Origin: Chitinophaga pinensis
Lineage (GTDB): Bacteria; Bacteroidota; Bacteroidia; UKL13-3
NCBI GenBank assembly: GCA_945860865.1
Contig: CAMARW010000002.1
Span: 186,001-250,000 of the forward strand
DNA length: 64,000 nucleotides
Direction of reading: 5' to 3'
Numbering within the stretch: position 1 is the first letter of the stretch; each line of letters starts with the position of its first letter. Of this stretch, positions 1 through 64,000 are shown one piece after another. The position numbers and the translations under genes were made by a program. Below the pieces are notes generated by a model, which did not search any database, was not told the DNA's origin, and was given only the letters and a program-made list of their open reading frames with translations.

Positions 1-1033
1 CCGTTCCAGTAGGATTAATCGTATATGTTCCTGCTAATGGAGCAGAGCAATAAGTAACCAATGTTCTACAAATGGTATCATTGGCAGGTGTATTATTACC
101 TAAAAAATTGGGATTGTCTGTCCATGCTTTTAAACTAAACGTACCGGTAGTTGGCAATGACAACAAAGTTGAGAACGTTGCCGTATGGGTAGCACCCGGA
201 GCAATAGATAAAGAACTCAAAGATTGGAAAACAGGCGTATTATTATTTAATTGATAATAAACATCTACACTGGTTATAGTAGTAGTAGAAATATTAGTGA
301 AATTAAAAGCTACTGTATTATTACCCACTAATGGAGCAGCAGGAGAAGTAATTTTACCCGACATGAAATCTGGGGTAGAAGCAGGCACCAATAAAGTATA
401 ATCTTCGTATTCTGCTGAATAAGTTAATGGTCCACATGGTTGAGGAATTATACCTTGCCCATCACTTGCTACACGTATGCGATATACACCAGCAGTGAGC
501 GTGGTTGGCAAAATAAAACTACCATTTACATCTGTATTTACTACGGTTAAATTAGGAGAAGTAAACGCTAACTCTGGTGTTGTTGTAGCGAAGGTTCCAT
601 TATTATCATAATCTATATAGATTCTGAAAATGGTTTGGTTGCTATTTCCACCTCTTACGGTAAAATATACCGAGTCTCCCGCTAAGGCACGCACTATTTG
701 ATTGGTATAATCGAAATAGATTTGGGTACCCTGACCGGCCGTTGTAAAGTTGCTAATTTGTGATGGAGCAGCAGAAGTTCCTAAAATTACACGCTGAATA
801 CCCATTCCAAAATTGGCATTATTGGCGGCAGTTATGGCCGTACAATAATTTGGCGAGGTGTAACATTGCGAGTAGGATGCTTGCACCATGTACAGCATCA
901 TAAAAACGAATAAAACCATTGTTTTCGTGAGCTTGTTAAGCCACCTCGTGGTGCCTTGCGAGCGCCGCTGGAAATGCGTGCTAGTAACAAAATTTGCTAC
1001 GAGAAAAGAATCATTTTGTAAATACTTGTTCAT
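1..1033 (-). CDS. Large secreted GEVED-domain surface protein (3' end beyond window)
   Basis: The frame is open from an ATG at 1033 down to base 1, giving the first 344 residues of a longer protein. A long basic N-region of about 40 residues precedes a hydrophobic stretch (VLFVFMMLYMVQASYSQ), so it looks like an extended signal peptide; an internal ATG at 919 would give a conventional one. Residues about 110-215 contain FRIYIDYDNNG and, later, YSAEYEDYTL, the signatures of the GEVED domain found in Bacteroidota extracellular proteins. Downstream there is a Thr/Asn-rich beta-sandwich-like stretch (CARDB-like) with FSLKAWTDNP. Such proteins are usually exported by the type IX system and carry a C-terminal sorting domain, which would lie outside the window and cannot be checked. 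Function unknown; adhesion or surface-matrix role is inference. Confidence 0.8.
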   Translation of the reverse strand, partial: MNKYLQNDSFLVANFVTSTHFQRRSQGTTRWLNKLTKTMVLFVFMMLYMVQASYSQCYTSPNYCTAITAANNANFGMGIQRVILGTSAAPSQISNFTTAGQGTQIYFDYTNQIVRALAGDSVYFTVRGGNSNQTIFRIYIDYDNNGTFATTTPELAFTSPNLTVVNTDVNGSFILPTTLTAGVYRIRVASDGQGIIPQPCGPLTYSAEYEDYTLLVPASTPDFMSGKITSPAAPLVGNNTVAFNFTNISTTTITSVDVYYQLNNNTPVFQSLSSLSIAPGATHTATFSTLLSLPTTGTFSLKAWTDNPNFLGNNTPANDTICRTLVTYCSAPLAGTYTINPTGT

Positions 1034-1144
1034 AGTTTTTATTTTAGTTTATAGAGTTAATCAATTAGATTTTTTTTTGTTTTATGATAAAATTAAAGAA
1101 TTCAAATAATAAAAAAAAATTATTATAACCAAACATCAAATAAA

Positions 1145-1171
1145 AAAACCCGCTGTTTTGTAGCGGGTTTT
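1145..1171 (-). terminator. Rho-independent terminator of the trans-sulfuration gene
   Basis: Stem AAAACCCGCT (1145-1154) pairs with AGCGGGTTTT (1162-1171) around a 7-nt loop. On the minus strand it is followed by a run of T (complement of the A-run at 1142-1148). It lies about 30 bases after the stop of the minus-strand gene ending at 1201. Confidence 0.85.
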
Positions 1172-1200
1172 AACAAGTTTTAAGTAAAAATTAAGAGTAT

Positions 1201-2355
1201 TTATCCCAATACCATTTTTAAATCATTTAGAATATCTTCAACATCTTCCACCCCAACACTTAATCTAAGTAAATTATCAACAACACCGGCCTTTTCTCTT
1301 TCTTCCTTTGGAATGGAAGCATGCGTCATAGTTGCTGGGTGATTAATTAAACTTTCTACACCCCCTAAGCTTTCTGCCAGCGTAAACACTTTAAAAGCAG
1401 AGGCAATATCAAACGTTTTATGCAGATCTGCATTTTTAAGAACAATCGAAATCATTCCTCCAAAATCACGCATTTGTTTTTTGGCAATTTCATGGTTGGG
1501 ATGATCTGTAAAACCTGGCCAATAAACCTTTTCAATCATAGGATGATTTTTCAAAAACGTAGCTACTTGTCTTCCGTTTTCGCAATGTGCTTTCATGCGC
1601 AAATGCAGGGTTTTTAAACCTCGTAAAACTAAAAAACTATCCATTGGCCCTGGCGTTGCCCCGCAAGAATTATGTATAAAAGCTAAGCGCTCATATAAAT
1701 GATCATTGCTGGTAAGCAATGCCCCCATAATAACATCGCTATGTCCGCCTAAATATTTAGTTACACTATGCATCACAATATCTGCTCCTAAATCTAATGG
1801 GTTTTGCAAATAGGGCGAAGCAAAAGTATTATCTACAGCAAAAGTAACCTGATGTGTTTTGGCAATTTTTGCGCAAGCTTCTATATCTACAATCTGCATA
1901 GTTGGATTGGTAGGCGTTTCTACCCACAAAAGCTTTGTGTTAGCATTAATATAAGGAATAATATTTTGCGGATTACTAAGGTCTATAAAGTGAAACTTAA
2001 TCCCATAATTGGCAAACACCTTAGTAAACATGCGGTAAGTTCCACCATATAAATCGTTACCAGTAATCACCTCATCTCCAGGTTTGAGTAATTTAACTAC
2101 TGCATCAGTTGCACCCATGCCACTGCTAAAACACAGTCCGTACTTAGCATTTTCCAGAGAAGCTAAACAATTCTCAAGGGCTGATCGCGTTGGATTTTTG
2201 CCTCGGGCATAAGCATAACCTTTGTGTTTACCCGGACTTTCTTGCCAGTATGTGCTCGTTTGGTATATGGGCGTCATTATAGCTCCCGTTGTTGGGTCAG
2301 GCTCCTGACCTGCATGAATGGCTCTTGTGCCAAATTTAAATTCCTGCTGATTCAT
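1201..2355 (-). CDS. PLP-dependent trans-sulfuration enzyme (cystathionine gamma-synthase/lyase family)
   Basis: A 384-residue Cys/Met metabolism PLP enzyme of normal length. The phosphate-binding region reads SSGMGATDAV, YGGTYR is present, and the Schiff-base lysine lies in SVTKYLGGHSD. The C-terminal ESLGGVESLINHPATMTH block is typical of cystathionine gamma-synthases, gamma-lyases and methionine gamma-lyases, and the sequence does not settle which reaction is catalysed. The frame can be extended to an ATG at 2379, but homologues begin near FGTRAIHAGQ and the best promoter -7 element (2377-2384) overlaps that upstream ATG, so I place the start at 2355. It is monocistronic, with its own terminator. 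Role: methionine/cysteine interconversion in the cytoplasm. Confidence 0.92.
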   Translation of the reverse strand: MNQQEFKFGTRAIHAGQEPDPTTGAIMTPIYQTSTYWQESPGKHKGYAYARGKNPTRSALENCLASLENAKYGLCFSSGMGATDAVVKLLKPGDEVITGNDLYGGTYRMFTKVFANYGIKFHFIDLSNPQNIIPYINANTKLLWVETPTNPTMQIVDIEACAKIAKTHQVTFAVDNTFASPYLQNPLDLGADIVMHSVTKYLGGHSDVIMGALLTSNDHLYERLAFIHNSCGATPGPMDSFLVLRGLKTLHLRMKAHCENGRQVATFLKNHPMIEKVYWPGFTDHPNHEIAKKQMRDFGGMISIVLKNADLHKTFDIASAFKVFTLAESLGGVESLINHPATMTHASIPKEEREKAGVVDNLLRLSVGVEDVEDILNDLKMVLG

Positions 2356-2376
2356 TTGAAATAAATTAATTAATGG

Positions 2377-2384
2377 CAAACTTA
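2377..2384 (-). promoter_or_regulatory. Putative -7 element of the trans-sulfuration gene
   Basis: Minus-strand TAAGTTTG matches the Bacteroidota consensus TAnnTTTG. No clear -33 TTG lies 19 bases upstream. It ends 21 bases before the ATG at 2355, and supports that start over the ATG at 2379. Confidence 0.4.
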
Positions 2385-2495
2385 CGGTTCAAAACTTAAA
2401 ATGAATAGCATTAATAGATTAAAGCCTTTAATACATGAAAAAATTTGCATTTATTAGGAATAACCTTAATTTCCCTACTTTAAATAATAAAGATT

Positions 2496-2861
2496 ATGCC
2501 TACACAATTTATAAGTAAAATGAATAAAACAGAAGCTGGATTCCACATTCTCATGATGTTGAGTTTGGTAGATGGCAGCATTCAAAGTTCTGAAAGCTCG
2601 GTTATATTAGATTTTTTGGAAGAAAGTTTTTCTGAACCTATAGAAATTATCAAAGAACAAGCTTTTATAAGAGCTTGCCCAGAAGATGAAAGATTGCAAC
2701 ATTTTACAGAATCTGCCCAACAGTTCTATAAAATTTCGACCACTACAGACCGCGATAAATTTATAGCATTTGCCATGCAAGTGGTAATGGCCGATAAAAA
2801 AATGGAACAGGCTGAAAACGCTTACATTAACGCATTGTACGACACCTGGGGATTGGATTAA
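2496..2861 (+). CDS. TerB-like small cytoplasmic protein
   Basis: A 121-residue helical protein without signal peptide or membrane segment. The pattern HILMMLSLVDGSI near the N-terminus and FAMQVVMADKKMEQAE near the C-terminus resembles the TerB / tellurite-resistance-like helical fold, in which acidic residues after the first and last helices can bind metal. No ter operon genes are nearby, so a tellurite role is not supported. An alternative ATG is at 2520. The gene converges on the minus-strand gene at 2858, with a 4-base overlap of the two coding ends. Function unknown. Confidence 0.7.
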   Translation: MPTQFISKMNKTEAGFHILMMLSLVDGSIQSSESSVILDFLEESFSEPIEIIKEQAFIRACPEDERLQHFTESAQQFYKISTTTDRDKFIAFAMQVVMADKKMEQAENAYINALYDTWGLD

Positions 2862-3724
2862 TCCCTGCTATTATTGCCTTTTACTGCCTTATCTTTAATT
2901 AACTTCAACGCCTTTAAATCTTTAGCATTGCATTTACAATTAGCTGGATTTGTATTGGCAAAGTACATTAACTCGCTATTGGCAGCGCTCACCACTAGTT
3001 TATTGCAAAATTTTTCGTCTTTTGAATAATAAAAATAGGCAAAAGCATTGTCTTGCCATTTAATAACTTTCTGAATTTCGTCTATATCTACCTCTTCTGC
3101 ATCACCATCGTAAAGAGCCATAGCATCTTCCTTACCTTTAAGTTCTAATTGTTTATCTCCTACTAACAACTTTTTATCAATCAATTGTGATTTATCTGAT
3201 GGATAATTATTCATCATACTGCTCTGACTTAAATCACTATTTTTCTCTACTTGTATAGCTGCAATTAAATAATTGTTTATTAATTGAACTGCACGCGTAG
3301 ATTCTGAAGCCCAATCAGATGTATCTATATTATTACTGCAAAAGCCAAATGCCAATAAATTATCTGGCTGAACCCTGCGACTAAACTTCTTAGTTATCAC
3401 AAACGCATTCATATCCTCCTCTGAGCTACAAACTTTAGCTTTAATTTTAGAGCCCTTTGATTTACTGAAATACAAAAAGGCATAATCGCCCTTTTTGTAA
3501 TTTGCTAATTCATTGTCTTGCGCAAATTCAAAACCTGTAAACGACCAATATCTTTCAACTGCAGCAATAATTGAAGCGCTGTATGCACTGTCTTCAAACA
3601 AAACAACCACCAAACGCGTATCTTTAAATTTCTCAACATCTTCCTTCTTTTCAAAATTCCCAAACTGAGCAAATGTGAAGGTGTAGGCTAACAAAAAGGC
3701 GAAAAGTAATAGTAGTTTTTTCAT
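2858..3724 (-). CDS. Exported protein of unknown function
   Basis: The frame opens at 3817, but a clear signal peptide begins at the internal ATG at 3724 (MKKLLLLFAFLLAYTFTFAQ), giving 288 residues. I therefore use 3724. The mature part shows no family I recognise. It has two loosely similar halves that each mention a cellular co-ordinate such as YAFLYFSKSKGSK and FAYFYYSKDEKF, so it may contain an internal duplication. Several cysteines near the C-terminus (NCKCNAKD) could bind metal or form disulfides. It lies downstream of the ECF sigma factor gene on the same strand, but a terminator separates them. Likely periplasmic. Confidence 0.7.
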   Translation of the reverse strand: MKKLLLLFAFLLAYTFTFAQFGNFEKKEDVEKFKDTRLVVVLFEDSAYSASIIAAVERYWSFTGFEFAQDNELANYKKGDYAFLYFSKSKGSKIKAKVCSSEEDMNAFVITKKFSRRVQPDNLLAFGFCSNNIDTSDWASESTRAVQLINNYLIAAIQVEKNSDLSQSSMMNNYPSDKSQLIDKKLLVGDKQLELKGKEDAMALYDGDAEEVDIDEIQKVIKWQDNAFAYFYYSKDEKFCNKLVVSAANSELMYFANTNPANCKCNAKDLKALKLIKDKAVKGNNSRD

Positions 3725-3770
3725 ATTAATAAAATTAAATGCTTGGCAATTTGCCAAATAAAAGGCTAAA

Positions 3771-3802
3771 AAAAAAGCGACTTGTTGCCAAATCGCTTTT
3801 TT
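3771..3802 (-). terminator. Terminator downstream of the ECF sigma factor gene
   Basis: AAAAAAGCGA (3771-3780) pairs with TCGCTTTTTT (3793-3802) around a 12-nt loop; U-rich tail on the minus strand. It sits just after the sigma factor stop at 3824 and before the exported protein start at 3724. Next to it, 3743-3757 holds another inverted repeat, TTGGCAA-T-TTGCCAA. Confidence 0.75.
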
Positions 3803-3823
3803 TATTAAAACACACAAAATAAG

Positions 3824-4363
3824 TTAGGCAACTTCTTTCCCTGAAACATACCCGTACATTGAACCATATTGAGCAAGTGTATCACGCAATTGACGGCGCG
3901 CTACAAATATTCTTGTTTTTACAGTTCCTATCGGAATATTTAAAATTTCTGCTATTTCATGGTATTTAAATCCTTTAACATTCATGGTAAATGGCTTTTG
4001 CAAATTAACAGGCAAATCTCCTATAGCAGAATCTATATCTTTTCTCAAAAAACCCTGTTCACCTTCATTTTTAACTAATGGCGCAACACTGTCTAAATAA
4101 TAATCATTGTCAGTTTGATCTATAAAAGTATTACGCTTAACCATTCTGCGGTAATTATTGATAAACGTATTTTTCATTATAGTATATAACCATCCTTTTA
4201 AATTAGTTCCGTTTTCAAATTTATCTTGATAGGTATATGCTTTTAACATCGTTTCCTGAACAAGATCATTAGTATCTTCTACGTTACGGGTTAATTGATA
4301 AGCATAATGCCTTAAAGGCTTTGCTTCTTTTTGAACCATTTTCTTAAAATCGATAGAAGTCAT
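3824..4363 (-). CDS. ECF-type RNA polymerase sigma factor
   Basis: A 179-residue sigma-70 family protein with only regions 2 and 4. Region 2 (about residues 15-80) has VEDTNDLVQETMLKAY for core binding and GWLYTIMKNTFINNYRR for -10 recognition. Region 4 (about 115-170) has LPVNLQKPFTMNVKGFKYHEIAEIL and IPIGTVKTRIFVARRQL, the helix-turn-helix. It is of the plain SigW/RpoE-like type common in Bacteroidota. No anti-sigma factor gene adjoins it on either side, so its control is not obvious from the locus. The promoter region carries repeated TTTTGTTTAA words that could be a regulatory site. Confidence 0.93.
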   Translation of the reverse strand: MTSIDFKKMVQKEAKPLRHYAYQLTRNVEDTNDLVQETMLKAYTYQDKFENGTNLKGWLYTIMKNTFINNYRRMVKRNTFIDQTDNDYYLDSVAPLVKNEGEQGFLRKDIDSAIGDLPVNLQKPFTMNVKGFKYHEIAEILNIPIGTVKTRIFVARRQLRDTLAQYGSMYGYVSGKEVA

Positions 4364-4393
4364 TTTGTTTAATTATTTAATTGTTTTGTTAAA

Positions 4394-4425
4394 CAAATTT
4401 AGGGGTATTCAAATTGATTTTGCAA
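4394..4425 (-). promoter_or_regulatory. Promoter of the ECF sigma factor gene
   Basis: Minus strand: TTG (4425-4423), 21 bases, then TAAATTTG (4401-4394), a good match to the Bacteroidota pattern. The predicted transcription start near 4390 leaves a leader of roughly 27 bases, which contains half of the palindromic TTTGTTAAACAAA word. Confidence 0.55.
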
Positions 4426-4711
4426 GCACTTTTGTTTAATTTTATTTAATTTTCGTTAAACAAAAACTAAACTACTTATTTACAGTTAATTAAAAAATTG
4501 AAATGGGTTAAATTTTTTTATTTACGTCTCAAATAGGCTATTTTTTGTCACTTTATAATAAAAAAAATTAATAATATGCTAGTTAAACAGAACTATTTTA
4601 ACAATTTAATATTTATCAAATCAAAACTTTTGTTAAAGAATTATCTTATTATATTAAACACAATTAAAATCATCTATAATTAATATTTATGATAGATTTC
4701 AATTGATTAAT

Positions 4712-4719
4712 TAAATTTG
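4712..4719 (+). promoter_or_regulatory. -7 element of the queD-folE operon
   Basis: TAAATTTG matches TAnnTTTG exactly and ends only 8 bases before the queD ATG, implying a leader of about 5 bases. No good -33 TTG is present at the usual spacing. Confidence 0.5.
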
Positions 4720-4727
4720 CAATCATT

Positions 4728-5141
4728 ATGGAAATAACCGTTTCAAGAAAGGCGCATTTCAATGCAGCTCACAGACTTCATGTAAATGAGTGGAGTGAAG
4801 CCGAAAATGCTGCATTCTTTGGCCTATGTAATAATCCAAACTTTCATGGACACAACTATGATTTAATAGTTAGTTTAACGGGAGAAATCGATCCTGTTTC
4901 AGGATACTTTGTAGATATGAAATGGTTAAGTCAACTTATTAAGGAAGAGATTGAGGATAGGTTCGACCACAAAAATTTGAATTTAGATTGTGAAGAATTT
5001 AAAACGCTCAATCCAAGTACAGAAAATGTAGCTGTGGTTATATGGCAATTACTAAATAAAAAAATCAATATCAAGTTTAAACATTTGAAAGTAACCTTAT
5101 TCGAAACTGAAAGAAACTTTGTAGAATACAATGGAAAATAA
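4728..5141 (+). CDS. queD: 6-carboxytetrahydropterin synthase / 6-pyruvoyltetrahydropterin synthase family protein
   Basis: A 137-residue protein of the PTPS/QueD family. Zinc-binding histidines appear in HFNAAHRLH (H15) and in FHGHNYD (H40, H42), with the family cysteine at C34 and the conserved acidic FETERN near the C-terminus. QueD converts 7,8-dihydroneopterin triphosphate to 6-carboxy-tetrahydropterin for queuosine; PTPS homologues lead to tetrahydrobiopterin instead, and the sequence alone does not fully separate them. It overlaps folE, whose product supplies the substrate, by 11 bases, so the two should be co-translated. No queC, queE or queF is in the window. Confidence 0.88.
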   Translation: MEITVSRKAHFNAAHRLHVNEWSEAENAAFFGLCNNPNFHGHNYDLIVSLTGEIDPVSGYFVDMKWLSQLIKEEIEDRFDHKNLNLDCEEFKTLNPSTENVAVVIWQLLNKKINIKFKHLKVTLFETERNFVEYNGK

Positions 5142-5799
5142 AAATATATATACCGAGGAAATTGGTGAAAACCACACTGGATTTTCGATGGAAACACCCA
5201 TAAGAGAAGATGCATTTGCAATGGATGACGAGTTAAAAATTGAACTCATTGAAAAGCATTTTAAAGAAATTATGCTCATTCTTGGTTTAGATTTATCGGA
5301 TGATTCGTTGAGTGGAACACCTCATCGTGTGGCCAAAATGTATGTAACAGAAATGTTTAAAGGGCTTAATCCGAAAAACCTTCCAGAGGCCAAACTTTTT
5401 GAAAATAAATATCAGTATAAAAACATGCTGATAGAAAAAAATATTTCGTTTCACAGTGTTTGTGAGCACCATTTTGTACCTATTATTGGCAAAGCACATG
5501 TGGCTTACATACCCAATGGAAAAGTAGTAGGTTTATCAAAATTGAACAGAATTGTTAGGTATTTTGCGCAACGCCCGCAAGTACAAGAACGAATGACTGT
5601 TCAAATTGCAAGTATGCTCAAAGAAGCATTAGCAACAGATGATGTTGCGGTAATTATAGAAGCAGACCACATGTGTGTAGCCATGCGTGGCGTGCAAGAT
5701 ATTACCAGTAGCACCATTACTTCGGAGTTTAGTGGCAAATTTCTGGATGGCAAAAACCGTGAAGAACTTTTACGCTTGATAACGATGGATAGCAAATAA
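5131..5799 (+). CDS. folE: GTP cyclohydrolase I
   Basis: A 222-residue GTP cyclohydrolase I, full length for the family. Zinc ligands are C111 and H114 (VCEHHF) and C182 (DHMCVAMRG); the core SKLNRIVRYFAQRPQVQERMT is characteristic. It converts GTP to 7,8-dihydroneopterin triphosphate, the entry point to folate, biopterin and queuosine. The ATG lies inside the last codons of queD (11-base overlap, different frame), which implies translational coupling. The 3' end abuts the convergent hutI gene with only three bases between stops and no visible terminator. Confidence 0.96.
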   Translation: MENKNIYTEEIGENHTGFSMETPIREDAFAMDDELKIELIEKHFKEIMLILGLDLSDDSLSGTPHRVAKMYVTEMFKGLNPKNLPEAKLFENKYQYKNMLIEKNISFHSVCEHHFVPIIGKAHVAYIPNGKVVGLSKLNRIVRYFAQRPQVQERMTVQIASMLKEALATDDVAVIIEADHMCVAMRGVQDITSSTITSEFSGKFLDGKNREELLRLITMDSK

Positions 5800-5802
5800 A
5801 AA

Positions 5803-7065
5803 CTATTGGTTCAGACCTATAAATTCTCCATTAACAAACACTTTTGAAACCTGATCTATTCCGAAAAAATAGGGCATTAGTGCTAAAGACGACATTGGTT
5901 TTGTGATATAAAAATTGGCTCTTTTACCTCTGGTAATAGAGCCAATTTCGTTACTGAGATTAAGGGCAAACGCGCCATTAATGGTGGTAGCATTTATGGC
6001 CTCCTCTGGCGTTAATTTCATCTGCGTGCAGGCTAATGAAACCACAAATCCCATTCTACCATTTGGCGTGCTGCCTGGGTTAAAATCACTAGCTAAACAA
6101 ACAGGTAAACCCGCATCTATCATTTGCCTAACAGGGGCGTAAGGAATACCTAAAAAGAAAGAACAGCCCGGCAATGCTACTGGCATTGTTTGACTATTTA
6201 ACAAACATTCAATTTCTGCTTCGCTGGTGTATTCGAGGTGATCAACGCTTAATGCGTTATTACGAACTGCCGTCTGAACACCACCAGTATATCCCAATTC
6301 ATTGCCATGTATTTTTGCTTTTAAACCGTATTTTCTCGCTTCGCTCAATAAATAATCGGTTTCTTCGGGAGTAAAAAAGCCCTTATCACAAAAAACATCC
6401 ATGTACTCTGCTAAGCCTTCTGCTGCAACTACTGGCAACATTTGTGATACAATTAAATCAATGTAGCCATTTCTATTTGCTTTATAGGCAGTAGGAATGG
6501 CATGTGCGCCCAAAAAGGTAGCTTTAATAGGAATAGGACTTACCTCTTTTAAACGTTTGATAACCCGCAACATTTTCAACTCATCTATTAATGTTAATCC
6601 GTAGCCACTTTTTATCTCGATGGCGCCCGTTCCAAAAGCAATTAATTCATCCAAACGGGCTTTAGCTTGCAAAAACAAATCGTCTTCGCTCATCTCTTGT
6701 AAACGCTTTGCAGAGTTTAAAATTCCACCGCCGGCTTCCGCAATTTCTTCATAGGTTTTCCCCTTAATACGCATTACAAATTCTTCTTCTCTTGTTTTTG
6801 CAAATACAATGTGCGTATGCGAATCAACAAAACTAGGCAAAACAAAAGAATCCTTGGCAGAAACATGGGTGTAACCAATGGGGCCAAACAGCGCCCAATT
6901 TATAGTTTCCATGGGGCCAAAGTCTTTAATTAAGCTGTTTTCTACCCAAAGCCAAGCATTAGAAATAGATTCTAAGTGAGCCATTTCTTTACCCGATAAT
7001 TTTTGAATACCATTTTCTAAAATGCCCGCCAAGCACTTAATATCTGTTACAAGTAAATTTGCCAT
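5803..7065 (-). CDS. hutI: Imidazolonepropionase
   Basis: A 420-residue metal-dependent hydrolase of the amidohydrolase fold. Metal and active-site residues are visible: H83 and H85 in DSHTHIVFA, H253 in IHGNELG, H276 in SVDHLEY and D327 in LASDFNPGS. The AGGGILNSAKRL segment is typical of HutI. It hydrolyses 4-imidazolone-5-propionate to N-formimino-glutamate in histidine degradation. The other hut genes (hutH, hutU, hutG/ftcD) are not adjacent, as is common in Bacteroidota. Its promoter lies so close that the mRNA is probably leaderless. Confidence 0.96.
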   Translation of the reverse strand: MANLLVTDIKCLAGILENGIQKLSGKEMAHLESISNAWLWVENSLIKDFGPMETINWALFGPIGYTHVSAKDSFVLPSFVDSHTHIVFAKTREEEFVMRIKGKTYEEIAEAGGGILNSAKRLQEMSEDDLFLQAKARLDELIAFGTGAIEIKSGYGLTLIDELKMLRVIKRLKEVSPIPIKATFLGAHAIPTAYKANRNGYIDLIVSQMLPVVAAEGLAEYMDVFCDKGFFTPEETDYLLSEARKYGLKAKIHGNELGYTGGVQTAVRNNALSVDHLEYTSEAEIECLLNSQTMPVALPGCSFFLGIPYAPVRQMIDAGLPVCLASDFNPGSTPNGRMGFVVSLACTQMKLTPEEAINATTINGAFALNLSNEIGSITRGKRANFYITKPMSSLALMPYFFGIDQVSKVFVNGEFIGLNQ

Positions 7066-7069
7066 GCAT

Positions 7070-7100
7070 CAAAATAACATAAAAGTAGCTGGTTCACAAA
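7070..7100 (-). promoter_or_regulatory. Promoter of hutI (leaderless mRNA predicted)
   Basis: Minus strand: TTTG (7100-7097), 19 bases, then TTATTTTG (7077-7070), one mismatch from TAnnTTTG. The element ends 4 bases before the hutI ATG at 7065, so transcription should begin at or next to the start codon. Confidence 0.5.
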
Positions 7101-7195
7101 ATGGCTTAGCAATTGAATTAAAAAGAATTTAATTTTATTACAATTTTTGCCAATTAATTTGCCATATTCGCTCAATTGTAACGACAATTAGATCA

Positions 7196-9733
7196 ATGAA
7201 AAAAATATATTTTAGCACCCTTCTCTCTGCCCTATTTTGCCTACAAATTAACGCGCAAGCTCCCAAAAACTATGGTCGCGGGGAAATGGAACTTGAATTT
7301 AAAAAATTGGCCAATACCGTTTCTGTACTATACATTGCCGCCCACCCAGATGATGAAAACACCCGATTAATTTCTTGGCTTGTAAATGAAAAATGTGTGC
7401 GCACAGGCTACCTAAGTTTAACGCGAGGCGATGGCGGACAAAATTTAATTGGTTCAGAACAAGGAATAGCTTTGGGCGTAATTAGAAGTCAGGAGTTGCT
7501 AGCTGCCCGAAGAGTTGACGGGGCAGAACAATTTTTTACCCGTGCCTTTGATTTTGGTTACAGCAAAACCCCAGAAGAAACATTTGAAAAATGGAACCGA
7601 GAGGAGATTTTGGCTGATGTAGTTTATGTTATTAGAAAGTTTAGGCCAGATATTATCATTACTCGTTTTGCCACAGATGGCAGCGGCGGACATGGTCACC
7701 ACACGGCCTCAGCCATGCTGGCAGAAGAAGCGTTTGAGGCAGCAGCAGACCCTTCGCGGTTTCCAAAACAACTAAAAACAGTTAATATTTGGCAAAGCAA
7801 AAGACTCCTTTACAACAGTGCCGCCAGATTTTGGAATCCCAATGCAGACATGAGTTCTTTTGTGCCGGAAGACGTTGGCGGTTTTAACCAATCACTAGGG
7901 AAAAGTTATGGCGAAATTTCGGCAGAAAGCAGGAGTATGCACCGCAGTCAGGGCTTTGGTAGCGCCAAACAACGTGGCCAAATGTTAGAACATTTTAAAC
8001 CCCTTAAAGGAGATACTTTTCAATTAAAAAATCTTTTCGATAGAATAGACTTAGGCCACAGCAAACTACCCATTGCCAAAAAACGAAAACAACTTATTAA
8101 CGCAGCAGCCAAAGATTTTTTAAATCAAAACATAAACGCCTGCACCCAAAAACTATTGCAAGCTCTTGCTTTACAAGCGCAATACAAGGAAGAAGACTAC
8201 AATTATAAATACCAGCAAATTATTGCCACCATTTTGAGGGTAAATGGCATTTTTTTAGAAGCTTGTTCAGAGGGCAGTGCTGCATTTTCTGCCGGCGATT
8301 CTATCAAAATAAAAGTGAATGGTATCAACCGCTCGCAAACATCCGCAACCCTGAACCAAGTTAATTTAGAATTTTTAGGTTCAAACCAAAACTGCCCACA
8401 AGCGGTAATGCAAAAACTTGTAGAAGATAAATTAGAAACTAACAAAATTGTTGGCATTCAACTAGCAGCAAAAGTTTGCGCAGAAGCCGGCGCATCTAGT
8501 ATGTTCTGGCTGAACCAAAACTTGGAGGATAATAAATTTTTGATGCAACCCACACAAGTAGGACTGGCTTATGCTTTACAGAGTAGTTACCAAGTGCAAT
8601 TTACCCTAAGCATTTTGAACCAAAAAATACAGTATACGGCTCCAGTAATGTTTAAATTTACCCATCCAGAAAAAGGAGAAATTTACAGAAATACACTTAT
8701 TACGCCGCCTGCCATGGTTAATGTTTCGAGTAATGTATTGGTTTGTAATGACACCTTACCGCGTATGGTTAAGGTAAGCTTAAAGGCAGGCCGTGACAAT
8801 GTTTCGGGTATAATTAGGGCAGTGCATAATGGTAGTTGGAAAATTACAGCGCAAAATGCCAGTAAAACAACAGATTTCGTTTGTGAAATGCCCTTTTACA
8901 TTAGCAAAAAAATGGAGGAACTAGATTTAGGCTTTTTAATATCGGCACCCGCTATAAGTTCTGAAACAAAAGTAAATTTTGAGCTAATCATTGACAGTAT
9001 TAAATACACGAAAGGATATGAAGAAATAAATTATGACCATATACCTACACAAGTTTTGTTTCCAAATGCTGAATTAAAATTGGTAAAAATTGAGGTGCAG
9101 AAAAAGCTTAAAAAACTAGGTTATATTAAAGGCGCTGGAGATGAAATTGCGGAGCGCCTTAACCAAATTGGATACGAAATTATCAGTTTAACAGATGAGC
9201 AAATTGCCAATGAAAATTTATTCGAATTTGAAAGTATAATCATTGGCGTTAGGGCCTACAACACGAATGAAAAACTAAGTATTTATAAGTCCAAATTAAT
9301 GAACTATGTAGCCAATGGAGGCAACTTAATTGTTCAATACAATACCAACAGTTTTGCAGGCCCGTTTAAAGGAGATATTGGTCCGTACCCATTTAAAATT
9401 AGCCGTGAACGCATTACAGATGAAAATGCCAAAGTTGTTTTCGAAAATCCTGCACATCCTGTTTTAAATAAACCCAATAAAATTAGTGAAAGCGATTTTG
9501 AAGGATGGATACAAGAGCGAAGCATTTACCAGGCAGGAGAAATGGATAGCAGGTATGAGAACATATTAAACATGGCCGATCCAAATGCCAAAAGTACGGG
9601 TGGAAGTTTAATTATCGGTAAATATGGAAAAGGTTATTTTATATATACTGGATTAGTGTTTTTTAGAGAGCTGCCAGCAGGAGTTCCTGGAGCGTATAGG
9701 TTATTTGTGAATCTCATTGAATTGGGTAAATAA
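7196..9733 (+). CDS. Exported PIG-L/LmbE family deacetylase with C-terminal ThuA-like domain
   Basis: An 845-residue protein beginning with a signal peptide (cleavage near QINAQA, residue 21). Residues about 40-260 form the PIG-L deacetylase domain: AHPDDE at 49-54 and GHGHH at 165-169 provide the zinc ligands and catalytic Asp. Family members remove acetyl from N-acetylglucosamine-type sugars. The middle part is beta-rich and unassigned. Residues about 610-840 (from VLFPNAEL, with IIIGVRAYNTNE and YVANGGNLIVQYNT) resemble the ThuA/class I glutamine-amidotransferase-like fold. This long periplasmic architecture is known in Bacteroidota but its substrate is not. It stands alone between hutI (divergent) and der. 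Confidence 0.88.
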   Translation: MKKIYFSTLLSALFCLQINAQAPKNYGRGEMELEFKKLANTVSVLYIAAHPDDENTRLISWLVNEKCVRTGYLSLTRGDGGQNLIGSEQGIALGVIRSQELLAARRVDGAEQFFTRAFDFGYSKTPEETFEKWNREEILADVVYVIRKFRPDIIITRFATDGSGGHGHHTASAMLAEEAFEAAADPSRFPKQLKTVNIWQSKRLLYNSAARFWNPNADMSSFVPEDVGGFNQSLGKSYGEISAESRSMHRSQGFGSAKQRGQMLEHFKPLKGDTFQLKNLFDRIDLGHSKLPIAKKRKQLINAAAKDFLNQNINACTQKLLQALALQAQYKEEDYNYKYQQIIATILRVNGIFLEACSEGSAAFSAGDSIKIKVNGINRSQTSATLNQVNLEFLGSNQNCPQAVMQKLVEDKLETNKIVGIQLAAKVCAEAGASSMFWLNQNLEDNKFLMQPTQVGLAYALQSSYQVQFTLSILNQKIQYTAPVMFKFTHPEKGEIYRNTLITPPAMVNVSSNVLVCNDTLPRMVKVSLKAGRDNVSGIIRAVHNGSWKITAQNASKTTDFVCEMPFYISKKMEELDLGFLISAPAISSETKVNFELIIDSIKYTKGYEEINYDHIPTQVLFPNAELKLVKIEVQKKLKKLGYIKGAGDEIAERLNQIGYEIISLTDEQIANENLFEFESIIIGVRAYNTNEKLSIYKSKLMNYVANGGNLIVQYNTNSFAGPFKGDIGPYPFKISRERITDENAKVVFENPAHPVLNKPNKISESDFEGWIQERSIYQAGEMDSRYENILNMADPNAKSTGGSLIIGKYGKGYFIYTGLVFFRELPAGVPGAYRLFVNLIELGK

Positions 9734-9766
9734 GCAGTTAAATAACAAGTTGTAGTAATTTTTGAC

Positions 9767-9774
9767 TAATTTTG
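9767..9774 (+). promoter_or_regulatory. Putative -7 element of der
   Basis: TAATTTTG matches TAnnTTTG and ends 19 bases before the der ATG. A TTG at 9750-9752 is closer than the usual 19-base spacing. Confidence 0.4.
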
Positions 9775-9793
9775 CAGGTTCAAAAAGAAGAAA

Positions 9794-11107
9794 ATGGGCA
9801 ATATAGTTGCAATTGTAGGTAGACCAAATGTAGGAAAATCAACCTTATTCAACCGTTTAATGGGGGAATTTAAGGCCATAGTTGACGATTTTAGTGGAGT
9901 AACAAGAGATAGACATTACGGAAAAGCAGAATGGCAAAACAGAGAGTTTGTACTCATTGATACAGGCGGATATGTGCACAACAGCACAGATATTTTCGAA
10001 ACAGCCATTCGCAATCAAGTTAAAATTGCCATAGAAGAAGCAGATGTAATCTTGTTTATGGTAGATGTGCAAACAGGCATAACCGATTTAGATGCGGCCT
10101 TTGCTAACTTGTTGCGCAGAAGCAAAAAACCTACTTTGGTAGTGGTAAACAAATGTGACACTTTTGAGAAAGAACACGATTCATACGAATTTTACAGCCT
10201 TGGATTCGATAATTTATTTTGCATTTCATCAGGCAGTGGCAGCGGAACAGGAGACTTGTTAGACGAAATAGTATCGCTCATTCCACCAGAAGACTTGGTA
10301 ATAACAGAAGATGCCGAGGAAATTCCAAAAATTGCAGTGGTTGGAAGACCAAATGTAGGAAAATCATCGCTTGTTAATGCCTTGTTGGGTGAAGAAAGAA
10401 ACATTGTTACAGATATAGCTGGTACAACCCGAGACACCATAAACTCGCATTATAAATTTTACGGAAAAGAATTCCTTTTGGTAGATACTGCTGGTATTCG
10501 TAGAAAGAAAAAAGTAAATGAAGATATTGAATTTTATTCTGTTATGCGCTCTTTACGCGCATTAGAAAATTGCGATATTGCCATTTTAGTTTTAGATGCA
10601 CAATTAGGATTAGACCAACAAGATTTAAATTTAGTAAGCTTAGCAATTAAAAATGGAAAAGGACTAGTAATATTGGTAAACAAATGGGATTTAATGCCAA
10701 AAGAAACCAATACGGCTCGAAATTTTGAATTAGAAATAAAAGAAAAACTACAACCATTTGATGATGTGCCCATCATATTTACCTCAGCAATAGAAAAACA
10801 GAGAATTCACCGAGCGGTAGAAGTGGCCATGCAAGTGTTTGAAAATAGAACCCGCAGAATTACAACATCAAAGCTCAACGAATTTGTAGAAGGCATCATC
10901 ACTGCCTACCCACCACCGTCTGTAAAAGGCAAATTTATAAGTATAAAATACGCCACACAATTACCAGGCAGAAGTCCTAAATTTGTATTTTTCTGTAACT
11001 TACCCCAATATGTAAGTGATAGTTACAAAAGATATATAGAAAATAAAATGAGAGAAGAGTACGACTATTCGGGAGTACCTATAACTATTTATTTTAGAAA
11101 AAAATAA
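9794..11107 (+). CDS. der: Ribosome biogenesis GTPase Der (EngA)
   Basis: A 437-residue protein with two tandem GTPase domains followed by a KH-like domain. Domain 1 has GRPNVGKST (residues 9-17), DTGG and NKCD; domain 2 has GRPNVGKSS, DTAGIRRKKKV and NKWD. The C-terminal part (LNEFVEGIITAYPPPSVKGK... FVFFCNLP) is the KH-like domain. Der acts in 50S subunit assembly. The length and all G motifs are normal, so it should be functional. Confidence 0.98.
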   Translation: MGNIVAIVGRPNVGKSTLFNRLMGEFKAIVDDFSGVTRDRHYGKAEWQNREFVLIDTGGYVHNSTDIFETAIRNQVKIAIEEADVILFMVDVQTGITDLDAAFANLLRRSKKPTLVVVNKCDTFEKEHDSYEFYSLGFDNLFCISSGSGSGTGDLLDEIVSLIPPEDLVITEDAEEIPKIAVVGRPNVGKSSLVNALLGEERNIVTDIAGTTRDTINSHYKFYGKEFLLVDTAGIRRKKKVNEDIEFYSVMRSLRALENCDIAILVLDAQLGLDQQDLNLVSLAIKNGKGLVILVNKWDLMPKETNTARNFELEIKEKLQPFDDVPIIFTSAIEKQRIHRAVEVAMQVFENRTRRITTSKLNEFVEGIITAYPPPSVKGKFISIKYATQLPGRSPKFVFFCNLPQYVSDSYKRYIENKMREEYDYSGVPITIYFRKK

Positions 11108-11112
11108 ATTAC

Positions 11113-11142
11113 TTGTTGAAAATCAAAATATAATTATATTTG
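11113..11142 (+). promoter_or_regulatory. Strong consensus promoter of the small lipoprotein gene
   Basis: TTG (11113-11115), exactly 19 bases, then TATATTTG (11135-11142): an ideal Bacteroidota promoter. The leader before the ATG at 11181 is about 33 bases. Confidence 0.7.
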
Positions 11143-11180
11143 CACGGATTTTAGATTAAAAACTATTAAAACTAAGTAAA

Positions 11181-11429
11181 ATGAAAAAAGTATTATCAAT
11201 CCTTGCCGCTTCTGCTATGTTGGCTATCGTAGCTTGTGGTCCTTCTGCTGAAGAAAAAAAGAAAGCTGAAGAAAAGAAAGTTCAAGATTCAATCGAAGCT
11301 GCTCAACGTAATGCAGATTCATTAGCAGCTTTAGAAGCTACTATGATCACTGACACTACAGTTGTTGCTACTGAAGCTGCTCCTGCAGTTGAAGGTGCTG
11401 CTGTTGAAGCTGCTCCTGCTACTAAGTAA
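11181..11429 (+). CDS. Small, probably abundant lipoprotein
   Basis: An 82-residue protein with a lipoprotein signal (MKKVLSILAASAMLAIVAC, lipobox AIVAC, Cys19). The mature part starts with a highly charged helix (EEKKKAEEKKVQDSIEAAQRNADSL) and ends in an Ala/Val/Glu-rich low-complexity tail. Codon use is biased to GCT, GAA and AAA much more than in neighbours, and it has an ideal promoter and a strong terminator, all of which suggest high expression. Such short charged lipoproteins are common in Bacteroidota and are sometimes compared with Lpp-like envelope spacers, but no function can be read from the sequence. Confidence 0.88.
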   Translation: MKKVLSILAASAMLAIVACGPSAEEKKKAEEKKVQDSIEAAQRNADSLAALEATMITDTTVVATEAAPAVEGAAVEAAPATK

Positions 11430-11454
11430 TTAGCAGCTCGAAAGAGTCAAAAAA

Positions 11455-11487
11455 AAGAGTTCCGAAAATTCGGGACTCTTTTTTTTT
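11455..11487 (+). terminator. Rho-independent terminator of the small lipoprotein gene
   Basis: A 12-bp stem (AAGAGTTCCGAA, 11455-11466, with TTCGGGACTCTT, 11469-11480, one G-T pair) closes a 2-base loop and is followed by seven T. Confidence 0.9.
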
Positions 11488-11507
11488 ATATTTTTCTTAA
11501 AAAATAT

Positions 11508-11537
11508 TTGTCATCCCAAAAATTATACCTATTTTCG
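11508..11537 (+). promoter_or_regulatory. Promoter of rpmH
   Basis: TTG (11508-11510), 19 bases, then TATTTTCG (11530-11537), the TTCG variant of the -7 element. The leader to the ATG at 11559 is about 18 bases. Confidence 0.6.
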
Positions 11538-11558
11538 CAGTCCTAAAAATTAAAGGCA

Positions 11559-11720
11559 ATGGCTCAACCAACATTTAACCCATCGATAAAAAAGCGTAAG
11601 AACAAGCATGGCTTCCGCGAGAGAATGGCTAGCGCGTCTGGCAGAAAAGTAATCAAAGCTCGCAGGGCTCATGGTCGTAAGAAATTAACTGTATCAGACG
11701 AGAAGCGTCACAAACATTAA
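11559..11720 (+). CDS. rpmH: 50S ribosomal protein L34
   Basis: The 53 codons from ATG 11559 to TAA 11720 encode [19 protein letters not shown] followed by [20 protein letters not shown], the unmistakable L34 sequence. It is very basic, as expected for a protein buried in rRNA. It precedes rnpA and yidD in the conserved rpmH-rnpA-yidD order. A terminator hairpin follows at 11764, so part of the rpmH message probably ends before rnpA. Confidence 0.98.
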
Positions 11721-11763
11721 TTTTCGCTACAGGCTTCAACCCCAGGCCTAAGTAAAAATATTT

Positions 11764-11799
11764 AAAATCCCGAGCCGTTTAAACGGAACGGGATTTTTT
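11764..11799 (+). terminator. Hairpin between rpmH and rnpA
   Basis: AAAATCCCG (11764-11772) pairs with CGGGATTTT (11789-11797); the loop itself contains the perfect palindrome CCGTTTAAACGG (11775-11786). A T-run follows. It likely terminates or attenuates rpmH transcription before rnpA. Confidence 0.8.
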
Positions 11800-11826
11800 C
11801 GTTTAACAGCATCAAAAAAAATCTCC

Positions 11827-12243
11827 ATGAAACATTGCCTCCCAAAATCTGAAAGATTAAACCATAAAGATGGCATAGATGCATTGTTTTCCAGAACTTG
11901 TCCAGCACTTCTAGTTAATGGTTTCCGGTTTTCATGGCAGATAGTAAACACTGAGCAAGAAAGTGCATGTGCTGTTTTGTTTGTGAGCCCAAAAAAAAAA
12001 CTAAAACGCGCTGTAGATCGTAATCTAAGAAAAAGGCTCCTGAGAGAGTTTTATAGGCTCAATAAAAACCCATTGATACATTTCTTGAACGAACAAAACT
12101 TAAAAATTTCGCTTTCCATCAATTATGTAGGTTCAGCCCCTTTAGATTTTAACTTACATCAAAATTTTTTTCAAAAAGCCCTTCAAAAACTAATACTTGA
12201 ATTACAAAAAAATAAGCACATTTCCGTTAGTTCTGCTCATTAA
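11827..12243 (+). CDS. rnpA: Ribonuclease P protein component
   Basis: A 138-residue basic protein, usual length for RnpA. The RNR motif is present as [17 protein letters not shown] (residues 61-77), preceded by [10 protein letters not shown]. With the RNase P RNA (not in this window) it removes tRNA 5' leaders. It is the second gene of rpmH-rnpA-yidD, and its last 47 bases are also the 5' end of yidD in another frame. Confidence 0.95.
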
Positions 12244-12424
12244 GGTTTACCAAGCACTGCTTTCTCCCCTATTGCCTAATGCATGCAGGTATACGCCCAC
12301 TTGCAGCGAATATGGGATTAAAGCCCTGCAAAAACATGGCGTGCTTAAAGGTGGCTGGCTAACCATCAAAAGGATTGCAAGCTGCAATCCTTGGGGCAAA
12401 CATGGGCACGACCCAGTTCCTTAA
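12197..12424 (+). CDS. yidD: Membrane protein insertion efficiency factor YidD
   Basis: A 75-residue protein with the YidD signature: [35 protein letters not shown], then [25 protein letters not shown] (cysteines C30, C36 and C63 conserved). The first codon is TTG at 12197; there is no upstream ATG in frame that fits. The gene overlaps the end of rnpA by 47 bases, longer than a simple coupling overlap. YidD helps YidC and Sec insert membrane proteins at the inner membrane. Confidence 0.94.
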
Positions 12425-12499
12425 AAACTTTTATTATTACTGCAAAATTTTATGCAGCTGTATTACGTTTTAATATATATAACTTAATTTGAACCCGAA

Positions 12500-14164
12500 A
12501 TGAAAATGTTTGTAAAAAAATTCCGTTGGTATATACTCTTGCTTGTATGTGTGGCAGGCTTATTCTCTTTTAAAGTTGGTGATAATTATTTCGAAATTGC
12601 CAAAAACCTAGAATTATATGCCTCTGTTTTCAGAGAGATAAACACCTATTACGTGGATGGTATTGATGCTGGTAAACTCAATAAAAAAGCTATTGATGAA
12701 ATGCTAAAAACCCTCGACCCTTATACAAATTTTATAAGCGAATCTGAGGCAGAAGATTTTAGGTTTCAAATGACCGGCCAATACGGTGGAGTGGGCTCGC
12801 AAATTGGCCAAAAAGAAGATTACGTGGTTATTACAGACCCCTATGAAGGTTACCCAGCCTACAAAGCAGATTTAAGAGCCGGAGATCTCATCATTAATGT
12901 AGATGGCAAGGATATAAAAGGCAAAAGCACTTCTGATGTAAGCAAGTTATTAAAAGGACAAGCCGGTTCTGCCCTCAAATTAATAATTAAGCGAAACGGA
13001 CAAGAGCTTCAAAAAACAATTGTGCGCGAAGAAATAAAGGTTAAAAATGTGCCCTACTATGGTTTAATAAACCCTGAAACAGGTTACATAAAACTCACTG
13101 GTTTTACACAAGAAGCAGGCAAAGAAGTGCGTGATGCACTAGTAGCCCTCAAAAAAGAAGGCATAAAACAAGCTATCTTGGACCTTCGCGGCAACCCCGG
13201 TGGATTGTTAAACGAGGCAGTGAACATCGTAAATGTTTTTGTGCCACAAGGACAACAAGTTGTATTTACTCGAGGTAAAGTAAGTGAGTGGGACAAAAGC
13301 TACGAGACCGTAATGGGCGCAACAGACCCCGTAATTCCTTTAGCGGTATTGGTGAGCAGAGGGTCTGCATCTGCATCAGAAATTGTATCTGGTACCATTC
13401 AAGATTTAGACAGAGGCATCGTAATTGGTCAGAGAAGCTTTGGAAAAGGATTGGTTCAAAGCACACGACCACTTGCCTACAATACCCAAATTAAAATAAC
13501 CACAGCCAAATATTATACCCCAAGCGGCAGGTGCATTCAGGCATTAGATTATAGTCACAGAAACGAAGATGGCAGCGTAGGCAGCGTTCCCGATTCTTTA
13601 AAGAAAGAATTTAAAACCAAAAACGGTAGAAAAGTATATGATGGTGGCGGCATAGATCCAGATATTAAAGTGGCAATTAAACCCTATGCACCCATTACAC
13701 AGAGTTTGTTGTTAAAACAACTTATTTTCGACTTTGCAACCAAATACAGAAACACACATGATAGCATTGGTGGAGCCAAAAATTTTGCCCTAGGCAGCGA
13801 AGATTTTGAAGCCTTTAAAAAATGGGCTGAGGATAAAGAAATAGATTATAGCACACAAACGGAGAAAAGCCTCGAAGAACTTAAAAAGAAAGCAGAGCAA
13901 GAAAAATACTTTGAGGCCATCAAAGCATCCTATGAGAGCATGAAAAAGCAGCTCAAACAGGATAAACAAGCCGACATAGATAAAAACAAAGAAGAGATTA
14001 TTTCTTTACTAGAAGAAGAAATTGTGAAGAGATATCATTTTCAAAAAGGCAGAATTGAGGCCTCTTTTGCGCACGATTTAGAAATAAAAGAGGCGCTACA
14101 AACTTTTGCTAATCCAGAAAAATATAAGCAGATTTTGGCCAACCCAAGCAGCAGTAAAAAATAA
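12500..14164 (+). CDS. S41 family C-terminal processing peptidase
   Basis: A 554-residue periplasmic protease anchored by an N-terminal hydrophobic segment (residues 9-25). A PDZ domain spans about 90-175 (GVGSQIGQKEDYVVI). The catalytic serine is in RGSASASEIV (287-296) and the catalytic lysine in FGKGLVQ (K316), giving the Ser-Lys dyad of CtpA-type enzymes. The C-terminal 150 residues are a charged, helical extension, typical of Bacteroidota carboxy-terminal proteases. Five bases separate it from the following permease gene, so they are probably co-transcribed. Alternative ATG at 12506. Confidence 0.95.
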   Translation: MKMFVKKFRWYILLLVCVAGLFSFKVGDNYFEIAKNLELYASVFREINTYYVDGIDAGKLNKKAIDEMLKTLDPYTNFISESEAEDFRFQMTGQYGGVGSQIGQKEDYVVITDPYEGYPAYKADLRAGDLIINVDGKDIKGKSTSDVSKLLKGQAGSALKLIIKRNGQELQKTIVREEIKVKNVPYYGLINPETGYIKLTGFTQEAGKEVRDALVALKKEGIKQAILDLRGNPGGLLNEAVNIVNVFVPQGQQVVFTRGKVSEWDKSYETVMGATDPVIPLAVLVSRGSASASEIVSGTIQDLDRGIVIGQRSFGKGLVQSTRPLAYNTQIKITTAKYYTPSGRCIQALDYSHRNEDGSVGSVPDSLKKEFKTKNGRKVYDGGGIDPDIKVAIKPYAPITQSLLLKQLIFDFATKYRNTHDSIGGAKNFALGSEDFEAFKKWAEDKEIDYSTQTEKSLEELKKKAEQEKYFEAIKASYESMKKQLKQDKQADIDKNKEEIISLLEEEIVKRYHFQKGRIEASFAHDLEIKEALQTFANPEKYKQILANPSSSKK

Positions 14165-14169
14165 ATAGT

Positions 14170-14988
14170 TTGGAAATAATAGACTATTTAATCCTATTTA
14201 GCTTTGGTGCCCTAGCAGCCTTTATCTCTGGCTTTTTGGGTGTGGGTGGCGGCATTGTTTATATCCCAGTAATAGAATTTTACCTTAGAAAACTAGGCCT
14301 GAACCCAGACTTATTGGTAAAAGGAATATTAGCTAACTCATTATTTACAATCATTTTCTCGGGAAGTGTTTCTAGTTACTATCAGTTTAAACATGGCAAT
14401 TTTTATCCCAAACAAATTATACAAACTGCCTTGCCAGGCGTGCTATCTGCATTAATTATAACCTATTTAATTAAAAACGGCACTTGGTATAATAAAACTA
14501 TTTTTAATTATGTATTTGCCAGCATGCTATTACTTATTGTAAGTAGGATGTATTTAACTAAACCCAAAACAGCCAATACCAATGTTAATACAAACAATCC
14601 TATTGCCTTTGGTTTTACCGGTTTTTTAGCTGGCATAGTAACCGCTTTTTCTGGATTAGGTGGTGGTGTGGTTATGACCCCGGTATTTACCGATTTATTT
14701 AAGCAACCCATAAAAAAAGCTAGCTCTATTTCTAATGGGGTAATTCCATTTTTTGCTGTGTTTATGGGCATTTATAATTTATGGGATCAGCCCAGCCAAT
14801 TTATAAGTAGCTATCAAATGGGATACATTGTTTTACCTATCGTTGCACCGCTTATAGCCAGCACTTTTATTTTTGCTCCAATGGGCGTATATCTTTCTCA
14901 GAAAACATCGCACGGCATTATCCGATTTACTTTTGCTAGCTTTGCCTCACTTGTATTTATAAAATTAATCTATGAACTCTTTTTGTAA
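14170..14988 (+). CDS. TauE/SafE (TSUP) family membrane permease
   Basis: A 272-residue integral membrane protein with about eight hydrophobic segments. The two halves repeat the family signature: FISGFLGVGGGIVYIPV near the N-terminus and AGIVTAFSGLGGGVVMTPVF at residues about 155-175. TSUP permeases move sulfite, sulfoacetate or other organic anions; the substrate here is unknown. Translation must start at TTG 14170, five bases after the S41 stop. Its 3' end overlaps the M28 peptidase gene by 17 bases. The three genes look like one operon. Confidence 0.88.
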   Translation: MEIIDYLILFSFGALAAFISGFLGVGGGIVYIPVIEFYLRKLGLNPDLLVKGILANSLFTIIFSGSVSSYYQFKHGNFYPKQIIQTALPGVLSALIITYLIKNGTWYNKTIFNYVFASMLLLIVSRMYLTKPKTANTNVNTNNPIAFGFTGFLAGIVTAFSGLGGGVVMTPVFTDLFKQPIKKASSISNGVIPFFAVFMGIYNLWDQPSQFISSYQMGYIVLPIVAPLIASTFIFAPMGVYLSQKTSHGIIRFTFASFASLVFIKLIYELFL

Positions 14989-16687
14989 ACGCATAGCCTT
15001 CTTTACCCTTCTCCTTTTTAGTTTTGGTTCAACCCAAGCCCAAACGCTACCAAAGCCTGAAGCAGATATTCTGCAATCTTTAGAGCATAACCTATCATAC
15101 CTAGCCGACGACCATTTGGAAGGCAGGTTAATGGGCAGCAGAGGCGAAAAATTGGCGTATGAATTTATTATTGAAAACTTTCAATCGTTGAATATTTCAC
15201 CTAAGGGAGAACAAGGATATTTGCAAAGCTTTAACCTCAATAAAATTGCTTGTAAAAAAGGCGAACTCATTTTAAATAATAAGACCGGAGAAGTTAAATT
15301 TTTGCAAATAAATCCCAGTAAAAACTTCCCGTTAGCTATGAGTAAGCCGGGTAAAATTGAGGGTAAATGTGTTTGGGTTGCTTATGGCATAGAAGCACCC
15401 GAGTTGGGTATAAATGATTATGCCAATATTAAGAGCGTTAAAGGAAAAATTGTAGTGATGCGTTTAGGTCACCCCGATTATTTAAACCCCCATTCAAAGT
15501 TAGCCGCTGTGGCCGATATAGAAACCAAGGTAAATATTGCCATCGATAAAGGTGCAGAGGGTATTATTATTGTTAATACACATGCAGAAATCTTAGAACC
15601 CGATTTTAAACCCATTGTTAAAGCACCTTTTAAAGCTGCACCCATCTATTTCTTTGGCAAACAAAGCGGCCTAGACTCCGTGCAGTTTGTAAATGCTAAA
15701 GTAAGTATACAAATAGATACGGTAAGTTTAAAATTAGAAGGACATAATGTGATCGGATTTATAAATCATAAAGCACCACAAACAGTTGTTATTGGCGCCC
15801 ACTACGACCATTTAGGCTACAATGAATTGGGTGGTTCTACCTACAGAAAACAGCAAAACGAAAAGCCTCAAATACATAATGGAGCAGATGATAATGCCAG
15901 CGGAACAGCCGCGTTAATAGAATTAGCAGAGCTATTACAAAAATCTCCTTACCGCAATCACAATTACCTGTTTATTGCCTTTAGTGGCGAAGAACAAGGC
16001 TTATTGGGGTCGCGCTATTTTGTAGATCATCCAACTATTCCATTAACGCAAATAGACTATATGATAAACATGGATATGGTTGGCAGGTTAGATACCTTAA
16101 AAAACAGTTTCTCCCTCAGCGGAACAGGCACTTCGCCAAGATGGGATAGTATTTTACCGAACATTCAAATAGCAGATTTAAAAGTGAAATACGACCCAAG
16201 TGGAACAGGTGCCAGCGACCATACCAGTTTTTATAATGTGGGAATACCTGTACTGCATTTCTTTACGGGTAGCCACAGCGATTACCATAAACCAAGCGAC
16301 GATTGGGAATTGGTAAACTTTAAAGGAAGCCTTAAAATTATAAAGTATATTTATTCCATAGTAGGCAAACTCGATAAACAAGGTAAATTAGCTTTTACCA
16401 AAACAAAAGAAACCATAAACACCCAATCTAATTTTAAAGTTACATTGGGGATAATGCCCGATTATTTATTTGAAGGGAAAGGCGTAAAAGTAGATGGCAC
16501 CACCGAAGGCAAACCTGCTGCTATGGCGGGTATCAAACGCGGAGATGTAATTCTAAAATTGGACCAATTTAATATCAACAGCATGGATGATTATATGGCT
16601 ACGCTAGGCAAACTAGAAAAAGGCCTACAAACCAAAGTAATCATTTTGCGTGATGGTAAAGAAATGGCCTTAGATGTGAAGTTGTAA
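14972..16687 (+). CDS. Exported M28 family aminopeptidase with PA and PDZ domains
   Basis: A 571-residue protein with a signal peptide ending near STQAQT. A PA-like insert occupies about 110-250 (GKIVVMRLG, GAEGIIIVNTHAE). The M28 zinc peptidase core follows: VVIGAHYDHLGY, HNGADDNASG, FSGEEQGLLGS, NMDMVGRL and HSDYHKPSDDWE supply the two-zinc ligands and the catalytic Glu. A C-terminal PDZ domain (about 490-571, GIMPDYLFEGKGVKVDG) is present. It probably trims peptides in the periplasm. It follows the S41 protease in the same operon, which suggests a shared role in envelope protein turnover. Confidence 0.94.
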   Translation: MNSFCKRIAFFTLLLFSFGSTQAQTLPKPEADILQSLEHNLSYLADDHLEGRLMGSRGEKLAYEFIIENFQSLNISPKGEQGYLQSFNLNKIACKKGELILNNKTGEVKFLQINPSKNFPLAMSKPGKIEGKCVWVAYGIEAPELGINDYANIKSVKGKIVVMRLGHPDYLNPHSKLAAVADIETKVNIAIDKGAEGIIIVNTHAEILEPDFKPIVKAPFKAAPIYFFGKQSGLDSVQFVNAKVSIQIDTVSLKLEGHNVIGFINHKAPQTVVIGAHYDHLGYNELGGSTYRKQQNEKPQIHNGADDNASGTAALIELAELLQKSPYRNHNYLFIAFSGEEQGLLGSRYFVDHPTIPLTQIDYMINMDMVGRLDTLKNSFSLSGTGTSPRWDSILPNIQIADLKVKYDPSGTGASDHTSFYNVGIPVLHFFTGSHSDYHKPSDDWELVNFKGSLKIIKYIYSIVGKLDKQGKLAFTKTKETINTQSNFKVTLGIMPDYLFEGKGVKVDGTTEGKPAAMAGIKRGDVILKLDQFNINSMDDYMATLGKLEKGLQTKVIILRDGKEMALDVKL

Positions 16688-16699
16688 TGTTTTCATTCT

Positions 16700-17341
16700 T
16701 TAATTTAAAGAAATAACCTCAACCATAGCATGCACCTTGTACCTAATTTGGGTTTCAGGATTTTCGCAAATCACGTAGGTTCGTAATAATTTAACACGCT
16801 TAAGTGGCATAGGATGGGTTTTCATTTTAAAAAGGGCACCGTCGGGAAGCTGCGATAAAGTTAAAATATCTGTTTTACGCTCATCATATTTACGCAGCAC
16901 CTGCAACAGCTTCAGATCTGCCGCTTGCGTGTATTTGGGGTTTTGCATGTGCTTAGCCAAAGCCAATTTTAAATCGTAAGGAAAGAGATCCAAATCAAAG
17001 AAAGGACGCATGCAACGCTTATATTCCTCTTTCCATTCTGCGCCGTGAGGCTCATGCTTATTGCCATATTTAAGAAAGGCCGTGTGGTGGGCTAACTCAT
17101 GAACAAAGGTAATGAGAAACTCAAACGGACTTAAATTATGGTTGATGGAGATTCTAGAGCCTTGGCCGCTATGCGGGGTATAATCTCCGTACCTGCCTTT
17201 TCTTTCTACTTCAATATGCAGGTGCAGGCGGTATTGCATAATGAGGCTGGTACATAAATCTAAAGCAGCATTGGGCATGTATTTGCGCAATGCTGCTTTG
17301 AGTTTTTCCTTATGAGCTAATTGCTCTGGACTAAGTTCCAA
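16700..17341 (-). CDS. SprT-like zinc metalloprotease domain protein
   Basis: A 213-residue cytoplasmic protein. The zinc motif HELAHH (81-86) with a downstream HEPHGAEW (third His at 97 or 99) is that of SprT/Spartan-like proteases. The C-terminal zinc ribbon of many SprT proteins is absent; the tail instead reads like a short beta domain (VICENPETQIRYKVH). It lies 6 bases after ald on the same strand and is probably co-transcribed with it. Substrate unknown. Confidence 0.86.
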   Translation of the reverse strand: MELSPEQLAHKEKLKAALRKYMPNAALDLCTSLIMQYRLHLHIEVERKGRYGDYTPHSGQGSRISINHNLSPFEFLITFVHELAHHTAFLKYGNKHEPHGAEWKEEYKRCMRPFFDLDLFPYDLKLALAKHMQNPKYTQAADLKLLQVLRKYDERKTDILTLSQLPDGALFKMKTHPMPLKRVKLLRTYVICENPETQIRYKVHAMVEVISLN

Positions 17342-17347
17342 TGATTC

Positions 17348-18460
17348 TTATAAAACGTCTTGTACGTTGTGGAATGGCAGGTTAAAGGCATCAGAAACAC
17401 CTTTGTAAACTACTTTACCATTTACCACATTTAAACCTAATCTCAATTCTTCATTATCAGAACAAGCTTGCTTCCAACCCTTGTTGGCTAATTGCAAAGC
17501 ATACGGTAAAGTTGCATTGGTTAATGCCAAAGTTGAAGTGTAAGGAACTGCACCTGGCATGTTAGCCACGCAATAGTGAATAATTCCATCAATTTCGTAA
17601 GTTGGATTTTCATGCGTGGTAGGCTTACAAGTTTCAATACAGCCACCTTGATCAACCGCCACATCTACCAATACGGTACCTGGACGCATTTCTTTTAACA
17701 TATCGCGGGTAATTAAATGAGGGGCTTTTGCACCTGGAATTAATACCGCACCTACAATTAGATCAGCTGTTTTAATAGCTTCACGAATATTGTATTCATT
17801 AGAGTAAACTGTTTTTACATTGGCTGGCAAAATATCATCTAACTCACGCAAACGCGGGATAGAAATATCCATGATGGTAACATCTGCTGCCATACCTGCT
17901 GCCATTTTAGCTGCCTGTGTTCCTACAATACCACCACCCAAAACTAATACTTGAGCGGGCCTAACACCTGGTACACCACCTAATAAAATACCTCTTCCAC
18001 CCATTGGCTTTTCAAGGTATTTAGCTCCTTCTTGGATACTCATTCTACCTGCAACCTCACTCATTGGCACCAATAAAGGTAGAGATCTATCTTTCTTTTC
18101 TACCGTTTCATAAGCCAAACAAATGGCTTTGCGCTCAATCATAGCCAAAGTTAACGGCTCATAACTTGCAAAGTGAAAGTAGGTGAATAATAGCTGATTT
18201 TCTTTAATTAAAGGATACTCGGAAGCAATAGGTTCTTTAACCTTAACAATCATTTCTGCTTTCGCATATATTTCTTCAATGGTGGCAAGGATAGTAGCAC
18301 CAGCACTTACATATTCTTGGTCGCTAAAACCACTGCCTATACCGGCTGTAGCTTGAACAAATACTGGATGGCCTGCTTTTACGAAGGCAGAAATACCTGC
18401 TGGGGTTAAACCCACGCGGTTTTCATTGTTTTTAATTTCTTTTGGAACGCCAATTATCAT
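17348..18460 (-). CDS. ald: Alanine dehydrogenase
   Basis: A 370-residue enzyme of usual length. The N-terminus MIIGVPKEIKNNENRVGLTP and the NAD-binding region VLVLGGGIVGTQAAKMAAG (about 171-189) followed by VTIMDIS are diagnostic. It interconverts L-alanine and pyruvate with NAD, linking amino acid use to central carbon. It has a consensus promoter upstream at 18486-18515 and is followed immediately by the SprT-like gene. Confidence 0.96.
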   Translation of the reverse strand: MIIGVPKEIKNNENRVGLTPAGISAFVKAGHPVFVQATAGIGSGFSDQEYVSAGATILATIEEIYAKAEMIVKVKEPIASEYPLIKENQLLFTYFHFASYEPLTLAMIERKAICLAYETVEKKDRSLPLLVPMSEVAGRMSIQEGAKYLEKPMGGRGILLGGVPGVRPAQVLVLGGGIVGTQAAKMAAGMAADVTIMDISIPRLRELDDILPANVKTVYSNEYNIREAIKTADLIVGAVLIPGAKAPHLITRDMLKEMRPGTVLVDVAVDQGGCIETCKPTTHENPTYEIDGIIHYCVANMPGAVPYTSTLALTNATLPYALQLANKGWKQACSDNEELRLGLNVVNGKVVYKGVSDAFNLPFHNVQDVL

Positions 18461-18485
18461 AATGGTAGTTTAAAATTAGGGTTGG

Positions 18486-18515
18486 CAAACTTAGGATTAA
18501 TTTATCAATTAGCAA
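18486..18515 (-). promoter_or_regulatory. Consensus promoter of ald
   Basis: Minus strand: TTG (18515-18513), 19 bases, TAAGTTTG (18493-18486). Predicted leader about 22 bases. The element overlaps the gap between ald and the stop of the cytochrome c gene. Confidence 0.65.
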
Positions 18516-18520
18516 AAAAG

Positions 18521-18943
18521 TTAATTGCCAACAGAATCACATTTTTGCAGGGCCAAAGTTAGGCTTTCATCCTCCAAAGAAATTGGTTTCTCGGGGAATT
18601 TTTGCAATACAAACCGGCAAATATCCAATATTTCAGCATCGCTTAGCTTTGCATTACCGGGCATTTTCTGATTGTAAATTTTTCCGTTTACTTCCATGGC
18701 GCCCGCGGCACCATTTCTTATTAAACAGGGTAAAAGCAAGGCATTGTTTGTTAAATAATCAGCTTGCTGTAAAGGTGGAATTAACAAAGCTAAGCCGCTC
18801 CCATCTGCTTGGTGACAATTACTACAGTGTTGCTCATACAATTTAGCCCCGCTACTTAGCTGTTTCATACTCACCAATTCTGAATCGGAACAAGCTGCAA
18901 AAACACACATAAAAGCTAAAGCCAATAAGCTTAATATTCTCAT
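18521..18943 (-). CDS. Cytochrome c lipoprotein (monohaem)
   Basis: A 140-residue lipoprotein: signal with lipobox FAAC (Cys18), then one haem motif CSNCH (residues 40-44) and a likely axial methionine in QKMPGNAKLSDAEI (M94). This is the class I cytochrome c fold. It should be anchored in the envelope and carry single electrons. The gene overlaps the SCO gene by 4 bases (ATGA). It is the last gene of a three-gene minus-strand operon with SCO and a helical lipoprotein; no oxidase genes adjoin. Confidence 0.92.
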   Translation of the reverse strand: MRILSLLALAFMCVFAACSDSELVSMKQLSSGAKLYEQHCSNCHQADGSGLALLIPPLQQADYLTNNALLLPCLIRNGAAGAMEVNGKIYNQKMPGNAKLSDAEILDICRFVLQKFPEKPISLEDESLTLALQKCDSVGN

Positions 18944-19569
18944 TCCTTTTCTGCCTTTAGAATAAATAAATCTTCCATTAATTGATCAACCTCTTTGGCA
19001 TCGGTACCGTTATAAATACCACGTACACGGCTTTGCTTATCTACCAATATAAAGCCACCACTGTGCACATATCCACCTGGCTCTGTGCTATCTGGCATGG
19101 CAGTAGCGTAATAACCCTTTTCTGCCAACTCATAAATTACCTCTCTTTGTCCGGTTAAAAATTGCCATTGCTTTCCGTCTGAACCCAATCTATTGCAATA
19201 ATCTTTTAACAAAGGAATGGAATCATAATCAGGATCTATGGTGTGCGATAGCAACACAAAATTCTCATCCCCTTTAATTTTTTGATACACCCGCAACATT
19301 TCCTTTTTCATGATGGGGCAAATGGTTGGACAAGTTGTAAAAAAGAAATCGGCCACATAAATTTTTCCTTTTACCAAAGCTTCCGTAACGGTATCTCCGT
19401 TTTGGTTCAGCAATACAAATGGCGGCACAGTAGCGTATACTGTGTCTATAATTGATTTGCCTTCTTTTTCAAAAGTTTGCAGAGATCTTTCTCCGTAAAT
19501 GGGTAAAGTTTTATTTTGATTGCAGGCCCAAACCAATAGGCAAGCAAACACTAAGATTGTATTTTTCAT
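18940..19569 (-). CDS. SCO1/SenC family copper chaperone lipoprotein
   Basis: A 209-residue lipoprotein (lipobox LVWAC, Cys16) with a thioredoxin fold. The copper-binding cysteines are in FFTTCPTICP (C80, C84) and the conserved histidine in VHSGGFILVD (H169), so all three metal ligands are present. SCO proteins mature the CuA site of cytochrome oxidase or act in periplasmic redox control. It overlaps its neighbours by 4 bases on both sides (ATGA at each), so the three genes are translationally coupled. Confidence 0.94.
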   Translation of the reverse strand: MKNTILVFACLLVWACNQNKTLPIYGERSLQTFEKEGKSIIDTVYATVPPFVLLNQNGDTVTEALVKGKIYVADFFFTTCPTICPIMKKEMLRVYQKIKGDENFVLLSHTIDPDYDSIPLLKDYCNRLGSDGKQWQFLTGQREVIYELAEKGYYATAMPDSTEPGGYVHSGGFILVDKQSRVRGIYNGTDAKEVDQLMEDLFILKAEKE

Positions 19570-19979
19570 GGTTTTAAACTATTTAAAGTAGAATCTGCCA
19601 CATAAATGCTTTGGTAAATAGCCTGGCTAATCTCATTCATTTCTACTACTTGTTGTTGTAAATAAATCATTGCGGTATCACTTTTCAAAGGAATTTGATA
19701 ATTGCGCATCCATTGCATCATGGCCGCATCTGCTTTGGTTAGGGCGTATGTAGCAGCTTCAAATTGTTCTTTTTGGGCAGATACTAAACCAGAGTCTATT
19801 TTGTTCTGCAGCTGCTTGCGCAGCGACAGCACTTTGGCAATCTTGGGCATTACGGCATCATGTACCTGCATAATTGCCGAATCTAATTTTTCAATTTCAG
19901 CAATTTGTGCATCTTGTTTTGGTTCGGCACAAGCCCAAAAAAACAAGAAAACAACAAACAAATAAGGTTGAGAACGCAT
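19566..19979 (-). CDS. Helical lipoprotein in the SCO/cytochrome c operon
   Basis: A 137-residue protein starting at ATG 19979; a longer frame would need TTG at 19997. The lipoprotein signal ends FLFFWAC. The rest is a mostly helical, charged domain with coiled-coil character (IAEIEKLDSAIMQVHDAVMPKI and later heptads). I recognise no catalytic motif. It is the first gene of the operon with SCO and cytochrome c, whose start it overlaps by 4 bases, so a role in the same copper or electron-transfer process is likely but inferred. Confidence 0.78.
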   Translation of the reverse strand: MRSQPYLFVVFLFFWACAEPKQDAQIAEIEKLDSAIMQVHDAVMPKIAKVLSLRKQLQNKIDSGLVSAQKEQFEAATYALTKADAAMMQWMRNYQIPLKSDTAMIYLQQQVVEMNEISQAIYQSIYVADSTLNSLKP

Positions 19980-20024
19980 AATTTTTAATTTGCGCAAAGG
20001 TCTAAAAAAAAATGGTATTAACCC

Positions 20025-22028
20025 TTAGCCTGCTTTGGGAAAAGTAAAATAAAAACTAGAGCCTTTACCCTCTTCGCTTTCTACCCAAATATTACCCCCA
20101 TTTTTCTCTACAAATTCTTTGCACAACATCAAACCCAATCCGGTTCCCTTTTCATTGGCAGTGCCTTGCGTGCTAACATTTGCATGGGCCGTAAAAAGCG
20201 TTTCTAATTGCTCTGGGTTCATACCAACCCCATTATCAATTACAATTATTTGGTGAAACAAATCTTCCTCTTGCGATAAAATGCTAATAGAACCGCCCTC
20301 GGGTGTAAATTTTAAAGCATTAGACAATAAATTTCGGATGATTAAATGCACCATATTTTCATCGGCCATAATACAGGCATCTTCATCGGTATCATTGGTT
20401 AAAGTTATACGTTTTTGTTGGGCCATGCTAAATAGCATTTGGCAATTTACCTCTGCTAATTTATTTAGGTTAACTTTTTTAGGTTCAACCTGCACCCCCT
20501 TAATTTGACCAGCAGCCCAAACCAATAAATTTTCTAACAAATCAATAGTATTTTGAACCGAAGCAGCCACCTGCTTACTCATTTCAGAAGAGGATGTTTC
20601 TTTATAGTTGGGCGAAGAAACTAAGTCGAAATAAAGCTTCATGGTAGTTAAGTTGTTTCTTAAATCATGCGAGATGATGGAAAAAAACCTGTCTTTAACT
20701 TGATTTAATTGATCTAATTGGGCTCGCTGAAGTTCTATTTCGGAGTTTTTTAGTCCTAAATCAGACATGCCTTGTTTCAGCTTTTTATTGATTATTCTAT
20801 TCTGAGAAATAAAGAAAATGAAAAGCAAAATGAGCAAGGCCATTAGCACAGAAAGTGCAACAAAAAAATTCTTTTCTTGCTTGGTTTGTTGCAAATCTAG
20901 GCTACGCAATTTTTGCTCTTTATCCATCAATTCTATTTGCGCTTGCTTTTTTTCGGTTTCGTATAACAACTGCAAATCAGAAGTTTGTTTAAGAATAGAA
21001 TCATTAAAAAGCGAATCTTTGAGTTCTGCACTTAGCGACCGAAAGGCCTTAGAGGTGCCAGGATCTTTTAAACTTTTATATACTTCAGATAGACCTTGAT
21101 AGGCTTCTTCCAATTCAATTTTTAAACCGGCAGGCTTTGCCAAACCAATACACTTTCTATAGGCTATATTGGCCTTTTCGTAGTCTTTTAAAACTACATA
21201 AATGTTTGCCATTCCTATCAAACTACTTACTTCTAAAGGCACAATTTGCAGTGGACTTACCAATTCATAGGCTGCCTGGTAATAATTTAAAGCCTCTTCT
21301 TGTTTATTTTCTGATAATAAAATAGCGGCCATATTAATTAAAGCAGCCGCTTCTCCCGGTGTATTTTTGAGCTCTTTGTATATACGTTGTGCATTTTTGT
21401 AATACTCAACAGCCTTCTTATACTGATTTTGGCGTGCGTGCAGAGCGCCCACCCGCTCGTAAATATTTAATTGCCTAAACTTATCATTTTGCTTTTCAAA
21501 TAAGCTAAGCGCCTTCAAGTTAAACTCAATAGCGCGCGAAAAGTTATTTTGTTTATAGTACAAATCTGCTAGCGCTATGTAAGTATTTAAACTCCCTTCT
21601 GGGTTATTTAATACCTCAAAAACACGTAAGGATTCGAGGTAGCGCTCAAGCGCTTTTGTAAAGTCGCCTTGAGCATGAAAAACAGTAGCCAATAAATATC
21701 CTAATTCAGCCTTTTTAATGGGCAAATTTGCCATTTCAGCTACCGTTAAAGCTTCTACTACTAATTCTTTAGCATGACCATACCTGGCACCCAAAATTTC
21801 TAATTGAGCCAACTGTTTGTATGCTTCTAATTGAATAATAAAGATACCTTTTTGTTTGGCTTGAACCAAAACTTGCTCAAAAATTATTTGGGCTTGGTCA
21901 GATTGACCATATCTTTTATCCATTCCCTTAGCTAATTGCAAGGATAACGATAGACTATCTACTTGCGCATTCGCTGGGAAGGCAGCAATAAAACAAAAAA
22001 CAAAAATACTAACTATGAATTTAGGCAC
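20025..22028 (-). CDS. TPR-containing sensor histidine kinase
   Basis: A 667-residue sensor with a signal peptide (1-22), tetratricopeptide repeats across about 30-340, a transmembrane helix at 388-409, a short coiled coil, then a HisKA domain with the phospho-acceptor H454 in IISHDLRN. The HATPase domain has N and G boxes (DNGVGM, GTGLGLMLCKEFVEKNGG). The periplasmic TPR sensor plus single TM is a common Bacteroidota design. The start is GTG at 22028, overlapping the stop of the response regulator by one base (TAGTG), so the pair is co-translated. Confidence 0.94.
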   Translation of the reverse strand: MPKFIVSIFVFCFIAAFPANAQVDSLSLSLQLAKGMDKRYGQSDQAQIIFEQVLVQAKQKGIFIIQLEAYKQLAQLEILGARYGHAKELVVEALTVAEMANLPIKKAELGYLLATVFHAQGDFTKALERYLESLRVFEVLNNPEGSLNTYIALADLYYKQNNFSRAIEFNLKALSLFEKQNDKFRQLNIYERVGALHARQNQYKKAVEYYKNAQRIYKELKNTPGEAAALINMAAILLSENKQEEALNYYQAAYELVSPLQIVPLEVSSLIGMANIYVVLKDYEKANIAYRKCIGLAKPAGLKIELEEAYQGLSEVYKSLKDPGTSKAFRSLSAELKDSLFNDSILKQTSDLQLLYETEKKQAQIELMDKEQKLRSLDLQQTKQEKNFFVALSVLMALLILLFIFFISQNRIINKKLKQGMSDLGLKNSEIELQRAQLDQLNQVKDRFFSIISHDLRNNLTTMKLYFDLVSSPNYKETSSSEMSKQVAASVQNTIDLLENLLVWAAGQIKGVQVEPKKVNLNKLAEVNCQMLFSMAQQKRITLTNDTDEDACIMADENMVHLIIRNLLSNALKFTPEGGSISILSQEEDLFHQIIVIDNGVGMNPEQLETLFTAHANVSTQGTANEKGTGLGLMLCKEFVEKNGGNIWVESEEGKGSSFYFTFPKAG

Positions 22029-22741
22029 TAGGGTAATTTGTTTTCAACCAGTTTAAACCCAGAACCATGAATATTAATTATCTCAATTTGAGGATTCATT
22101 TTAAGCAACTTACGCAATTTATTGATATACACATCTAAATTTCTAGCGGTATAAAAATCGTCTCTACCCCAAACATTAAGCAACAAACTATTACGCGTTA
22201 ATAATTCATTTTTATTTTTCACAAATAGTCGCAGCAAATCGCATTCTGTGCTGCTTATTCTCTTTTCTTCAGCCCCAAAATATATAACATGATTGGGCAT
22301 ATCTATTTGCATTCCGGCCAATTCATAGATTTCTTTTTTCACTATTAATTCGGGAGCAGACTGATTAGATCTTTTCAAGATGGCACGCACACGCGCCACC
22401 AATTCTTGGGTACTAAAAGGTTTGGTTATATATTCATCTGCACCTAAAGTAAATCCTTTTAGCTTATCATCCTCTTTGCTATTGGCAGTTAAAAAAACCA
22501 AAGGTATAAATGCATCCATCTCTCTTATAATGCGCCCTGCTTCAAAGCCATTTTTTTTGGGCATATTCACATCCATTAGAATCAAGTCAAATTTTTCTAC
22601 TTTAAACAACTCAATTGCTTCCATACCATCTTTGGCTATATGGGTTGTAAATCCAGATAATTTCAAATTTTCTCGCAATAAATTAGCTAAAGTATTATCA
22701 TCCTCGGCTATTAAAATATGTGGTAATTTTTCTTGATTCAT
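22028..22741 (-). CDS. OmpR-family response regulator
   Basis: A 237-residue two-domain regulator. The receiver has the acidic pair in AEDDN (13-14), phospho-acceptor D57 (LILMDVNMPKKNG) and K107 (YITKPFS). The C-terminal winged helix ends with LDVYINKLRKLLKMNP and INIHGSGFKLVE, typical of OmpR/PhoB DNA-binding domains. It is the first gene of the two-component operon with the downstream TPR kinase. A perfect 16-bp palindrome 10 bases upstream of the ATG may be its operator. Confidence 0.96.
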   Translation of the reverse strand: MNQEKLPHILIAEDDNTLANLLRENLKLSGFTTHIAKDGMEAIELFKVEKFDLILMDVNMPKKNGFEAGRIIREMDAFIPLVFLTANSKEDDKLKGFTLGADEYITKPFSTQELVARVRAILKRSNQSAPELIVKKEIYELAGMQIDMPNHVIYFGAEEKRISSTECDLLRLFVKNKNELLTRNSLLLNVWGRDDFYTARNLDVYINKLRKLLKMNPQIEIINIHGSGFKLVENKLP

Positions 22742-22751
22742 ATGCCTAATA

Positions 22752-22767
22752 TTATTTTCGAAAATAA
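22752..22767 (-). promoter_or_regulatory. 16-bp palindrome overlapping a -7 element before the response regulator
   Basis: TTATTTTCGAAAATAA is a perfect palindrome. Its minus-strand half contains TATTTTCG, the same TTCG-type -7 element as at rpmH. An operator-promoter overlap for autoregulation is possible; this is inference. Confidence 0.35.
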
Positions 22768-22933
22768 GATTTTTTTAGCTAATTTACTTTTTACAAACTA
22801 TCTTGCACAAGCGAGTTAAAAAAACCAAGCCATATACTCAATGCTCTTTTCACATTGTCAAATGGTTAGATTAGGCCTGAACCAAAAACATTAAGAAACA
22901 CTTTAGAAATATTAAAGAAATATTTAAGAGTCG

Positions 22934-23824
22934 ATGAAAATCCCTTCCTTCATAATATTACTAAGAATCCCCTTTTCATTTTATTTGTTGCCGGTTTTTT
23001 TATTCGCCGTTTCCTTTGCACCTAGCATAAATATTGAACAAACAACACATCTTTTTATCCTATTACACTTGTTAGTTTATCCGGCTAGTAATGGATTTAA
23101 TAGTTACAACGACGAAGACACAACTAGCATTGGAGGCTTAGAAAACCCACCACCCCCAAACCTATGGCTATTGTTGGCTAGTATGGCTTTAAACATAGCC
23201 GCCATCGCTTATAGTTATTGGATCAGCCCTGTTTTATGCCTTTTAATAAGTGCTTATATTTTGGTTTCTATTGCCTATAGTTGGAAACCCATTCGCTTAA
23301 AAAAATATCCCCTAATTAGTTTCTCTACAGTTGTTATTTTTCAAGGTTTTGTAAGCTATACCCTTACTTATTTGTTTTGTCAGAAAGCAGGTTACTTAGA
23401 AACATTAATCCAACCCAACTTTTTAGTTCCAGCAATTGTAAGTAGTTTAATGGTTGCTGGGGCCTACCCTATGACGCAAATATACCAACATAAAGCAGAT
23501 GCCAAAAGTGGAGATTTAACGCTTAGCAGATTACTCGGAATTAAAGGCACTTTTGCATTTTCAGGTGTTATGAATTTATTAGTTTTTTTGTTGATGGCCT
23601 ACTTTTTAACTACCCATAATCAGTCACACTTATTTTATTTGTTTATTATTTTTATTTCGCCGCCAATTAGCTTTTTTCTATGGTGGTTTCTTAAAGTTAA
23701 ACAAAATACTAAGGAAGCCAATTTTAGGTATACTATGATGTTAAACAAAATTTCATCCATATCGTTGATATGCTATTACCTATTGGTAATATTATTAAAA
23801 TACAATAGTGAGCTACCTATATAA
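22934..23824 (+). CDS. UbiA-family prenyltransferase
   Basis: A 296-residue membrane protein with about eight or nine hydrophobic segments. The first aspartate-rich motif lies in GFNSYNDEDTTSIGG (54-68); the second is YQHKADAKSGDLTLSRLLG (about residues 184-202). Both resemble the NDxxDxxxD and DxxxD motifs that bind Mg-prenyl diphosphate. UbiA enzymes attach isoprenoid chains to aromatic acceptors. Its 3' end overlaps the type III polyketide synthase gene by 17 bases, so the likely acceptor is the polyketide phenol made by that enzyme. It lacks the hallmarks of CyoE, MenA or UbiA proper, as far as I can tell. Confidence 0.85.
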   Translation: MKIPSFIILLRIPFSFYLLPVFLFAVSFAPSINIEQTTHLFILLHLLVYPASNGFNSYNDEDTTSIGGLENPPPPNLWLLLASMALNIAAIAYSYWISPVLCLLISAYILVSIAYSWKPIRLKKYPLISFSTVVIFQGFVSYTLTYLFCQKAGYLETLIQPNFLVPAIVSSLMVAGAYPMTQIYQHKADAKSGDLTLSRLLGIKGTFAFSGVMNLLVFLLMAYFLTTHNQSHLFYLFIIFISPPISFFLWWFLKVKQNTKEANFRYTMMLNKISSISLICYYLLVILLKYNSELPI

Positions 23825-24890
23825 CATTAAAACCTGTTTGCCAACCCATAAATTATCGCAAGAAGATTTGGGTAAATACATGAGCGAGCAGTATGATTTT
23901 AACGAAACAGAAAAATCTAGGCTAATGCTAATGTATAAGCGCAGCGGCATTGATTTTAGGCACAGCTGTTTGCCAGATTTTAATGCTGCCGAACCCATTA
24001 AAAAACTGTTTGTTGATGGAAGAGAGCCCGGTATTTCTGAACGCATGCATGCATTTTTTGAGTATGCCGTTCCATTGGCCACGCAAGCAGGAATGGGGGC
24101 TTTAAAAGACGAAACGCCAACGCATTTAATTAGTGTTTCTTGCACAGGCATGGCTGCCCCAGGATTAGATTTAATGCTGGTAGAAGCAATGCAATTACCA
24201 TTAAACATTCACCGTAGCTCGGTTAATTTTATGGGCTGTTATGCCTATTTTCATGCTTTAAAAATGGCGGATGCTTTTTGTAGTCAGCATGCAGATGCTA
24301 AAGTACTTATTGTGGGAATAGAATTGTGCACCATACATTTTAATAAAATTAAAGACCCAGACCAAATAGCTGCTAATTTATTATTTGGAGACGGTGCAGC
24401 AGCTTGCTTAGTAAGTGCACAAAAACCAGCTGTGAATCAATATTTTAATATCGATTCTTTTTACTCCAAAATAGTGCCGCAGGGCAAATCAGATATGGCA
24501 TGGCGCATAGATGAGACAGGCTTTTTAATGACTTTAAGTGCCTACATTCCCCAATTGCTTAAAAGTGCTATTCACCCCATTATCACTGAAGCCTTACAAC
24601 TCAAAAACAAGCATATAAAAGATATAGAGCATTGGGGCATTCACCCAGGTGGAAGAAAGATTCTTGACTACCTGAACGAAGAGCTTGGATTAACCGCAAC
24701 AGATTTACGTGCCAGCTATGAAGTTTTAAAACAGGTGGGCAACTTATCTAGCGTAACACTGCTGTTTGTGTTAGAAAATATTATCAATAGAGAGCAGTAT
24801 CAACCTAATCAGCTTTGTTTTGCGGCTGGCTTCGGACCAGGTTTAACGGTTGAAACCATGATATTGAATGCAACTAAGCATTCTGTTTAA
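23808..24890 (+). CDS. Type III polyketide synthase (chalcone synthase-like)
   Basis: A 360-residue thiolase-fold enzyme of usual length. The catalytic triad is visible: Cys144 in [10 protein letters not shown], His279 in [12 protein letters not shown] and Asn312 in GNLSSVT. The motif [11 protein letters not shown] precedes the active site, and [13 protein letters not shown] is the FGDGAAA region. Such enzymes condense malonyl-CoA on acyl-CoA starters to pyrones, resorcinols or phloroglucinols. Start is GTG 23808, inside the last codons of the UbiA gene. Its 3' end overlaps the convergent AAA+ gene by 17 bases. Product unknown; a prenylated phenolic lipid is a reasonable guess from the UbiA partner. 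Confidence 0.93.
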
Positions 24891-27477
24891 AACCGATATT
24901 GCGTTTAATTTGCACTTCGTTTGGCACTACTTTTAAGCTTTCAACATCTGCCAAATAAAGGGTATTAATCATTTCTAAAGTGCGCTCAGTTGCTGGCAAC
25001 TTAGCTAATCTTAAATGCTGCGTTTTAATAACATCTTCTATTACTTTTCTAACATTTCTGGCATTACCAAAGTACTGATTCCTGTTGGCAAACAAGTTTG
25101 CAAAATAGTTTTGTAGGTGATTAGATGCCGCTTCATCTGCTTGTATATTATTGCCCTGAAGCATTTTAACAGCAATTTGATATAACTCCTCCGCACCATA
25201 ATCATCAAAATGTAGTTCCCTATCAAAACGAGAACGCAAACCTGGATTGCTTTCTAAAAACCGGCGCATATTATCTGTGTATCCCGCCACAATTACAATA
25301 AAATTGCCACGGTTATCTTCCATTCGTTTTAGCAGGGTTTCGATAGCTTCTTTACCAAAATCGTTTTCACCGCCCTCACTTAGGGCATAGGCTTCGTCTA
25401 TAAACAATACACCCCCTTTGGCTTTATCTATCAATTCGGCAGTTTTTATGGCGGTTTGACCCACAAATCCGCCCACCAAGGCTTGCCTATCACATTCTAC
25501 TAAATTGCCTCTTTCTAAAATGCCTAATGCTTTATAAATCTGAGCCAAAATTCTGGCAACAGTTGTTTTTCCCGTACCAGGATTACCTGTAAATACGGCA
25601 TGTAAAGAAAAACTCTGACGAACATCTTTGCCTATTTCCCTATAGAAACGAACCAACTTCACCAGTTCATCAATTTCATTCTTTACCGATTCTAATCCAA
25701 TGAGGTGATGCAAGGTTATGAGGGCTTGTTTTAATAAATCTTCATCAATTGGAATGTCTGCAATGCCTTTCTTCTTGCCTTCAAATATTCTTTCAATATC
25801 TGCACTTTGAATGGTAGAAAGCTCTTCATTGGTTAGCGTTTCTGGATTATTTGATTGCATCAAACGCAATCCCATATTCATTTTACTTTCATCAATTAAT
25901 GTATTTACATAGCGGGCATTCCCAAATGTTGTATCTCTATTTCTGTAGGCATCAACCATTTTTTTGCACAGGTATTCTTCTGCTGTAATACTTAGGTTAA
26001 CGCCTCTTTTTTGCATAGTAAAACGAGCTATTTCCATTAGTTCTTGTGGCATGTAATCTACAAAATCGTAATACATACTAAAGCGAGAACGCATGCCGGG
26101 GTTCGACTCTAAAAAAATATTCATTTCATTGGGATAACCAGCCACAATAATGGCCAAATCGCCCTCCCCATCACTCATTTCTTTAAGCAATATTTCAATT
26201 GCTTCTTTACCAAAATCTTTCGAATCGTCGTTTTTTCTGGCTAAGGCATAAGCCTCATCTACAAACAAAATTCCGCCTCTGGCTTTCTTTATTGCCTCTT
26301 TGGTTTTAGGGGCGGTTTGACCAATGTATTCTGCCACTAAATCACTCCTATCCACCTCCAAAACGTGCCCTTTACTCAATAAACCCATTTGGTGATAAAT
26401 CATGCCCAACATATTGGCAACAGTGGTTTTACCGGTACCTGGATTTCCTGTAAAAACAGCATGCAAATTAATGCGCTCATTATCATCAAACCCCTTTTCT
26501 TTTCTTATTTTTAAGAAATTAAGGTAGGTGGTATATTCTTTAACTTTCTTTTTAATTTCATTTAAACCAATAAGCGAATCCAATTCATTTAGCAGCAAAT
26601 TCATGCTGGTATCGGCAGGGTCTAATTTTACAACATGCTTGGGTTTTGTTTTTATTGCAATTGGTTCAGCTTCTGCCACAAAGTTTAAACCTACATCAAA
26701 TGGTATATTGGCAATAACTTGATCCATAAATAAAATACTGACAGAATACGCATCAATTCCCCAAGTTCCCTTCAACTCATTGCCCCAACCTACCGTACAA
26801 GTGAAGGTTTTTTGCGAGGTATCCACAAACATTAATTTATCCATAGAGCCTTTTAATTGCCCTGTATGCGTATTAAAATAAAACTGAAGCTCGCATGGCC
26901 AAACGGCTATTTCTTGAATTAAATTTTCACATTCTAATTCAAGCCAAACATAGCGAGTTTCATCGCTACTAAACACCGAATAATACTTGCGTTCAGGCGG
27001 CAATACGTTGGTTTCCGGACCTTCATATAACTTAACTTTATTGATCTTGAAAAACGGGTTTACTGTTTCAGAAACAATACCTAAATCTATGATATAAAAT
27101 AATTTTTCAGAAACAAATTCATTATCTATCCAGGCCTCCCAGCGGTAGATACCTTTTTTCCAATAGTTACCTGCATTTTTAACCCCCCAACCCTCACGAA
27201 TAAATACGATGTTCTCATCCTTGCCTATATTTCTATCGGCAGTAAGGTTACAAATCTCAGAACCATCTTCATCGTTTACACATTTTAAACTAATACGCGC
27301 AGCCCAATCCTGCTCATCGAACAACTTATTAAAGAATGACAATTCGCAGTAGATAAAACTGCACTCAGCTTCATCAAAAACATTACGGTATTTTTTCTCG
27401 TTGTTAGCGAGCCACTCGGTAGATCCAAAAATTTTAAGGTCTCTAATTTTGTAGTTGTGCGAAAGTTCCTTAGCCAT
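24874..27477 (-). CDS. Double AAA+ ATPase of the CbxX/CfxQ (SpoVK, EccA-like) family with duplicated N-terminal domain
   Basis: An 867-residue cytoplasmic protein. Two AAA+ domains of the CbxX type have Walker [10 protein letters not shown] at 344-352 and 631-639 and Walker [11 protein letters not shown] / [10 protein letters not shown] at about 403 and 690. Arginine-finger-like SNPGMRSRF and SNPGLRSRF follow. The first 265 residues form no domain I can name, but look like two copies of one beta-rich unit: residues about 14-131 and 147-263 share a K-I/L-F/Y start, a similar acidic middle and a GWG followed about 15-20 residues later by an Ile/Val-rich strand. CbxX ATPases remodel protein complexes (for example Rubisco activase). 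No Rubisco or secretion genes are here, so the client is unknown. Confidence 0.85.
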
Positions 27478-27658
27478 AATGGTGGTTTAATTAATCAAAA
27501 AACAACATTTAGATTAATATTTGCATGTTAATAATGAAATTAAAAAGTAAAATTTGGGCAACTAATCCTTAAATAACTTATAACGTGTAATTTAGATTTT
27601 AAACATTTTATAATATCCAATAAATGTGCTGAACCTATAAAAAAAAATAAAAAAGGAA

Positions 27659-27688
27659 TTGTTAATTCATTCCAGAATCATAGATTTG
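27659..27688 (+). promoter_or_regulatory. Promoter of tRNA-Ser(GCT)
   Basis: TTG (27659-27661), exactly 19 bases, TAGATTTG (27681-27688). Transcription would begin near 27692, about 55 bases before the mature tRNA. Confidence 0.7.
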
Positions 27689-27746
27689 CAGTCCTTTCAA
27701 AGTAAGAACAATTGTTTAAACTGAGAAAGAAAATTCAGCTAGGCCC

Positions 27747-27838
27747 GGAGAGATGGGTGAGAGGCTGAAACCACCGGTTTGCTAAACCGACGTAGGTAGT
27801 AATATCTACCGCGGGTTCGAATCCCGCTCTCTCCGCCA
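27747..27838 (+). tRNA. tRNA-Ser(GCT)
   Basis: Acceptor GGAGAGA (27747-27753) pairs with TCTCTCC (27828-27834), followed by G and an encoded CCA. The anticodon stem CGGTTT/AAACCG encloses anticodon GCT at 27781-27783. A long variable arm (GGTAG-TAATAT-CTACC) marks it as class II serine tRNA, and the T-arm reads GCGGGTTCGAATCCCGC. It decodes AGC and AGT. Confidence 0.97.
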
Positions 27839-27876
27839 TCGTTTGCCTGAGCATTAGCGAAGGTAAACAAACAACA

Positions 27877-27912
27877 AAAGCCCGATTTTGCAATGCAGAA
27901 TCGGGCTTTTTT
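27877..27912 (+). terminator. Terminator of tRNA-Ser
   Basis: AAAAGCCCGATT pairs with AATCGGGCTTTT (27899-27910) with an inner TTGC/GCAG helix; six T at the 3' side. Located 39 bases after the tRNA. Confidence 0.9.
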
Positions 27913-27994
27913 GCGCTATCGCATATCGAATTGCTGCGAAGAATTTCTTCAGCATTTATATTTATACAACCCGGGTATACCTATTAATTCCCTA

Positions 27995-28058
27995 TACCCA
28001 TTTACCTCAGCAATTGTATTACATCCAAGCAAAGTAATTCTCGAGGTAAACTTGGGTA
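27995..28058. other. Long imperfect hairpin, possible structured RNA
   Basis: TACCCA-TTTACCTC (27995-28008) pairs with GAGGTAAA-CT-TGGGTA (28043-28058), a 14-bp stem with a 2-base bulge. An inner helix ATTAC/GTAAT (28018-28022 and 28034-28038) caps it with an 11-base loop. There is no T-run, so it is not a standard terminator. Confidence 0.35.
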
Positions 28059-28091
28059 AAAGAATTGAATAGATCCTAAAACAAAAAAATC

Positions 28092-28132
28092 ATTAGTGCA
28101 TCCGTGGCAAAAAATTAGCGCATCCGTGGCAA
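28092..28132. repeat. Tandem direct repeat, two units
   Basis: ATTAGTGCATCCGTGGCAA (28092-28110) recurs as ATTAGCGCATCCGTGGCAA (28114-28132): 18 of 19 bases identical, period 22. It is intergenic, next to the tRNA-Pro terminator. Confidence 0.75.
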
Positions 28133-28148
28133 CCCTCCCCCGCCAAAC

Positions 28149-28178
28149 AAAAAAAGCTCAGCATTTCTGCTGAGCTTT
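28149..28178 (-). terminator. Terminator of tRNA-Pro
   Basis: AAAGCTCAGCA (28153-28163) pairs with TGCTGAGCTTT (28168-28178) around TTTC; the minus strand ends in a T-run. It starts 4 bases after the tRNA. Confidence 0.9.
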
Positions 28179-28181
28179 CTG

Positions 28182-28255
28182 TCGGGGTGGCAGGATTCGA
28201 ACCTACGACCTCCACATCCCAAATGTGGCGCGATACCAGGCTACGCTACACCCCG
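28182..28255 (-). tRNA. tRNA-Pro(TGG)
   Basis: On the minus strand the acceptor CGGGGTG pairs with CACCCCG, discriminator A at 28182. The anticodon stem CCACA/TGTGG encloses loop TTTGGGA with anticodon TGG (28221-28219). The T-arm contains GGTTCGAATCC. No CCA is encoded, unlike the neighbouring serine tRNA. Confidence 0.96.
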
Positions 28256-28277
28256 ATTCCTTGAGTTTAAGGAGGTG

Positions 28278-28307
28278 CAAAAATATTCTAAATTGCCGAT
28301 TTTGCAA
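28278..28307 (-). promoter_or_regulatory. Promoter of tRNA-Pro(TGG)
   Basis: Minus strand: TTG (28307-28305), 19 bases, TATTTTTG (28285-28278), a full consensus match. Transcription would start about 20 bases before the tRNA. Confidence 0.7.
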
Positions 28308-28413
28308 TATTATTTAAAAGTTTCTGCTTTTTTTTATGTAGTACTCTCTATTTCAATAGAAAGGATTATTTATAGGTATCCAAATTTTCGCTCTTCCACA
28401 GCTAAATTTGTTT

Positions 28414-30009
28414 CTAATGTTTACCACTTGCGCTTAAATCATCCACAAAAATACCCTGAGATTTAAGTATTGATTTTGCTTTAAGCGCAAAAAAGGCCAA
28501 ATAGGCAAAACATAATACTGGAATAAAATAAGACATATGAATGCCCATGCTATCGGCAACTTTACCTTGTATAGGCGGAATAATAGCCCCTCCAAGTATC
28601 ATCATGATTAGAAATGAAGCGCCCTGCGAGGTATACTTTCCTAAACCAGCAATTGCCAGCGAAAAAATGCTTGGCCACATAATACTACAAGCCAATCCAC
28701 CACTGATAAATGCGAATAGAGCAATGTTACCCGTTGTTACCAAACCAATAAGCATACCCACTACACCAATGCCAGCAAAGAGCAAAAGGGTTTTAGCAGG
28801 CTTTTCATTTCCCAAAAAGAAAGCAACCACAGCCACTACAATACATATTAAGTAAGGCAATAACTCTGCAATGGCGTTTCCACTATAATAATTTACGGCT
28901 AAGATTAAACCGAAGGCCAAAAATGGTATTACAAACGTGAGCGCATTACGCCATTTTGCGGGCACATTAAAGGCACTTACAGCGCCTGTCCAACGACCAA
29001 TCATTAAACTACCCCAATACAAACTTATAAAATTAGATATCTTAGACTCGTCGTATGCGCCAAACTCTGGCAACTGCAACAAAGCGCCCATATTGCTTTG
29101 AATAGTAACTTCTACCCCAACATAGGTAAAGATAGCCAACATACCCAAAACCAACTGCGGGTAATGCATGGCGCCCCATGCGGCCGCATTATTTTTGGAA
29201 GCAGAAAGTGTATACAATAAAACACCAACAATAATTACTAAACAGATAAAGATGAAATTATCTCCAATAATTGCAGGCAAAAAATTGGTTAAAAACAACA
29301 AAATTGCCACAGGAATGGCAATAACAAAAAGTATTTGTGTAGCCTTGCTACTGTTTTCAATGGTATCGTCTGAGCTAATGCTTGGCAAGCTTTTATTTGT
29401 AAAAAAGAATAAAGCAACCAAAGCAAATAATGCGGCTAATATCCAATATAAGGTTTTAATATTAGAGATGGTAGCGTCTTGCGCACTGCCAAAAGAACCA
29501 AACAAAACGATACTTACAACGATAGGACCAAGTAAAGTTCCCAAAGAATTTATACCTCCCGTAAAGTTTAATCGGTGTGTGCCAGTTTCTACCGGACCAA
29601 GCGCTACCACAAAAGGATTGGCAGCAGTTTGTTGAAGTGAAAAACCGAGCGCTATGATAAAAAATGCGCCTAGGATCATACCAAATGTTACCTGCTCCAT
29701 ACCAGAGAAAATGCTCAACAAGCCTGCTCCTACCACTGATGCTAACAAGCCATAAACTATGCCCGATTTATACCCAATTTTATTGAGGATATCGCGTTTA
29801 TTAATTTGCGAGAAAAAGTAAAGAAAAAAGCTGCCAAAGAAATAGGCTGCGTAAAAAGAAGCATCTATTAATTGAGACTCGTACTGACTTAAATTAAAAT
29901 GGGTTTTACAAAATGGAATAAATATTCCGTTGGAGGCGGCTACAAAGCCCCAGAAAAAAAACACAACAGCTAGGGTAAATAAGGGTGTTTGCTGATTTTT
30001 TGTCGACAT
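28414..30009 (-). CDS. Sugar MFS transporter (FucP/GluP/NagP-like)
   Basis: A 531-residue major facilitator with about 12-14 hydrophobic segments. The N-terminal FFFWGFVAASNGIFIPFCKTHFNLSQYESQLIDASFYAAYFFGS block and the QQTAANPFVVALGP segment are typical of FucP-type fucose/glucose/N-acetylglucosamine-proton symporters. It is about 100 residues longer than E. coli FucP, mainly in the central region between the two six-helix halves, where extra hydrophobic segments are visible. No sugar catabolic or regulatory gene adjoins, so the substrate is not defined. A GDP-fucose synthase gene lies 18 kb away but is not evidence of linkage. Confidence 0.9.
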   Translation of the reverse strand: MSTKNQQTPLFTLAVVFFFWGFVAASNGIFIPFCKTHFNLSQYESQLIDASFYAAYFFGSFFLYFFSQINKRDILNKIGYKSGIVYGLLASVVGAGLLSIFSGMEQVTFGMILGAFFIIALGFSLQQTAANPFVVALGPVETGTHRLNFTGGINSLGTLLGPIVVSIVLFGSFGSAQDATISNIKTLYWILAALFALVALFFFTNKSLPSISSDDTIENSSKATQILFVIAIPVAILLFLTNFLPAIIGDNFIFICLVIIVGVLLYTLSASKNNAAAWGAMHYPQLVLGMLAIFTYVGVEVTIQSNMGALLQLPEFGAYDESKISNFISLYWGSLMIGRWTGAVSAFNVPAKWRNALTFVIPFLAFGLILAVNYYSGNAIAELLPYLICIVVAVVAFFLGNEKPAKTLLLFAGIGVVGMLIGLVTTGNIALFAFISGGLACSIMWPSIFSLAIAGLGKYTSQGASFLIMMILGGAIIPPIQGKVADSMGIHMSYFIPVLCFAYLAFFALKAKSILKSQGIFVDDLSASGKH

Positions 30010-30147
30010 AATTACAATTAATTTAGCTTGAGAAATAACATTAAAGATTAAATAAATCCAAATAAGTGCGTAAAAATATTTTATAATACATGATGAAAAT
30101 CATCAAAATATAAGGATTTCTTTAAGTTTAAATAGGTTCAATTTGAT

Positions 30148-30155
30148 TATTTTTG
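30148..30155 (+). promoter_or_regulatory. Putative -7 element of the universal stress protein gene
   Basis: TATTTTTG matches the consensus; no TTG at the proper -33 spacing. The leader would be about 33 bases. Confidence 0.35.
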
Positions 30156-30193
30156 AATTCAAATTTATTTTAAATTCATAAATACCTAATAGC

Positions 30194-31021
30194 ATGATTT
30201 CAAATATTATTGTCCCAACAGATTTTTCGGAGGCAGCCACACAAGCCATGCAATACGCCCTTTCCTTAGCCAAGAAATTAAAAGCCTCTGTGCATGTTTT
30301 GCATATTAACCAAGTGGCCATGATAGATGCCACTATGCCCGCAGAAACATACCAAATGTTTGTAAAAGAAATAGAAGACCAAACACAAGATCAATTTAAA
30401 AAATTAGAAAAAGAACATTTAGAAACATCTGGTATTAAGTATACCTGCAATAGCAAATATGGTTTTGTAGCAGACGAAATTTGCGATTTTGCCTTACAGC
30501 AAGAAGCAGATTTAATTGTTTTAGGCACTACAGGCGCCAGCGGTGCAGCCGAAATTTTATTTGGCAGCAATGCCTCAGCTGTGGTTTCAAAAACACAAAT
30601 TCCGGTCATGGTAATTCCAAAAGGAAGCACTTATAAAGACCTTACACACATTGCTTATGCAACTGATTATAATGAGCCAGAATTCCCATCTATGATGCGC
30701 CTCATCTACTTCGCAGAACAGTATGATTGTCCGCTCGATATTGTGCATGTTAAATCAGAATCTGATAGGTATTTTAATGCAGAGAACAATTTCTTTAAGA
30801 AAAACAAAGCCCAATTCTCCTATCCAAATATGTCGTATATAGATTTAGAAAAAGGAGATGTTGTGGCGAGTATAAACCAATATGTAGCAGATAAAAATGT
30901 AGATTTATTGGTCATGGCCAAGCATAATAGAAGCTTTTTCGACAGGCTGTTTCACAGCAGTTTAAGCAAGAAGATGGCCATTCATAGCCACATACCTTTA
31001 TTGGTTTTGGTTAAAAACTAA
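30194..31021 (+). CDS. Universal stress protein, tandem UspA domains
   Basis: A 275-residue cytoplasmic protein with two Usp domains. Domain 1 (about 1-148) starts IIVPTDFSEAATQAMQYAL and has the nucleotide-binding glycine motif GTTGASGAAEILFGSNASAVV. Domain 2 (about 150-275) starts IAYATDYNEPEF but its loop reads KHNRSFFDRLFHSSLSKKMA and lacks the glycine motif, so only domain 1 should bind ATP. Tandem Usp proteins of this size are frequent in Bacteroidota. It converges on the TonB receptor gene; the 12-base gap has no clear terminator. Confidence 0.92.
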   Translation: MISNIIVPTDFSEAATQAMQYALSLAKKLKASVHVLHINQVAMIDATMPAETYQMFVKEIEDQTQDQFKKLEKEHLETSGIKYTCNSKYGFVADEICDFALQQEADLIVLGTTGASGAAEILFGSNASAVVSKTQIPVMVIPKGSTYKDLTHIAYATDYNEPEFPSMMRLIYFAEQYDCPLDIVHVKSESDRYFNAENNFFKKNKAQFSYPNMSYIDLEKGDVVASINQYVADKNVDLLVMAKHNRSFFDRLFHSSLSKKMAIHSHIPLLVLVKN

Positions 31022-31032
31022 TTGGTTTGAAC

Positions 31033-33279
31033 CTATATTTTTAAGCGTAAACCAACATAGGTCATTCTCCCAAAGATAGGTCCCCAAATTAAGCTGGCAT
31101 CAAAATAATTGCCAAAAGGATTTGGACCATCTAAAATGGCATTGGGTTGTTGAAAGTTGAAGATATTTTCTACACCTATATAAACACTCAAATACTTTTT
31201 AAATGATTTGGTAACTTGGGCGTTCCATAACCAAAAAGCGGTTGAATTATCATTTAACCGCAGCTCTGTTGGATTAGCAGTTGTAATTGGCAAACGCTTT
31301 TGGCCAGTCCAATTGCTGGTTAAATCAAAGTTCCATTTACTTTTGGTGGTATAACCTAGGTTTAAAAACCACCTGTGTTTGGCAATCATGGGCACACTGC
31401 GCGAGGCTTGTTCGTACTGCGTAATTACCTCATACCAACGGTAGGCAAAACGTAAATCAAACCTGCGAATGGGTTGATAATCTAACTGTATTTGCAAGCT
31501 TCTGCTATATGATTTTCCATCTAAGGCATAGAAGCTAATTTCTTGCGCATTTTTGTCTTTATCTACTACCACTTGCTTATCAAAATAAGTATGGTAATAA
31601 TCTACACCAATGCTTCCGTTACGGTAATTTAATTTAAATTCATGGTTTAGGTTCAAACCGAAATTATAGGCTACTTCTGGACCAAAACCGTAGGCATTGT
31701 TGGCAGAAAATGCTTGTGTAAAGCGCCAAGTTCTGTTGCTTATTAACGAACCCATATTTTCTGCAAGGAGGCTGGCCGTTCTCCAGCCTTTGCCAGCCGC
31801 AGCCCTAATCACTGTGGTAGAATAGGGTGCATACCTAAGGTGTAAGCGAGGAGTATATTGCCAGCCAAATAAATTGTGGTGGTCTATTCTTGATCCTAAA
31901 ACAGCCGTAAAGGTGGCCATGTAAGTGAATGTATACTCTGCGAATGCGCCTGCAACCCGCTCGTTGCGGTGAAAATGATAATGCGTTTTGTTGAATAGAT
32001 GTTCGCTTACATTGTCGGTTTGACTACTAAGACCGATTCTATAGCGGTGATTTGGATTTCCTATTTTATCCTGAAAAATGAAGTTTGCATAAGTACTATT
32101 TTGTGTGCCGTGATATATGTTTTTACCGAAGTAATTATCAAAAGTTTGGCGGTTAGCATTCAGTTGTAAACCCATACTGCGGTATTTATTGCCGGCAAAC
32201 AGATAGCCCATTTTTAAGGTTCCATTTAAGTGCTCGGCATCTACCAAGGTGCCATATAAAGGCATGGCAGTATCAAACCTTTTAGCCTCCTCATAATTAA
32301 ACTCCCCACCCCACTTTTTATCCTTTACATATTGCACGCTTGCGTTTAATACAAAGCCTGTTTTGGTATCATACAAAACCCTATACAAAGCATTTATTTG
32401 CTCGCCCAAAGGATTGTCTAAGTAGCCATCTTTATTTTGATCCATACGCAAACTATAAGTACTGGCATGCAAAAATAAGGCATGCGAAAAACGCTTGGTA
32501 GGCTGCTGAGCCAATACTAAGTTGGCTTCATAACGGCCGCCTTCGCTGCCATATGCATTGAAGTATATTTTTTCTGCGGTGGTAGGCTTGTGCAATTCTA
32601 CATTTATTTGCCCCGATATGCTTTCAAAACCATTTACCACAGAGCCCGTTCCTTTGCTAACCTGAATGGCATTAATCCAAGTACCCGGAATATAATTTAA
32701 GCCATAATTACTGGCAATACCTCTTATGCCGGGCAATTGTTCTACACTCATTTGCGTATACTGCCCTGCTAAGCCTAGCATTTGAATTTGCTTAGAGCCA
32801 GTGAGCGCATCATTAAAAGCTACATCTACGCTGGGGTTAGTTTCAAAACTCTCTGAAAGATTGCAGCAAGCCGCTTTAAACAACTCCTTCTCGTTCATGA
32901 TAGTAACCTTCCAAGGGTCTATAAAAGACACCTCGGTAGACTTGCGCTCGTAGCTTACAATGGCATCTTCAAAGTTGCGTTTACTAATCATCATCACCCG
33001 TAAGGTGTTTTTGTTATTTACTAAAATAGTATCGGTTTTAAAGCCCATTGCCTGCACCACCAAACTATTTTTATTGGGCACAATGGGAATATAAAAAACA
33101 CCCAAGCTGTCTGTTACAGCAGGTTTGGTTTGACCCAACCAATATACCAAAGCACCTGCAATAGGTTCAATTTCACCTTTAGAATTAGACTCTACCACCA
33201 CACCTTTTAGGGCAGCAGGTTGAGACCAAGCAGTAAAGCAACAAAACAAAAACCAAACTATAATTCCAAATCTACGCAT
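31033..33279 (-). CDS. TonB-dependent receptor paired with an HMA-domain protein
   Basis: A 748-residue outer membrane receptor. It has a signal peptide (to about residue 19), a carboxypeptidase-regulatory-like beta domain (ALKGVVVESNSKGE..., about 22-105), a plug domain (DIN-like LAGQYTQMSVEQLPGIRGI, FESISGQINVEL) and a 22-strand-type barrel ending in GRMTYVGLRLKI. Its ATG overlaps the stop of the upstream HMA-domain gene by one base (TAATG). This pairing suggests that the receptor moves a transition metal or metal complex, perhaps copper, but the ligand is inferred only from the neighbour. Confidence 0.93.
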   Translation of the reverse strand: MRRFGIIVWFLFCCFTAWSQPAALKGVVVESNSKGEIEPIAGALVYWLGQTKPAVTDSLGVFYIPIVPNKNSLVVQAMGFKTDTILVNNKNTLRVMMISKRNFEDAIVSYERKSTEVSFIDPWKVTIMNEKELFKAACCNLSESFETNPSVDVAFNDALTGSKQIQMLGLAGQYTQMSVEQLPGIRGIASNYGLNYIPGTWINAIQVSKGTGSVVNGFESISGQINVELHKPTTAEKIYFNAYGSEGGRYEANLVLAQQPTKRFSHALFLHASTYSLRMDQNKDGYLDNPLGEQINALYRVLYDTKTGFVLNASVQYVKDKKWGGEFNYEEAKRFDTAMPLYGTLVDAEHLNGTLKMGYLFAGNKYRSMGLQLNANRQTFDNYFGKNIYHGTQNSTYANFIFQDKIGNPNHRYRIGLSSQTDNVSEHLFNKTHYHFHRNERVAGAFAEYTFTYMATFTAVLGSRIDHHNLFGWQYTPRLHLRYAPYSTTVIRAAAGKGWRTASLLAENMGSLISNRTWRFTQAFSANNAYGFGPEVAYNFGLNLNHEFKLNYRNGSIGVDYYHTYFDKQVVVDKDKNAQEISFYALDGKSYSRSLQIQLDYQPIRRFDLRFAYRWYEVITQYEQASRSVPMIAKHRWFLNLGYTTKSKWNFDLTSNWTGQKRLPITTANPTELRLNDNSTAFWLWNAQVTKSFKKYLSVYIGVENIFNFQQPNAILDGPNPFGNYFDASLIWGPIFGRMTYVGLRLKI

Positions 33280-33638
33280 TAATCGTGGTGCGTATTAGGA
33301 TTTTCCCTAAACAAACAACAGCCAGGTAAATCTTTATATACTTTATCCTCTGCTTTTTTAAGCTCGGTATCGTGTCCAACAGCGGCAATGTATTCATGAA
33401 TTTTCTCCAGGGTAATTTTGGAAGGATTATAAACCACTGTCATTACCTTAGTATCTATATTCCACTCTGCCATTTTAATTCCTTTTTGGTCGCAAGCTAA
33501 TTCAATGCGCTCTTTACATTGCGTGCAATTGCCAAACACCTTAAAAGTAACCTTTTCTGTTTTAGATTTTTGAGCGAAAGCGTTGTAGTTTAAAAACAAA
33601 CTAGCTATTAGAGAAAGAATCATTAATTTATACTTCAT
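33279..33638 (-). CDS. Secreted heavy-metal-associated (HMA) domain protein
   Basis: A 119-residue protein with a signal peptide (MKYKLMILSLIASLFLNYNAFAQ). Residues about 30-95 form a ferredoxin-like HMA domain with metal motif FGNCTQCKERIE (CxxC). The tail adds a second possible metal site, LPGCCLFRENPNTHHD, with two adjacent Cys and a His pair at the extreme C-terminus. It is probably periplasmic and acts as a metal carrier for the TonB receptor encoded 1 base downstream. No CopA or Cus pump genes adjoin. Confidence 0.9.
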   Translation of the reverse strand: MKYKLMILSLIASLFLNYNAFAQKSKTEKVTFKVFGNCTQCKERIELACDQKGIKMAEWNIDTKVMTVVYNPSKITLEKIHEYIAAVGHDTELKKAEDKVYKDLPGCCLFRENPNTHHD

Positions 33639-33659
33639 GGTATTAATTTTTTACAATAG

Positions 33660-33667
33660 CAAAAATA
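33660..33667 (-). promoter_or_regulatory. -7 element of the HMA/TonB operon
   Basis: Minus-strand TATTTTTG, 21 bases before the ATG at 33638; no TTG at -33 spacing. Confidence 0.4.
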
Positions 33668-33727
33668 GATATTATACTTTATAAACCATGAGCAAAGTTG
33701 TTATGGAAATATTTATGATAGTTGGGT

Positions 33728-33804
33728 GACCATAGTCGATGGACCATAGACCATAGTTTTTATTCCTTCATAATTCGGCGTTCAGCGTTCGGTGTTCTAC
33801 ATTT
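33728..33804 (+). repeat. 77-bp dispersed intergenic repeat, copy A
   Basis: Begins with a cluster of GACCATAG words (three in 29 bases) and ends CTACATTT. It matches 53234-53310 in 63 of 77 positions without a gap. It lies between the divergent HMA and typA genes, about 115 bases before typA. Confidence 0.7.
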
Positions 33805-33893
33805 TTTTTTGCTTCGAATATAGAATTTTGATTTTGGGCTCTTAGAGCCAGAGAGTTCATAAAATTTAATGTTAAATTTACGCTGTAATGCCT

Positions 33894-33901
33894 TATATTT
33901 G
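33894..33901 (+). promoter_or_regulatory. -7 element of typA
   Basis: TATATTTG is a full match. It overlaps an upstream in-frame ATG (33888), which therefore cannot be the start; the ATG at 33921 lies 19 bases downstream. Confidence 0.5.
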
Positions 33902-33920
33902 CAGCCCTTTTAAGATTAAA

Positions 33921-35732
33921 ATGCAGAATATCAGAAACATAGCGATTATCGCTCACGTAGATCATGGAAAAACTACTTTGGTAGACAAAATTATTCACCA
34001 AACACAGATTTTCCGCGAAAACCAAGAAAAAGGAGATTTAATTCTCGACAATAATGATTTAGAGCGTGAGCGCGGAATTACTATTTTAGCCAAAAACATT
34101 TCGGTAAATTACAAAGGCACTAAAATCAATATCATCGATACTCCTGGTCACAGTGACTTTGGCGGTGAGGTTGAGCGTGTTTTAAACATGGCCGATGGCG
34201 TTTTATTATTAGTGGATGCCTTTGAAGGTCCGATGCCGCAAACCCGCTTTGTTTTACAAAAAGCTTTGGCCTTAGGAAAAAAGCCTATTGTAGTAATTAA
34301 CAAAGTAGATAAGCCAAACTGTAGACCAGATGAGGTTCATGATGCTGTTTTTGATTTGTTTTTTAACTTAGAAGCAACAGAAGAACAATTAGATTTTCAT
34401 ACGATGTATGGTAGCTCTAAAATGGGTTGGATGGGTAGAGATTGGAAAAACCCAACCACAGATTTTACTGAGCTTTTAGAAGATATTATTACCCAAATAC
34501 CTGCCCCTAAGGTGGCCGAAGGTAATTTGCAAATGCAAATTACTTCATTAGACTACTCTTCTTTTACAGGAAGGATAGCTATTGGCAGAATTTTACGCGG
34601 TAGCGTAAAAGTTAATCAGCCAGTAAGTATTGTAAAGCGTGATGGTTCAATCCAAAAATCTAGGATTAAAGAACTATATACCTTTGAAGGTTTGGGTAAA
34701 TTAAAAGTAGAAGAAGCATTTGGTGGCGATATTTGTGCCGTTATGGGTATAGATGGTTTTGAAATTGGCGATACCATCGCAGATTTTGAAAATCCAGAAG
34801 GCTTAATTCCAATTAAAATTGACGAGCCTACCATGAACATGTTGTTTTGTATTAACAACTCTCCTTTCTTTGGTAAAGAAGGTAAATTCGTAACTTCTCG
34901 TCACTTACGTGATCGTTTGTTTAAAGAGCTAGAAAAGAATTTAGCTTTACGTGTAGAAGAAACCAACGCCGCAGATTCATACTTAGTATTTGGTAGAGGT
35001 ATTCTTCACTTATCTGTATTGATAGAAACCATGCGCCGCGAAGGATACGAATTACAAGTTGGACAACCGCAGGTTATCATCAAAGAAATTGATGGTCAGA
35101 AGTGCGAGCCAATAGAAATTTTAACTGTTAACGTGCCAGAAGAGTTCTCGGGTAAAGTAATTGAATACGTTAGTCAGAGAAAAGGCGATATGTTGGTAAT
35201 GGAACCTAAAGGAGACTTAATTCATTTAGAATTTGAAATTCCTTCACGTGGTATCATTGGTTTACGTAATAACTTATTAACTGCAACAGCAGGTGAGGCT
35301 ATTATGGCGCATAGGTTCAAGGCATTTGAGCCTTGGAAAGGTGCTATTCCTAACCGCGGAACAGGCGTTATGATTTCTGGTGAGCAAGGTAAAGCCATTG
35401 CTTACTCTATAGATAAATTACAAGACAGAGGAAGCTTCTTTGTAGAGGCCGGTGAAAACATTTACATGGGTCAGATTATTGGCGAAACCAATCGCCAAGA
35501 CGATTTAGTAATAAACATTACCAAAGAAAAGAAATTAACCAATATGCGTGCTTCTGGTTCGGATGATAAAACCAGAATTACACCTAAAATTAACTTCTCT
35601 TTAGAAGAATGTATGGAATACATACAAGCAGACGAACTAGTAGAAATTACGCCGCAATCATTGCGCTTACGCAAAATTCATTTAGAAGAAAATGACCGCA
35701 AGCGTTTCAAAAACTCAATGGCTAGCGCATAA
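33921..35732 (+). CDS. typA: Translational GTPase TypA/BipA
   Basis: A 603-residue GTPase. G motifs are in [10 protein letters not shown] (near the N-terminus), [21 protein letters not shown] and NKVDK; EF-G-like domains III and V and the BipA C-terminal domain ([35 protein letters not shown]) follow. It assists ribosome assembly and translation under stress. The frame opens at 33888, but the promoter overlaps that ATG and homologues start at [13 protein letters not shown], so 33921 is chosen. A terminator follows, then prfB. Confidence 0.97.
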
Positions 35733-35739
35733 TACAAAT

Positions 35740-35779
35740 AACAATGGCAGTTTAAATTTTTAAGCTGCCATTGTTTTAT
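35740..35779 (+). terminator. Terminator of typA
   Basis: AACAATGGCAG (35740-35750) pairs perfectly with CTGCCATTGTT (35765-35775), 14-base A/T loop, then TTTATA. The prfB start codon is only 15 bases beyond the stem. Confidence 0.75.
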
Positions 35780-35790
35780 AAAGAAAGCAC

Positions 35791-36880
35791 ATGACAAGCG
35801 AACAATTAAAAAGTATAACGTTAAGGGTTGAAGACCTGAGGAGGTATCTTTGACGTTGAAGAAAAGTTACTCGATATAAGAGAAGAAGAAGCCCGCACTT
35901 TACAACCTGGCTTTTGGGACAACCCCAAAGAGGCCGAACGATTAGTGAAGGCAACCCGCATCAAAAAAATGTGGACCGATGCCCATGCCCATTGCGAAAA
36001 TGTAGTAGCAGATTTAGCTGTTTTATTTGAGTTTTACCAAGCAGGAGAAGGCACCGAAGAAGAGGTTGAAACAGCCTACCAAGATGCAAAAAAAATAGTA
36101 GAGGCGCTAGAGTTTAAAAACATGCTCAGTGCCGAGGAAGACCAGATGAACTGCATCATCAATATTAATTCGGGTGCAGGCGGAACAGAGAGTCAGGATT
36201 GGGCAGAGATGCTCATGCGCATGTATATTATGTATGCCGACAAGCAAGGCTTAAAAGCCGCTGTGGTAGATGAGCAGGCAGGCGATGGTGCTGGCATAAA
36301 ATCATGCGCCATTGAAGTAAGCGGCGATTTTGCTTATGGATTCTTAAAAGGAGAAAACGGCGTTCACCGCTTGGTAAGAATATCGCCATTTGATAGCAAT
36401 GCACGCAGGCATACTTCCTTTGCCTCTGTATATGTTTACCCGGTGGTAGATGATAGCATAGAAATAGATATTAAAGATGCCGATATAGAGTTTCAAACAT
36501 CGCGCTCGGGTGGAGCTGGTGGCCAAAATGTAAACAAGGTTGAAACCAAAGTACAACTTACCCATAAACCTACCGGGATTGTAATTGTTTGTCAGGTAGA
36601 ACGCTCTCAAAGTGCCAACAAAGAACGCGCGTTACAGATGTTACGCTCGCAGTTATATGAGCTAGAATTGCGCAAACAAAACGAGGCCAAATCGCTTATT
36701 GAAGCAGGTAAAAAGAAGATAGAATGGGGAAGCCAGATTAGAAACTATGTTTTTCATCCGTACAAATTAGTGAAAGATTTACGCACCCAAGTAGAAACAT
36801 CCGACGTACAAAAAGTAATGGATGGAGGCTTAGATGAGTTTATCAAAGCTTACCTCATGGAAAACTCCACCCATACCTAA
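35791..36880 (+). CDS. prfB: Peptide chain release factor 2, with programmed +1 frameshift
   Basis: Zero frame: ATG 35791 and 20 codons ending CTT TGA (35848-35853). Shifting +1 at CTTTGAC joins the frame from GAC 35852 to the stop at 36880, giving about 362 residues, close to E. coli RF2. Key motifs are in the second frame: stop-codon recognition SPF at about 198-200 (VRISPFDSN) and catalytic GGQ at about 243-245 ([10 protein letters not shown]). RF2 terminates at UGA and UAA, and the in-frame UGA gives negative autoregulation of its own synthesis. The gene converges with an SDR gene, one base between the stops. Confidence 0.97.
35839..35854 (+). promoter_or_regulatory. prfB programmed frameshift site
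   Basis: AGGAGGTATCTTTGAC: an internal Shine-Dalgarno AGGAGG (35839-35844), three bases, then CTT-TGA-C. This matches the classical RF2 site, including the 3-base spacing and the C after UGA. Confidence 0.97.
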
Positions 36881-36881
36881 A

Positions 36882-37646
36882 CTATTGTTTTTTATGAATA
36901 ATGCCCGGCACTGGCTGTGCCGTTGGCATTATCACCAATTCATTAATATTTACATGCGGTGGTGTGCTAATTACATAATAAATAGCATCTGCAATATCAC
37001 CGGCTTGCAAGCTATCAAAGCCTTGATAAATGGCCTTTGCACGTGCTTCATCACCATGAAAACGAACCACTGAAAACTCAGTTTCAACTGCACCTGGGTA
37101 AATTCCAGTTACCCTAATAGGGTGCATAGAAAGCTCTATACGCATGGCTTTATTAAGCGCATCAACTGCAAATTTAGTAGCACAATATACATTACCATTG
37201 GCATAAACTTCTTTTCCTGCAATGCTGCTAATGTTTACAATATATCCCGATTTGCGTTCAACCATACCCGGAATTATTTGCCTGCTTACATATAACAAAC
37301 CCTTGAGGTTGGTATCTATCATGGTTTCCCAATCTGACAAATCTCCCTTATCTATGGTGGCTAAGCCACTAGCTAAGCCCGCATTATTTACCAATACATC
37401 AATATTTTTAAAAGATTCTGGTAAATTTTCTATGGCGGCTTGAACCGATACTTTATCGCGAATATCAAAAGTAGCAGTATAGGATTCTGTTCCAAAACTG
37501 GCTTTAAGCGAGGCTTGCAGCGCCGTTAAGCGATCAGTTCTTCTTCCGCATAAAACTAAATTATAATCATTTTTAGCGAGTAAATAGGCTGTGGCTTCAC
37601 CTATCCCAGCAGTAGCGCCAGTAATAAAAGCAATTTTCTTGTTCAT
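36882..37646 (-). CDS. Short-chain dehydrogenase/reductase (YdfG-like)
   Basis: A 254-residue classical SDR. NAD(P) motif GATAGIGEATAYLL with CGRR after beta-2 (NADP preference), NNAGLAS, and catalytic Ser and YxxxK in ISSIAGKEVYANGNVYCATK. The pattern resembles the 3-hydroxy acid/serine dehydrogenase YdfG group. Substrate not identifiable from the sequence. It converges on prfB. Confidence 0.93.
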   Translation of the reverse strand: MNKKIAFITGATAGIGEATAYLLAKNDYNLVLCGRRTDRLTALQASLKASFGTESYTATFDIRDKVSVQAAIENLPESFKNIDVLVNNAGLASGLATIDKGDLSDWETMIDTNLKGLLYVSRQIIPGMVERKSGYIVNISSIAGKEVYANGNVYCATKFAVDALNKAMRIELSMHPIRVTGIYPGAVETEFSVVRFHGDEARAKAIYQGFDSLQAGDIADAIYYVISTPPHVNINELVIMPTAQPVPGIIHKKQ

Positions 37647-37652
37647 TTTTTA

Positions 37653-37660
37653 TATTTTCG
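37653..37660 (+). promoter_or_regulatory. Putative TTCG-type -7 element
   Basis: TATTTTCG, same variant as at rpmH. Transcription near 37665 would exclude the ATG at 37662 and favour the ATG at 37680 for the next gene. Confidence 0.3.
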
Positions 37661-37679
37661 AATGCTAGACCGAACAAAT

Positions 37680-38048
37680 ATGAATCTTTCTATCGAAAAA
37701 ACCGAGCACTATACCCAAATTGGTTCAGACCAAAATTACCTCAACCAAATACTGGCGGAGGAGATTGTAAAACAAGCAGAAGAGCAACTAAGCATAGCTG
37801 CAACGCTATACTTTGTTTTTGATATAAATAAAGTAACAGAAGTGGAAGCTGACGCCTTAATTACCTTACAAACATTTGCTATGAACCAAATGGAAAATGC
37901 GGGATTAGCTTTGTTTATTAATGAAAACAGGGAAGTACATGAACTTTTTTCTGAACATGATTTGGTAATTGTACCTACCCAAAGCGAAGCTGTAGAATTT
38001 ATCTACATGGACCAATTAGAAAAGCAATTTTTAACAGATAGCGAATAA
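37680..38048 (+). CDS. STAS-like (anti-sigma factor antagonist-like) small protein
   Basis: A 122-residue cytoplasmic protein. A short N-terminal part is followed by LYFVFDINKVTEVEADALITL, IFE-type strand-helix alternation and LALFINENREVHELFSEHDLVIVPTQSEAVEFIYMDQLE, resembling the STAS fold of anti-sigma antagonists. The usual phosphorylated serine of SpoIIAA is not obvious (the position reads TEVEAD), so control by phosphorylation is doubtful. It is followed 6 bases later by the RNase Z gene and is probably co-transcribed. The frame opens at 37662, but the second ATG is preferred. Confidence 0.6.
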   Translation: MNLSIEKTEHYTQIGSDQNYLNQILAEEIVKQAEEQLSIAATLYFVFDINKVTEVEADALITLQTFAMNQMENAGLALFINENREVHELFSEHDLVIVPTQSEAVEFIYMDQLEKQFLTDSE

Positions 38049-38054
38049 TAGTTA

Positions 38055-38840
38055 ATGGCATTTGAGGTAACCATTTTAGGTAACAGCTCGGCCTCCCCTA
38101 CTTTAAGCAGGCACCCGAGTTCACAGTATATAAATATATGCGATCATCATTTATTGGTAGATTGTGGCGAAGGAACGCAAATGCAGTTGCAGCGTTACAA
38201 AATTAAAAAATCTAAAATCTCCCATATTTTTATTAGTCATGTACACGGAGATCACATCCTTGGATTGCCCGGTTTATTGCTTTCTATGAACCTAGTAAAA
38301 CACGAAAAAGATGTTCATGTATATGGTCCGAAAGAACTTTTTGAAATATTAGATGTAATTTTTAAACATTCAGAAACAGAACTCAGTTTCCCGCTGCATT
38401 ACCATCCTATAGACCCCAATACCTCACAAATAATATTAGAAAATTCACAGTTCAGTGTTAAATCGTTTCCACTCTTTCACCGCATACCTACAATTGGTTA
38501 TCTTTTTAAAGAAAATAACACATTACCCGCCAACCAAGCTAAATCTTATGCATACTGTTCGGATACCTTGTTTGATGAACGCGTGATTAAATCTGTGGCA
38601 GATTCTGATTATTTATACCATGAAGCAACTTTTATGCACGACAAGCTAGAAAGGGCTATTAAGACGATGCACTCCACGGCCAAGCAAGCGGGATTAGCCG
38701 CTAAAATGGCCAATGTAAATCAACTATTGATTGGGCATTTTTCTTCACGCTACGACGATTTAACAGAACTTTTAAAAGAAGCGCAAACAGCGTTTCCCAA
38801 TACTCAATTGGCTTCAGAAGGCACTACTTTTGTGCTATAA
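38055..38840 (+). CDS. rnz: Ribonuclease Z-like metallo-hydrolase lacking the flexible arm
   Basis: A 261-residue metallo-beta-lactamase fold protein. Ligands are H62, H64, D66, H67 (SHVHGDHILGLPG), H142 (PLFHRIPT), D170 (YCSDT) and H228 (GHFSSRY). The HEATF and HSTAKQAG segments are those of RNase Z. Bacteroidota and Bacillus RNase Z proteins are about 300 residues and have, between YLFKE and the YCSDT strand, a 40-50-residue flexible arm that holds the tRNA elbow. Here only about 12 residues (151-163) join them. It may still mature tRNA 3' ends or have another substrate. The neighbouring tRNA-Pro lacks CCA, so a 3' processing enzyme is needed. Confidence 0.85.
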   Translation: MAFEVTILGNSSASPTLSRHPSSQYINICDHHLLVDCGEGTQMQLQRYKIKKSKISHIFISHVHGDHILGLPGLLLSMNLVKHEKDVHVYGPKELFEILDVIFKHSETELSFPLHYHPIDPNTSQIILENSQFSVKSFPLFHRIPTIGYLFKENNTLPANQAKSYAYCSDTLFDERVIKSVADSDYLYHEATFMHDKLERAIKTMHSTAKQAGLAAKMANVNQLLIGHFSSRYDDLTELLKEAQTAFPNTQLASEGTTFVL

Positions 38841-38899
38841 TAAGTGCATTAAGGCAATTAATCACTACTTTGCAGCGGTTATTTAAAAGTAAAACAAAT

Positions 38900-39775
38900 A
38901 TGCAAACCTTTACACCCAAAAATTGGGAAGAATATGAGTTATTAGACTGTGGCAATTTTGAGAAATTAGAACGATTTGGTTCAGTAGTAATTCGCAGACC
39001 AGAACCCCAAGCCTTATGGGATAAGGTATGGGAAGAAATAGAATGGAAAAAAAGAACTGACATTACCTTTAAACAAAAAGGTAGTCACAATGGCGAATGG
39101 ATAAACCCCAAGAAATTGCCTACAAAATGGCATTTACCTTACCAAACAGCTGATTATAAATTAAAATTTAACCTCTCGTTAACCTCATTTAAACACCTTG
39201 GTATTTTCCCAGAGCAAGCAGCCAATTGGGATTATATTTATGGTAAACTAAAGGGTATGGCTGAACCTAAATTTTTAAATTTATTTGCCTATACCGGTGG
39301 TGCAAGTATTGCTGCCAAAGCGGCGGGAGCAGATGTTACCCACGTAGATTCTGTGAAACAAGTTATTAGTTGGAGTAAAGAAAACATGGAAGCTTCAAAA
39401 CTCGACAATATTCGTTGGGTGGTAGAAGACGCCATGAAATTTGTGAAGCGCGAAGTAAAAAGGGGCAAAATTTACCAAGGAATTATTTTAGACCCACCCG
39501 CTTATGGTATTGGTGCCAATGGAGAAAGATGGCAATTAGAGGATAGTATTAATGAGTTGTTACAAGACATTTCTCTTTTGCTTGATCCCAAAGAACATTT
39601 TCTAATATTAAATGTTTACTCGCTAGGATTAAGCGCACTATTGGTTCAAAACTTGGTTCAGCAAAATTTTAAAAACTGCCAAAACCTAGAAAACGGCGAG
39701 TTGTATTTGCAAGCCCAATCTGGCATTCAATTGCCATTAGGTATTTTGGCTAGGTACCACCACATAGGCAATTAA
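38900..39775 (+). CDS. RlmI-like class I SAM methyltransferase
   Basis: A 291-residue enzyme. The Rossmann motif is FLNLFAYTGGASIAAKAAGADVTHVD (SAM site), followed by the catalytic-type LDPPAYG and the YQGIILDPP block that resembles the RlmI/YccW group of 23S rRNA cytosine-C5 methyltransferases. The usual N-terminal PUA domain is missing; the first 70 residues form a different small domain. The frame extends upstream to a TTG, but the ATG at 38900 gives a sensible start. RNA substrate is inferred. Confidence 0.83.
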   Translation: MQTFTPKNWEEYELLDCGNFEKLERFGSVVIRRPEPQALWDKVWEEIEWKKRTDITFKQKGSHNGEWINPKKLPTKWHLPYQTADYKLKFNLSLTSFKHLGIFPEQAANWDYIYGKLKGMAEPKFLNLFAYTGGASIAAKAAGADVTHVDSVKQVISWSKENMEASKLDNIRWVVEDAMKFVKREVKRGKIYQGIILDPPAYGIGANGERWQLEDSINELLQDISLLLDPKEHFLILNVYSLGLSALLVQNLVQQNFKNCQNLENGELYLQAQSGIQLPLGILARYHHIGN

Positions 39776-39793
39776 TTCTTTTAAAATAACATT

Positions 39794-40579
39794 TTGATAA
39801 GTTACAGTAAGCACCTCCACCAAACATCTTTACAATGGGTAACCTTTGTGCATGGCGCTGGCGGAAGTTCTACTATTTGGTATAAACAGCTCAAAGCATT
39901 TAAAGAACACTTTAATGTTTTATTGGTAGATTTACGCGGACATGGTAATTCAAAGTATCATTTAAAAGTAAAATATGATTTTGATACCATTACCCATGAT
40001 ATTTTGGAGGTTATAGATTTTGAGAACATAAAGAAATCTCATTTTGTTGGCATATCACTTGGAACCATATTAATTAGAAATTTAGCCGAAAAACACCCAC
40101 ATAGGGTAGAAAGTATGATAATGGGCGGAGCCATTATGAAGTTAAATTTTCGCTCACAATTACTCATGAAAACAGGCATTCTATTAAAATCTATAGTGCC
40201 CTATTTATGGCTATACAAAGTTTTCGCCTTTGTAATTATGCCTAATAAAAATCACAAAGAATCGCGATTGCTTTTTGTACGTGAGGCAAAAAAGTTGTAC
40301 CAAAAAGAGTTTATCCGTTGGTTCAAACTTAGTTCAGAAATCAATCCACTGCTGCGCTTTTTTAGAGCAGTAGATATCAATATTCCAACCCTGTATATCA
40401 TGGGTGAAGAAGATTATTTATTTTTACCAACGATTAAAAAAATTGCACAATCTCATGCCAGTGCACTATTGGTTGTAATAGCTAACTGTGGGCATGTAGT
40501 TAATGTAGAAAAGCCTAATGTATTTAATGATACGGTAATAAAATATTTGCTAAACAAGCCTGTAAATACAACTATTTAA
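39794..40579 (+). CDS. Alpha/beta-hydrolase
   Basis: A 261-residue alpha/beta-hydrolase. The oxyanion HGAGGSSTIWY, the nucleophile elbow GISLGT (Ser in GxSxG), the acid in IMGEEDYLF and the catalytic histidine in NCGHVVNVEKP make a complete triad. A cap region lies between about 120 and 195. Substrate unknown. Translation appears to start at TTG 39794, 18 bases after the methyltransferase gene. Confidence 0.88.
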   Translation: MISYSKHLHQTSLQWVTFVHGAGGSSTIWYKQLKAFKEHFNVLLVDLRGHGNSKYHLKVKYDFDTITHDILEVIDFENIKKSHFVGISLGTILIRNLAEKHPHRVESMIMGGAIMKLNFRSQLLMKTGILLKSIVPYLWLYKVFAFVIMPNKNHKESRLLFVREAKKLYQKEFIRWFKLSSEINPLLRFFRAVDINIPTLYIMGEEDYLFLPTIKKIAQSHASALLVVIANCGHVVNVEKPNVFNDTVIKYLLNKPVNTTI

Positions 40580-40714
40580 GTTGAATAAAAGCTGTTTTTA
40601 CAGGCCTTAAAAAACCTTTAAAACTTTTTTTAAAGCAGCCCAATAAAGTTTAAATCTTACGCCAATAAATATTTGTTTTACAGAGGTTTGTTATAATTTT
40701 TTTTGCAAAAAAAA

Positions 40715-42268
40715 TTATTTATCAGATTCAGTTCCCTCATTTGTCAAATTTATCTCTGGTCTCATTTGGGGGAAAAACAGCACATCTTGGATAGAAGATT
40801 GGTTAGTAAATAACATGCACAAACGGTCTATTCCAATACCAATTCCGGCGGTAGGTGGCATACCATATTCTAGGGCACGCAAGAAATCATGGTCAATAAA
40901 CATGGCTTCATCATCACCTCTCTCCATTAATTTAACTTGCTCTTCAAATCTAGCTCTTTGGTCTATAGGATCATTTAGCTCGGTATAGGCATTGGCAATT
41001 TCTTTTCCATTAACCATTAGTTCAAAGCGTTCTACCAAACCCTCTTTGCTTCTATGTTTTTTGGTAAGCGGACTCATTTCCACAGGATAATCAATGATAA
41101 AAGTAGGTTGAATGAAATTACCCTCACATTTTTCACTAAAAATCTCATCGATTAATTTCCCTTTACCAATGGTTGGAGAAACTTCAATATGCAATTCTTT
41201 ACAAACATTCCTGAGGGCTGTTTCATCCATATTGCTTACATCAAAGCCGGTATACTCCTGTATGGCTTCAAAAATGGAAATACGTTTAAAAGGAGCTTTA
41301 AATTGCAAAGTATTTTCGCCCATAGGTACTTCGGTGGTACCATGTAAATCTAAGGCAACTTTCTCTAGCATTTTTTCAGTAAAATCCATCATCCAATAAT
41401 AATCCTTGTATGCTACATAGAATTCAAGGATAGTAAATTCTGGATTGTGGGTTCTATCCATCCCTTCATTTCTGAAGTTTCTGCTAAATTCATATACCCA
41501 ATCAAAGCCACCAACAATTAAACGTTTAAGGTAAAGTTCATTGGCAACACGCAAATAAAAAGGAACATCTAAGGCATTGTGATGTGTTATAAACGGTTTT
41601 GCTGCAGCTCCACCAGGAATATTTTGCAAAACAGGCGTATCTACTTCAAGTGCTCCATGCGCATTTAAAAAATCGCGTATAGAACGAATCATTTGGGTGC
41701 GCTTTAAAAAAGTATCTTTAACCTGTGGATTTACGATTAAATCAGCATAACGCTGGCGGTATCTAAATTCTGGGTCGGTAACGGCATCAAAAGTTTCACC
41801 CTCTTTTTCTTTTACAATTGGCAGCGGATGTAGCGCTTTGGTAAGCAAAACAAATGATTTGGCATGAATAGAAATTTCGCCTGTTTTGGTTGTAAAAACA
41901 TAACCCTTTATCCCAATAATATCGCCAATATCGAGCAGTTTTTTAAATACCACATCGTACATGGTTTTATCATCTGCTTCACAAATATCATCTCTACGCA
42001 CATAAACTTGCACCCTACCCGCATCATCCTGAATAACTGCAAAATTTGCTTTGCCCATATCGCGCACACTCATAATTCTGCCAGCAATACTAACCTCTTT
42101 CCATTTGGGAGCCTCCATATCGGATGGATACTGCTGTTTTATTTCTGTAGAGGTAGTATTTACCTCAAAAAGCTCAGGTGGATACGCGTTAATACCAAGT
42201 TGGTTTAACTCTATTAATTTTTGTCTGCGGATTCTTTCCGGCTCACTTAAATGCTGATTATTTTCCAT
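40715..42268 (-). CDS. lysS: Lysyl-tRNA synthetase (class II)
   Basis: A 517-residue class II synthetase. The OB-fold anticodon-binding domain spans about 55-150 (VSIAGRIMSVRDMGKANFAVIQD); motif 2 is in VYEFSRNFRNEGMDRTHNPEFTILEFY and motif 3 in GIGIGIDRLCML. It charges tRNA-Lys. The frame begins at 42304, but the ATG at 42268 is preferred, since homologues start there and the -7 element (42278-42285) lies between the two. Confidence 0.97.
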   Translation of the reverse strand: MENNQHLSEPERIRRQKLIELNQLGINAYPPELFEVNTTSTEIKQQYPSDMEAPKWKEVSIAGRIMSVRDMGKANFAVIQDDAGRVQVYVRRDDICEADDKTMYDVVFKKLLDIGDIIGIKGYVFTTKTGEISIHAKSFVLLTKALHPLPIVKEKEGETFDAVTDPEFRYRQRYADLIVNPQVKDTFLKRTQMIRSIRDFLNAHGALEVDTPVLQNIPGGAAAKPFITHHNALDVPFYLRVANELYLKRLIVGGFDWVYEFSRNFRNEGMDRTHNPEFTILEFYVAYKDYYWMMDFTEKMLEKVALDLHGTTEVPMGENTLQFKAPFKRISIFEAIQEYTGFDVSNMDETALRNVCKELHIEVSPTIGKGKLIDEIFSEKCEGNFIQPTFIIDYPVEMSPLTKKHRSKEGLVERFELMVNGKEIANAYTELNDPIDQRARFEEQVKLMERGDDEAMFIDHDFLRALEYGMPPTAGIGIGIDRLCMLFTNQSSIQDVLFFPQMRPEINLTNEGTESDK

Positions 42269-42277
42269 AAGAAGCTT

Positions 42278-42285
42278 CAAAAATA
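42278..42285 (-). promoter_or_regulatory. -7 element of lysS
   Basis: Minus-strand TATTTTTG, a full match, 9 bases before the ATG at 42268; leader predicted at about 5-6 bases. Confidence 0.45.
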
Positions 42286-42347
42286 GGGAATCTTTATGAC
42301 CCATAAAATTAAAGTTTATAGGTAACTAAAAAAGTAAAAAAATAAAA

Positions 42348-43865
42348 TTAATTTTTTACTTGTTTTAAACGCCAGATATGGGTTTTTGCTTTTTGGTGCA
42401 GGCTACTTTCGTAATCAACTTGCTCGTAATTTAAAACTTGCTCGTAATATGCTTTTGCTAGTTCATAATAGTTTAGATTTTCATAAATCAATCCAAGTTG
42501 CAAGCAGGCATTAGGTATTAAATAGGTTTTAGCATCCTTCCCTAATGTTAAACAAGCTTTGTAAGATTGAATGGCTTCAGCATTTTTACCCAACTCCTGA
42601 AAAATTCTACCTAACCTGTAGTGGTATTCTATTTGTTGAAATTTACTAGGCAATGCAGAAATACTTACATTATTCATTTTTTGTAATGCCTTTTCATAAT
42701 ATCCACCATCAAATAATAATCTCACTTCCAGCAGTTGTTTTGAAGGAAAAACCCCTTTACCTAAATCGTGATTGATTAATTTTAACTCTGACCCAGCATC
42801 TTTAGTGTTTTTCTGCATTAAATCATGATAGACAAAAAATTTTGCACTGTCATTATCCATCCAGGCCAACCAAGAAAGCTTTTGATAAGCATCTTTATTT
42901 GCATTTTTGGTTTTAGTAAAAGTAATATACCGTTTGAACCAAATAGCTGCATTTTGATCTAACTGATGTAATAACAAATCGCCCATTATATAATCTAAGT
43001 ATACAATTTGGACATAATTTGAACCTATTGGTTTGGCCTTAAGCGTTTTTAAAGCCAAATTATTTTGGCCAGATTTTGCCGCTATATAGGTTAATACATA
43101 ACACTGCATTAAATTGGTTTGATAATCTTTTGCATAGGGCAAATAAAATTGCAGCGCTGCTTGCCTGTTTTTCCCAAAATTTAATTGAATTAGGGCATAA
43201 ATTAGCGATGCCTGCTGTTGCTCTATCAAGGGTTCATGCTGCGATTGATCTATATACTTTTTGAGTATTTTTAATCCAAGATTAAAATCTCCTTCTAAAC
43301 CCACAGCTTGCAATATCCAATTATACTGAGGCGGAAAACTACCTAAGAGAGCTTTAAGCGTGCCAAGTTCTTTTTTATGACTTATAAAATCTGGAAAGTT
43401 CTTTTCATTTAGGTTTACCTCTTGAAAAGCAATTTTAAAATCCCATGCAGCGCCTAAATATTCATTAAATAAACTTTTAACTATAGCACTTTGCAAGTGC
43501 ACACTTCCTTTGTAAAACAGGCGATAGGGCGAACTTGCTGGAAGAGTCTCTATTTTTTTAAGTGTAAGCTCATTAACTTTTTCAAAGGCTGATAGCATTC
43601 CTTTATCCTGCTGAATCATGATTTGAAAAAAACTGAGGTAATGATTTAGGTAACTTACAGCAATATTTTGTTCATGCTTATTGGCCTCTTTAGCAAATAT
43701 TAACTCAGCTTGTTTAAGTCGTAACGCGGCCAAATGAGCCATGCCTTCTTTTAAATTAGGAGAATATTCTACGTAGGAAGAGGCAATAGAGGAAAGGCTA
43801 GAGAAAGCTATTATCCCCAATAAAAATATACATTTATAAAACTTAAAAGGAAGCACTTTTTCCAC
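42348..43865 (-). CDS. Exported TPR protein of unknown function
   Basis: A 505-residue protein with a signal peptide (to about residue 28). Several helical repeats are visible; the last third has clear tetratricopeptide repeats (YHYRLGRIFQELGKNAEAIQSYKACL, ACLQLGLIYENLNYYELAKAYYEQVL). It is probably periplasmic or outer-membrane associated and mediates protein contacts. It sits between lysS and the zinc-ribbon/Nif3 genes, all on the minus strand, but a terminator stands before it, so it has its own transcription. Function unknown. Confidence 0.84.
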   Translation of the reverse strand: MEKVLPFKFYKCIFLLGIIAFSSLSSIASSYVEYSPNLKEGMAHLAALRLKQAELIFAKEANKHEQNIAVSYLNHYLSFFQIMIQQDKGMLSAFEKVNELTLKKIETLPASSPYRLFYKGSVHLQSAIVKSLFNEYLGAAWDFKIAFQEVNLNEKNFPDFISHKKELGTLKALLGSFPPQYNWILQAVGLEGDFNLGLKILKKYIDQSQHEPLIEQQQASLIYALIQLNFGKNRQAALQFYLPYAKDYQTNLMQCYVLTYIAAKSGQNNLALKTLKAKPIGSNYVQIVYLDYIMGDLLLHQLDQNAAIWFKRYITFTKTKNANKDAYQKLSWLAWMDNDSAKFFVYHDLMQKNTKDAGSELKLINHDLGKGVFPSKQLLEVRLLFDGGYYEKALQKMNNVSISALPSKFQQIEYHYRLGRIFQELGKNAEAIQSYKACLTLGKDAKTYLIPNACLQLGLIYENLNYYELAKAYYEQVLNYEQVDYESSLHQKAKTHIWRLKQVKN

Positions 43866-43905
43866 GAAGTTAGTGTTATTTATAGTATTGGTTTAATGCT
43901 TTGAT

Positions 43906-43947
43906 GTAGCAAAAAAAAATCGCCTGTTGGCGATTCTTTTTTGCTAC
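43906..43947 (-). terminator. Terminator overlapping the zinc-ribbon gene stop
   Basis: A near-perfect hairpin: GTAGCAAAAA...AATCGCC with GGCGATT...TTTTGCTAC around TGTT. On the minus strand it carries T-rich 3' side. The stop codon at 43944-43946 lies within the stem. Confidence 0.8.
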
Positions 43948-44708
43948 ATTTTAAATTCTGCTGATATCTCCTCTGCGAGGAGTGCATCTGTGAGCACACG
44001 ACCGCAGTTTTCACAAACTATAATTTTTTTACGTTGTTTTATATCACTTTGTCTTTGCGGCGGAATGCCAGCAAAACATCCACCACAACTCTCGCGCTCG
44101 ATAGTTGCCACGCCAATTCCATTTTTTACACTTTTACGAATACGGTCGTAAGAGTGAACCAATCTATCATCTGCTATTTTAACGGCATTGCCACGAACCT
44201 TCATCAATTCATCTTCTTCCTTTTGAGTTTCAGCAACGATAGTGTCTAATTCGGCTTTTTTATTGTTTAAATCTAAAGCTCTGCCTTCTAACTCTTTTTG
44301 AAGCGTATCAATTGAAACCTTTTTTTGTTCAATATCAAACTGAGTGTTTTTAATACGCTTTTCCAAAGCTTGTTGCTCTAAACCTTGAATTTCTATTTCT
44401 TTATTTAAAGCATCAAATTCTCTGTTGTTTTTAACATTATCCAATTGCTTTTCATATTTTTTTACCAAGGCTTTTGCATCCAAAATCTTGGCTTTATTAG
44501 CAGAAATGGCATCATCTAATTTGGCAACTTCTGTTTTTAAGTTAGATAATCTCGTTTCTTGTCCAATAATTTCGTCTTCCAAATCGCTTACCTCCATAGG
44601 TAATTCGCCACGTATGGCAGTTAATTTGCCGATTTTAGAATCGATTAGTTGCAGCTTGTATAAAGCTTTTAATTTTTGTTCAATACTGGTTTCTGTAGCG
44701 CCTGCCAT
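43944..44708 (-). CDS. Coiled-coil C4-type zinc-ribbon protein
   Basis: A 254-residue protein. Residues about 10-190 are an almost continuous coiled coil; the C-terminus has a zinc ribbon with cysteine pairs CGGC and CENCG separated by about 22 residues (GIPPQRQSDI... between). This is the CT398/HP0958-like family (zf-RING_7). Members have been linked to RNA binding and to flagellar or secretion partners in other phyla; no flagellar genes are here. It adjoins the Nif3-like gene (3-base gap) as in many Bacteroidota genomes. Confidence 0.9.
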   Translation of the reverse strand: MAGATETSIEQKLKALYKLQLIDSKIGKLTAIRGELPMEVSDLEDEIIGQETRLSNLKTEVAKLDDAISANKAKILDAKALVKKYEKQLDNVKNNREFDALNKEIEIQGLEQQALEKRIKNTQFDIEQKKVSIDTLQKELEGRALDLNNKKAELDTIVAETQKEEDELMKVRGNAVKIADDRLVHSYDRIRKSVKNGIGVATIERESCGGCFAGIPPQRQSDIKQRKKIIVCENCGRVLTDALLAEEISAEFKM

Positions 44709-44711
44709 AAT

Positions 44712-45809
44712 TTATAAATAATAATTTATCGGATTCGTATTAATTTTAGATAAAAGGACTGCAAAAGTAGGGAATTTTTCGAGAATCAATTCACAAATTA
44801 ATGATTTGGTAAATTTTTCGCTCTCATAATGACCAATATCGGCAATTATTGTTTTGTTTTCGGCATCAAAAAATTCGTGATATTTAAAATCCGCCGAAAC
44901 ATAAGCATCGGCACCACACGCTATTGCTTGCTTTAATAAAAAGCTTCCAGCACCTCCACAAACGGCAACTCTGCTAATTTTACCAGGAGTAAAATTTGTA
45001 TGCCTAATTACCTTTAACTCCATTTTTTCTTTTAAATAAGCCAAAAAATCATGTCCAGATAAACTTTCTGGCAAATTTCCAATTAGTCCTGACCCAACCT
45101 CTTGGTGCTGATTGAGGGCAGGAAAAATATCATAGGCAACAACTTCATAAGGATGAGCCAAATTTAGAGCAGCTAAAAGCCTCGCCTGAATATATTGCGG
45201 AAAAACTACCTCTACCCTAGTTTCTAATTCAGTATGCAACTGATTTAGCTCACCCACAAAGGGCTTAGCCAAAGAATTGGCTTCAAATGACCCTTCGCCT
45301 TGTGAGCTAAAAGCACATTTGGAATAATTCCCGATTTGACCGGCACCAGCAGCAAATAGCGCCTCTTTTACACTTTCAGCATAGGCCTCAGGCACAAAAG
45401 TAACTAACTTAGCTAAGGCGCCCGTTTTTGGCGCTAAGATTTGAGTTTGGTTAAGCCCTAGCTTTTTAGCAATTGCATTATTAACCCCTGCCTTTACATT
45501 ATCTAAATTGGTATGAATAGCATAAATAGCGATGTTATTTTGAATAGCCAATATCACTGTTCTTTCTATATAATTATTCCCATTTAACTTTTTTAATCCA
45601 GCAAAAATGATGGGATGATGGGCTATTATTAAATTACAGCCCAGCTGTATAGCCTCTAAAACAATAGCTTCTGTGCAATCTAATGTTACAAGAGCTTGTG
45701 TAATTTCTTGGTCACCACAACCTACCAACAAACCGCAATTGTCATACGATTCTTGATAGGCAAGAGGCGCAATATGTTCTAAGTGGCGTGTAAGTTCTTT
45801 AATTTTCAT
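44712..45809 (-). CDS. Nif3-like dinuclear metal-centre hexameric protein
   Basis: A 365-residue member of the NIF3/YqfO family. Metal-site motifs: IAHHPIIFAGLKKL, IYAIHTNLDNVKAGVN and, near the C-terminus, VSADFKYHEFFDAENKTIIADIGHYESE. The middle (about 135-235) is the PII/CutA-like insert of the long family members. The enzyme activity is not settled: some members have been called GTP cyclohydrolase I type 2. It lies one base after the GT2 gene and 3 bases before the zinc-ribbon gene in one operon. Confidence 0.93.
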   Translation of the reverse strand: MKIKELTRHLEHIAPLAYQESYDNCGLLVGCGDQEITQALVTLDCTEAIVLEAIQLGCNLIIAHHPIIFAGLKKLNGNNYIERTVILAIQNNIAIYAIHTNLDNVKAGVNNAIAKKLGLNQTQILAPKTGALAKLVTFVPEAYAESVKEALFAAGAGQIGNYSKCAFSSQGEGSFEANSLAKPFVGELNQLHTELETRVEVVFPQYIQARLLAALNLAHPYEVVAYDIFPALNQHQEVGSGLIGNLPESLSGHDFLAYLKEKMELKVIRHTNFTPGKISRVAVCGGAGSFLLKQAIACGADAYVSADFKYHEFFDAENKTIIADIGHYESEKFTKSLICELILEKFPTFAVLLSKINTNPINYYL

Positions 45810-45810
45810 T

Positions 45811-46632
45811 TTACAATGGCGCGTTTGCTAAGGTATTCTTAAACTTCAGAGCTCGGTATTTTTTAAAACAACTTGTACCTTGAAAGTTTCTGATAACCCA
45901 AACTTTAAGGAAAATTATAGGATATAAAAAGAAATTTAAAATAGCTACAAACAATGGAAAATGATTGAAGCCAACTTTAATGTATTCTCTATACCCTTTC
46001 ATTCTTTTGTGATAGGTTGCACCTTGAATATCATAAAATGCCACTATTTCATCCAAAAAATAAGTTCGAATGGTTTGATCTTTAAAAACCCGTATGAACC
46101 ATTCGCCATCGGCCACTAAAGAATAATTAAGATTAAAAAACCCCACTTTATTGAAGATAGATTTTTTAGCAAAAGTGGCTTGATGACAAATTGGATAATG
46201 GCTATAAAACATTTTAAAAACAACGGGTTTACCTGCAATATAGTTAATTCCAGTTGGTTCATTTTTTGTTGCTACTTTGGCATAAATTAAATCGGCTGAA
46301 GTTTGCTGAGAACAGGCGTATATTTTGGCTAAAACATCATTATCATAAAAAGCATCACCCGCATTTAGAAAATATACAAATTTTCCCTTAGCGGCCCTAA
46401 TACCCTTATTCATGGCATCATAAATGCCCTTATCTGGTTCAGAAACAAAAGTACCGATGAAAGATTCAAACGGCTTTAAAATATCGCGTGTATTGTCTTT
46501 GGAACCGCCATCAATAATTACCAATTCAAAATCTTTAAAGCTTTGTTCTTTAGCAGACTGTAAGGTTTCAGCCAATAGATTGGCAGCATTGAAACAAACT
46601 GTTATTAAACTAAACGTAGGATTTGCTTGCAT
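45811..46632 (-). CDS. Glycosyltransferase family 2
   Basis: A 273-residue GT-A glycosyltransferase. Nucleotide-sugar motifs: FSLITVCFNAANLLAETLQSA, LVIIDGGSKDNT, and the acceptor region YFLNAGDAFYD, VADGEWFIRVF. The C-terminal 50 residues include a hydrophobic stretch (FVAILNFFLYPIIFLKVWVI) that probably binds the membrane. It is of the kind found in capsule or lipopolysaccharide sugar loci, but the window lacks such a cluster. Its ATG overlaps the stop of the small lipoprotein gene by one base (TAATG). Confidence 0.93.
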   Translation of the reverse strand: MQANPTFSLITVCFNAANLLAETLQSAKEQSFKDFELVIIDGGSKDNTRDILKPFESFIGTFVSEPDKGIYDAMNKGIRAAKGKFVYFLNAGDAFYDNDVLAKIYACSQQTSADLIYAKVATKNEPTGINYIAGKPVVFKMFYSHYPICHQATFAKKSIFNKVGFFNLNYSLVADGEWFIRVFKDQTIRTYFLDEIVAFYDIQGATYHKRMKGYREYIKVGFNHFPLFVAILNFFLYPIIFLKVWVIRNFQGTSCFKKYRALKFKNTLANAPL

Positions 46633-46754
46633 TAAAATTTAGGACAATTACATTTCTTATTGCGAGCCATACCTTTTGGAGAGCTACAGGCAGATAAACT
46701 TAAAATAGCTATCAAAGAAAGTGCAATTATAAGGCTCAACGAATTATATCTCAT
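46632..46754 (-). CDS. 40-residue lipoprotein coupled to the glycosyltransferase
   Basis: ATG 46754 to TAA 46632. The signal MRYNSLSLIIALSLIAILSL ends in the lipobox SLSAC, followed by SSPKGMARNKKCNCPKF: only about 17 mature residues, basic with two cysteines in CNC. The stop overlaps the glycosyltransferase ATG by one base (TAATG), and a matching -7 element lies 4 bases upstream of the start. The real signal peptide, promoter and coupling make it a likely gene although very short. Function unknown. Confidence 0.75.
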   Translation of the reverse strand: MRYNSLSLIIALSLIAILSLSACSSPKGMARNKKCNCPKF

Positions 46755-46758
46755 GACA

Positions 46759-46766
46759 CAAAATTA
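46759..46766 (-). promoter_or_regulatory. -7 element of the lipoprotein/GT2/Nif3/zinc-ribbon operon
   Basis: Minus-strand TAATTTTG, full match, ending only 4 bases before the ATG at 46754, so a leaderless mRNA is expected. The -33 match is weak. Confidence 0.45.
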
Positions 46767-46816
46767 TAAAATCCAACGAGATTTCATTAAACTTGCCGGA
46801 TAATTTATCAAATTAA

Positions 46817-47470
46817 ATGGAAATTTTAGAAATTATTAAAGAATTACTCACCAATACAAAAGGATTTTTAGAAGCATTTGTTGCGGCTAATGGACTTTGG
46901 ATTTATGGCCTACTTTTTTTAATTGTATTTTGCGAAACAGGCTTGGTGGTTTTACCCCTGCTTCCTGGAGATTCTTTATTATTTACAGCTGGTGTTTTAG
47001 CTGGAAATGCGAATAACAATTTAGATGTTGCAGTAATTATTTTATTATTAATTGTAGCCGCATTACTGGGCGATAATACCAATTACTTTATCGGTAAATT
47101 TTTAGCCAAAAAAGGCGAAGGAGCCAAGCTTTTTGGCATATTTACCATCAAAAAAGAATACATACGAAAGACAGAAGAGTTTTATGAAAAGCACGGAACC
47201 GTAGCCATTATTATTGCTCGCTTTGTGCCAATTGTGCGCACATTTGCTCCATTTGTAGCTGGTGTTGGCAGCATGCAATACAGTAAATATATTACCTATT
47301 GCGTTGTGGGAGCTATTCTTTGGGTATCGAGTTTAACTTTAGCTGGATACTTTTTAGGCAGCAATCCATGGGTACAGAAAAATTTCGAGAAAGTTGTTTT
47401 TAGCATCATTCTTTTATCTGTTCTACCTGTTATTTTTCAGGTTATTAAACATCGTTTTGCGAAAAAGTAA
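46817..47470 (+). CDS. DedA family membrane protein
   Basis: A 217-residue integral membrane protein with the DedA signatures: VVLPLLPGDSLLFTAGVLAG and ARFVPIVRTFAPFVAGVGSMQY, plus the GDNTNYFIGKF motif between them. DedA proteins are lipid scramblases or flippases for undecaprenyl phosphate or other lipids; which lipid is not evident. It is divergent from the lipoprotein/GT2 operon, and its end overlaps the next gene. Confidence 0.94.
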   Translation: MEILEIIKELLTNTKGFLEAFVAANGLWIYGLLFLIVFCETGLVVLPLLPGDSLLFTAGVLAGNANNNLDVAVIILLLIVAALLGDNTNYFIGKFLAKKGEGAKLFGIFTIKKEYIRKTEEFYEKHGTVAIIIARFVPIVRTFAPFVAGVGSMQYSKYITYCVVGAILWVSSLTLAGYFLGSNPWVQKNFEKVVFSIILLSVLPVIFQVIKHRFAKK

Positions 47471-48197
47471 TTGCTATATATTTTTAATTTTAATATTTTG
47501 TTTTGAGCCTCTATTAGCGGAACAAACAAGTGGATTTTGTGCCATCAGTGAAGAAGAAAAAGGCAGAGAAGTTTTAGCCATTTTCCCTGGCACAGCATTT
47601 TTATGTATTCCCGCAAGTTCTTTAAAAAGCAGGATTTGGCTGGATGCTTGGGTGCCAAATAGATTTTTATATGATGGGTTGCGATTGATAGAAAAAGCCA
47701 AAATATATAACCATTCTTTTAAACAAATTGGAAGGGTTAGTATGTCATTTAATCCTATGCAAATTATGGAAGTTAAAGATAGTTTAACACACATAATTAT
47801 TAGCGGTTTTTTACCCAAAGGATGCATAGATTATTCAGCGGTTCCAGAAATAGATTTGAGCAATTTATTAGATAAAGCAGAGAATAACGAACGCTTTACA
47901 TTTTTCGAAAATTTCATCAAAAAATATGAATTTATTCCTACAATCGAGAACAATAATTACACATCATATTTAATAAAAGAGCCAGAATTTGTTCAACAAA
48001 TTTTAACACCTAGAATATTGATGGTATTTTATAAAACTGAGTTAATTGCCATTTTTCATACACAACCCATACGCGTAAAAAAATACGACTCTATTGAAAT
48101 GGGTAGTCAATACAAAATGATTTACAATTCTAAATTTAGCGAACACACTAAACAAGAGATGGTATCAATTTATAAAAGTAAATTGCATGACTTTTAA
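47457..48197 (+). CDS. Exported protein of unknown function
   Basis: The frame is open from 47394, but the first part then lies inside dedA; a TTG at 47457 gives 246 residues with a signal peptide (LRKSNCYIFLILIFCFEPLLA) and overlaps dedA by 14 bases. The mature part is rich in Ile, Phe and Lys, with two cysteines, and matches no family I know. It is likely periplasmic and co-transcribed with dedA and fcl. Confidence 0.65.
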   Translation: MRKSNCYIFLILIFCFEPLLAEQTSGFCAISEEEKGREVLAIFPGTAFLCIPASSLKSRIWLDAWVPNRFLYDGLRLIEKAKIYNHSFKQIGRVSMSFNPMQIMEVKDSLTHIIISGFLPKGCIDYSAVPEIDLSNLLDKAENNERFTFFENFIKKYEFIPTIENNNYTSYLIKEPEFVQQILTPRILMVFYKTELIAIFHTQPIRVKKYDSIEMGSQYKMIYNSKFSEHTKQEMVSIYKSKLHDF

Positions 48198-48210
48198 ATA
48201 GCATTAATAA

Positions 48211-49149
48211 ATGAATAAGGAAGATAAAATTTTTGTTGCTGGTCACCGAGGAATGGTTGGTTCAGCTGTAAAAAGAAAATTAGAAAAAGAAGGATTTAAC
48301 AACCTAATTGTTAAATCTTCGTCGGAGTTAAACCTTACCAATCAAGCCGCTGTTGCGCATTTTTTTGAATCTAACAAACCTAAATTTGTTTTTTTAGCCG
48401 CAGCTAAAGTAGGTGGAATTTATGCCAACAACACCTTTAGGGCTCAATTTTTATATGAAAATTTAATGATTCAAAACAATGTAATTCACCAAAGCTATTT
48501 AAATGGCGTTGAAAAATTATTGTTTTTTGGATCGAGTTGCATTTACCCTAAACTAGCACCACAACCCCTGCAGGAAGATAGTTTATTAACCGGTCTTCTT
48601 GAACCAAGTAATGAGCCATATGCTATCGCTAAAATTAGCGGCATTAAAATGTGTGAAGCTTACAGAGATCAATATGGCTGTAATTTTGTTTCGGTTATGC
48701 CAACTAATTTATATGGGTATGCCGATAACTATCATCCAGAGCATTCACATGTGCTACCAGCGCTTATAAAAAAGTTTCATGAAGCTAAAACTAATGGGAC
48801 CAAGCAAGTTGAAATTTGGGGAAGTGGCACCCCACTACGTGAGTTTTTGTTTGTGGATGACTTGGCAGATGCCTCCTTCTTAGTTATGCAAGAATATAAC
48901 GAAAAACAGTTTCTTAATATTGGAATGGGTACTGATTTAAGCATCCATGATTTAGCTCAATTAATACAAAAAATTATTGGTTTTGAAGGCGACTTAATTT
49001 TTAATACTGAAAAGCCAGATGGTACACCGAGGAAAGTTATGGATATAAGTAAAATAAAATCAATGGGTTGGGAGCCAAAAATTGACTTAGAAACGGGAAT
49101 TAGATTAGCTTACCACGACTATTTAAAAAATACGAAATTGCAGGATTAG
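48211..49149 (+). CDS. fcl: GDP-L-fucose synthase
   Basis: A 312-residue extended SDR. NADP motif AGHRGMVGSAV, catalytic Ser in GSSCIYPKLAPQPL (about 108), Tyr137 and Lys141 in YAIAKISGIKM, and GTPLREFLFVDDLADA near the end. It epimerises and reduces GDP-4-keto-6-deoxy-mannose to GDP-L-fucose. The partner gmd and a fucosyltransferase are not adjacent. It follows the exported unknown by 13 bases. Confidence 0.94.
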   Translation: MNKEDKIFVAGHRGMVGSAVKRKLEKEGFNNLIVKSSSELNLTNQAAVAHFFESNKPKFVFLAAAKVGGIYANNTFRAQFLYENLMIQNNVIHQSYLNGVEKLLFFGSSCIYPKLAPQPLQEDSLLTGLLEPSNEPYAIAKISGIKMCEAYRDQYGCNFVSVMPTNLYGYADNYHPEHSHVLPALIKKFHEAKTNGTKQVEIWGSGTPLREFLFVDDLADASFLVMQEYNEKQFLNIGMGTDLSIHDLAQLIQKIIGFEGDLIFNTEKPDGTPRKVMDISKIKSMGWEPKIDLETGIRLAYHDYLKNTKLQD

Positions 49150-49547
49150 ATTCCTTTACACACATTTAATTAAAGAATATTGGGTTTACCCATTCATTTA
49201 TAACCTTTAAGAAATAGAAGAAATAATATTGTTTATTGGCCCAATAATTCGATGATATATGGTAGTTTTAATCAATAATGCTCAAAAAAGCTATTAAATT
49301 TCAATTACCCGAAAATATTAGGGAGTTAAAAGGAATGATGGCGCTTGCATTTTTAATCTTTGATGATAATGTTATGAGAGCAAAAAGTTGCGCTTTTTGA
49401 ACGATTTAAAAATCATTTTAAAAACCATATCATCCTAATTTCGGGGAGAGAACAACTAATGTATCACATTTTTATTGCCAAAATAGAGCAACAATAACTT
49501 TGGTAAGCGTTTTATTTATGGCTATTATCGCAACTTTTTAATTCAGC
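49150..49547. other. Gene-free stretch between fcl and the MATE gene
   Basis: This 398-base stretch holds no convincing intact gene. The only coherent frame is the frameshifted remnant at 49278-49497. The rest is AT-rich without an obvious terminator or repeat. Confidence 0.5.
49278..49497 (+). pseudogene. Possible frameshifted ORF remnant
   Basis: ATG 49278 reads 40 residues (MLKKAIKFQLPENIREL...) to TGA 49398-49400. Shifting +1 within the GAGAG at 49376-49380 continues as EQKVALFERFKNHFKNHIIL...MYHIFIAKIEQQ to TAA 49495-49497, about 72 residues in all. The two parts have similar amino acid make-up, suggesting one frame broken by a single-base insertion. No family recognised; it could be chance. 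Confidence 0.28.
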
Positions 49548-50903
49548 ATGTACCAAAGATACCTCCCCTATTTTAAGCAAATTACTATTTTAAGCCTACC
49601 TATTATTGTTGGGCAATTAGGGATAGTTTTGATGGGCGTTGCAGATGTTATTATGATTGGCAAATTAGAAGCTGTGCAATTAGCTGCTGCTTCATTGGCC
49701 AATGCAATCTACTTTTTTATTGCCATTTTAGGCATAGGTACACTTAGCGCTGTATCGCCACTTGTGGCAAAAAGTAAAGGAGCTGCTAAACTCAAAGAGT
49801 GCGCTATTTGGCTCAAACAAGCCATACTTGCTTCTGTGTTGTTAAGTCTCTTTATAGGTATCGTATTATTTGTAATAACCCAAAACTTACATTGGTTTAA
49901 ACAAACACCAGCTGTTACCCAATTAGCAAAAAACTACCTGCATTTATTAAACATAGGAACCCTACCCATGCTGCTTTTTGTGGCCCTTAAACAATATAGC
50001 GACGGATTAGGAATTACTAAGCCATCGGCTATAATTACTATTATAGCCTTGCTCATCAACGTATTTTTAAACTGGGTATTCATATACGGCCATTGGGGTG
50101 CAAAACCATTGGGTTTGGTAGGGGCCGGAATAGCAACAACATTAGCGAGAATAATTATGGCTGTATCGCTATTTGTTTATGTAAAAACACAGGCAATATA
50201 TAAACCCTATTTGGAACTAAACAAACAGGAAAATAATGCAATGTATTTAAAGCAAATTTTTAAAATAGGCATACCTTCTGGCTTACAATATTTTTTTGAA
50301 GTAGGCGCATTTGCGTTTGCTGCTATTATGATTGGATGGATAAATGAATTTGCCTTAGCAGCACACCAAGTGGCCATAAACATTGCTTCTATAAGCTATA
50401 TGATTGCCACCGGAATATCTGCTGGAGGATCTATTGCTGTGGGAGAAGCCCTGGGCAGAAAAAACAAAAAAGACATCATTGATGCAGGAAGATCTGCGCT
50501 AATTTTGGGTGCTTTTTTCATGACCTTTTGCGCCCTATTTTTAGCGAGTTTTGCGCCACAAATAGTTGCTTTATATACTACAGACGAACAAGTTGTAAAA
50601 ATGGCCATTTACTTGCTTTACATTGCAGCCTTTTTTCAATTGAGCGACGGTATTCAATGCGTGGGTCTGGGAATCTTGCGAGGCATTGGCGACACTAAAA
50701 TACCAACCCTAATAACTGTTTTCGCTTATTGGGTTATTGGCATTCCACTTGGGTATTTACTATGTTTTAAACTGAACCAAAGTTTATATGGTGTTTGGAT
50801 GGCGTTGTTAATTGGTTTAACGCTATCTGCTTGGCTTTTAAGCAAAAGGTTTTTAAAAGAAAGTGCAAAAATTAACCTAAGCTATCAACCTCAATTTAAT
50901 TAA
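49548..50903 (+). CDS. MATE family efflux transporter
   Basis: A 451-residue protein with about 12 transmembrane helices and the MATE/NorM architecture: an N-terminal PIIVGQLGIVLMGVADVIMIG, and a second-half AAHQVAINIASISYMIATGISAGGSIAVGEALGRKN. It exports cationic organic compounds with Na or H gradients. Substrate unknown. Six bases before the EamA gene, so probably co-transcribed. Confidence 0.95.
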   Translation: MYQRYLPYFKQITILSLPIIVGQLGIVLMGVADVIMIGKLEAVQLAAASLANAIYFFIAILGIGTLSAVSPLVAKSKGAAKLKECAIWLKQAILASVLLSLFIGIVLFVITQNLHWFKQTPAVTQLAKNYLHLLNIGTLPMLLFVALKQYSDGLGITKPSAIITIIALLINVFLNWVFIYGHWGAKPLGLVGAGIATTLARIIMAVSLFVYVKTQAIYKPYLELNKQENNAMYLKQIFKIGIPSGLQYFFEVGAFAFAAIMIGWINEFALAAHQVAINIASISYMIATGISAGGSIAVGEALGRKNKKDIIDAGRSALILGAFFMTFCALFLASFAPQIVALYTTDEQVVKMAIYLLYIAAFFQLSDGIQCVGLGILRGIGDTKIPTLITVFAYWVIGIPLGYLLCFKLNQSLYGVWMALLIGLTLSAWLLSKRFLKESAKINLSYQPQFN

Positions 50904-50909
50904 AAACAG

Positions 50910-51791
50910 ATGCAAACCCGCTTAAAAGTACATTTAGCACTATTTGCCGTTTCCCTCCTGTACGCGGGTACTTTTACAATAGCCAAATTGGCCATGCCCC
51001 TCTATATAAAGCCCTTTGCGTTTATTTTAATGCGTGTAAGTGTGGCCATGGTTTGTATTTACTTTTTTCATAGACATTTTGTAAAAGGTGTTATCAAAGA
51101 TAAAAGTGATTTATGGCCGCTATTTGTTTCTGCCGTATTTGGTGTTGCCGGAAATATGCTACTATTTTTCAAAGGTTTATCTATAACTTCTCCCATTAAT
51201 GCCTCCATATTAATGCTCAACACACCCATTTTTGTTTTGGTGTTTGCGGCAATCATTTTAAAAGAAAAGCTAAGCGTTAACAAAGTTTTAGGAATCTTTA
51301 TTGCAGCGCTGGGTGCGCTACTTTTAATGAGCGGCGGCAACTTTCACTTTAATCAGGAAACCGTTTGGGGCGATGTTTTTGTTACACTAAACGCCATTAT
51401 ATACGCGTTTTACTTGGTGTATGCCAAACAACTGATGGTAAAATACCACCCACTAACGGTTACACTTTACGCCTTCTTTTTTGGATTTTTCCTTGTACTA
51501 CCCTTTGGTTTAAACCAAGCCCTTGAGATAGATTTTGCGAATCTCCCATTAAATATCTGGGGCGCTATTGCATTTGTTACCATTGGTGCAACATTCTTAA
51601 CTTATGTTTTAAATGCATATGCCCTAAAACATGCAAGCTCAAGCCTTGTAGGTTCATACATTTATTTACAACCTGTATTAGCCACACTCATTGCGGTAAT
51701 TTCTGGTAAAGACTTTTTAAGTGTAGAAAAGTTTATTAGCATGCTCATTGTATTTGCAGGTGTTTTTCTGGCAGCTTATAAAAAAAATTGA
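50910..51791 (+). CDS. EamA-family (DMT) transporter
   Basis: A 293-residue protein with about ten hydrophobic helices in two EamA halves (LLYAGTFTIAKLAMPLYIKPFAFILMRV; later GAIAFVTIGATFLTYVLNAYALKHASSSLVGSYIYLQPVLA). DMT permeases export metabolites or amino acids. Substrate unknown. Co-directional with MATE. Confidence 0.93.
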   Translation: MQTRLKVHLALFAVSLLYAGTFTIAKLAMPLYIKPFAFILMRVSVAMVCIYFFHRHFVKGVIKDKSDLWPLFVSAVFGVAGNMLLFFKGLSITSPINASILMLNTPIFVLVFAAIILKEKLSVNKVLGIFIAALGALLLMSGGNFHFNQETVWGDVFVTLNAIIYAFYLVYAKQLMVKYHPLTVTLYAFFFGFFLVLPFGLNQALEIDFANLPLNIWGAIAFVTIGATFLTYVLNAYALKHASSSLVGSYIYLQPVLATLIAVISGKDFLSVEKFISMLIVFAGVFLAAYKKN

Positions 51792-51837
51792 TTTTATTTT
51801 ACCAATTCAGCCTGCTTAAAAATTGATTTTATTTTAC
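51783..51837. repeat. 20-bp direct repeat, period 35
   Basis: The 20 bases at 51783-51802 (A-rich start, core ATTGATTTTATTTTAC) recur exactly at 51818-51837. The first copy spans the EamA stop codon. It looks like a recent 35-bp tandem duplication upstream of the mrp promoter. Confidence 0.8.
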
Positions 51838-51867
51838 TTTGATATTCAATAAACCTAGCGATATTTG
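51838..51867 (+). promoter_or_regulatory. Promoter of mrp-nfu
   Basis: TTTG (51838-51841), 18 bases, GATATTTG (51860-51867; one mismatch from TAnnTTTG). It ends 17 bases before the ATG at 51885 and excludes the TTG start at 51876 only weakly. Confidence 0.5.
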
Positions 51868-51884
51868 CCCAACATTTGAAGTAT

Positions 51885-52958
51885 ATGAATTTGGATAAAA
51901 ATGATATTTTAAAGGCACTGAGCACAGTTCAAGAGCCCGATTTAAAAAAAGACTTAGTGTACTTGAAGATGATTCAAGACATTGAAATAAATGGCCATGA
52001 AGTTAGCTTTACAGTGGTGCTAACCACACCTGCATGTCCGCTTAAAGAAAAAATAGAAAAAGATTGCATTGATGCTATACACCAGTTAGTTTCGGATCAA
52101 GCCGTGGTAAAAATTACCATGACAGCCAATGTAACCACAAACAGAAGCGATAAACTTACCTTACCCAATGTTAAAAATATTATTGCCGTTGCCAGTGGCA
52201 AAGGAGGTGTAGGAAAATCTAGTGTTTCTAGTAATTTAGCCATTGCCCTTTCTCAAATGGGCGCAAAAGTTGGCCTACTAGATGCCGATATTCATGGTCC
52301 AAGCGTACCTATGATGTTTGGTGTTATGCAAGAACAGCCCCTTATGCGCAGCGTAGAAGGAAAAGAGTTGATGGTGCCAATAGAAAAACATGGCGTAAAA
52401 TTATTATCTATTGGCTTTTTAATAAAGCCAGAGCAAGCAGTAGTTTGGCGCGGACCCATGGTATCATCTGCGTTGAGGCAATTTGTGAATGATACAGATT
52501 GGGGCGAATTAGATTATTTAATTTTAGATCTTCCGCCCGGAACGGGAGATGTGCATTTAACGATGTTGCAAATTGTTCCGCTTACAGGCGTTGTTATGGT
52601 AACTACTCCGCAAGCTATTGCGCTGGCAGATGCCTATAAAGCAGCAACTATGTTTGGCATGACACCCGTAAAAGTTCCGATTTTAGGTATAATTGAGAAT
52701 ATGTCCTATTTTACTCCCGCAGAATTACCCGAAAACAAATATTACCTTTTTGGAAATGGCGGAGGAAAATCCATGGCAACAGAATTAAAAGTGCCGTTTT
52801 TAGGCGAAGTTCCGATTATTATGAGCGTAAGAGAAGGAGGAGATAGGGGCATCCCCGGCGCTGTAAATGATGTTATTGTTCAGAAAGTATTTAGAGAACT
52901 AGCCGAAAAAGTAGCCCAAAAAATAGCGGTTTTAAATGCCGCAGAAACCAATTCTTAA
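51885..52958 (+). CDS. Mrp/NBP35-type Fe-S carrier ATPase
   Basis: A 357-residue protein with an N-terminal MIP18/DUF59 domain (about 1-85) and a P-loop ATPase domain: VASGKGGVGKSSVSSNLAIAL (Walker A), DADIHGPSVP and LDLPPGTGDVHLT. In E. coli-type Mrp a CxxC after NMS binds the bridging cluster; here that place reads NMSYFTPAELPENKYYLFG, with no Cys pair, which as far as I know is the usual form in Bacteroidota. It is followed by nfu. Role: assembly or transfer of iron-sulfur clusters. Confidence 0.92.
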   Translation: MNLDKNDILKALSTVQEPDLKKDLVYLKMIQDIEINGHEVSFTVVLTTPACPLKEKIEKDCIDAIHQLVSDQAVVKITMTANVTTNRSDKLTLPNVKNIIAVASGKGGVGKSSVSSNLAIALSQMGAKVGLLDADIHGPSVPMMFGVMQEQPLMRSVEGKELMVPIEKHGVKLLSIGFLIKPEQAVVWRGPMVSSALRQFVNDTDWGELDYLILDLPPGTGDVHLTMLQIVPLTGVVMVTTPQAIALADAYKAATMFGMTPVKVPILGIIENMSYFTPAELPENKYYLFGNGGGKSMATELKVPFLGEVPIIMSVREGGDRGIPGAVNDVIVQKVFRELAEKVAQKIAVLNAAETNS

Positions 52959-52989
52959 CCTGCCATTTATTTTTGTACCTTAGCAGCTC

Positions 52990-53226
52990 ATGAACGAAGA
53001 AATAATTCAAAAAATAGAAATCGCTTTAAATAGCATGCGGCCATTTTTAGAGGCAGATGGAGGCAATGTAGAATTGGTAGAACTTACTGCAGACATGGAA
53101 GTAAAACTCCGCCTATTAGGTAATTGCAGTAATTGTAGCATGAGCAGCATGACCATGAAAGCAGGTATAGAAAGTGGTATTAAAAATGCTTTGCCTGAGG
53201 TGAGGAAAGTTACTGCTGTAGAGTAG
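52990..53226 (+). CDS. NifU-like (Nfu) iron-sulfur scaffold
   Basis: A 78-residue NifU C-terminal domain protein: MRPFLEADGGNVELVEL and GNCSNCSMSSMTMKAGIE, with the CxxC that holds a 4Fe-4S cluster between two subunits. Located 31 bases after mrp, so the two probably function together, Nfu supplying the Cys pair that Mrp lacks. Confidence 0.95.
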   Translation: MNEEIIQKIEIALNSMRPFLEADGGNVELVELTADMEVKLRLLGNCSNCSMSSMTMKAGIESGIKNALPEVRKVTAVE

Positions 53227-53233
53227 ATTTTTG

Positions 53234-53310
53234 GACCATAGTCCATGGTCCATTGACCATAGTTTTTGTTCTTTCAAAATTCAAAATTCGGCGTTCGATA
53301 TGCTACATTT
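53234..53310 (+). repeat. 77-bp dispersed intergenic repeat, copy B
   Basis: Same length, orientation and ends (GACCATAG...CTACATTT) as 33728-33804, 63 of 77 bases identical. Located after nfu and 75 bases before the carboxyltransferase ATG. It also contains an inverted pair GGACCAT/ATGGTCC. Confidence 0.7.
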
Positions 53311-53385
53311 GTGAATTTGAGTTTTGAGTTTTAGAATCTAGAATTCCCTATCATTGCAATAAATAAAAACGGATATAAACGATAT

Positions 53386-55005
53386 ATGAACAACCTTACA
53401 ACCCAACTGCATGAGCGCCTTGAAAAAATTTATGAAGGTGGTGGGAAGAAAGCTGCTGCTAAGCAAAAGGAAAAAGGTAAAATGTTGGCCCGCGAAAGGG
53501 TTGCTTATTTATTAGATGCAGATAAACCTCAAATTGAAATTGGCGCTTTAGCAGGGTATGAAATGTATGAAGACCACGGTGGCTGCGCTGGCGGTGGTGT
53601 AGTGGTAGTTATGGGTTATGTTAGTGGCAAACAATGTATTGTTGTAGCCAATGATGCCACCGTAAAAGCGGGTGCTTGGTTTCCTATTACAGGCAAAAAA
53701 AACCTAAGAGCACAAGAAATTAGTATTGAAAATAAGTTGCCAATTATATACTTGGTAGATAGCGCTGGGGTTTATTTGCCCATGCAAGATGAAATTTTTG
53801 CCGACAAAGAACATTTTGGCAGAATGTTTAGAAACAATGCGGTGATGAGTGGTATGGGCATAACCCAAATTGCAGCTGTTATGGGTTCTTGTGTAGCAGG
53901 TGGAGCCTATTTACCAATAATGAGCGATGAGGCCATGATTGTAGATAAAACTGGTTCGATTTTTTTAGCAGGTTCCTATCTAGTAAAAGCAGCCATTGGT
54001 GAAGAGATAGATAACGAAACCTTAGGAGGAGCCTCTACTCACTGTGAAATAAGCGGTGTAACCGATTATAAATTTGAAAATGATGCAGCCTGCTTGGACC
54101 ACATCAAAAGAATTTTTGATAAAATAGGGGACTTTGATAAAGCAGGTTTTAATAGGATTGAACCTATTGCTCCCAAAAAATCTATGGATGATGTTTACGA
54201 AGCCGTTGCTAATTTTACCAAACCATTTGATGTGATGGAAATTATAGAGCGATTGGTAGATGCAGATTCTTTTGATGCCTATAAAGACCTCTATGGCAAA
54301 ACCATTATTTGTGGCTATGCGCGAGTAAACGGCTGGGCTGTAGGAATTGTGGCTAATAATAGATTGGTTGTAAAAGCTAAAAAGCCTAAACAATCTGCCA
54401 CCGACAATCCAATGGAAATGCAAATTGGTGGCGTAATTTATAGTGATAGCGCAGATAAGGCAGCGCACTTTATAATGAATTGTAACCAGAAGAAAATTCC
54501 CCTGGTATTTTTACAAGATGTAACCGGATTTATGGTTGGATCAAGAAGCGAACATGGGGGCATTATAAAAGACGGCGCTAAATTAGTAAACGCGCAAGCC
54601 AATTCTGTTGTGCCTAAATTTACAATTATTACGGGTAATAGCTACGGTGCAGGTAATTATGCTATGTGCGGCAAGGCATACGACCCTCGCTTAATTGCCG
54701 CTTGGCCCAATGCTAAAATTGCCGTTATGGGTGGCGCACAAGCTGCCAAAGTTTTGTTGCAAATTGAAGAAGCTAGTTTAAAAGCCAAAGGCGAAGTAAT
54801 AGACGAAGAAAAACAAAAGAACCTTTTAGATCAAATTACAGAACGCTATGAGAAACAAACCAGCCCCTATTACGGTGCTGCCCGTTTGTGGGTAGATGCT
54901 ATTATTGATCCAAAAGAAACACGCAAATGGATAAGCATGGGGATTGAAGCCGCTAACCACGCACCAATTACCAAAGAATTTAAACTAGGCGTAATTAGAG
55001 CTTAA
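53386..55005 (+). CDS. Acyl-CoA carboxylase, carboxyltransferase (beta) subunit
   Basis: A 539-residue carboxyltransferase of the propionyl/methylcrotonyl/acetyl-CoA group (PccB/AccD-type). Characteristic segments: GYEMYEDHGGCAGGGVVVVMGYVSG, VDSAGVYLPMQDEIF, GSCVAGGAYLPIMSDEAMIVDKTGSIFLAG and GNSYGAGNYAMCGKAYDPRL near the C-terminus. It transfers CO2 from biotin to an acyl-CoA; the substrate is not decided, and residues suggest the methylcrotonyl-type branch. The biotin carboxylase subunit is not in the window. Single gene, followed 70 bases later by rpe. Confidence 0.92.
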   Translation: MNNLTTQLHERLEKIYEGGGKKAAAKQKEKGKMLARERVAYLLDADKPQIEIGALAGYEMYEDHGGCAGGGVVVVMGYVSGKQCIVVANDATVKAGAWFPITGKKNLRAQEISIENKLPIIYLVDSAGVYLPMQDEIFADKEHFGRMFRNNAVMSGMGITQIAAVMGSCVAGGAYLPIMSDEAMIVDKTGSIFLAGSYLVKAAIGEEIDNETLGGASTHCEISGVTDYKFENDAACLDHIKRIFDKIGDFDKAGFNRIEPIAPKKSMDDVYEAVANFTKPFDVMEIIERLVDADSFDAYKDLYGKTIICGYARVNGWAVGIVANNRLVVKAKKPKQSATDNPMEMQIGGVIYSDSADKAAHFIMNCNQKKIPLVFLQDVTGFMVGSRSEHGGIIKDGAKLVNAQANSVVPKFTIITGNSYGAGNYAMCGKAYDPRLIAAWPNAKIAVMGGAQAAKVLLQIEEASLKAKGEVIDEEKQKNLLDQITERYEKQTSPYYGAARLWVDAIIDPKETRKWISMGIEAANHAPITKEFKLGVIRA

Positions 55006-55075
55006 GGAGATTACATTTGATTGGCTAAATGCAAAAAAAGAAAGCAAGATTCTATGGAATGCTTATCTTAGCGGC

Positions 55076-55744
55076 ATGAATTTTCCAATTATTGCACCTT
55101 CTGTTCTCTCTGCAGACTTTGCCAATCTTGGCACCGACATTCAAATGATAAATGATAGCCAAGCCGATTGGTTTCATATTGATGTAATGGATGGTGTTTT
55201 TGTGACCAATATTTCTTTTGGTTTTCCGGTTATTAAGGCCATTCAAAAAATAGCTAATAAACCGCTAGATGTTCATTTAATGATTGTGCAACCTGAAAAG
55301 TATATCAAAGATTTTAAATCGGTTGGCGCAGAGGTTCTATCGGTACATTACGAAGCTTGTACACACTTGCATAGAACCATTTATGCCATTAAAGAAGAAG
55401 GCATGAAGGCAGGAGTTGCCATTAATCCGCATACACCCATACATTTATTGAAGGATATTATCCAAGACATTGATTTGGTTTGTATGATGAGCGTAAATCC
55501 AGGTTTTGGTGGACAAAAGTTTATTGAGCAAACTTACCGCAAATGCGCTGATTTAAAAGCAATGATTGAAGCAAATAATGCACATTGCCTCATTGAAATT
55601 GATGGTGGAGTTAATGAATTTACTGCCCCTAAACTCCTAGAAGCAGGTGCAGATGTATTGGTGGCAGGTAATTATGTTTTTGCCTCCAACAACCCCAAAG
55701 AAACCATCGCCTCACTTAAAAATTTGTCTCTGCATACCAAGTAA
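55076..55744 (+). CDS. rpe: Ribulose-phosphate 3-epimerase
   Basis: A 222-residue TIM barrel: PSVLSADFANLG, FHIDVMDGVFVTNISFG, DVHLM, SVNPGFGGQKF and IDGGV. Zinc/catalytic His and Asp of the family are present. It interconverts ribulose-5-phosphate and xylulose-5-phosphate in the pentose phosphate pathway. 23 bases upstream of the TonB receptor gene. Confidence 0.97.
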   Translation: MNFPIIAPSVLSADFANLGTDIQMINDSQADWFHIDVMDGVFVTNISFGFPVIKAIQKIANKPLDVHLMIVQPEKYIKDFKSVGAEVLSVHYEACTHLHRTIYAIKEEGMKAGVAINPHTPIHLLKDIIQDIDLVCMMSVNPGFGGQKFIEQTYRKCADLKAMIEANNAHCLIEIDGGVNEFTAPKLLEAGADVLVAGNYVFASNNPKETIASLKNLSLHTK

Positions 55745-55767
55745 AAAATACTTACGTTAGCAATACG

Positions 55768-58263
55768 TTGAAAAAACTCACACCACCATTTTTTACTTTG
55801 CTATTGGCTTGCCTTATCCTTCCTGTTATAAGTAAGGCACAGAAAAGTGCATCTATTTATGGTAACATAACAGATTCTATTGGCAGAGTTATTGCTGATG
55901 TAAATATACAAGTTCGCAACCACAATATTATAGAGAGTAGCAATGATGTTGGGTCTTACCAGATTCAAGTGCCTGCACAAAAAGAATTAGAATTAATTTT
56001 TACCTATGTGGGTAGAAGCCCATACATTATTAAGGTAAACCCACTTAACCCCGGCGAACGCATAAATATCCCTATCCAAATGTCGTACGGAATTTCACTG
56101 CGCACCTTTGTATTAACCGAAGAACGCGACAGGGAAAAAATATCGATGGTTTCTATTGACCCAAAAAAAATTGAAGGCTTACCCAATGTAAGCGGCAGCT
56201 TTGAATCTATTCTTAAAACCCTACCTGGCGTTACCTCTAACTCAGAATTAAGCTCACAGTACAATGTACGAGGTGGCAATTACGATGAAAACCTAATCTA
56301 TGTAAACGACATAGAAATATACCGTCCATTTCTACCTCGAAGTGGCCAACAAGAAGGATTAAGTTTTATCCATACAGAATTGGTTCAAAATGTAAAATTT
56401 TCTGCGGGAGGGTTTGAAGCACGTTACGGCGATAAAATGAGTAGCGTTTTAGATATTAAATACAAAGACCCAACTAAGTTTGCCGCCTCCACCAATGCGG
56501 GTTTATTGGGCGTTCAATCTCATGTTGAAGGCGCCAGCAAAGACCTCCGATTTACCTATTTACTTGGCGCTAGGTACTGGAGCAACAAATATGTTTTGGG
56601 CACATTAGATGTACAAGGCGATTATCAACCTTCTTTTTACGATGTACAAACCTTACTAAATTTTCATATTAAAGAAAATTTAACCTTGAGCGTGCTGGGT
56701 AGCTACGCACAAAATAGATACAATTTTATTCCGCAAAACCGCGAAACTACTTTTGGTACAGTAACCAGGGCCTACCGCTTAAATATATTTTTTGATGGGG
56801 CAGATTTAATGGAATACCAAACCGGAACTTTAGCGGCAACAGTAAATTATAGGCCCACTCCTTTTAGTCAGTTAAAACTTATTGCCTCCACTTTCTACTC
56901 CAACGAAAACGAAATATTTACCGTTGAAGGCGCCTACAGGTTAAGCGATATAGAAACAGATTTAGGCTCAGACAATTTTGCCCAAGCCCGCAACTTGCGT
57001 GGCGTAGGTTATTTTATTAACAATGCCAGAAATTCTGTAATTGCCCGGGTTAGCAATATTGGACACAGGGGATTTCAAACCATGGGTAAACATAATTTGC
57101 AATGGGGAGCGTTTTTTCAAACAGAACAAATACAAGACAAACTGCACGAGTGGCAATACGATGACTCATCTGGATTTTCGAGGCCCCAATTAGATACCAA
57201 CGGAAACTTTAATTTAAACAGTTTCTTGAGCACTAGACTCAATCTGTCTTCGCACCGCTTGCATGGCTATTTACAAAATTCGCAAACTCTCAACAAAACC
57301 TATAACGCCGTTCTTACTTATGGCCTAAGAGCCAATTATTGGAGCTATAACCAACAGTTGGTGTTTAGTCCGCGTTTGCAATTTGGGTTTGAACCAAATA
57401 GAAAACATAACCGATTGGTACGCGACAAAATTATAGCGGGAAAAATACGCAAAGATTGGATGATTAAAGCAGCTTATGGCTGGTATTATCAAGCTCCATT
57501 TTACAGAGAACTGAGAGATTTTGATGGTGTTTTAAACCCCAATATTAGGGCACAAAGAGCCATACATTATGTGTTGGGTGGCGACATGAATTTTACAGCT
57601 TGGAATAGACCTTTTAAATTTACAACAGAGGTATATTACAAACAGCTCGATTTTCTCATTCCCTACGAAATAGACAATGTAAGAATTAGGTATTTTGCCA
57701 ATAACAATAGCAGCGGATACGCCAGTGGATTAGACTTTAGGGTAAATGGTGAATTTGTAAAAGGAGCAGAAAGTTGGGCTTCGGTAAGTTTTATGAAAAC
57801 CCAAGAAAAAATTACAGGCATCAGCGATATTTTTGGCAATGCCATAACCCCTAGATACATCCCACGCCCAACAGACCAACGCTTAACTTTTGCCATATTT
57901 TTCCAAGATTACCTCAGAAACAATCCCAAAATTAGGATGAACCTAAACTTGGTTTATGGCAGTGGTTTACCATTTGGTGTGCCAGATAGAAATAGGTATA
58001 ATGATATTAGCAGGATGCCCAGTTACCGCCGTGTGGACATAGGCTTAAACAGGGTATTAATTGCAGAAGAAAATGAAAAAAGGAATAATTTCTGGAAAAG
58101 AACATTTAAATCTGCTTGGGTAGGAATAGAAGTTTTTAACCTTTTAGGCATTAACAATACCATTAGTTATATATGGATAACAGACGTAAGCGCCAACAGG
58201 TATGCAGTACCCAACTATTTAACCAACAGAAGAATTAATTTAAGGCTATTATTAAAGTTTTAG
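55768..58263 (+). CDS. TonB-dependent receptor (plug, CarboxypepD_reg-like)
   Basis: An 831-residue outer membrane receptor starting at TTG 55768. Signal peptide (LLLACLILPVISKAQ), CarboxypepD_reg-like domain (SIYGNITDSIGRVIADVN), plug (FESILKTLPGVTSNSELSSQYNVRGGNYDENLIYVND, then GFEARYGDKMSSVLDIKY) and a beta-barrel ending NRRINLRLLLKF. No SusD-like or ligand gene is beside it; substrate unknown. It may be co-transcribed with rpe and the ABC transporter (14 bases downstream). Confidence 0.93.
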   Translation: MKKLTPPFFTLLLACLILPVISKAQKSASIYGNITDSIGRVIADVNIQVRNHNIIESSNDVGSYQIQVPAQKELELIFTYVGRSPYIIKVNPLNPGERINIPIQMSYGISLRTFVLTEERDREKISMVSIDPKKIEGLPNVSGSFESILKTLPGVTSNSELSSQYNVRGGNYDENLIYVNDIEIYRPFLPRSGQQEGLSFIHTELVQNVKFSAGGFEARYGDKMSSVLDIKYKDPTKFAASTNAGLLGVQSHVEGASKDLRFTYLLGARYWSNKYVLGTLDVQGDYQPSFYDVQTLLNFHIKENLTLSVLGSYAQNRYNFIPQNRETTFGTVTRAYRLNIFFDGADLMEYQTGTLAATVNYRPTPFSQLKLIASTFYSNENEIFTVEGAYRLSDIETDLGSDNFAQARNLRGVGYFINNARNSVIARVSNIGHRGFQTMGKHNLQWGAFFQTEQIQDKLHEWQYDDSSGFSRPQLDTNGNFNLNSFLSTRLNLSSHRLHGYLQNSQTLNKTYNAVLTYGLRANYWSYNQQLVFSPRLQFGFEPNRKHNRLVRDKIIAGKIRKDWMIKAAYGWYYQAPFYRELRDFDGVLNPNIRAQRAIHYVLGGDMNFTAWNRPFKFTTEVYYKQLDFLIPYEIDNVRIRYFANNNSSGYASGLDFRVNGEFVKGAESWASVSFMKTQEKITGISDIFGNAITPRYIPRPTDQRLTFAIFFQDYLRNNPKIRMNLNLVYGSGLPFGVPDRNRYNDISRMPSYRRVDIGLNRVLIAEENEKRNNFWKRTFKSAWVGIEVFNLLGINNTISYIWITDVSANRYAVPNYLTNRRINLRLLLKF

Positions 58264-58276
58264 CACGACCCTAAAA

Positions 58277-60037
58277 ATGCAGAAAGACAACCAAAAGCGT
58301 TCATTAAAATGGGGTTTATTAGCTAAAATATTTGCCCTTGCCCTACCCTATAAAACCAAATTTTTTACCGCCGTATTTTTAACACTTAGTTTAGCCGTGC
58401 TGGGGCCACTTAGGCCTTATTTAATTCAACATACGCTAGATACTTATGTGGGCACGGGAGATGCCGTTGGCTTGCTAAATTTTAGTTTATTATTGGGCTT
58501 TTTATTGTTGCTTCAATCGCTTATCCAATGGTGGAGCACATTGTTGGCTAATTTTTTGGGTCAGCAAATAATCTACGATTTACGCAATAGGGTTTATAAG
58601 CATTTAATGTCGTTGAAACTAAAGTATTACGACCAAACACCTGTGGGTACTATGGTTACACGAAGCATTAGCGATATTGAAACCATCAGCGAGGTATTTA
58701 GCGAAGGCCTAATAAATATTGTAGGCGACATACTTCAAATTTTGGTGCTGCTTATTTTAATGTTTGGCACCCATGCCAAGCTATCGCTGGTTTGTTTATC
58801 TGTGCTGCCTTTATTGTTTTATAGTGGTTACCTTTTTAAAGAAAAAATAAAAGGCAGTTTTGAAGATGTAAGAAACCAGGTAGCTATATTAAACACCTTT
58901 GTGCAAGAACACTTAAGCGGCATGCAATTGGTACAATTGTTTAACCGAGAGCCAGCAGAGCTATCCAAGTTTAAGGAAATAAACAAAGCACACCAAGATG
59001 CCCATATCAGAAGTGTTTTTTATTACTCGGTATTTTTTCCGGTGGTAGAGGTTTTATCTGCTATAGCCATTGGTTTATTGGTTTGGTATGGTGCCAAAGG
59101 GGTTTTGGCCGAAGAAATTTCTATTGGTGTATTGGTTGCTTTTATTTTATACCTCAATTTATTTTTTAGGCCCATTAGGCAATTAGCAGATAGGTTTAAC
59201 AACCTGCAAATGGGAATGATTGCTGGTGAAAGAATTTTTCAATTAATAGAAGATTCAAACCCAATAGAAACCGAGGGCCAACAAACTTTAACCAGCACTA
59301 AAGGCCATATTGAATTTAAAGATGTATCGTTTGCCTATTTGCCCAATCAGCCAATTTTAAAAAATATTAATTTTTCGGTTCAGCCCGGAAAAACCATTGC
59401 TTTGGTTGGCAAAACAGGTGCAGGAAAATCATCTATCATAAATTTATTAAGCAGGTTTTATGATATCCAATCGGGAGAAATCTTGCTTGATGGAACCAAT
59501 ATAAACCAATATACCTTAAGCAGTTTAAGGAGTAAAATTAGCGTGGTAATGCAGGATGTATTTTTATTTAATGGCAGCATTTTAGAAAACATTCAGCTCT
59601 ATAATAAAAACCTGAGTGAAGATAAGGTAATTGCCACCGCTAAGCTATTGGGCGCCCACGATTTTATTATGCGAATGCCTCATGGTTACCATCAAATGAT
59701 AACCGAAAGAGGATCTAATTTATCTGTTGGGCAAAGGCAGCTAATCTCCTTTGTGAGGGCAATGGTTACAGACCCTGCCATTTTGGTTTTAGATGAAGCC
59801 ACCTCTAGTATAGACCATGAAACGGAAGAAATTATTCAGCTTGCCATTGAAAAAATGCGGGTAGGCAGAAGCAGTATTGTAATTGCCCATAGGTTAAGCA
59901 CCATTGCGAATGCAGATGAAATTTTAGTATTAGAAAAAGGAGCCATTGTGGAGCGCGGCACCCACCAAAGCCTTTTATTAACCAAAGGCTATTACAGTAA
60001 TTTGTATGAGAAACAATTTACAGCATCAGCAATTTGA
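58277..60037 (+). CDS. ABC exporter, fused permease-ATPase (MsbA-like)
   Basis: A 586-residue half-transporter with an N-terminal six-helix domain (about 20-310) and a C-terminal ATPase: Walker A GKTGAGKSS, Q-loop VMQDVFLF, signature LSVGQRQ, Walker B ILVLDEATSSID, H-loop IAHRLST. It forms a homodimer for export of lipids or drugs. It follows the TonB gene closely and has no terminator in between. Confidence 0.95.
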   Translation: MQKDNQKRSLKWGLLAKIFALALPYKTKFFTAVFLTLSLAVLGPLRPYLIQHTLDTYVGTGDAVGLLNFSLLLGFLLLLQSLIQWWSTLLANFLGQQIIYDLRNRVYKHLMSLKLKYYDQTPVGTMVTRSISDIETISEVFSEGLINIVGDILQILVLLILMFGTHAKLSLVCLSVLPLLFYSGYLFKEKIKGSFEDVRNQVAILNTFVQEHLSGMQLVQLFNREPAELSKFKEINKAHQDAHIRSVFYYSVFFPVVEVLSAIAIGLLVWYGAKGVLAEEISIGVLVAFILYLNLFFRPIRQLADRFNNLQMGMIAGERIFQLIEDSNPIETEGQQTLTSTKGHIEFKDVSFAYLPNQPILKNINFSVQPGKTIALVGKTGAGKSSIINLLSRFYDIQSGEILLDGTNINQYTLSSLRSKISVVMQDVFLFNGSILENIQLYNKNLSEDKVIATAKLLGAHDFIMRMPHGYHQMITERGSNLSVGQRQLISFVRAMVTDPAILVLDEATSSIDHETEEIIQLAIEKMRVGRSSIVIAHRLSTIANADEILVLEKGAIVERGTHQSLLLTKGYYSNLYEKQFTASAI

Positions 60038-60074
60038 GGACATGTTTTAGGTCATAATTTTTTATGAAACAACA

Positions 60075-60653
60075 CTATGCCTCTATTATAATTTTATGCG
60101 CTGTAAGCAGGCCGGGTAGGCCATATAGTTTAAACTTAGCTCCTTTTAAACTATTTAATTGCGGGTTTATAATGTAGTTGTAAGCAGTTCTAAAGTCTGC
60201 TTTTTCTAAGATGCTTTGCTCAAAAATAGCACCCTGTAAATTGCAATCATCAAAAATAGATTCGCTTACATCGGCTTCGGTAAAATCTACCTCCACTAAA
60301 CTTACTTGCTTAAACACTGTTTTTTTTGTTTTGATTTGGTAAAACGAAGAATGGTTTAACACACAATTTTCGAAATAAACCGAAAAACCAATGGTATTAA
60401 TAACAGAAAACGATAAGCCCAACAGTTTACAATCTATGAACTTAACACCCCTAAAAGCGGCTTTGGTTAGTTTGGCCATGCTTAAGTTACAAGCCAAAAA
60501 AGTACAATCTGTAAAAACAAAAGAAGATAAATTAACTGCCGAAAAATCGCAGTTTTTGAACACACAATGATCATACTCTGCGCCACTAAAATTGATTGCG
60601 TTTGGACTTAAATTTTCAAAGGTTTGGTCGGTAAAATATTTGTTGGTTGCCAT
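60075..60653 (-). CDS. Pentapeptide repeat protein
   Basis: A 192-residue protein with repeated A(D/N)LXX-like pentapeptides: ENLSPNAINF, DHCVFKNCDFSAVNLSSFVF, FLACNLSMAKLTKAAFRGVKF, then VDFTEADVSESIFDDCNLQGAIFEQSILEKADF. It should form a right-handed quadrilateral beta-helix, as in McbG/Qnr-like and YybG proteins. The frame extends to a TTG at 60665; ATG 60653 is preferred. Function unknown. It is divergent from fabG. Confidence 0.88.
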   Translation of the reverse strand: MATNKYFTDQTFENLSPNAINFSGAEYDHCVFKNCDFSAVNLSSFVFTDCTFLACNLSMAKLTKAAFRGVKFIDCKLLGLSFSVINTIGFSVYFENCVLNHSSFYQIKTKKTVFKQVSLVEVDFTEADVSESIFDDCNLQGAIFEQSILEKADFRTAYNYIINPQLNSLKGAKFKLYGLPGLLTAHKIIIEA

Positions 60654-60751
60654 AATTTGGGGCAAGTTAGCTGAGCCAAAGGTAGATTCAAAATTTCTTT
60701 CTTTGGGTTCGAACCAAACACCTTTAAATGAATGAAAAAGTAGAAAAATAG

Positions 60752-60759
60752 TATATTCG
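60752..60759 (+). promoter_or_regulatory. Putative -7 element of fabG
   Basis: TATATTCG resembles the TTCG variant; 19 bases before the ATG. A palindromic GGTTCGAACC at 60706-60715 lies upstream and may be a binding site. Confidence 0.3.
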
Positions 60760-60778
60760 CTGCATAAAATTTAAAAAC

Positions 60779-61522
60779 ATGAACCTAACCGGAAAAACCG
60801 TACTTGTTACAGGCGCCTCGCGTGGCATTGGCAAAGGCATTGCTTTAACCCTAGCCCAAGCTGGAGCCAATATTGCTTTTACTTTTGTAAGCTCTGTAGA
60901 AAAAGCTAAAATATTTGAAACAGAATTAAATGCTTTAGGCATTAAAGCCAGAGGTTACCAAAGCAACGCAGCAGCTTTTGATGAAGCCGAAAAATTGGTT
61001 GATGAAATTTTAAAAGATTTTGGCGCCCTAGATGTTTTAGTAAACAATGCCGGTATTACCAAAGACACCTTGCTTATGCGCATGAGCGAACAACAGTGGG
61101 ATGATGTTTTAGATACCAATTTAAAATCGGCATTTGCCATGACCAAAGCCGCCATGAAACCCATGATGAAAGCAAAGGCTGGTTCTATTATAAATATAAC
61201 TTCTATTGTAGGAATCACTGGCAATGCTGGTCAGGCCAACTATGCTGCCTCTAAAGCGGGCATGATAGGACTAACCAAATCTGTGGCCAAAGAATTGGGT
61301 TCAAGAAACATACGTTGTAATGCTATTGCCCCCGGTTTTATAGAAACAGAAATGACCGAAAGTTTAAGCGAAGAAGTGCGTGCTGAGTGGGTAAAAGGTA
61401 TTCCTTTAAAACGCGGTGGCAAACCGGCAGATGTGGCTAATTGTGTTTTATTTTTAGCCAGTGATGCCTCTGCTTATATTAGCGGACAAACCATCAACAT
61501 TTGTGGTGGTATGGTAATGTAA
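60779..61522 (+). CDS. fabG: 3-oxoacyl-ACP reductase FabG
   Basis: A 247-residue classical SDR. TGASRGIGKGIAL (NADP motif), NNAGITKDTLLMRM, the catalytic Ser (NITSIVG) and YxxxK (NYAASKAGMIGLTKSVAKE), and the tail ISGQTINICGGMVM all match FabG. It reduces 3-oxoacyl-ACP in fatty acid synthesis. The vWA gene starts 6 bases later, so the two may be co-transcribed. Confidence 0.95.
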   Translation: MNLTGKTVLVTGASRGIGKGIALTLAQAGANIAFTFVSSVEKAKIFETELNALGIKARGYQSNAAAFDEAEKLVDEILKDFGALDVLVNNAGITKDTLLMRMSEQQWDDVLDTNLKSAFAMTKAAMKPMMKAKAGSIINITSIVGITGNAGQANYAASKAGMIGLTKSVAKELGSRNIRCNAIAPGFIETEMTESLSEEVRAEWVKGIPLKRGGKPADVANCVLFLASDASAYISGQTINICGGMVM

Positions 61523-61528
61523 ACCTCC

Positions 61529-63610
61529 ATGCAGTTTCAAACAAACTATCCCATTTTATTGATAGTGGCAAGCATGCTACTAGCCACCTTTGTGAGTTAT
61601 TGGCTATACCGCAAAAACCCACTAAAATTGGCCGAAAAATGGATGGTTTATGGAGTAATGAGCCTACGGTGGCTCAGCCTATTTTTTATTTGTTTCTTGC
61701 TTTTAGAACCACTTATTAAATGGCTGAACCAACACAAAGAAAAGCCCATTTTAGTAATTGCAGTAGACAATAGCCAATCTATGCTGGGAGGAAAAGATAA
61801 AGATTACCTCCAATCTCAGTTTTTACCCGCTCTAAACCTGTTTAAAAAAAACCTTGCAGATCAGTTTAATGTTATAACTTACACCATTGGAAGCGAGGTT
61901 AAACGAACAGATAGTTTAAGTTTTACTGACAAAATAAGCAATTTATCTGGAGGCTTAGAGGAAATTGAAAACAACTATTTTCAAACTAACCATGCAGCTA
62001 CGCTTTTAATTAGCGATGGCATGTATAATGCAGGCAGCAACCCCGCATACGCCCTAAATAAAAACAGCCCGCCTGTATTTACCATTGGCATTGGAGATAC
62101 CACCCAAAGAAAAGATGCCATCATTCAAAAAGCATACGCACCAACTCAAGTTTATGCCAACAATGATTTTGAAATTATGATTGATTTACAGGCTTTTTAT
62201 TGCGCGGGGGAGGCATTAAAAATTGAAGTAAGAGAGAACCAAAAGCTTTTATTCTCTGCTACAAAAATGGCGGTAGGACCAAAATATTTTCAACAACAAA
62301 GAATTAATTTAAACAAAACTAGCGAGGGTTTTCACACCTATGATATAAGCATAGCTCCCCTAAAAGCAGAAGCCAGTTATATAAATAATAAAGTAAGCGT
62401 GCAGGTTAACAGCCTAAAGAACAAGCAACACTTGGTTTTGGTTTACCAAAATGCACACCCAGATATTGGTGCCATGCAGAGAGCAATATCTAAACTAGAA
62501 AATTATAGCTTGGAAGCGCTACCATTAAGCCAAATTAATGCAGGTAAATTGCCCGAAGCTGCCCTTTATATATTACACCAAATACCTGGCACACGTGGAG
62601 AAGGTTTACCCTTATTAAAACAAATACAAACTAAAAATATTCCTTGTTTTTTTATTGTTGGCAAACAAACTGGCCTACCGTTTCTTGCTCAAATAAATGG
62701 CAGTAAAATTATTGGAAACGCTCAAAACCAAAACGAAGCACAAGCATGGGTAAATACCCAGTTTAATTTATTTCAATTAGATGAACTTAGCCTAAACACT
62801 ATCCAAAAGTTTAACCCATTAATAACGCCCTACGGCAGCTACCAGATAAGTGCAGGAACAGAGGTATTACTGAACCAACAAATAGGCTTTGTAAAAACAA
62901 ACACCCCCCTCCTATCTTTCAGTTATTTTGGCGGAACCAATCAATCTATGTTATTTGGAGAAGGCATTTGGCGTTGGTTTTTACAAGATTATTTATGGCA
63001 TGGAAACCAGCAAATAAGCGAAAATTTATTGAGCAAAATTATTCAGTGGACAGCCGGCAAAAGCGATAGAAGTAAATTTAGGGTTGAACCAAGCAAAAAG
63101 ATATTTGATGAAAATGAAGTTATTAATATAGATGCCACCCTGTTTAACGACCTGCAAGAGAGAGTAAATTCATCTAATGTTTCATTGCAGTTAACTGACG
63201 AAAAAGGTAAAAATTTTCAATTTCAATTTAGTAAAACAAACGATGCCTATCAATTGCAAATTAAAAATTTACTGCCAGGTAAATACAGTTATTCTGCCAG
63301 CGCAGATGGAGGCAATTATCCCATTAAAAAGGGTGAAATTTTAGTTAAAAGCATGCAACTTGAATCCATTCAAACAAAATCAAATTTTGAAGCATTACGA
63401 GCTATTTCCCAAGAAAGTGGTGGCGAATTTTACGCAACAGATAATTTAAAAATACTAGCAGATAAATTGGCAAATAACCCCAATATGAAAACTGTTATTC
63501 ACGAACAAGAACAACTTAAAAGCCTACTTGAATATAAGTTTCTATTCTTTTTAATTTTACTGTTATTAAGCACAGAATGGTTTGTAAGAAAATGGCAAGG
63601 ATTAATTTAA
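61529..63610 (+). CDS. Membrane protein with von Willebrand factor A-like domain
   Basis: A 693-residue protein with two N-terminal membrane segments (about 8-24 and 46-66) and one near the C-terminus (FLFFLILLLLSTEWF). A vWA-like domain begins at VIAVDNSQSMLGG, with a MIDAS DxSxS, and includes TLLISDGMYNAG. The rest is beta-rich periplasmic. It resembles BatA/BatB-like envelope proteins but lacks the full bat gene cluster. Function unknown. Confidence 0.85.
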   Translation: MQFQTNYPILLIVASMLLATFVSYWLYRKNPLKLAEKWMVYGVMSLRWLSLFFICFLLLEPLIKWLNQHKEKPILVIAVDNSQSMLGGKDKDYLQSQFLPALNLFKKNLADQFNVITYTIGSEVKRTDSLSFTDKISNLSGGLEEIENNYFQTNHAATLLISDGMYNAGSNPAYALNKNSPPVFTIGIGDTTQRKDAIIQKAYAPTQVYANNDFEIMIDLQAFYCAGEALKIEVRENQKLLFSATKMAVGPKYFQQQRINLNKTSEGFHTYDISIAPLKAEASYINNKVSVQVNSLKNKQHLVLVYQNAHPDIGAMQRAISKLENYSLEALPLSQINAGKLPEAALYILHQIPGTRGEGLPLLKQIQTKNIPCFFIVGKQTGLPFLAQINGSKIIGNAQNQNEAQAWVNTQFNLFQLDELSLNTIQKFNPLITPYGSYQISAGTEVLLNQQIGFVKTNTPLLSFSYFGGTNQSMLFGEGIWRWFLQDYLWHGNQQISENLLSKIIQWTAGKSDRSKFRVEPSKKIFDENEVINIDATLFNDLQERVNSSNVSLQLTDEKGKNFQFQFSKTNDAYQLQIKNLLPGKYSYSASADGGNYPIKKGEILVKSMQLESIQTKSNFEALRAISQESGGEFYATDNLKILADKLANNPNMKTVIHEQEQLKSLLEYKFLFFLILLLLSTEWFVRKWQGLI

Positions 63611-63634
63611 TTTTTTGCCTTTACAACGTAATCC

Positions 63635-64000
63635 TCATTTTTGAATAGCCATTCCTTGATTAAAGCAGTGCCTGCACCTGGCTTCATAAGTTTCATTTTC
63701 GCCAATCATAATTAGTGCATCATGATTATTTTTTCTGTAAGAATGATTGGCTAGATCTCCGCAAATCATACAAATAGCATGAACCTTGCTAACATATTCG
63801 GCTACAGCCATTAGATTGGGCATACAGCCAAAAGGTTTGCCCAAATAATCCAAATCTAAGCCTGCAATTATAACTCTTTTACCTTGCTCAGCTAATTTTT
63901 CTGCCACATACACTAATTCATCATCAAAAAACTGAGCTTCATCAATGGCAACAACTTGGGCATCATTTGCCATCAACAAAATATTGAGCGAACTACTTAC
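63635..64000 (-). CDS. tdk: Thymidine kinase (5' end beyond window)
   Basis: The frame is open from the right edge (64000) to the stop at 63635; about 121 C-terminal residues are seen. [11 protein letters not shown] carries the catalytic Glu, [11 protein letters not shown] is the nucleotide loop, and the zinc ribbon is made by CMICG and CRHC. This is the type II (TK1-like) thymidine kinase that phosphorylates thymidine for salvage. The N-terminal P-loop lies outside the window. Confidence 0.93.

Follow-up and report, generated by a model that had tools for sequence, protein, structure and literature searches.

What does a bacterium make with a type III polyketide synthase (PKS) whose gene overlaps that of a membrane protein of the UbiA prenyltransferase superfamily, and are these two enzymes sufficient for the product? 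The question is raised by a gene pair in a 64,000-nucleotide stretch of a Bacteroidia genome, here called the window. A sequence-only reading had proposed a minimal two-enzyme route to a prenylated phenolic lipid. We think it probable, though well short of assured, that the pair is instead half of a four-enzyme pathway to a prenylated phenolic lipid, the other half, a methyltransferase (MT) and an FAD oxidoreductase, being encoded at another place in the genome.

A conserved gene pair

Both ORFs were confirmed at their coordinates and in their frames (Table 1). The 17-base overlap read from the sequence is there, and the GTG start of the PKS is credible, because the same start (with the same overlap) is found in three homologues of the genus (L061, L062 and L063) and because alignments with ATG-initiated homologues begin at approximately the same residue. 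With mechanically chosen ORFs, the spacing is exactly -17 in 10 of 28 UbiA-PKS pairs, that of the window included; the remaining 18 range from a 115-base overlap to an 80-base gap, the long overlaps arising in part because the ORF caller picks the first possible start.

Table 1. Positions of the genes, motifs and catalytic codons discussed in the text, numbered along the window
Feature	Position	Strand	Basis or remark
TPR-histidine kinase, partner of the response regulator	20025..22028	-	domains, locus order
Response regulator (Response_reg + Trans_reg_C), divergent from UbiA	22028..22741	-	candidate regulator
UbiA-fold membrane prenyltransferase P0001, 296 aa	22934..23824	+	PF01040, AF2 model fold, tree
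UbiA Asp motif I, NSYNDEDTTSIGG	23099..23137	+	N56, D60, D62 invariant in 48 aligned members
UbiA motif II, QIYQHKADAKSGDLTLS	23477..23527	+	Q182, H186, D189 invariant in 48 members
UbiA end / PKS start overlap, 17 bases	23808..23824	+	ORF positions; identical overlap at 9 other loci of 27
Type III polyketide synthase P0002, 360 aa, GTG start	23808..24890	+	Chal_sti_synt N and C, PDB sequence matches, AF2 fold
Catalytic Cys144 codon of PKS	24237..24239	+	invariant in 17 and in 39 aligned sequences
Trp232 codon of PKS	24501..24503	+	invariant in 39 aligned sequences
Catalytic His279 codon of PKS	24642..24644	+	invariant in 17 and in 39 aligned sequences
Catalytic Asn312 codon of PKS	24741..24743	+	invariant in 17 and in 39 aligned sequences

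UbiA and PKS are same-strand neighbours in all 31 genomes of the order that have a strong match to both, which supports the view of one conserved pair in this order. The sequence-only reading had staked its proposal on adjacency in relatives: this holds throughout the order, but not across the phylum, where the two genes lie on the same strand in 7 of 25 genomes, are divergent in 12 and unlinked in 6.

A response regulator gene and its histidine kinase partner precede the pair on the opposite strand. Within the order, UbiA has a divergent homologue of this regulator beside it at 29 of 35 loci, loci devoid of PKS included, and the regulator is a candidate for controlling the UbiA-PKS pair. A promoter and terminator scan of the locus was uninformative (7 promoter-like sites against 8.7 expected, and no terminators).

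The polyketide synthase

P0002 matches the Pfam families Chal_sti_synt_N (63.9 bits) and Chal_sti_synt_C (83 bits), both above cut-off, and its AF2 model (pLDDT 94.0) finds its top folds at Z scores of 46-48.5. With its thiolase fold and its Cys-His-Asn triad, intact as had been claimed, P0002 is a type III PKS. (Invariance was assessed in an alignment of 17 sequences and in a 39-row subset; the PKS tree has 29 rows.) A DpgA-like function was considered and rejected, the NCBIfam DpgA model scoring 139.9 bits, far under its cut-off of 425.

Which ring does the enzyme form? The fold matches are nearly equal: Ectocarpus PKS-I (Z 48.5), a Mycobacterium marinum PKS (47.3), Pks18 (47.2), then plant enzymes and Pks11 (47.1 or less). 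The best PDB sequence matches, among the matches listed, are Mtb Pks18 and M. marinum 7cb3. Pks11 is an alkylpyrone enzyme according to its PDB title, and Pks18 we take to be one as well. Trp232 aligns, by way of homologue L087, with the Trp of the Pks11 'MGWDV' segment, where Pks18 has Leu. A passage in PMC9927152 ties a Trp at ArsB position 281 to resorcinol formation; since ArsB and ArsC are absent among the PDB sequence matches listed for our PKS queries, the Trp can serve as a marker only indirectly, through the alignment with Pks11. Trp232 may thus be said to hint at resorcinol chemistry, not to prove it.

An unusual UbiA subfamily

P0001 matches PF01040 at 43.4 bits (cut-off 34.2). A sequence search of the PDB gave no match at E <= 1, and structural relatives were found by fold only. 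The AF2 model (pLDDT 94.5) is closest to Archaeoglobus fulgidus UbiA (4tq4, Z 22.7, 3.5 Å over 274 residues), followed by Aeropyrum pernix UbiA (4od5, Z 21.3), UBIAD1 (8djk, Z 18.8) and DGGGP synthase (Z 18.2); a UbiA-fold structure for phosphoribosyl transfer also matches (8j8j, Z 16.9). The predicted structure has the helical membrane fold of the UbiA superfamily.

Canonical UbiA proteins carry the motifs NDxxDxxxD and DxxxD. The sequence-only reading had credited P0001 with both Asp-rich motifs: the two regions do exist, but both are atypical. Motif I reads NSYNDED...SIGG (N-S-x-x-D-x-D), against the canonical form exemplified in an excerpt of PMC4044012. Its core N-x-[YF]-x-D-x-D is found in 80 of 80 titled UbiA homologues, the second residue being mostly Ser and the ninth Ser or Pro across the subfamily. 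Motif II reads QIYQHxxD...GD (Q-x-Y-Q-H-x-x-D), with Gln185 at the position of the first canonical Asp in 79 of the 80 homologues. Because motif II is devoid of that Asp, the prenyl donor or the reaction could differ from those of canonical enzymes. Invariant positions (Table 1) refer to a 48-row subset of the homologues.

The same distinctness appears in family models. The best NCBIfam score of P0001 is 25.1 bits for a cut-off of 494, the MenA-type model gives 20.9 bits for a cut-off of 346, and matches of the 48 members are all weak (best E-value 3e-12). P0001 is one of four PF01040 proteins in its genome; the others are CyoE (TIGR01473, 260.9 bits, over cut-off), MenA (TIGR00751, 243.6 bits, over cut-off) and a PRK12872-type prenyltransferase (266.6 bits, cut-off 288). 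In a 34-row tree, in which reference branches are long and partly unsure, the P0001 family forms its own clade (95/99), apart from MenA, CyoE and Escherichia coli UbiA. An identity as MenA or CyoE, a grouping that would have spoken against the original proposal, was therefore rejected: the scores lie far below the cut-offs, the clade is separate, and other proteins of the genome qualify as MenA and CyoE. A search of a plasmid collection returned no UbiA homologue at E <= 0.01.

The probable missing half of the cluster

Four relatives of the family (L073, L074, L076 and L077) have, after UbiA-PKS, genes for a class I MT, an FAD oxidoreductase, a short-chain dehydrogenase/reductase (SDR) and a flavin-reductase-like protein. 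A photolyase-related gene is present in three of these four full clusters; beside it, some relatives have a gene for a helix-turn-helix (DeoR/HTH_11-type) protein.

It had been noted that no methyltransferase, hydroxylase or FAD oxidase adjoins the pair. This is true of the locus, but orthologues of both partner enzymes are encoded next to each other elsewhere in the genome (C1:432077-433901), on a contig other than that of the PKS, which lies about 78 kb from the nearer end of its own contig. The MT (C1:433215-433901) is 51% identical to the clustered MT of L073 (E 4e-75), and the FAD oxidoreductase (C1:432077-433204) is 52% identical to its L073 counterpart (E 4e-125). In this stretch of contig C1 (L220), MT, FAD, SDR and flavin reductase genes are consecutive on one strand; the window thus holds half of a dispersed cluster.

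The FAD protein gets its highest score, 101.7 bits for a cut-off of 158.8, from the geranylgeranyl reductase superfamily, with UbiH-like hydroxylases lower in the list; it could thus reduce the prenyl chain instead. The MT matches PRK06202 at 136.7 bits, below the cut-off of 243. With the MT of a Deinococcus PKS-MT-FAD run it shares 28% identity. The FAD protein is barely similar to the Deinococcus one (E 1e-4) and matches that of Roseomonas at E 1e-17. SDR and flavin reductase follow MT-FAD in this genome as they do in the full clusters of relatives; we did not keep them as core enzymes, the flavin reductase being present in 46 of 62 genomes, many of them without PKS.

Joint presence of the four genes

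A search of 64 genomes of the order found PKS matches in 37 and UbiA matches in 37, counts that take in remote PKS relatives and UbiA proteins without motif I. Cut-offs of E <= 1e-58 for PKS and E <= 1e-50 for UbiA, set after the scores had been seen, separate off these motif-less proteins and the PKS linked to an ICMT-type methyltransferase. The latter form three PKS + ICMT pairs in the same order (L087-L089), and their PKS make up a separate clade (100/100 in the 29-row tree).

The four-gene profile covers 62 genomes, G051 and G054 (the latter with UbiA and PKS) being left out. UbiA and PKS are both present in 30 and both absent in 31, with UbiA only in one (G009). For PKS and MT, both are present in 29 and neither in 32, the exception being G013 (81% complete), which has UbiA-PKS without MT or FAD. 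PKS and FAD are both present in 29 and both absent in 31, with two exceptions: G013 again, and G041 (65% complete), which has FAD without the other three. Fisher values for joint presence range from 3e-14 to 7e-17, but overstate independence, because the genomes share kinship. With few exceptions, a genome has all of UbiA, PKS, MT and FAD or none of them.

Linkage is another matter. It was counted in 28 of the 30 PKS genomes, leaving out G013 and G001 (several partial copies): PKS, MT and FAD form one group in 7 genomes; in 14, that of the window among them, the MT-FAD pair is separated from the PKS; and in the last 7 each of the three genes stands at a place of its own. Some of these split genomes consist of short contigs, and part of the splits could be contig breaks. 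In G037, MT and FAD share the PKS contig, at distances of 122 and 191 kb.

The four genes beyond the order

A scan with the UbiA profile gave at least 586 matches, of which the best 80 loci were kept, some of them from the genus and family of the window itself. Within the fetched stretches, some of which end at contig ends, UbiA is accompanied by PKS, MT and FAD at 39 loci, by PKS only at 10, by PKS and MT at 9, by PKS and FAD at one, and by none of the three at 21. Among these 21, all 18 genomes searched encode the PKS outside the stretch; this check left out L104 (apparently G009, no PKS match), L100 (apparently G001, PKS present) and L148. Belliella, Flammeovirga and Mucilaginibacter have the four genes within a short distance of each other.

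In a sample of 395 genomes of the phylum, a strong PKS match is present in 25 of 25 genomes with strong UbiA (E <= 1e-77), own genome excluded; 129 genomes with weaker UbiA matches were left out of this count. The PKS profile itself matches 179 of the 395 genomes at E <= 1e-30 (the ICMT-linked type included), against 26 with a strong UbiA. Runs of PKS-MT-FAD without an adjoining UbiA were found at locus L090 of G001, which encodes UbiA elsewhere, and on plasmids of Deinococcus and Roseomonas. Since such runs do without an adjoining UbiA and PKS matches occur in far more genomes than strong UbiA, UbiA seems to have been added to a PKS-MT-oxidoreductase core of wider distribution.

UbiA genes without their partners

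What becomes of UbiA when the other three genes are absent? Five genomes of genus g13 (G053, G055, G058, G059 and G061) have no PKS of this type, no MT and no FAD, G053 retaining only a PKS of the ICMT-linked type. They have kept UbiA, but its motif I is lost. In the tree, these proteins are nested beside intact g13 members. Their dN/dS values are 0.15-0.24 (10 pairs); intact UbiA genes give 0.06-0.16 in 6 of 7 pairs, the remaining pair, whose members are very close, giving 0.41; the flanking SDR gives 0.05-0.13 (6 pairs). The motif-less g13 genes are under purifying selection and are not simple pseudogenes. In G009, where UbiA also occurs without the other three, motif II is altered, with K for Q185 and GI for GD. 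From the loss of motif I in g13 and the altered motif II in G009, UbiA seems to lose prenyltransferase features once its partners are gone.

Proposed pathway and alternatives

We propose the following scheme. The type III PKS would extend a long-chain acyl starter with malonyl-CoA units, giving the phenolic core of the lipid; an alkylresorcinol is the likeliest form of this core, the starter unit and the type of ring both being predictions. The class I MT and the UbiH/geranylgeranyl-reductase-like flavoprotein would methylate and oxidize this core towards a methoxy-hydroquinone or quinone, as homology and the pkq, hid, srs and agq systems suggest. The membrane-bound UbiA would transfer a prenyl group onto the phenolic lipid. 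The end product would be a prenylated phenolic lipid of the membrane, possibly redox-active; step order, prenyl donor and function are likewise tentative. A prenylated phenolic lipid, judged plausible from the sequence, is still the most likely product class, with the agq pathway as a precedent.

Could PKS and UbiA suffice for a prenylated phenol, without methylation or oxidation? Only these two genes adjoin, here and at the loci of the same genus that have both, which is what the minimal route predicts. However, the orthologous MT and FAD genes sit at one unlinked locus of the same genome and follow the presence and absence of PKS over 62 genomes, with one and two exceptions respectively; we abandon the two-enzyme route as highly improbable. 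That UbiA and PKS share an operon while serving separate pathways is very unlikely: PKS is present in all 25 strong-UbiA genomes of the phylum sample, even in the 6 where the two are unlinked, and UbiA proteins left without this PKS have lost motif I (five g13 genomes) or have an altered motif II (G009). The very retention of UbiA in these six genomes would fit separate pathways, as would the PKS-MT-FAD runs that occur elsewhere without UbiA.

The remaining alternatives concern the chemistry. The PKS may make an alkylpyrone, a lactone, rather than a resorcinol, and UbiA would then O-prenylate this pyrone. A pyrone core is conceivable because close solved structures are those of Pks11, by its PDB title an alkylpyrone enzyme, and of Pks18, presumably another. 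MT and FAD partners are suited to ring methylation and oxidation to a quinone, and the invariant Trp232 aligns with the Pks11 Trp and, through it, recalls the Trp281 of ArsB that the passage cited above ties to resorcinols; yet Pks11 itself is named a pyrone synthase. We regard the pyrone as unlikely. It is also unlikely that the UbiA protein departs from canonical prenyltransferases by using another diphosphate donor or performing another membrane reaction on the lipid. The replacement of the first Asp of motif II by Gln185 in 79 of 80 homologues would be expected of such an enzyme; so would the weak NCBIfam matches (25.1 bits or less for P0001, no E-value better than 3e-12 in the 48 members) and a fold that also hosts phosphoribosyl transfer (8j8j). 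Against this, Asp60, Asp62 and Asp189 are invariant in the 48 members, and the closest folds are archaeal UbiA proteins that bind prenyl diphosphates.

The four-enzyme pathway would be a conserved, apparently uncharacterised lipid pathway spread over Bacteroidia. Since its genes are often scattered through the genome, anyone reading single clusters would meet only an isolated PKS or an isolated 'UbiA'. With all four parts known, the product can be predicted and the prediction tested in cultured genera, and the UbiA subfamily with its altered metal site offers an uncharacterised group of enzymes. Menaquinone is taken to be the quinone of many Bacteroidia; the pathway may bring to light another quinone, or a phenolic lipid, of the membrane beside it. 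We would go further only as a long shot: many Bacteroidia might make a second quinone or hydroquinone, prenylated and derived from a polyketide, by means of a UbiA subfamily whose second metal site is non-canonical, and this compound might serve under certain conditions as an antioxidant or as an electron carrier in the membrane.

Comparison with known systems

In the open-access literature, as far as its excerpts go, we found no paper on a UbiA-PKS-MT-FAD set in Bacteroidota. Type III PKS regions of Bacteroidota come up in passages of PMC10752948 and of PMC11225308, in which UbiA is not named; an excerpt of PMC5006271 treats an alkylresorcylic acid-like gene cluster from an associate of Moorea. 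Within the order itself, the PKS + ICMT pairs share with our locus a type III PKS, but differ by their separate PKS clade, their ICMT-type methyltransferase (PF04140, tested for L087) and the lack of an adjoining UbiA.

Characterised PKS-MT-oxidoreductase cores yield alkylresorcinols and their methylated or oxidised derivatives, according to excerpts from PMC10896814, PMC9927152 and PMC8086630. By the descriptions given in such excerpts, pkqABC, srsABC and hidABC resemble our pathway in combining a type III PKS, a methyltransferase and an oxidoreductase that lead from an alkylresorcinol to a quinone or hierridin; they differ in being core sets without a prenyltransferase. A prenyltransferase is reported in a single hierridin-like cluster, that of R. 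mediterranea (a passage in PMC8086630). Polyketide quinones of the pkq type are described as respiratory electron carriers in mycobacteria (passages in PMC9927152 and PMC10896814). A table in PMC7587189 gives a run of UbiA, MT, acyl-CoA dehydrogenase and PKS in Micromonospora endolithica; as far as this table goes, an acyl-CoA dehydrogenase stands there where our pathway has a UbiH/geranylgeranyl-reductase-like FAD protein.

The nearest precedent is the agq cluster of Actinoplanes missouriensis, reportedly described by Awakawa et al. in 2011, with AgqA as PKS and AgqD as a UbiA-like O-prenyltransferase. It presumably includes MT and oxidoreductase genes as well, which would fit a methoxyhydroquinone product. 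AgqD is stated to O-prenylate an alkyl-methoxyhydroquinone (excerpt of PMC3227686), and alkylresorcinols made by AgqA to be prenylated and hydroxylated (excerpt of PMC10896814); the portion of PMC7093587 that bears on the subject lists agq-like clusters in Streptomyces. The likeness is one of gene content: type III PKS, MT, oxidoreductase and UbiA are all four encoded in the genome of the window. The differences are the phylum and the dispersal of the genes in this genome. The locus would thus best be read as part of a pathway in Bacteroidota that corresponds to the actinobacterial agq route to prenylated alkyl-methoxyhydroquinones, and that is often dispersed and uses an uncharacterised UbiA subfamily.

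UbiA homologues without their proposed pathway partners

The genome G009 was searched for the type III PKS, the class I methyltransferase (MT) and the FAD oxidoreductase (FAD), and none was found, although UbiA is retained; motif II of this UbiA is changed. UbiA homologues devoid of Asp motif I occur in five genomes of genus g13 (loci L082 to L086), where genome searches found no MT, FAD or PKS of the pathway type. SDR and flavin reductase genes follow the motif-I-less UbiA in all five loci, a photolyase-related gene also lies downstream in three, and an HTH protein gene in four of the five, the L084 stretch stopping at the contig edge. Purifying selection persists on these motif-I-less genes, and they may encode a repurposed UbiA.

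Neighbouring genes

Within the order, 29 of 35 loci have a divergently oriented regulator gene right beside UbiA, loci without PKS among them. In six fetched loci of genus g8 (L070, L071, L072, L075, L094 and L095), the same protein gene stands directly 3' of the PKS; its product, tested in L070 and L071, combines BD-FAE (esterase-like) and Por secretion-tail domains.

Features in the window and in fetched stretches (L, own coordinates)
Feature	Coordinates	Remark
UbiA homologue, G009	L081:3590-4480	syntenic place retained
UbiA homologue without Asp motif I	L082:8766-9623	
same	L083:6584-7444	
same	L084:7410-8270	
same	L085:3634-4494	
same	L086:7076-7936	
PKS-MT-FAD run without UbiA	L243:4998-7957	operon-like; Deinococcus radiodurans plasmid
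BD-FAE + Por secretion-tail protein	L070:6287-7804	directly after PKS
same	L071:10560-12548	directly after PKS
Peptide methionine sulfoxide reductase (PF01625)	L220:7063-7749	own genome; after MT-FAD-SDR-flavin reductase run, same strand
Response regulator + TPR-histidine kinase	window 20025-22741	divergent from UbiA

Occurrences in records labelled outside Bacteroidota

A UbiA-PKS-MT-FAD locus (L175) was found within a bin labelled Azovibrio restrictus (Pseudomonadota), and is perhaps mis-binned Bacteroidota DNA or the result of transfer. In the Deinococcus radiodurans plasmid run, the FAD protein is barely related to that of our genome; the MT is a clear relative of its counterpart there.
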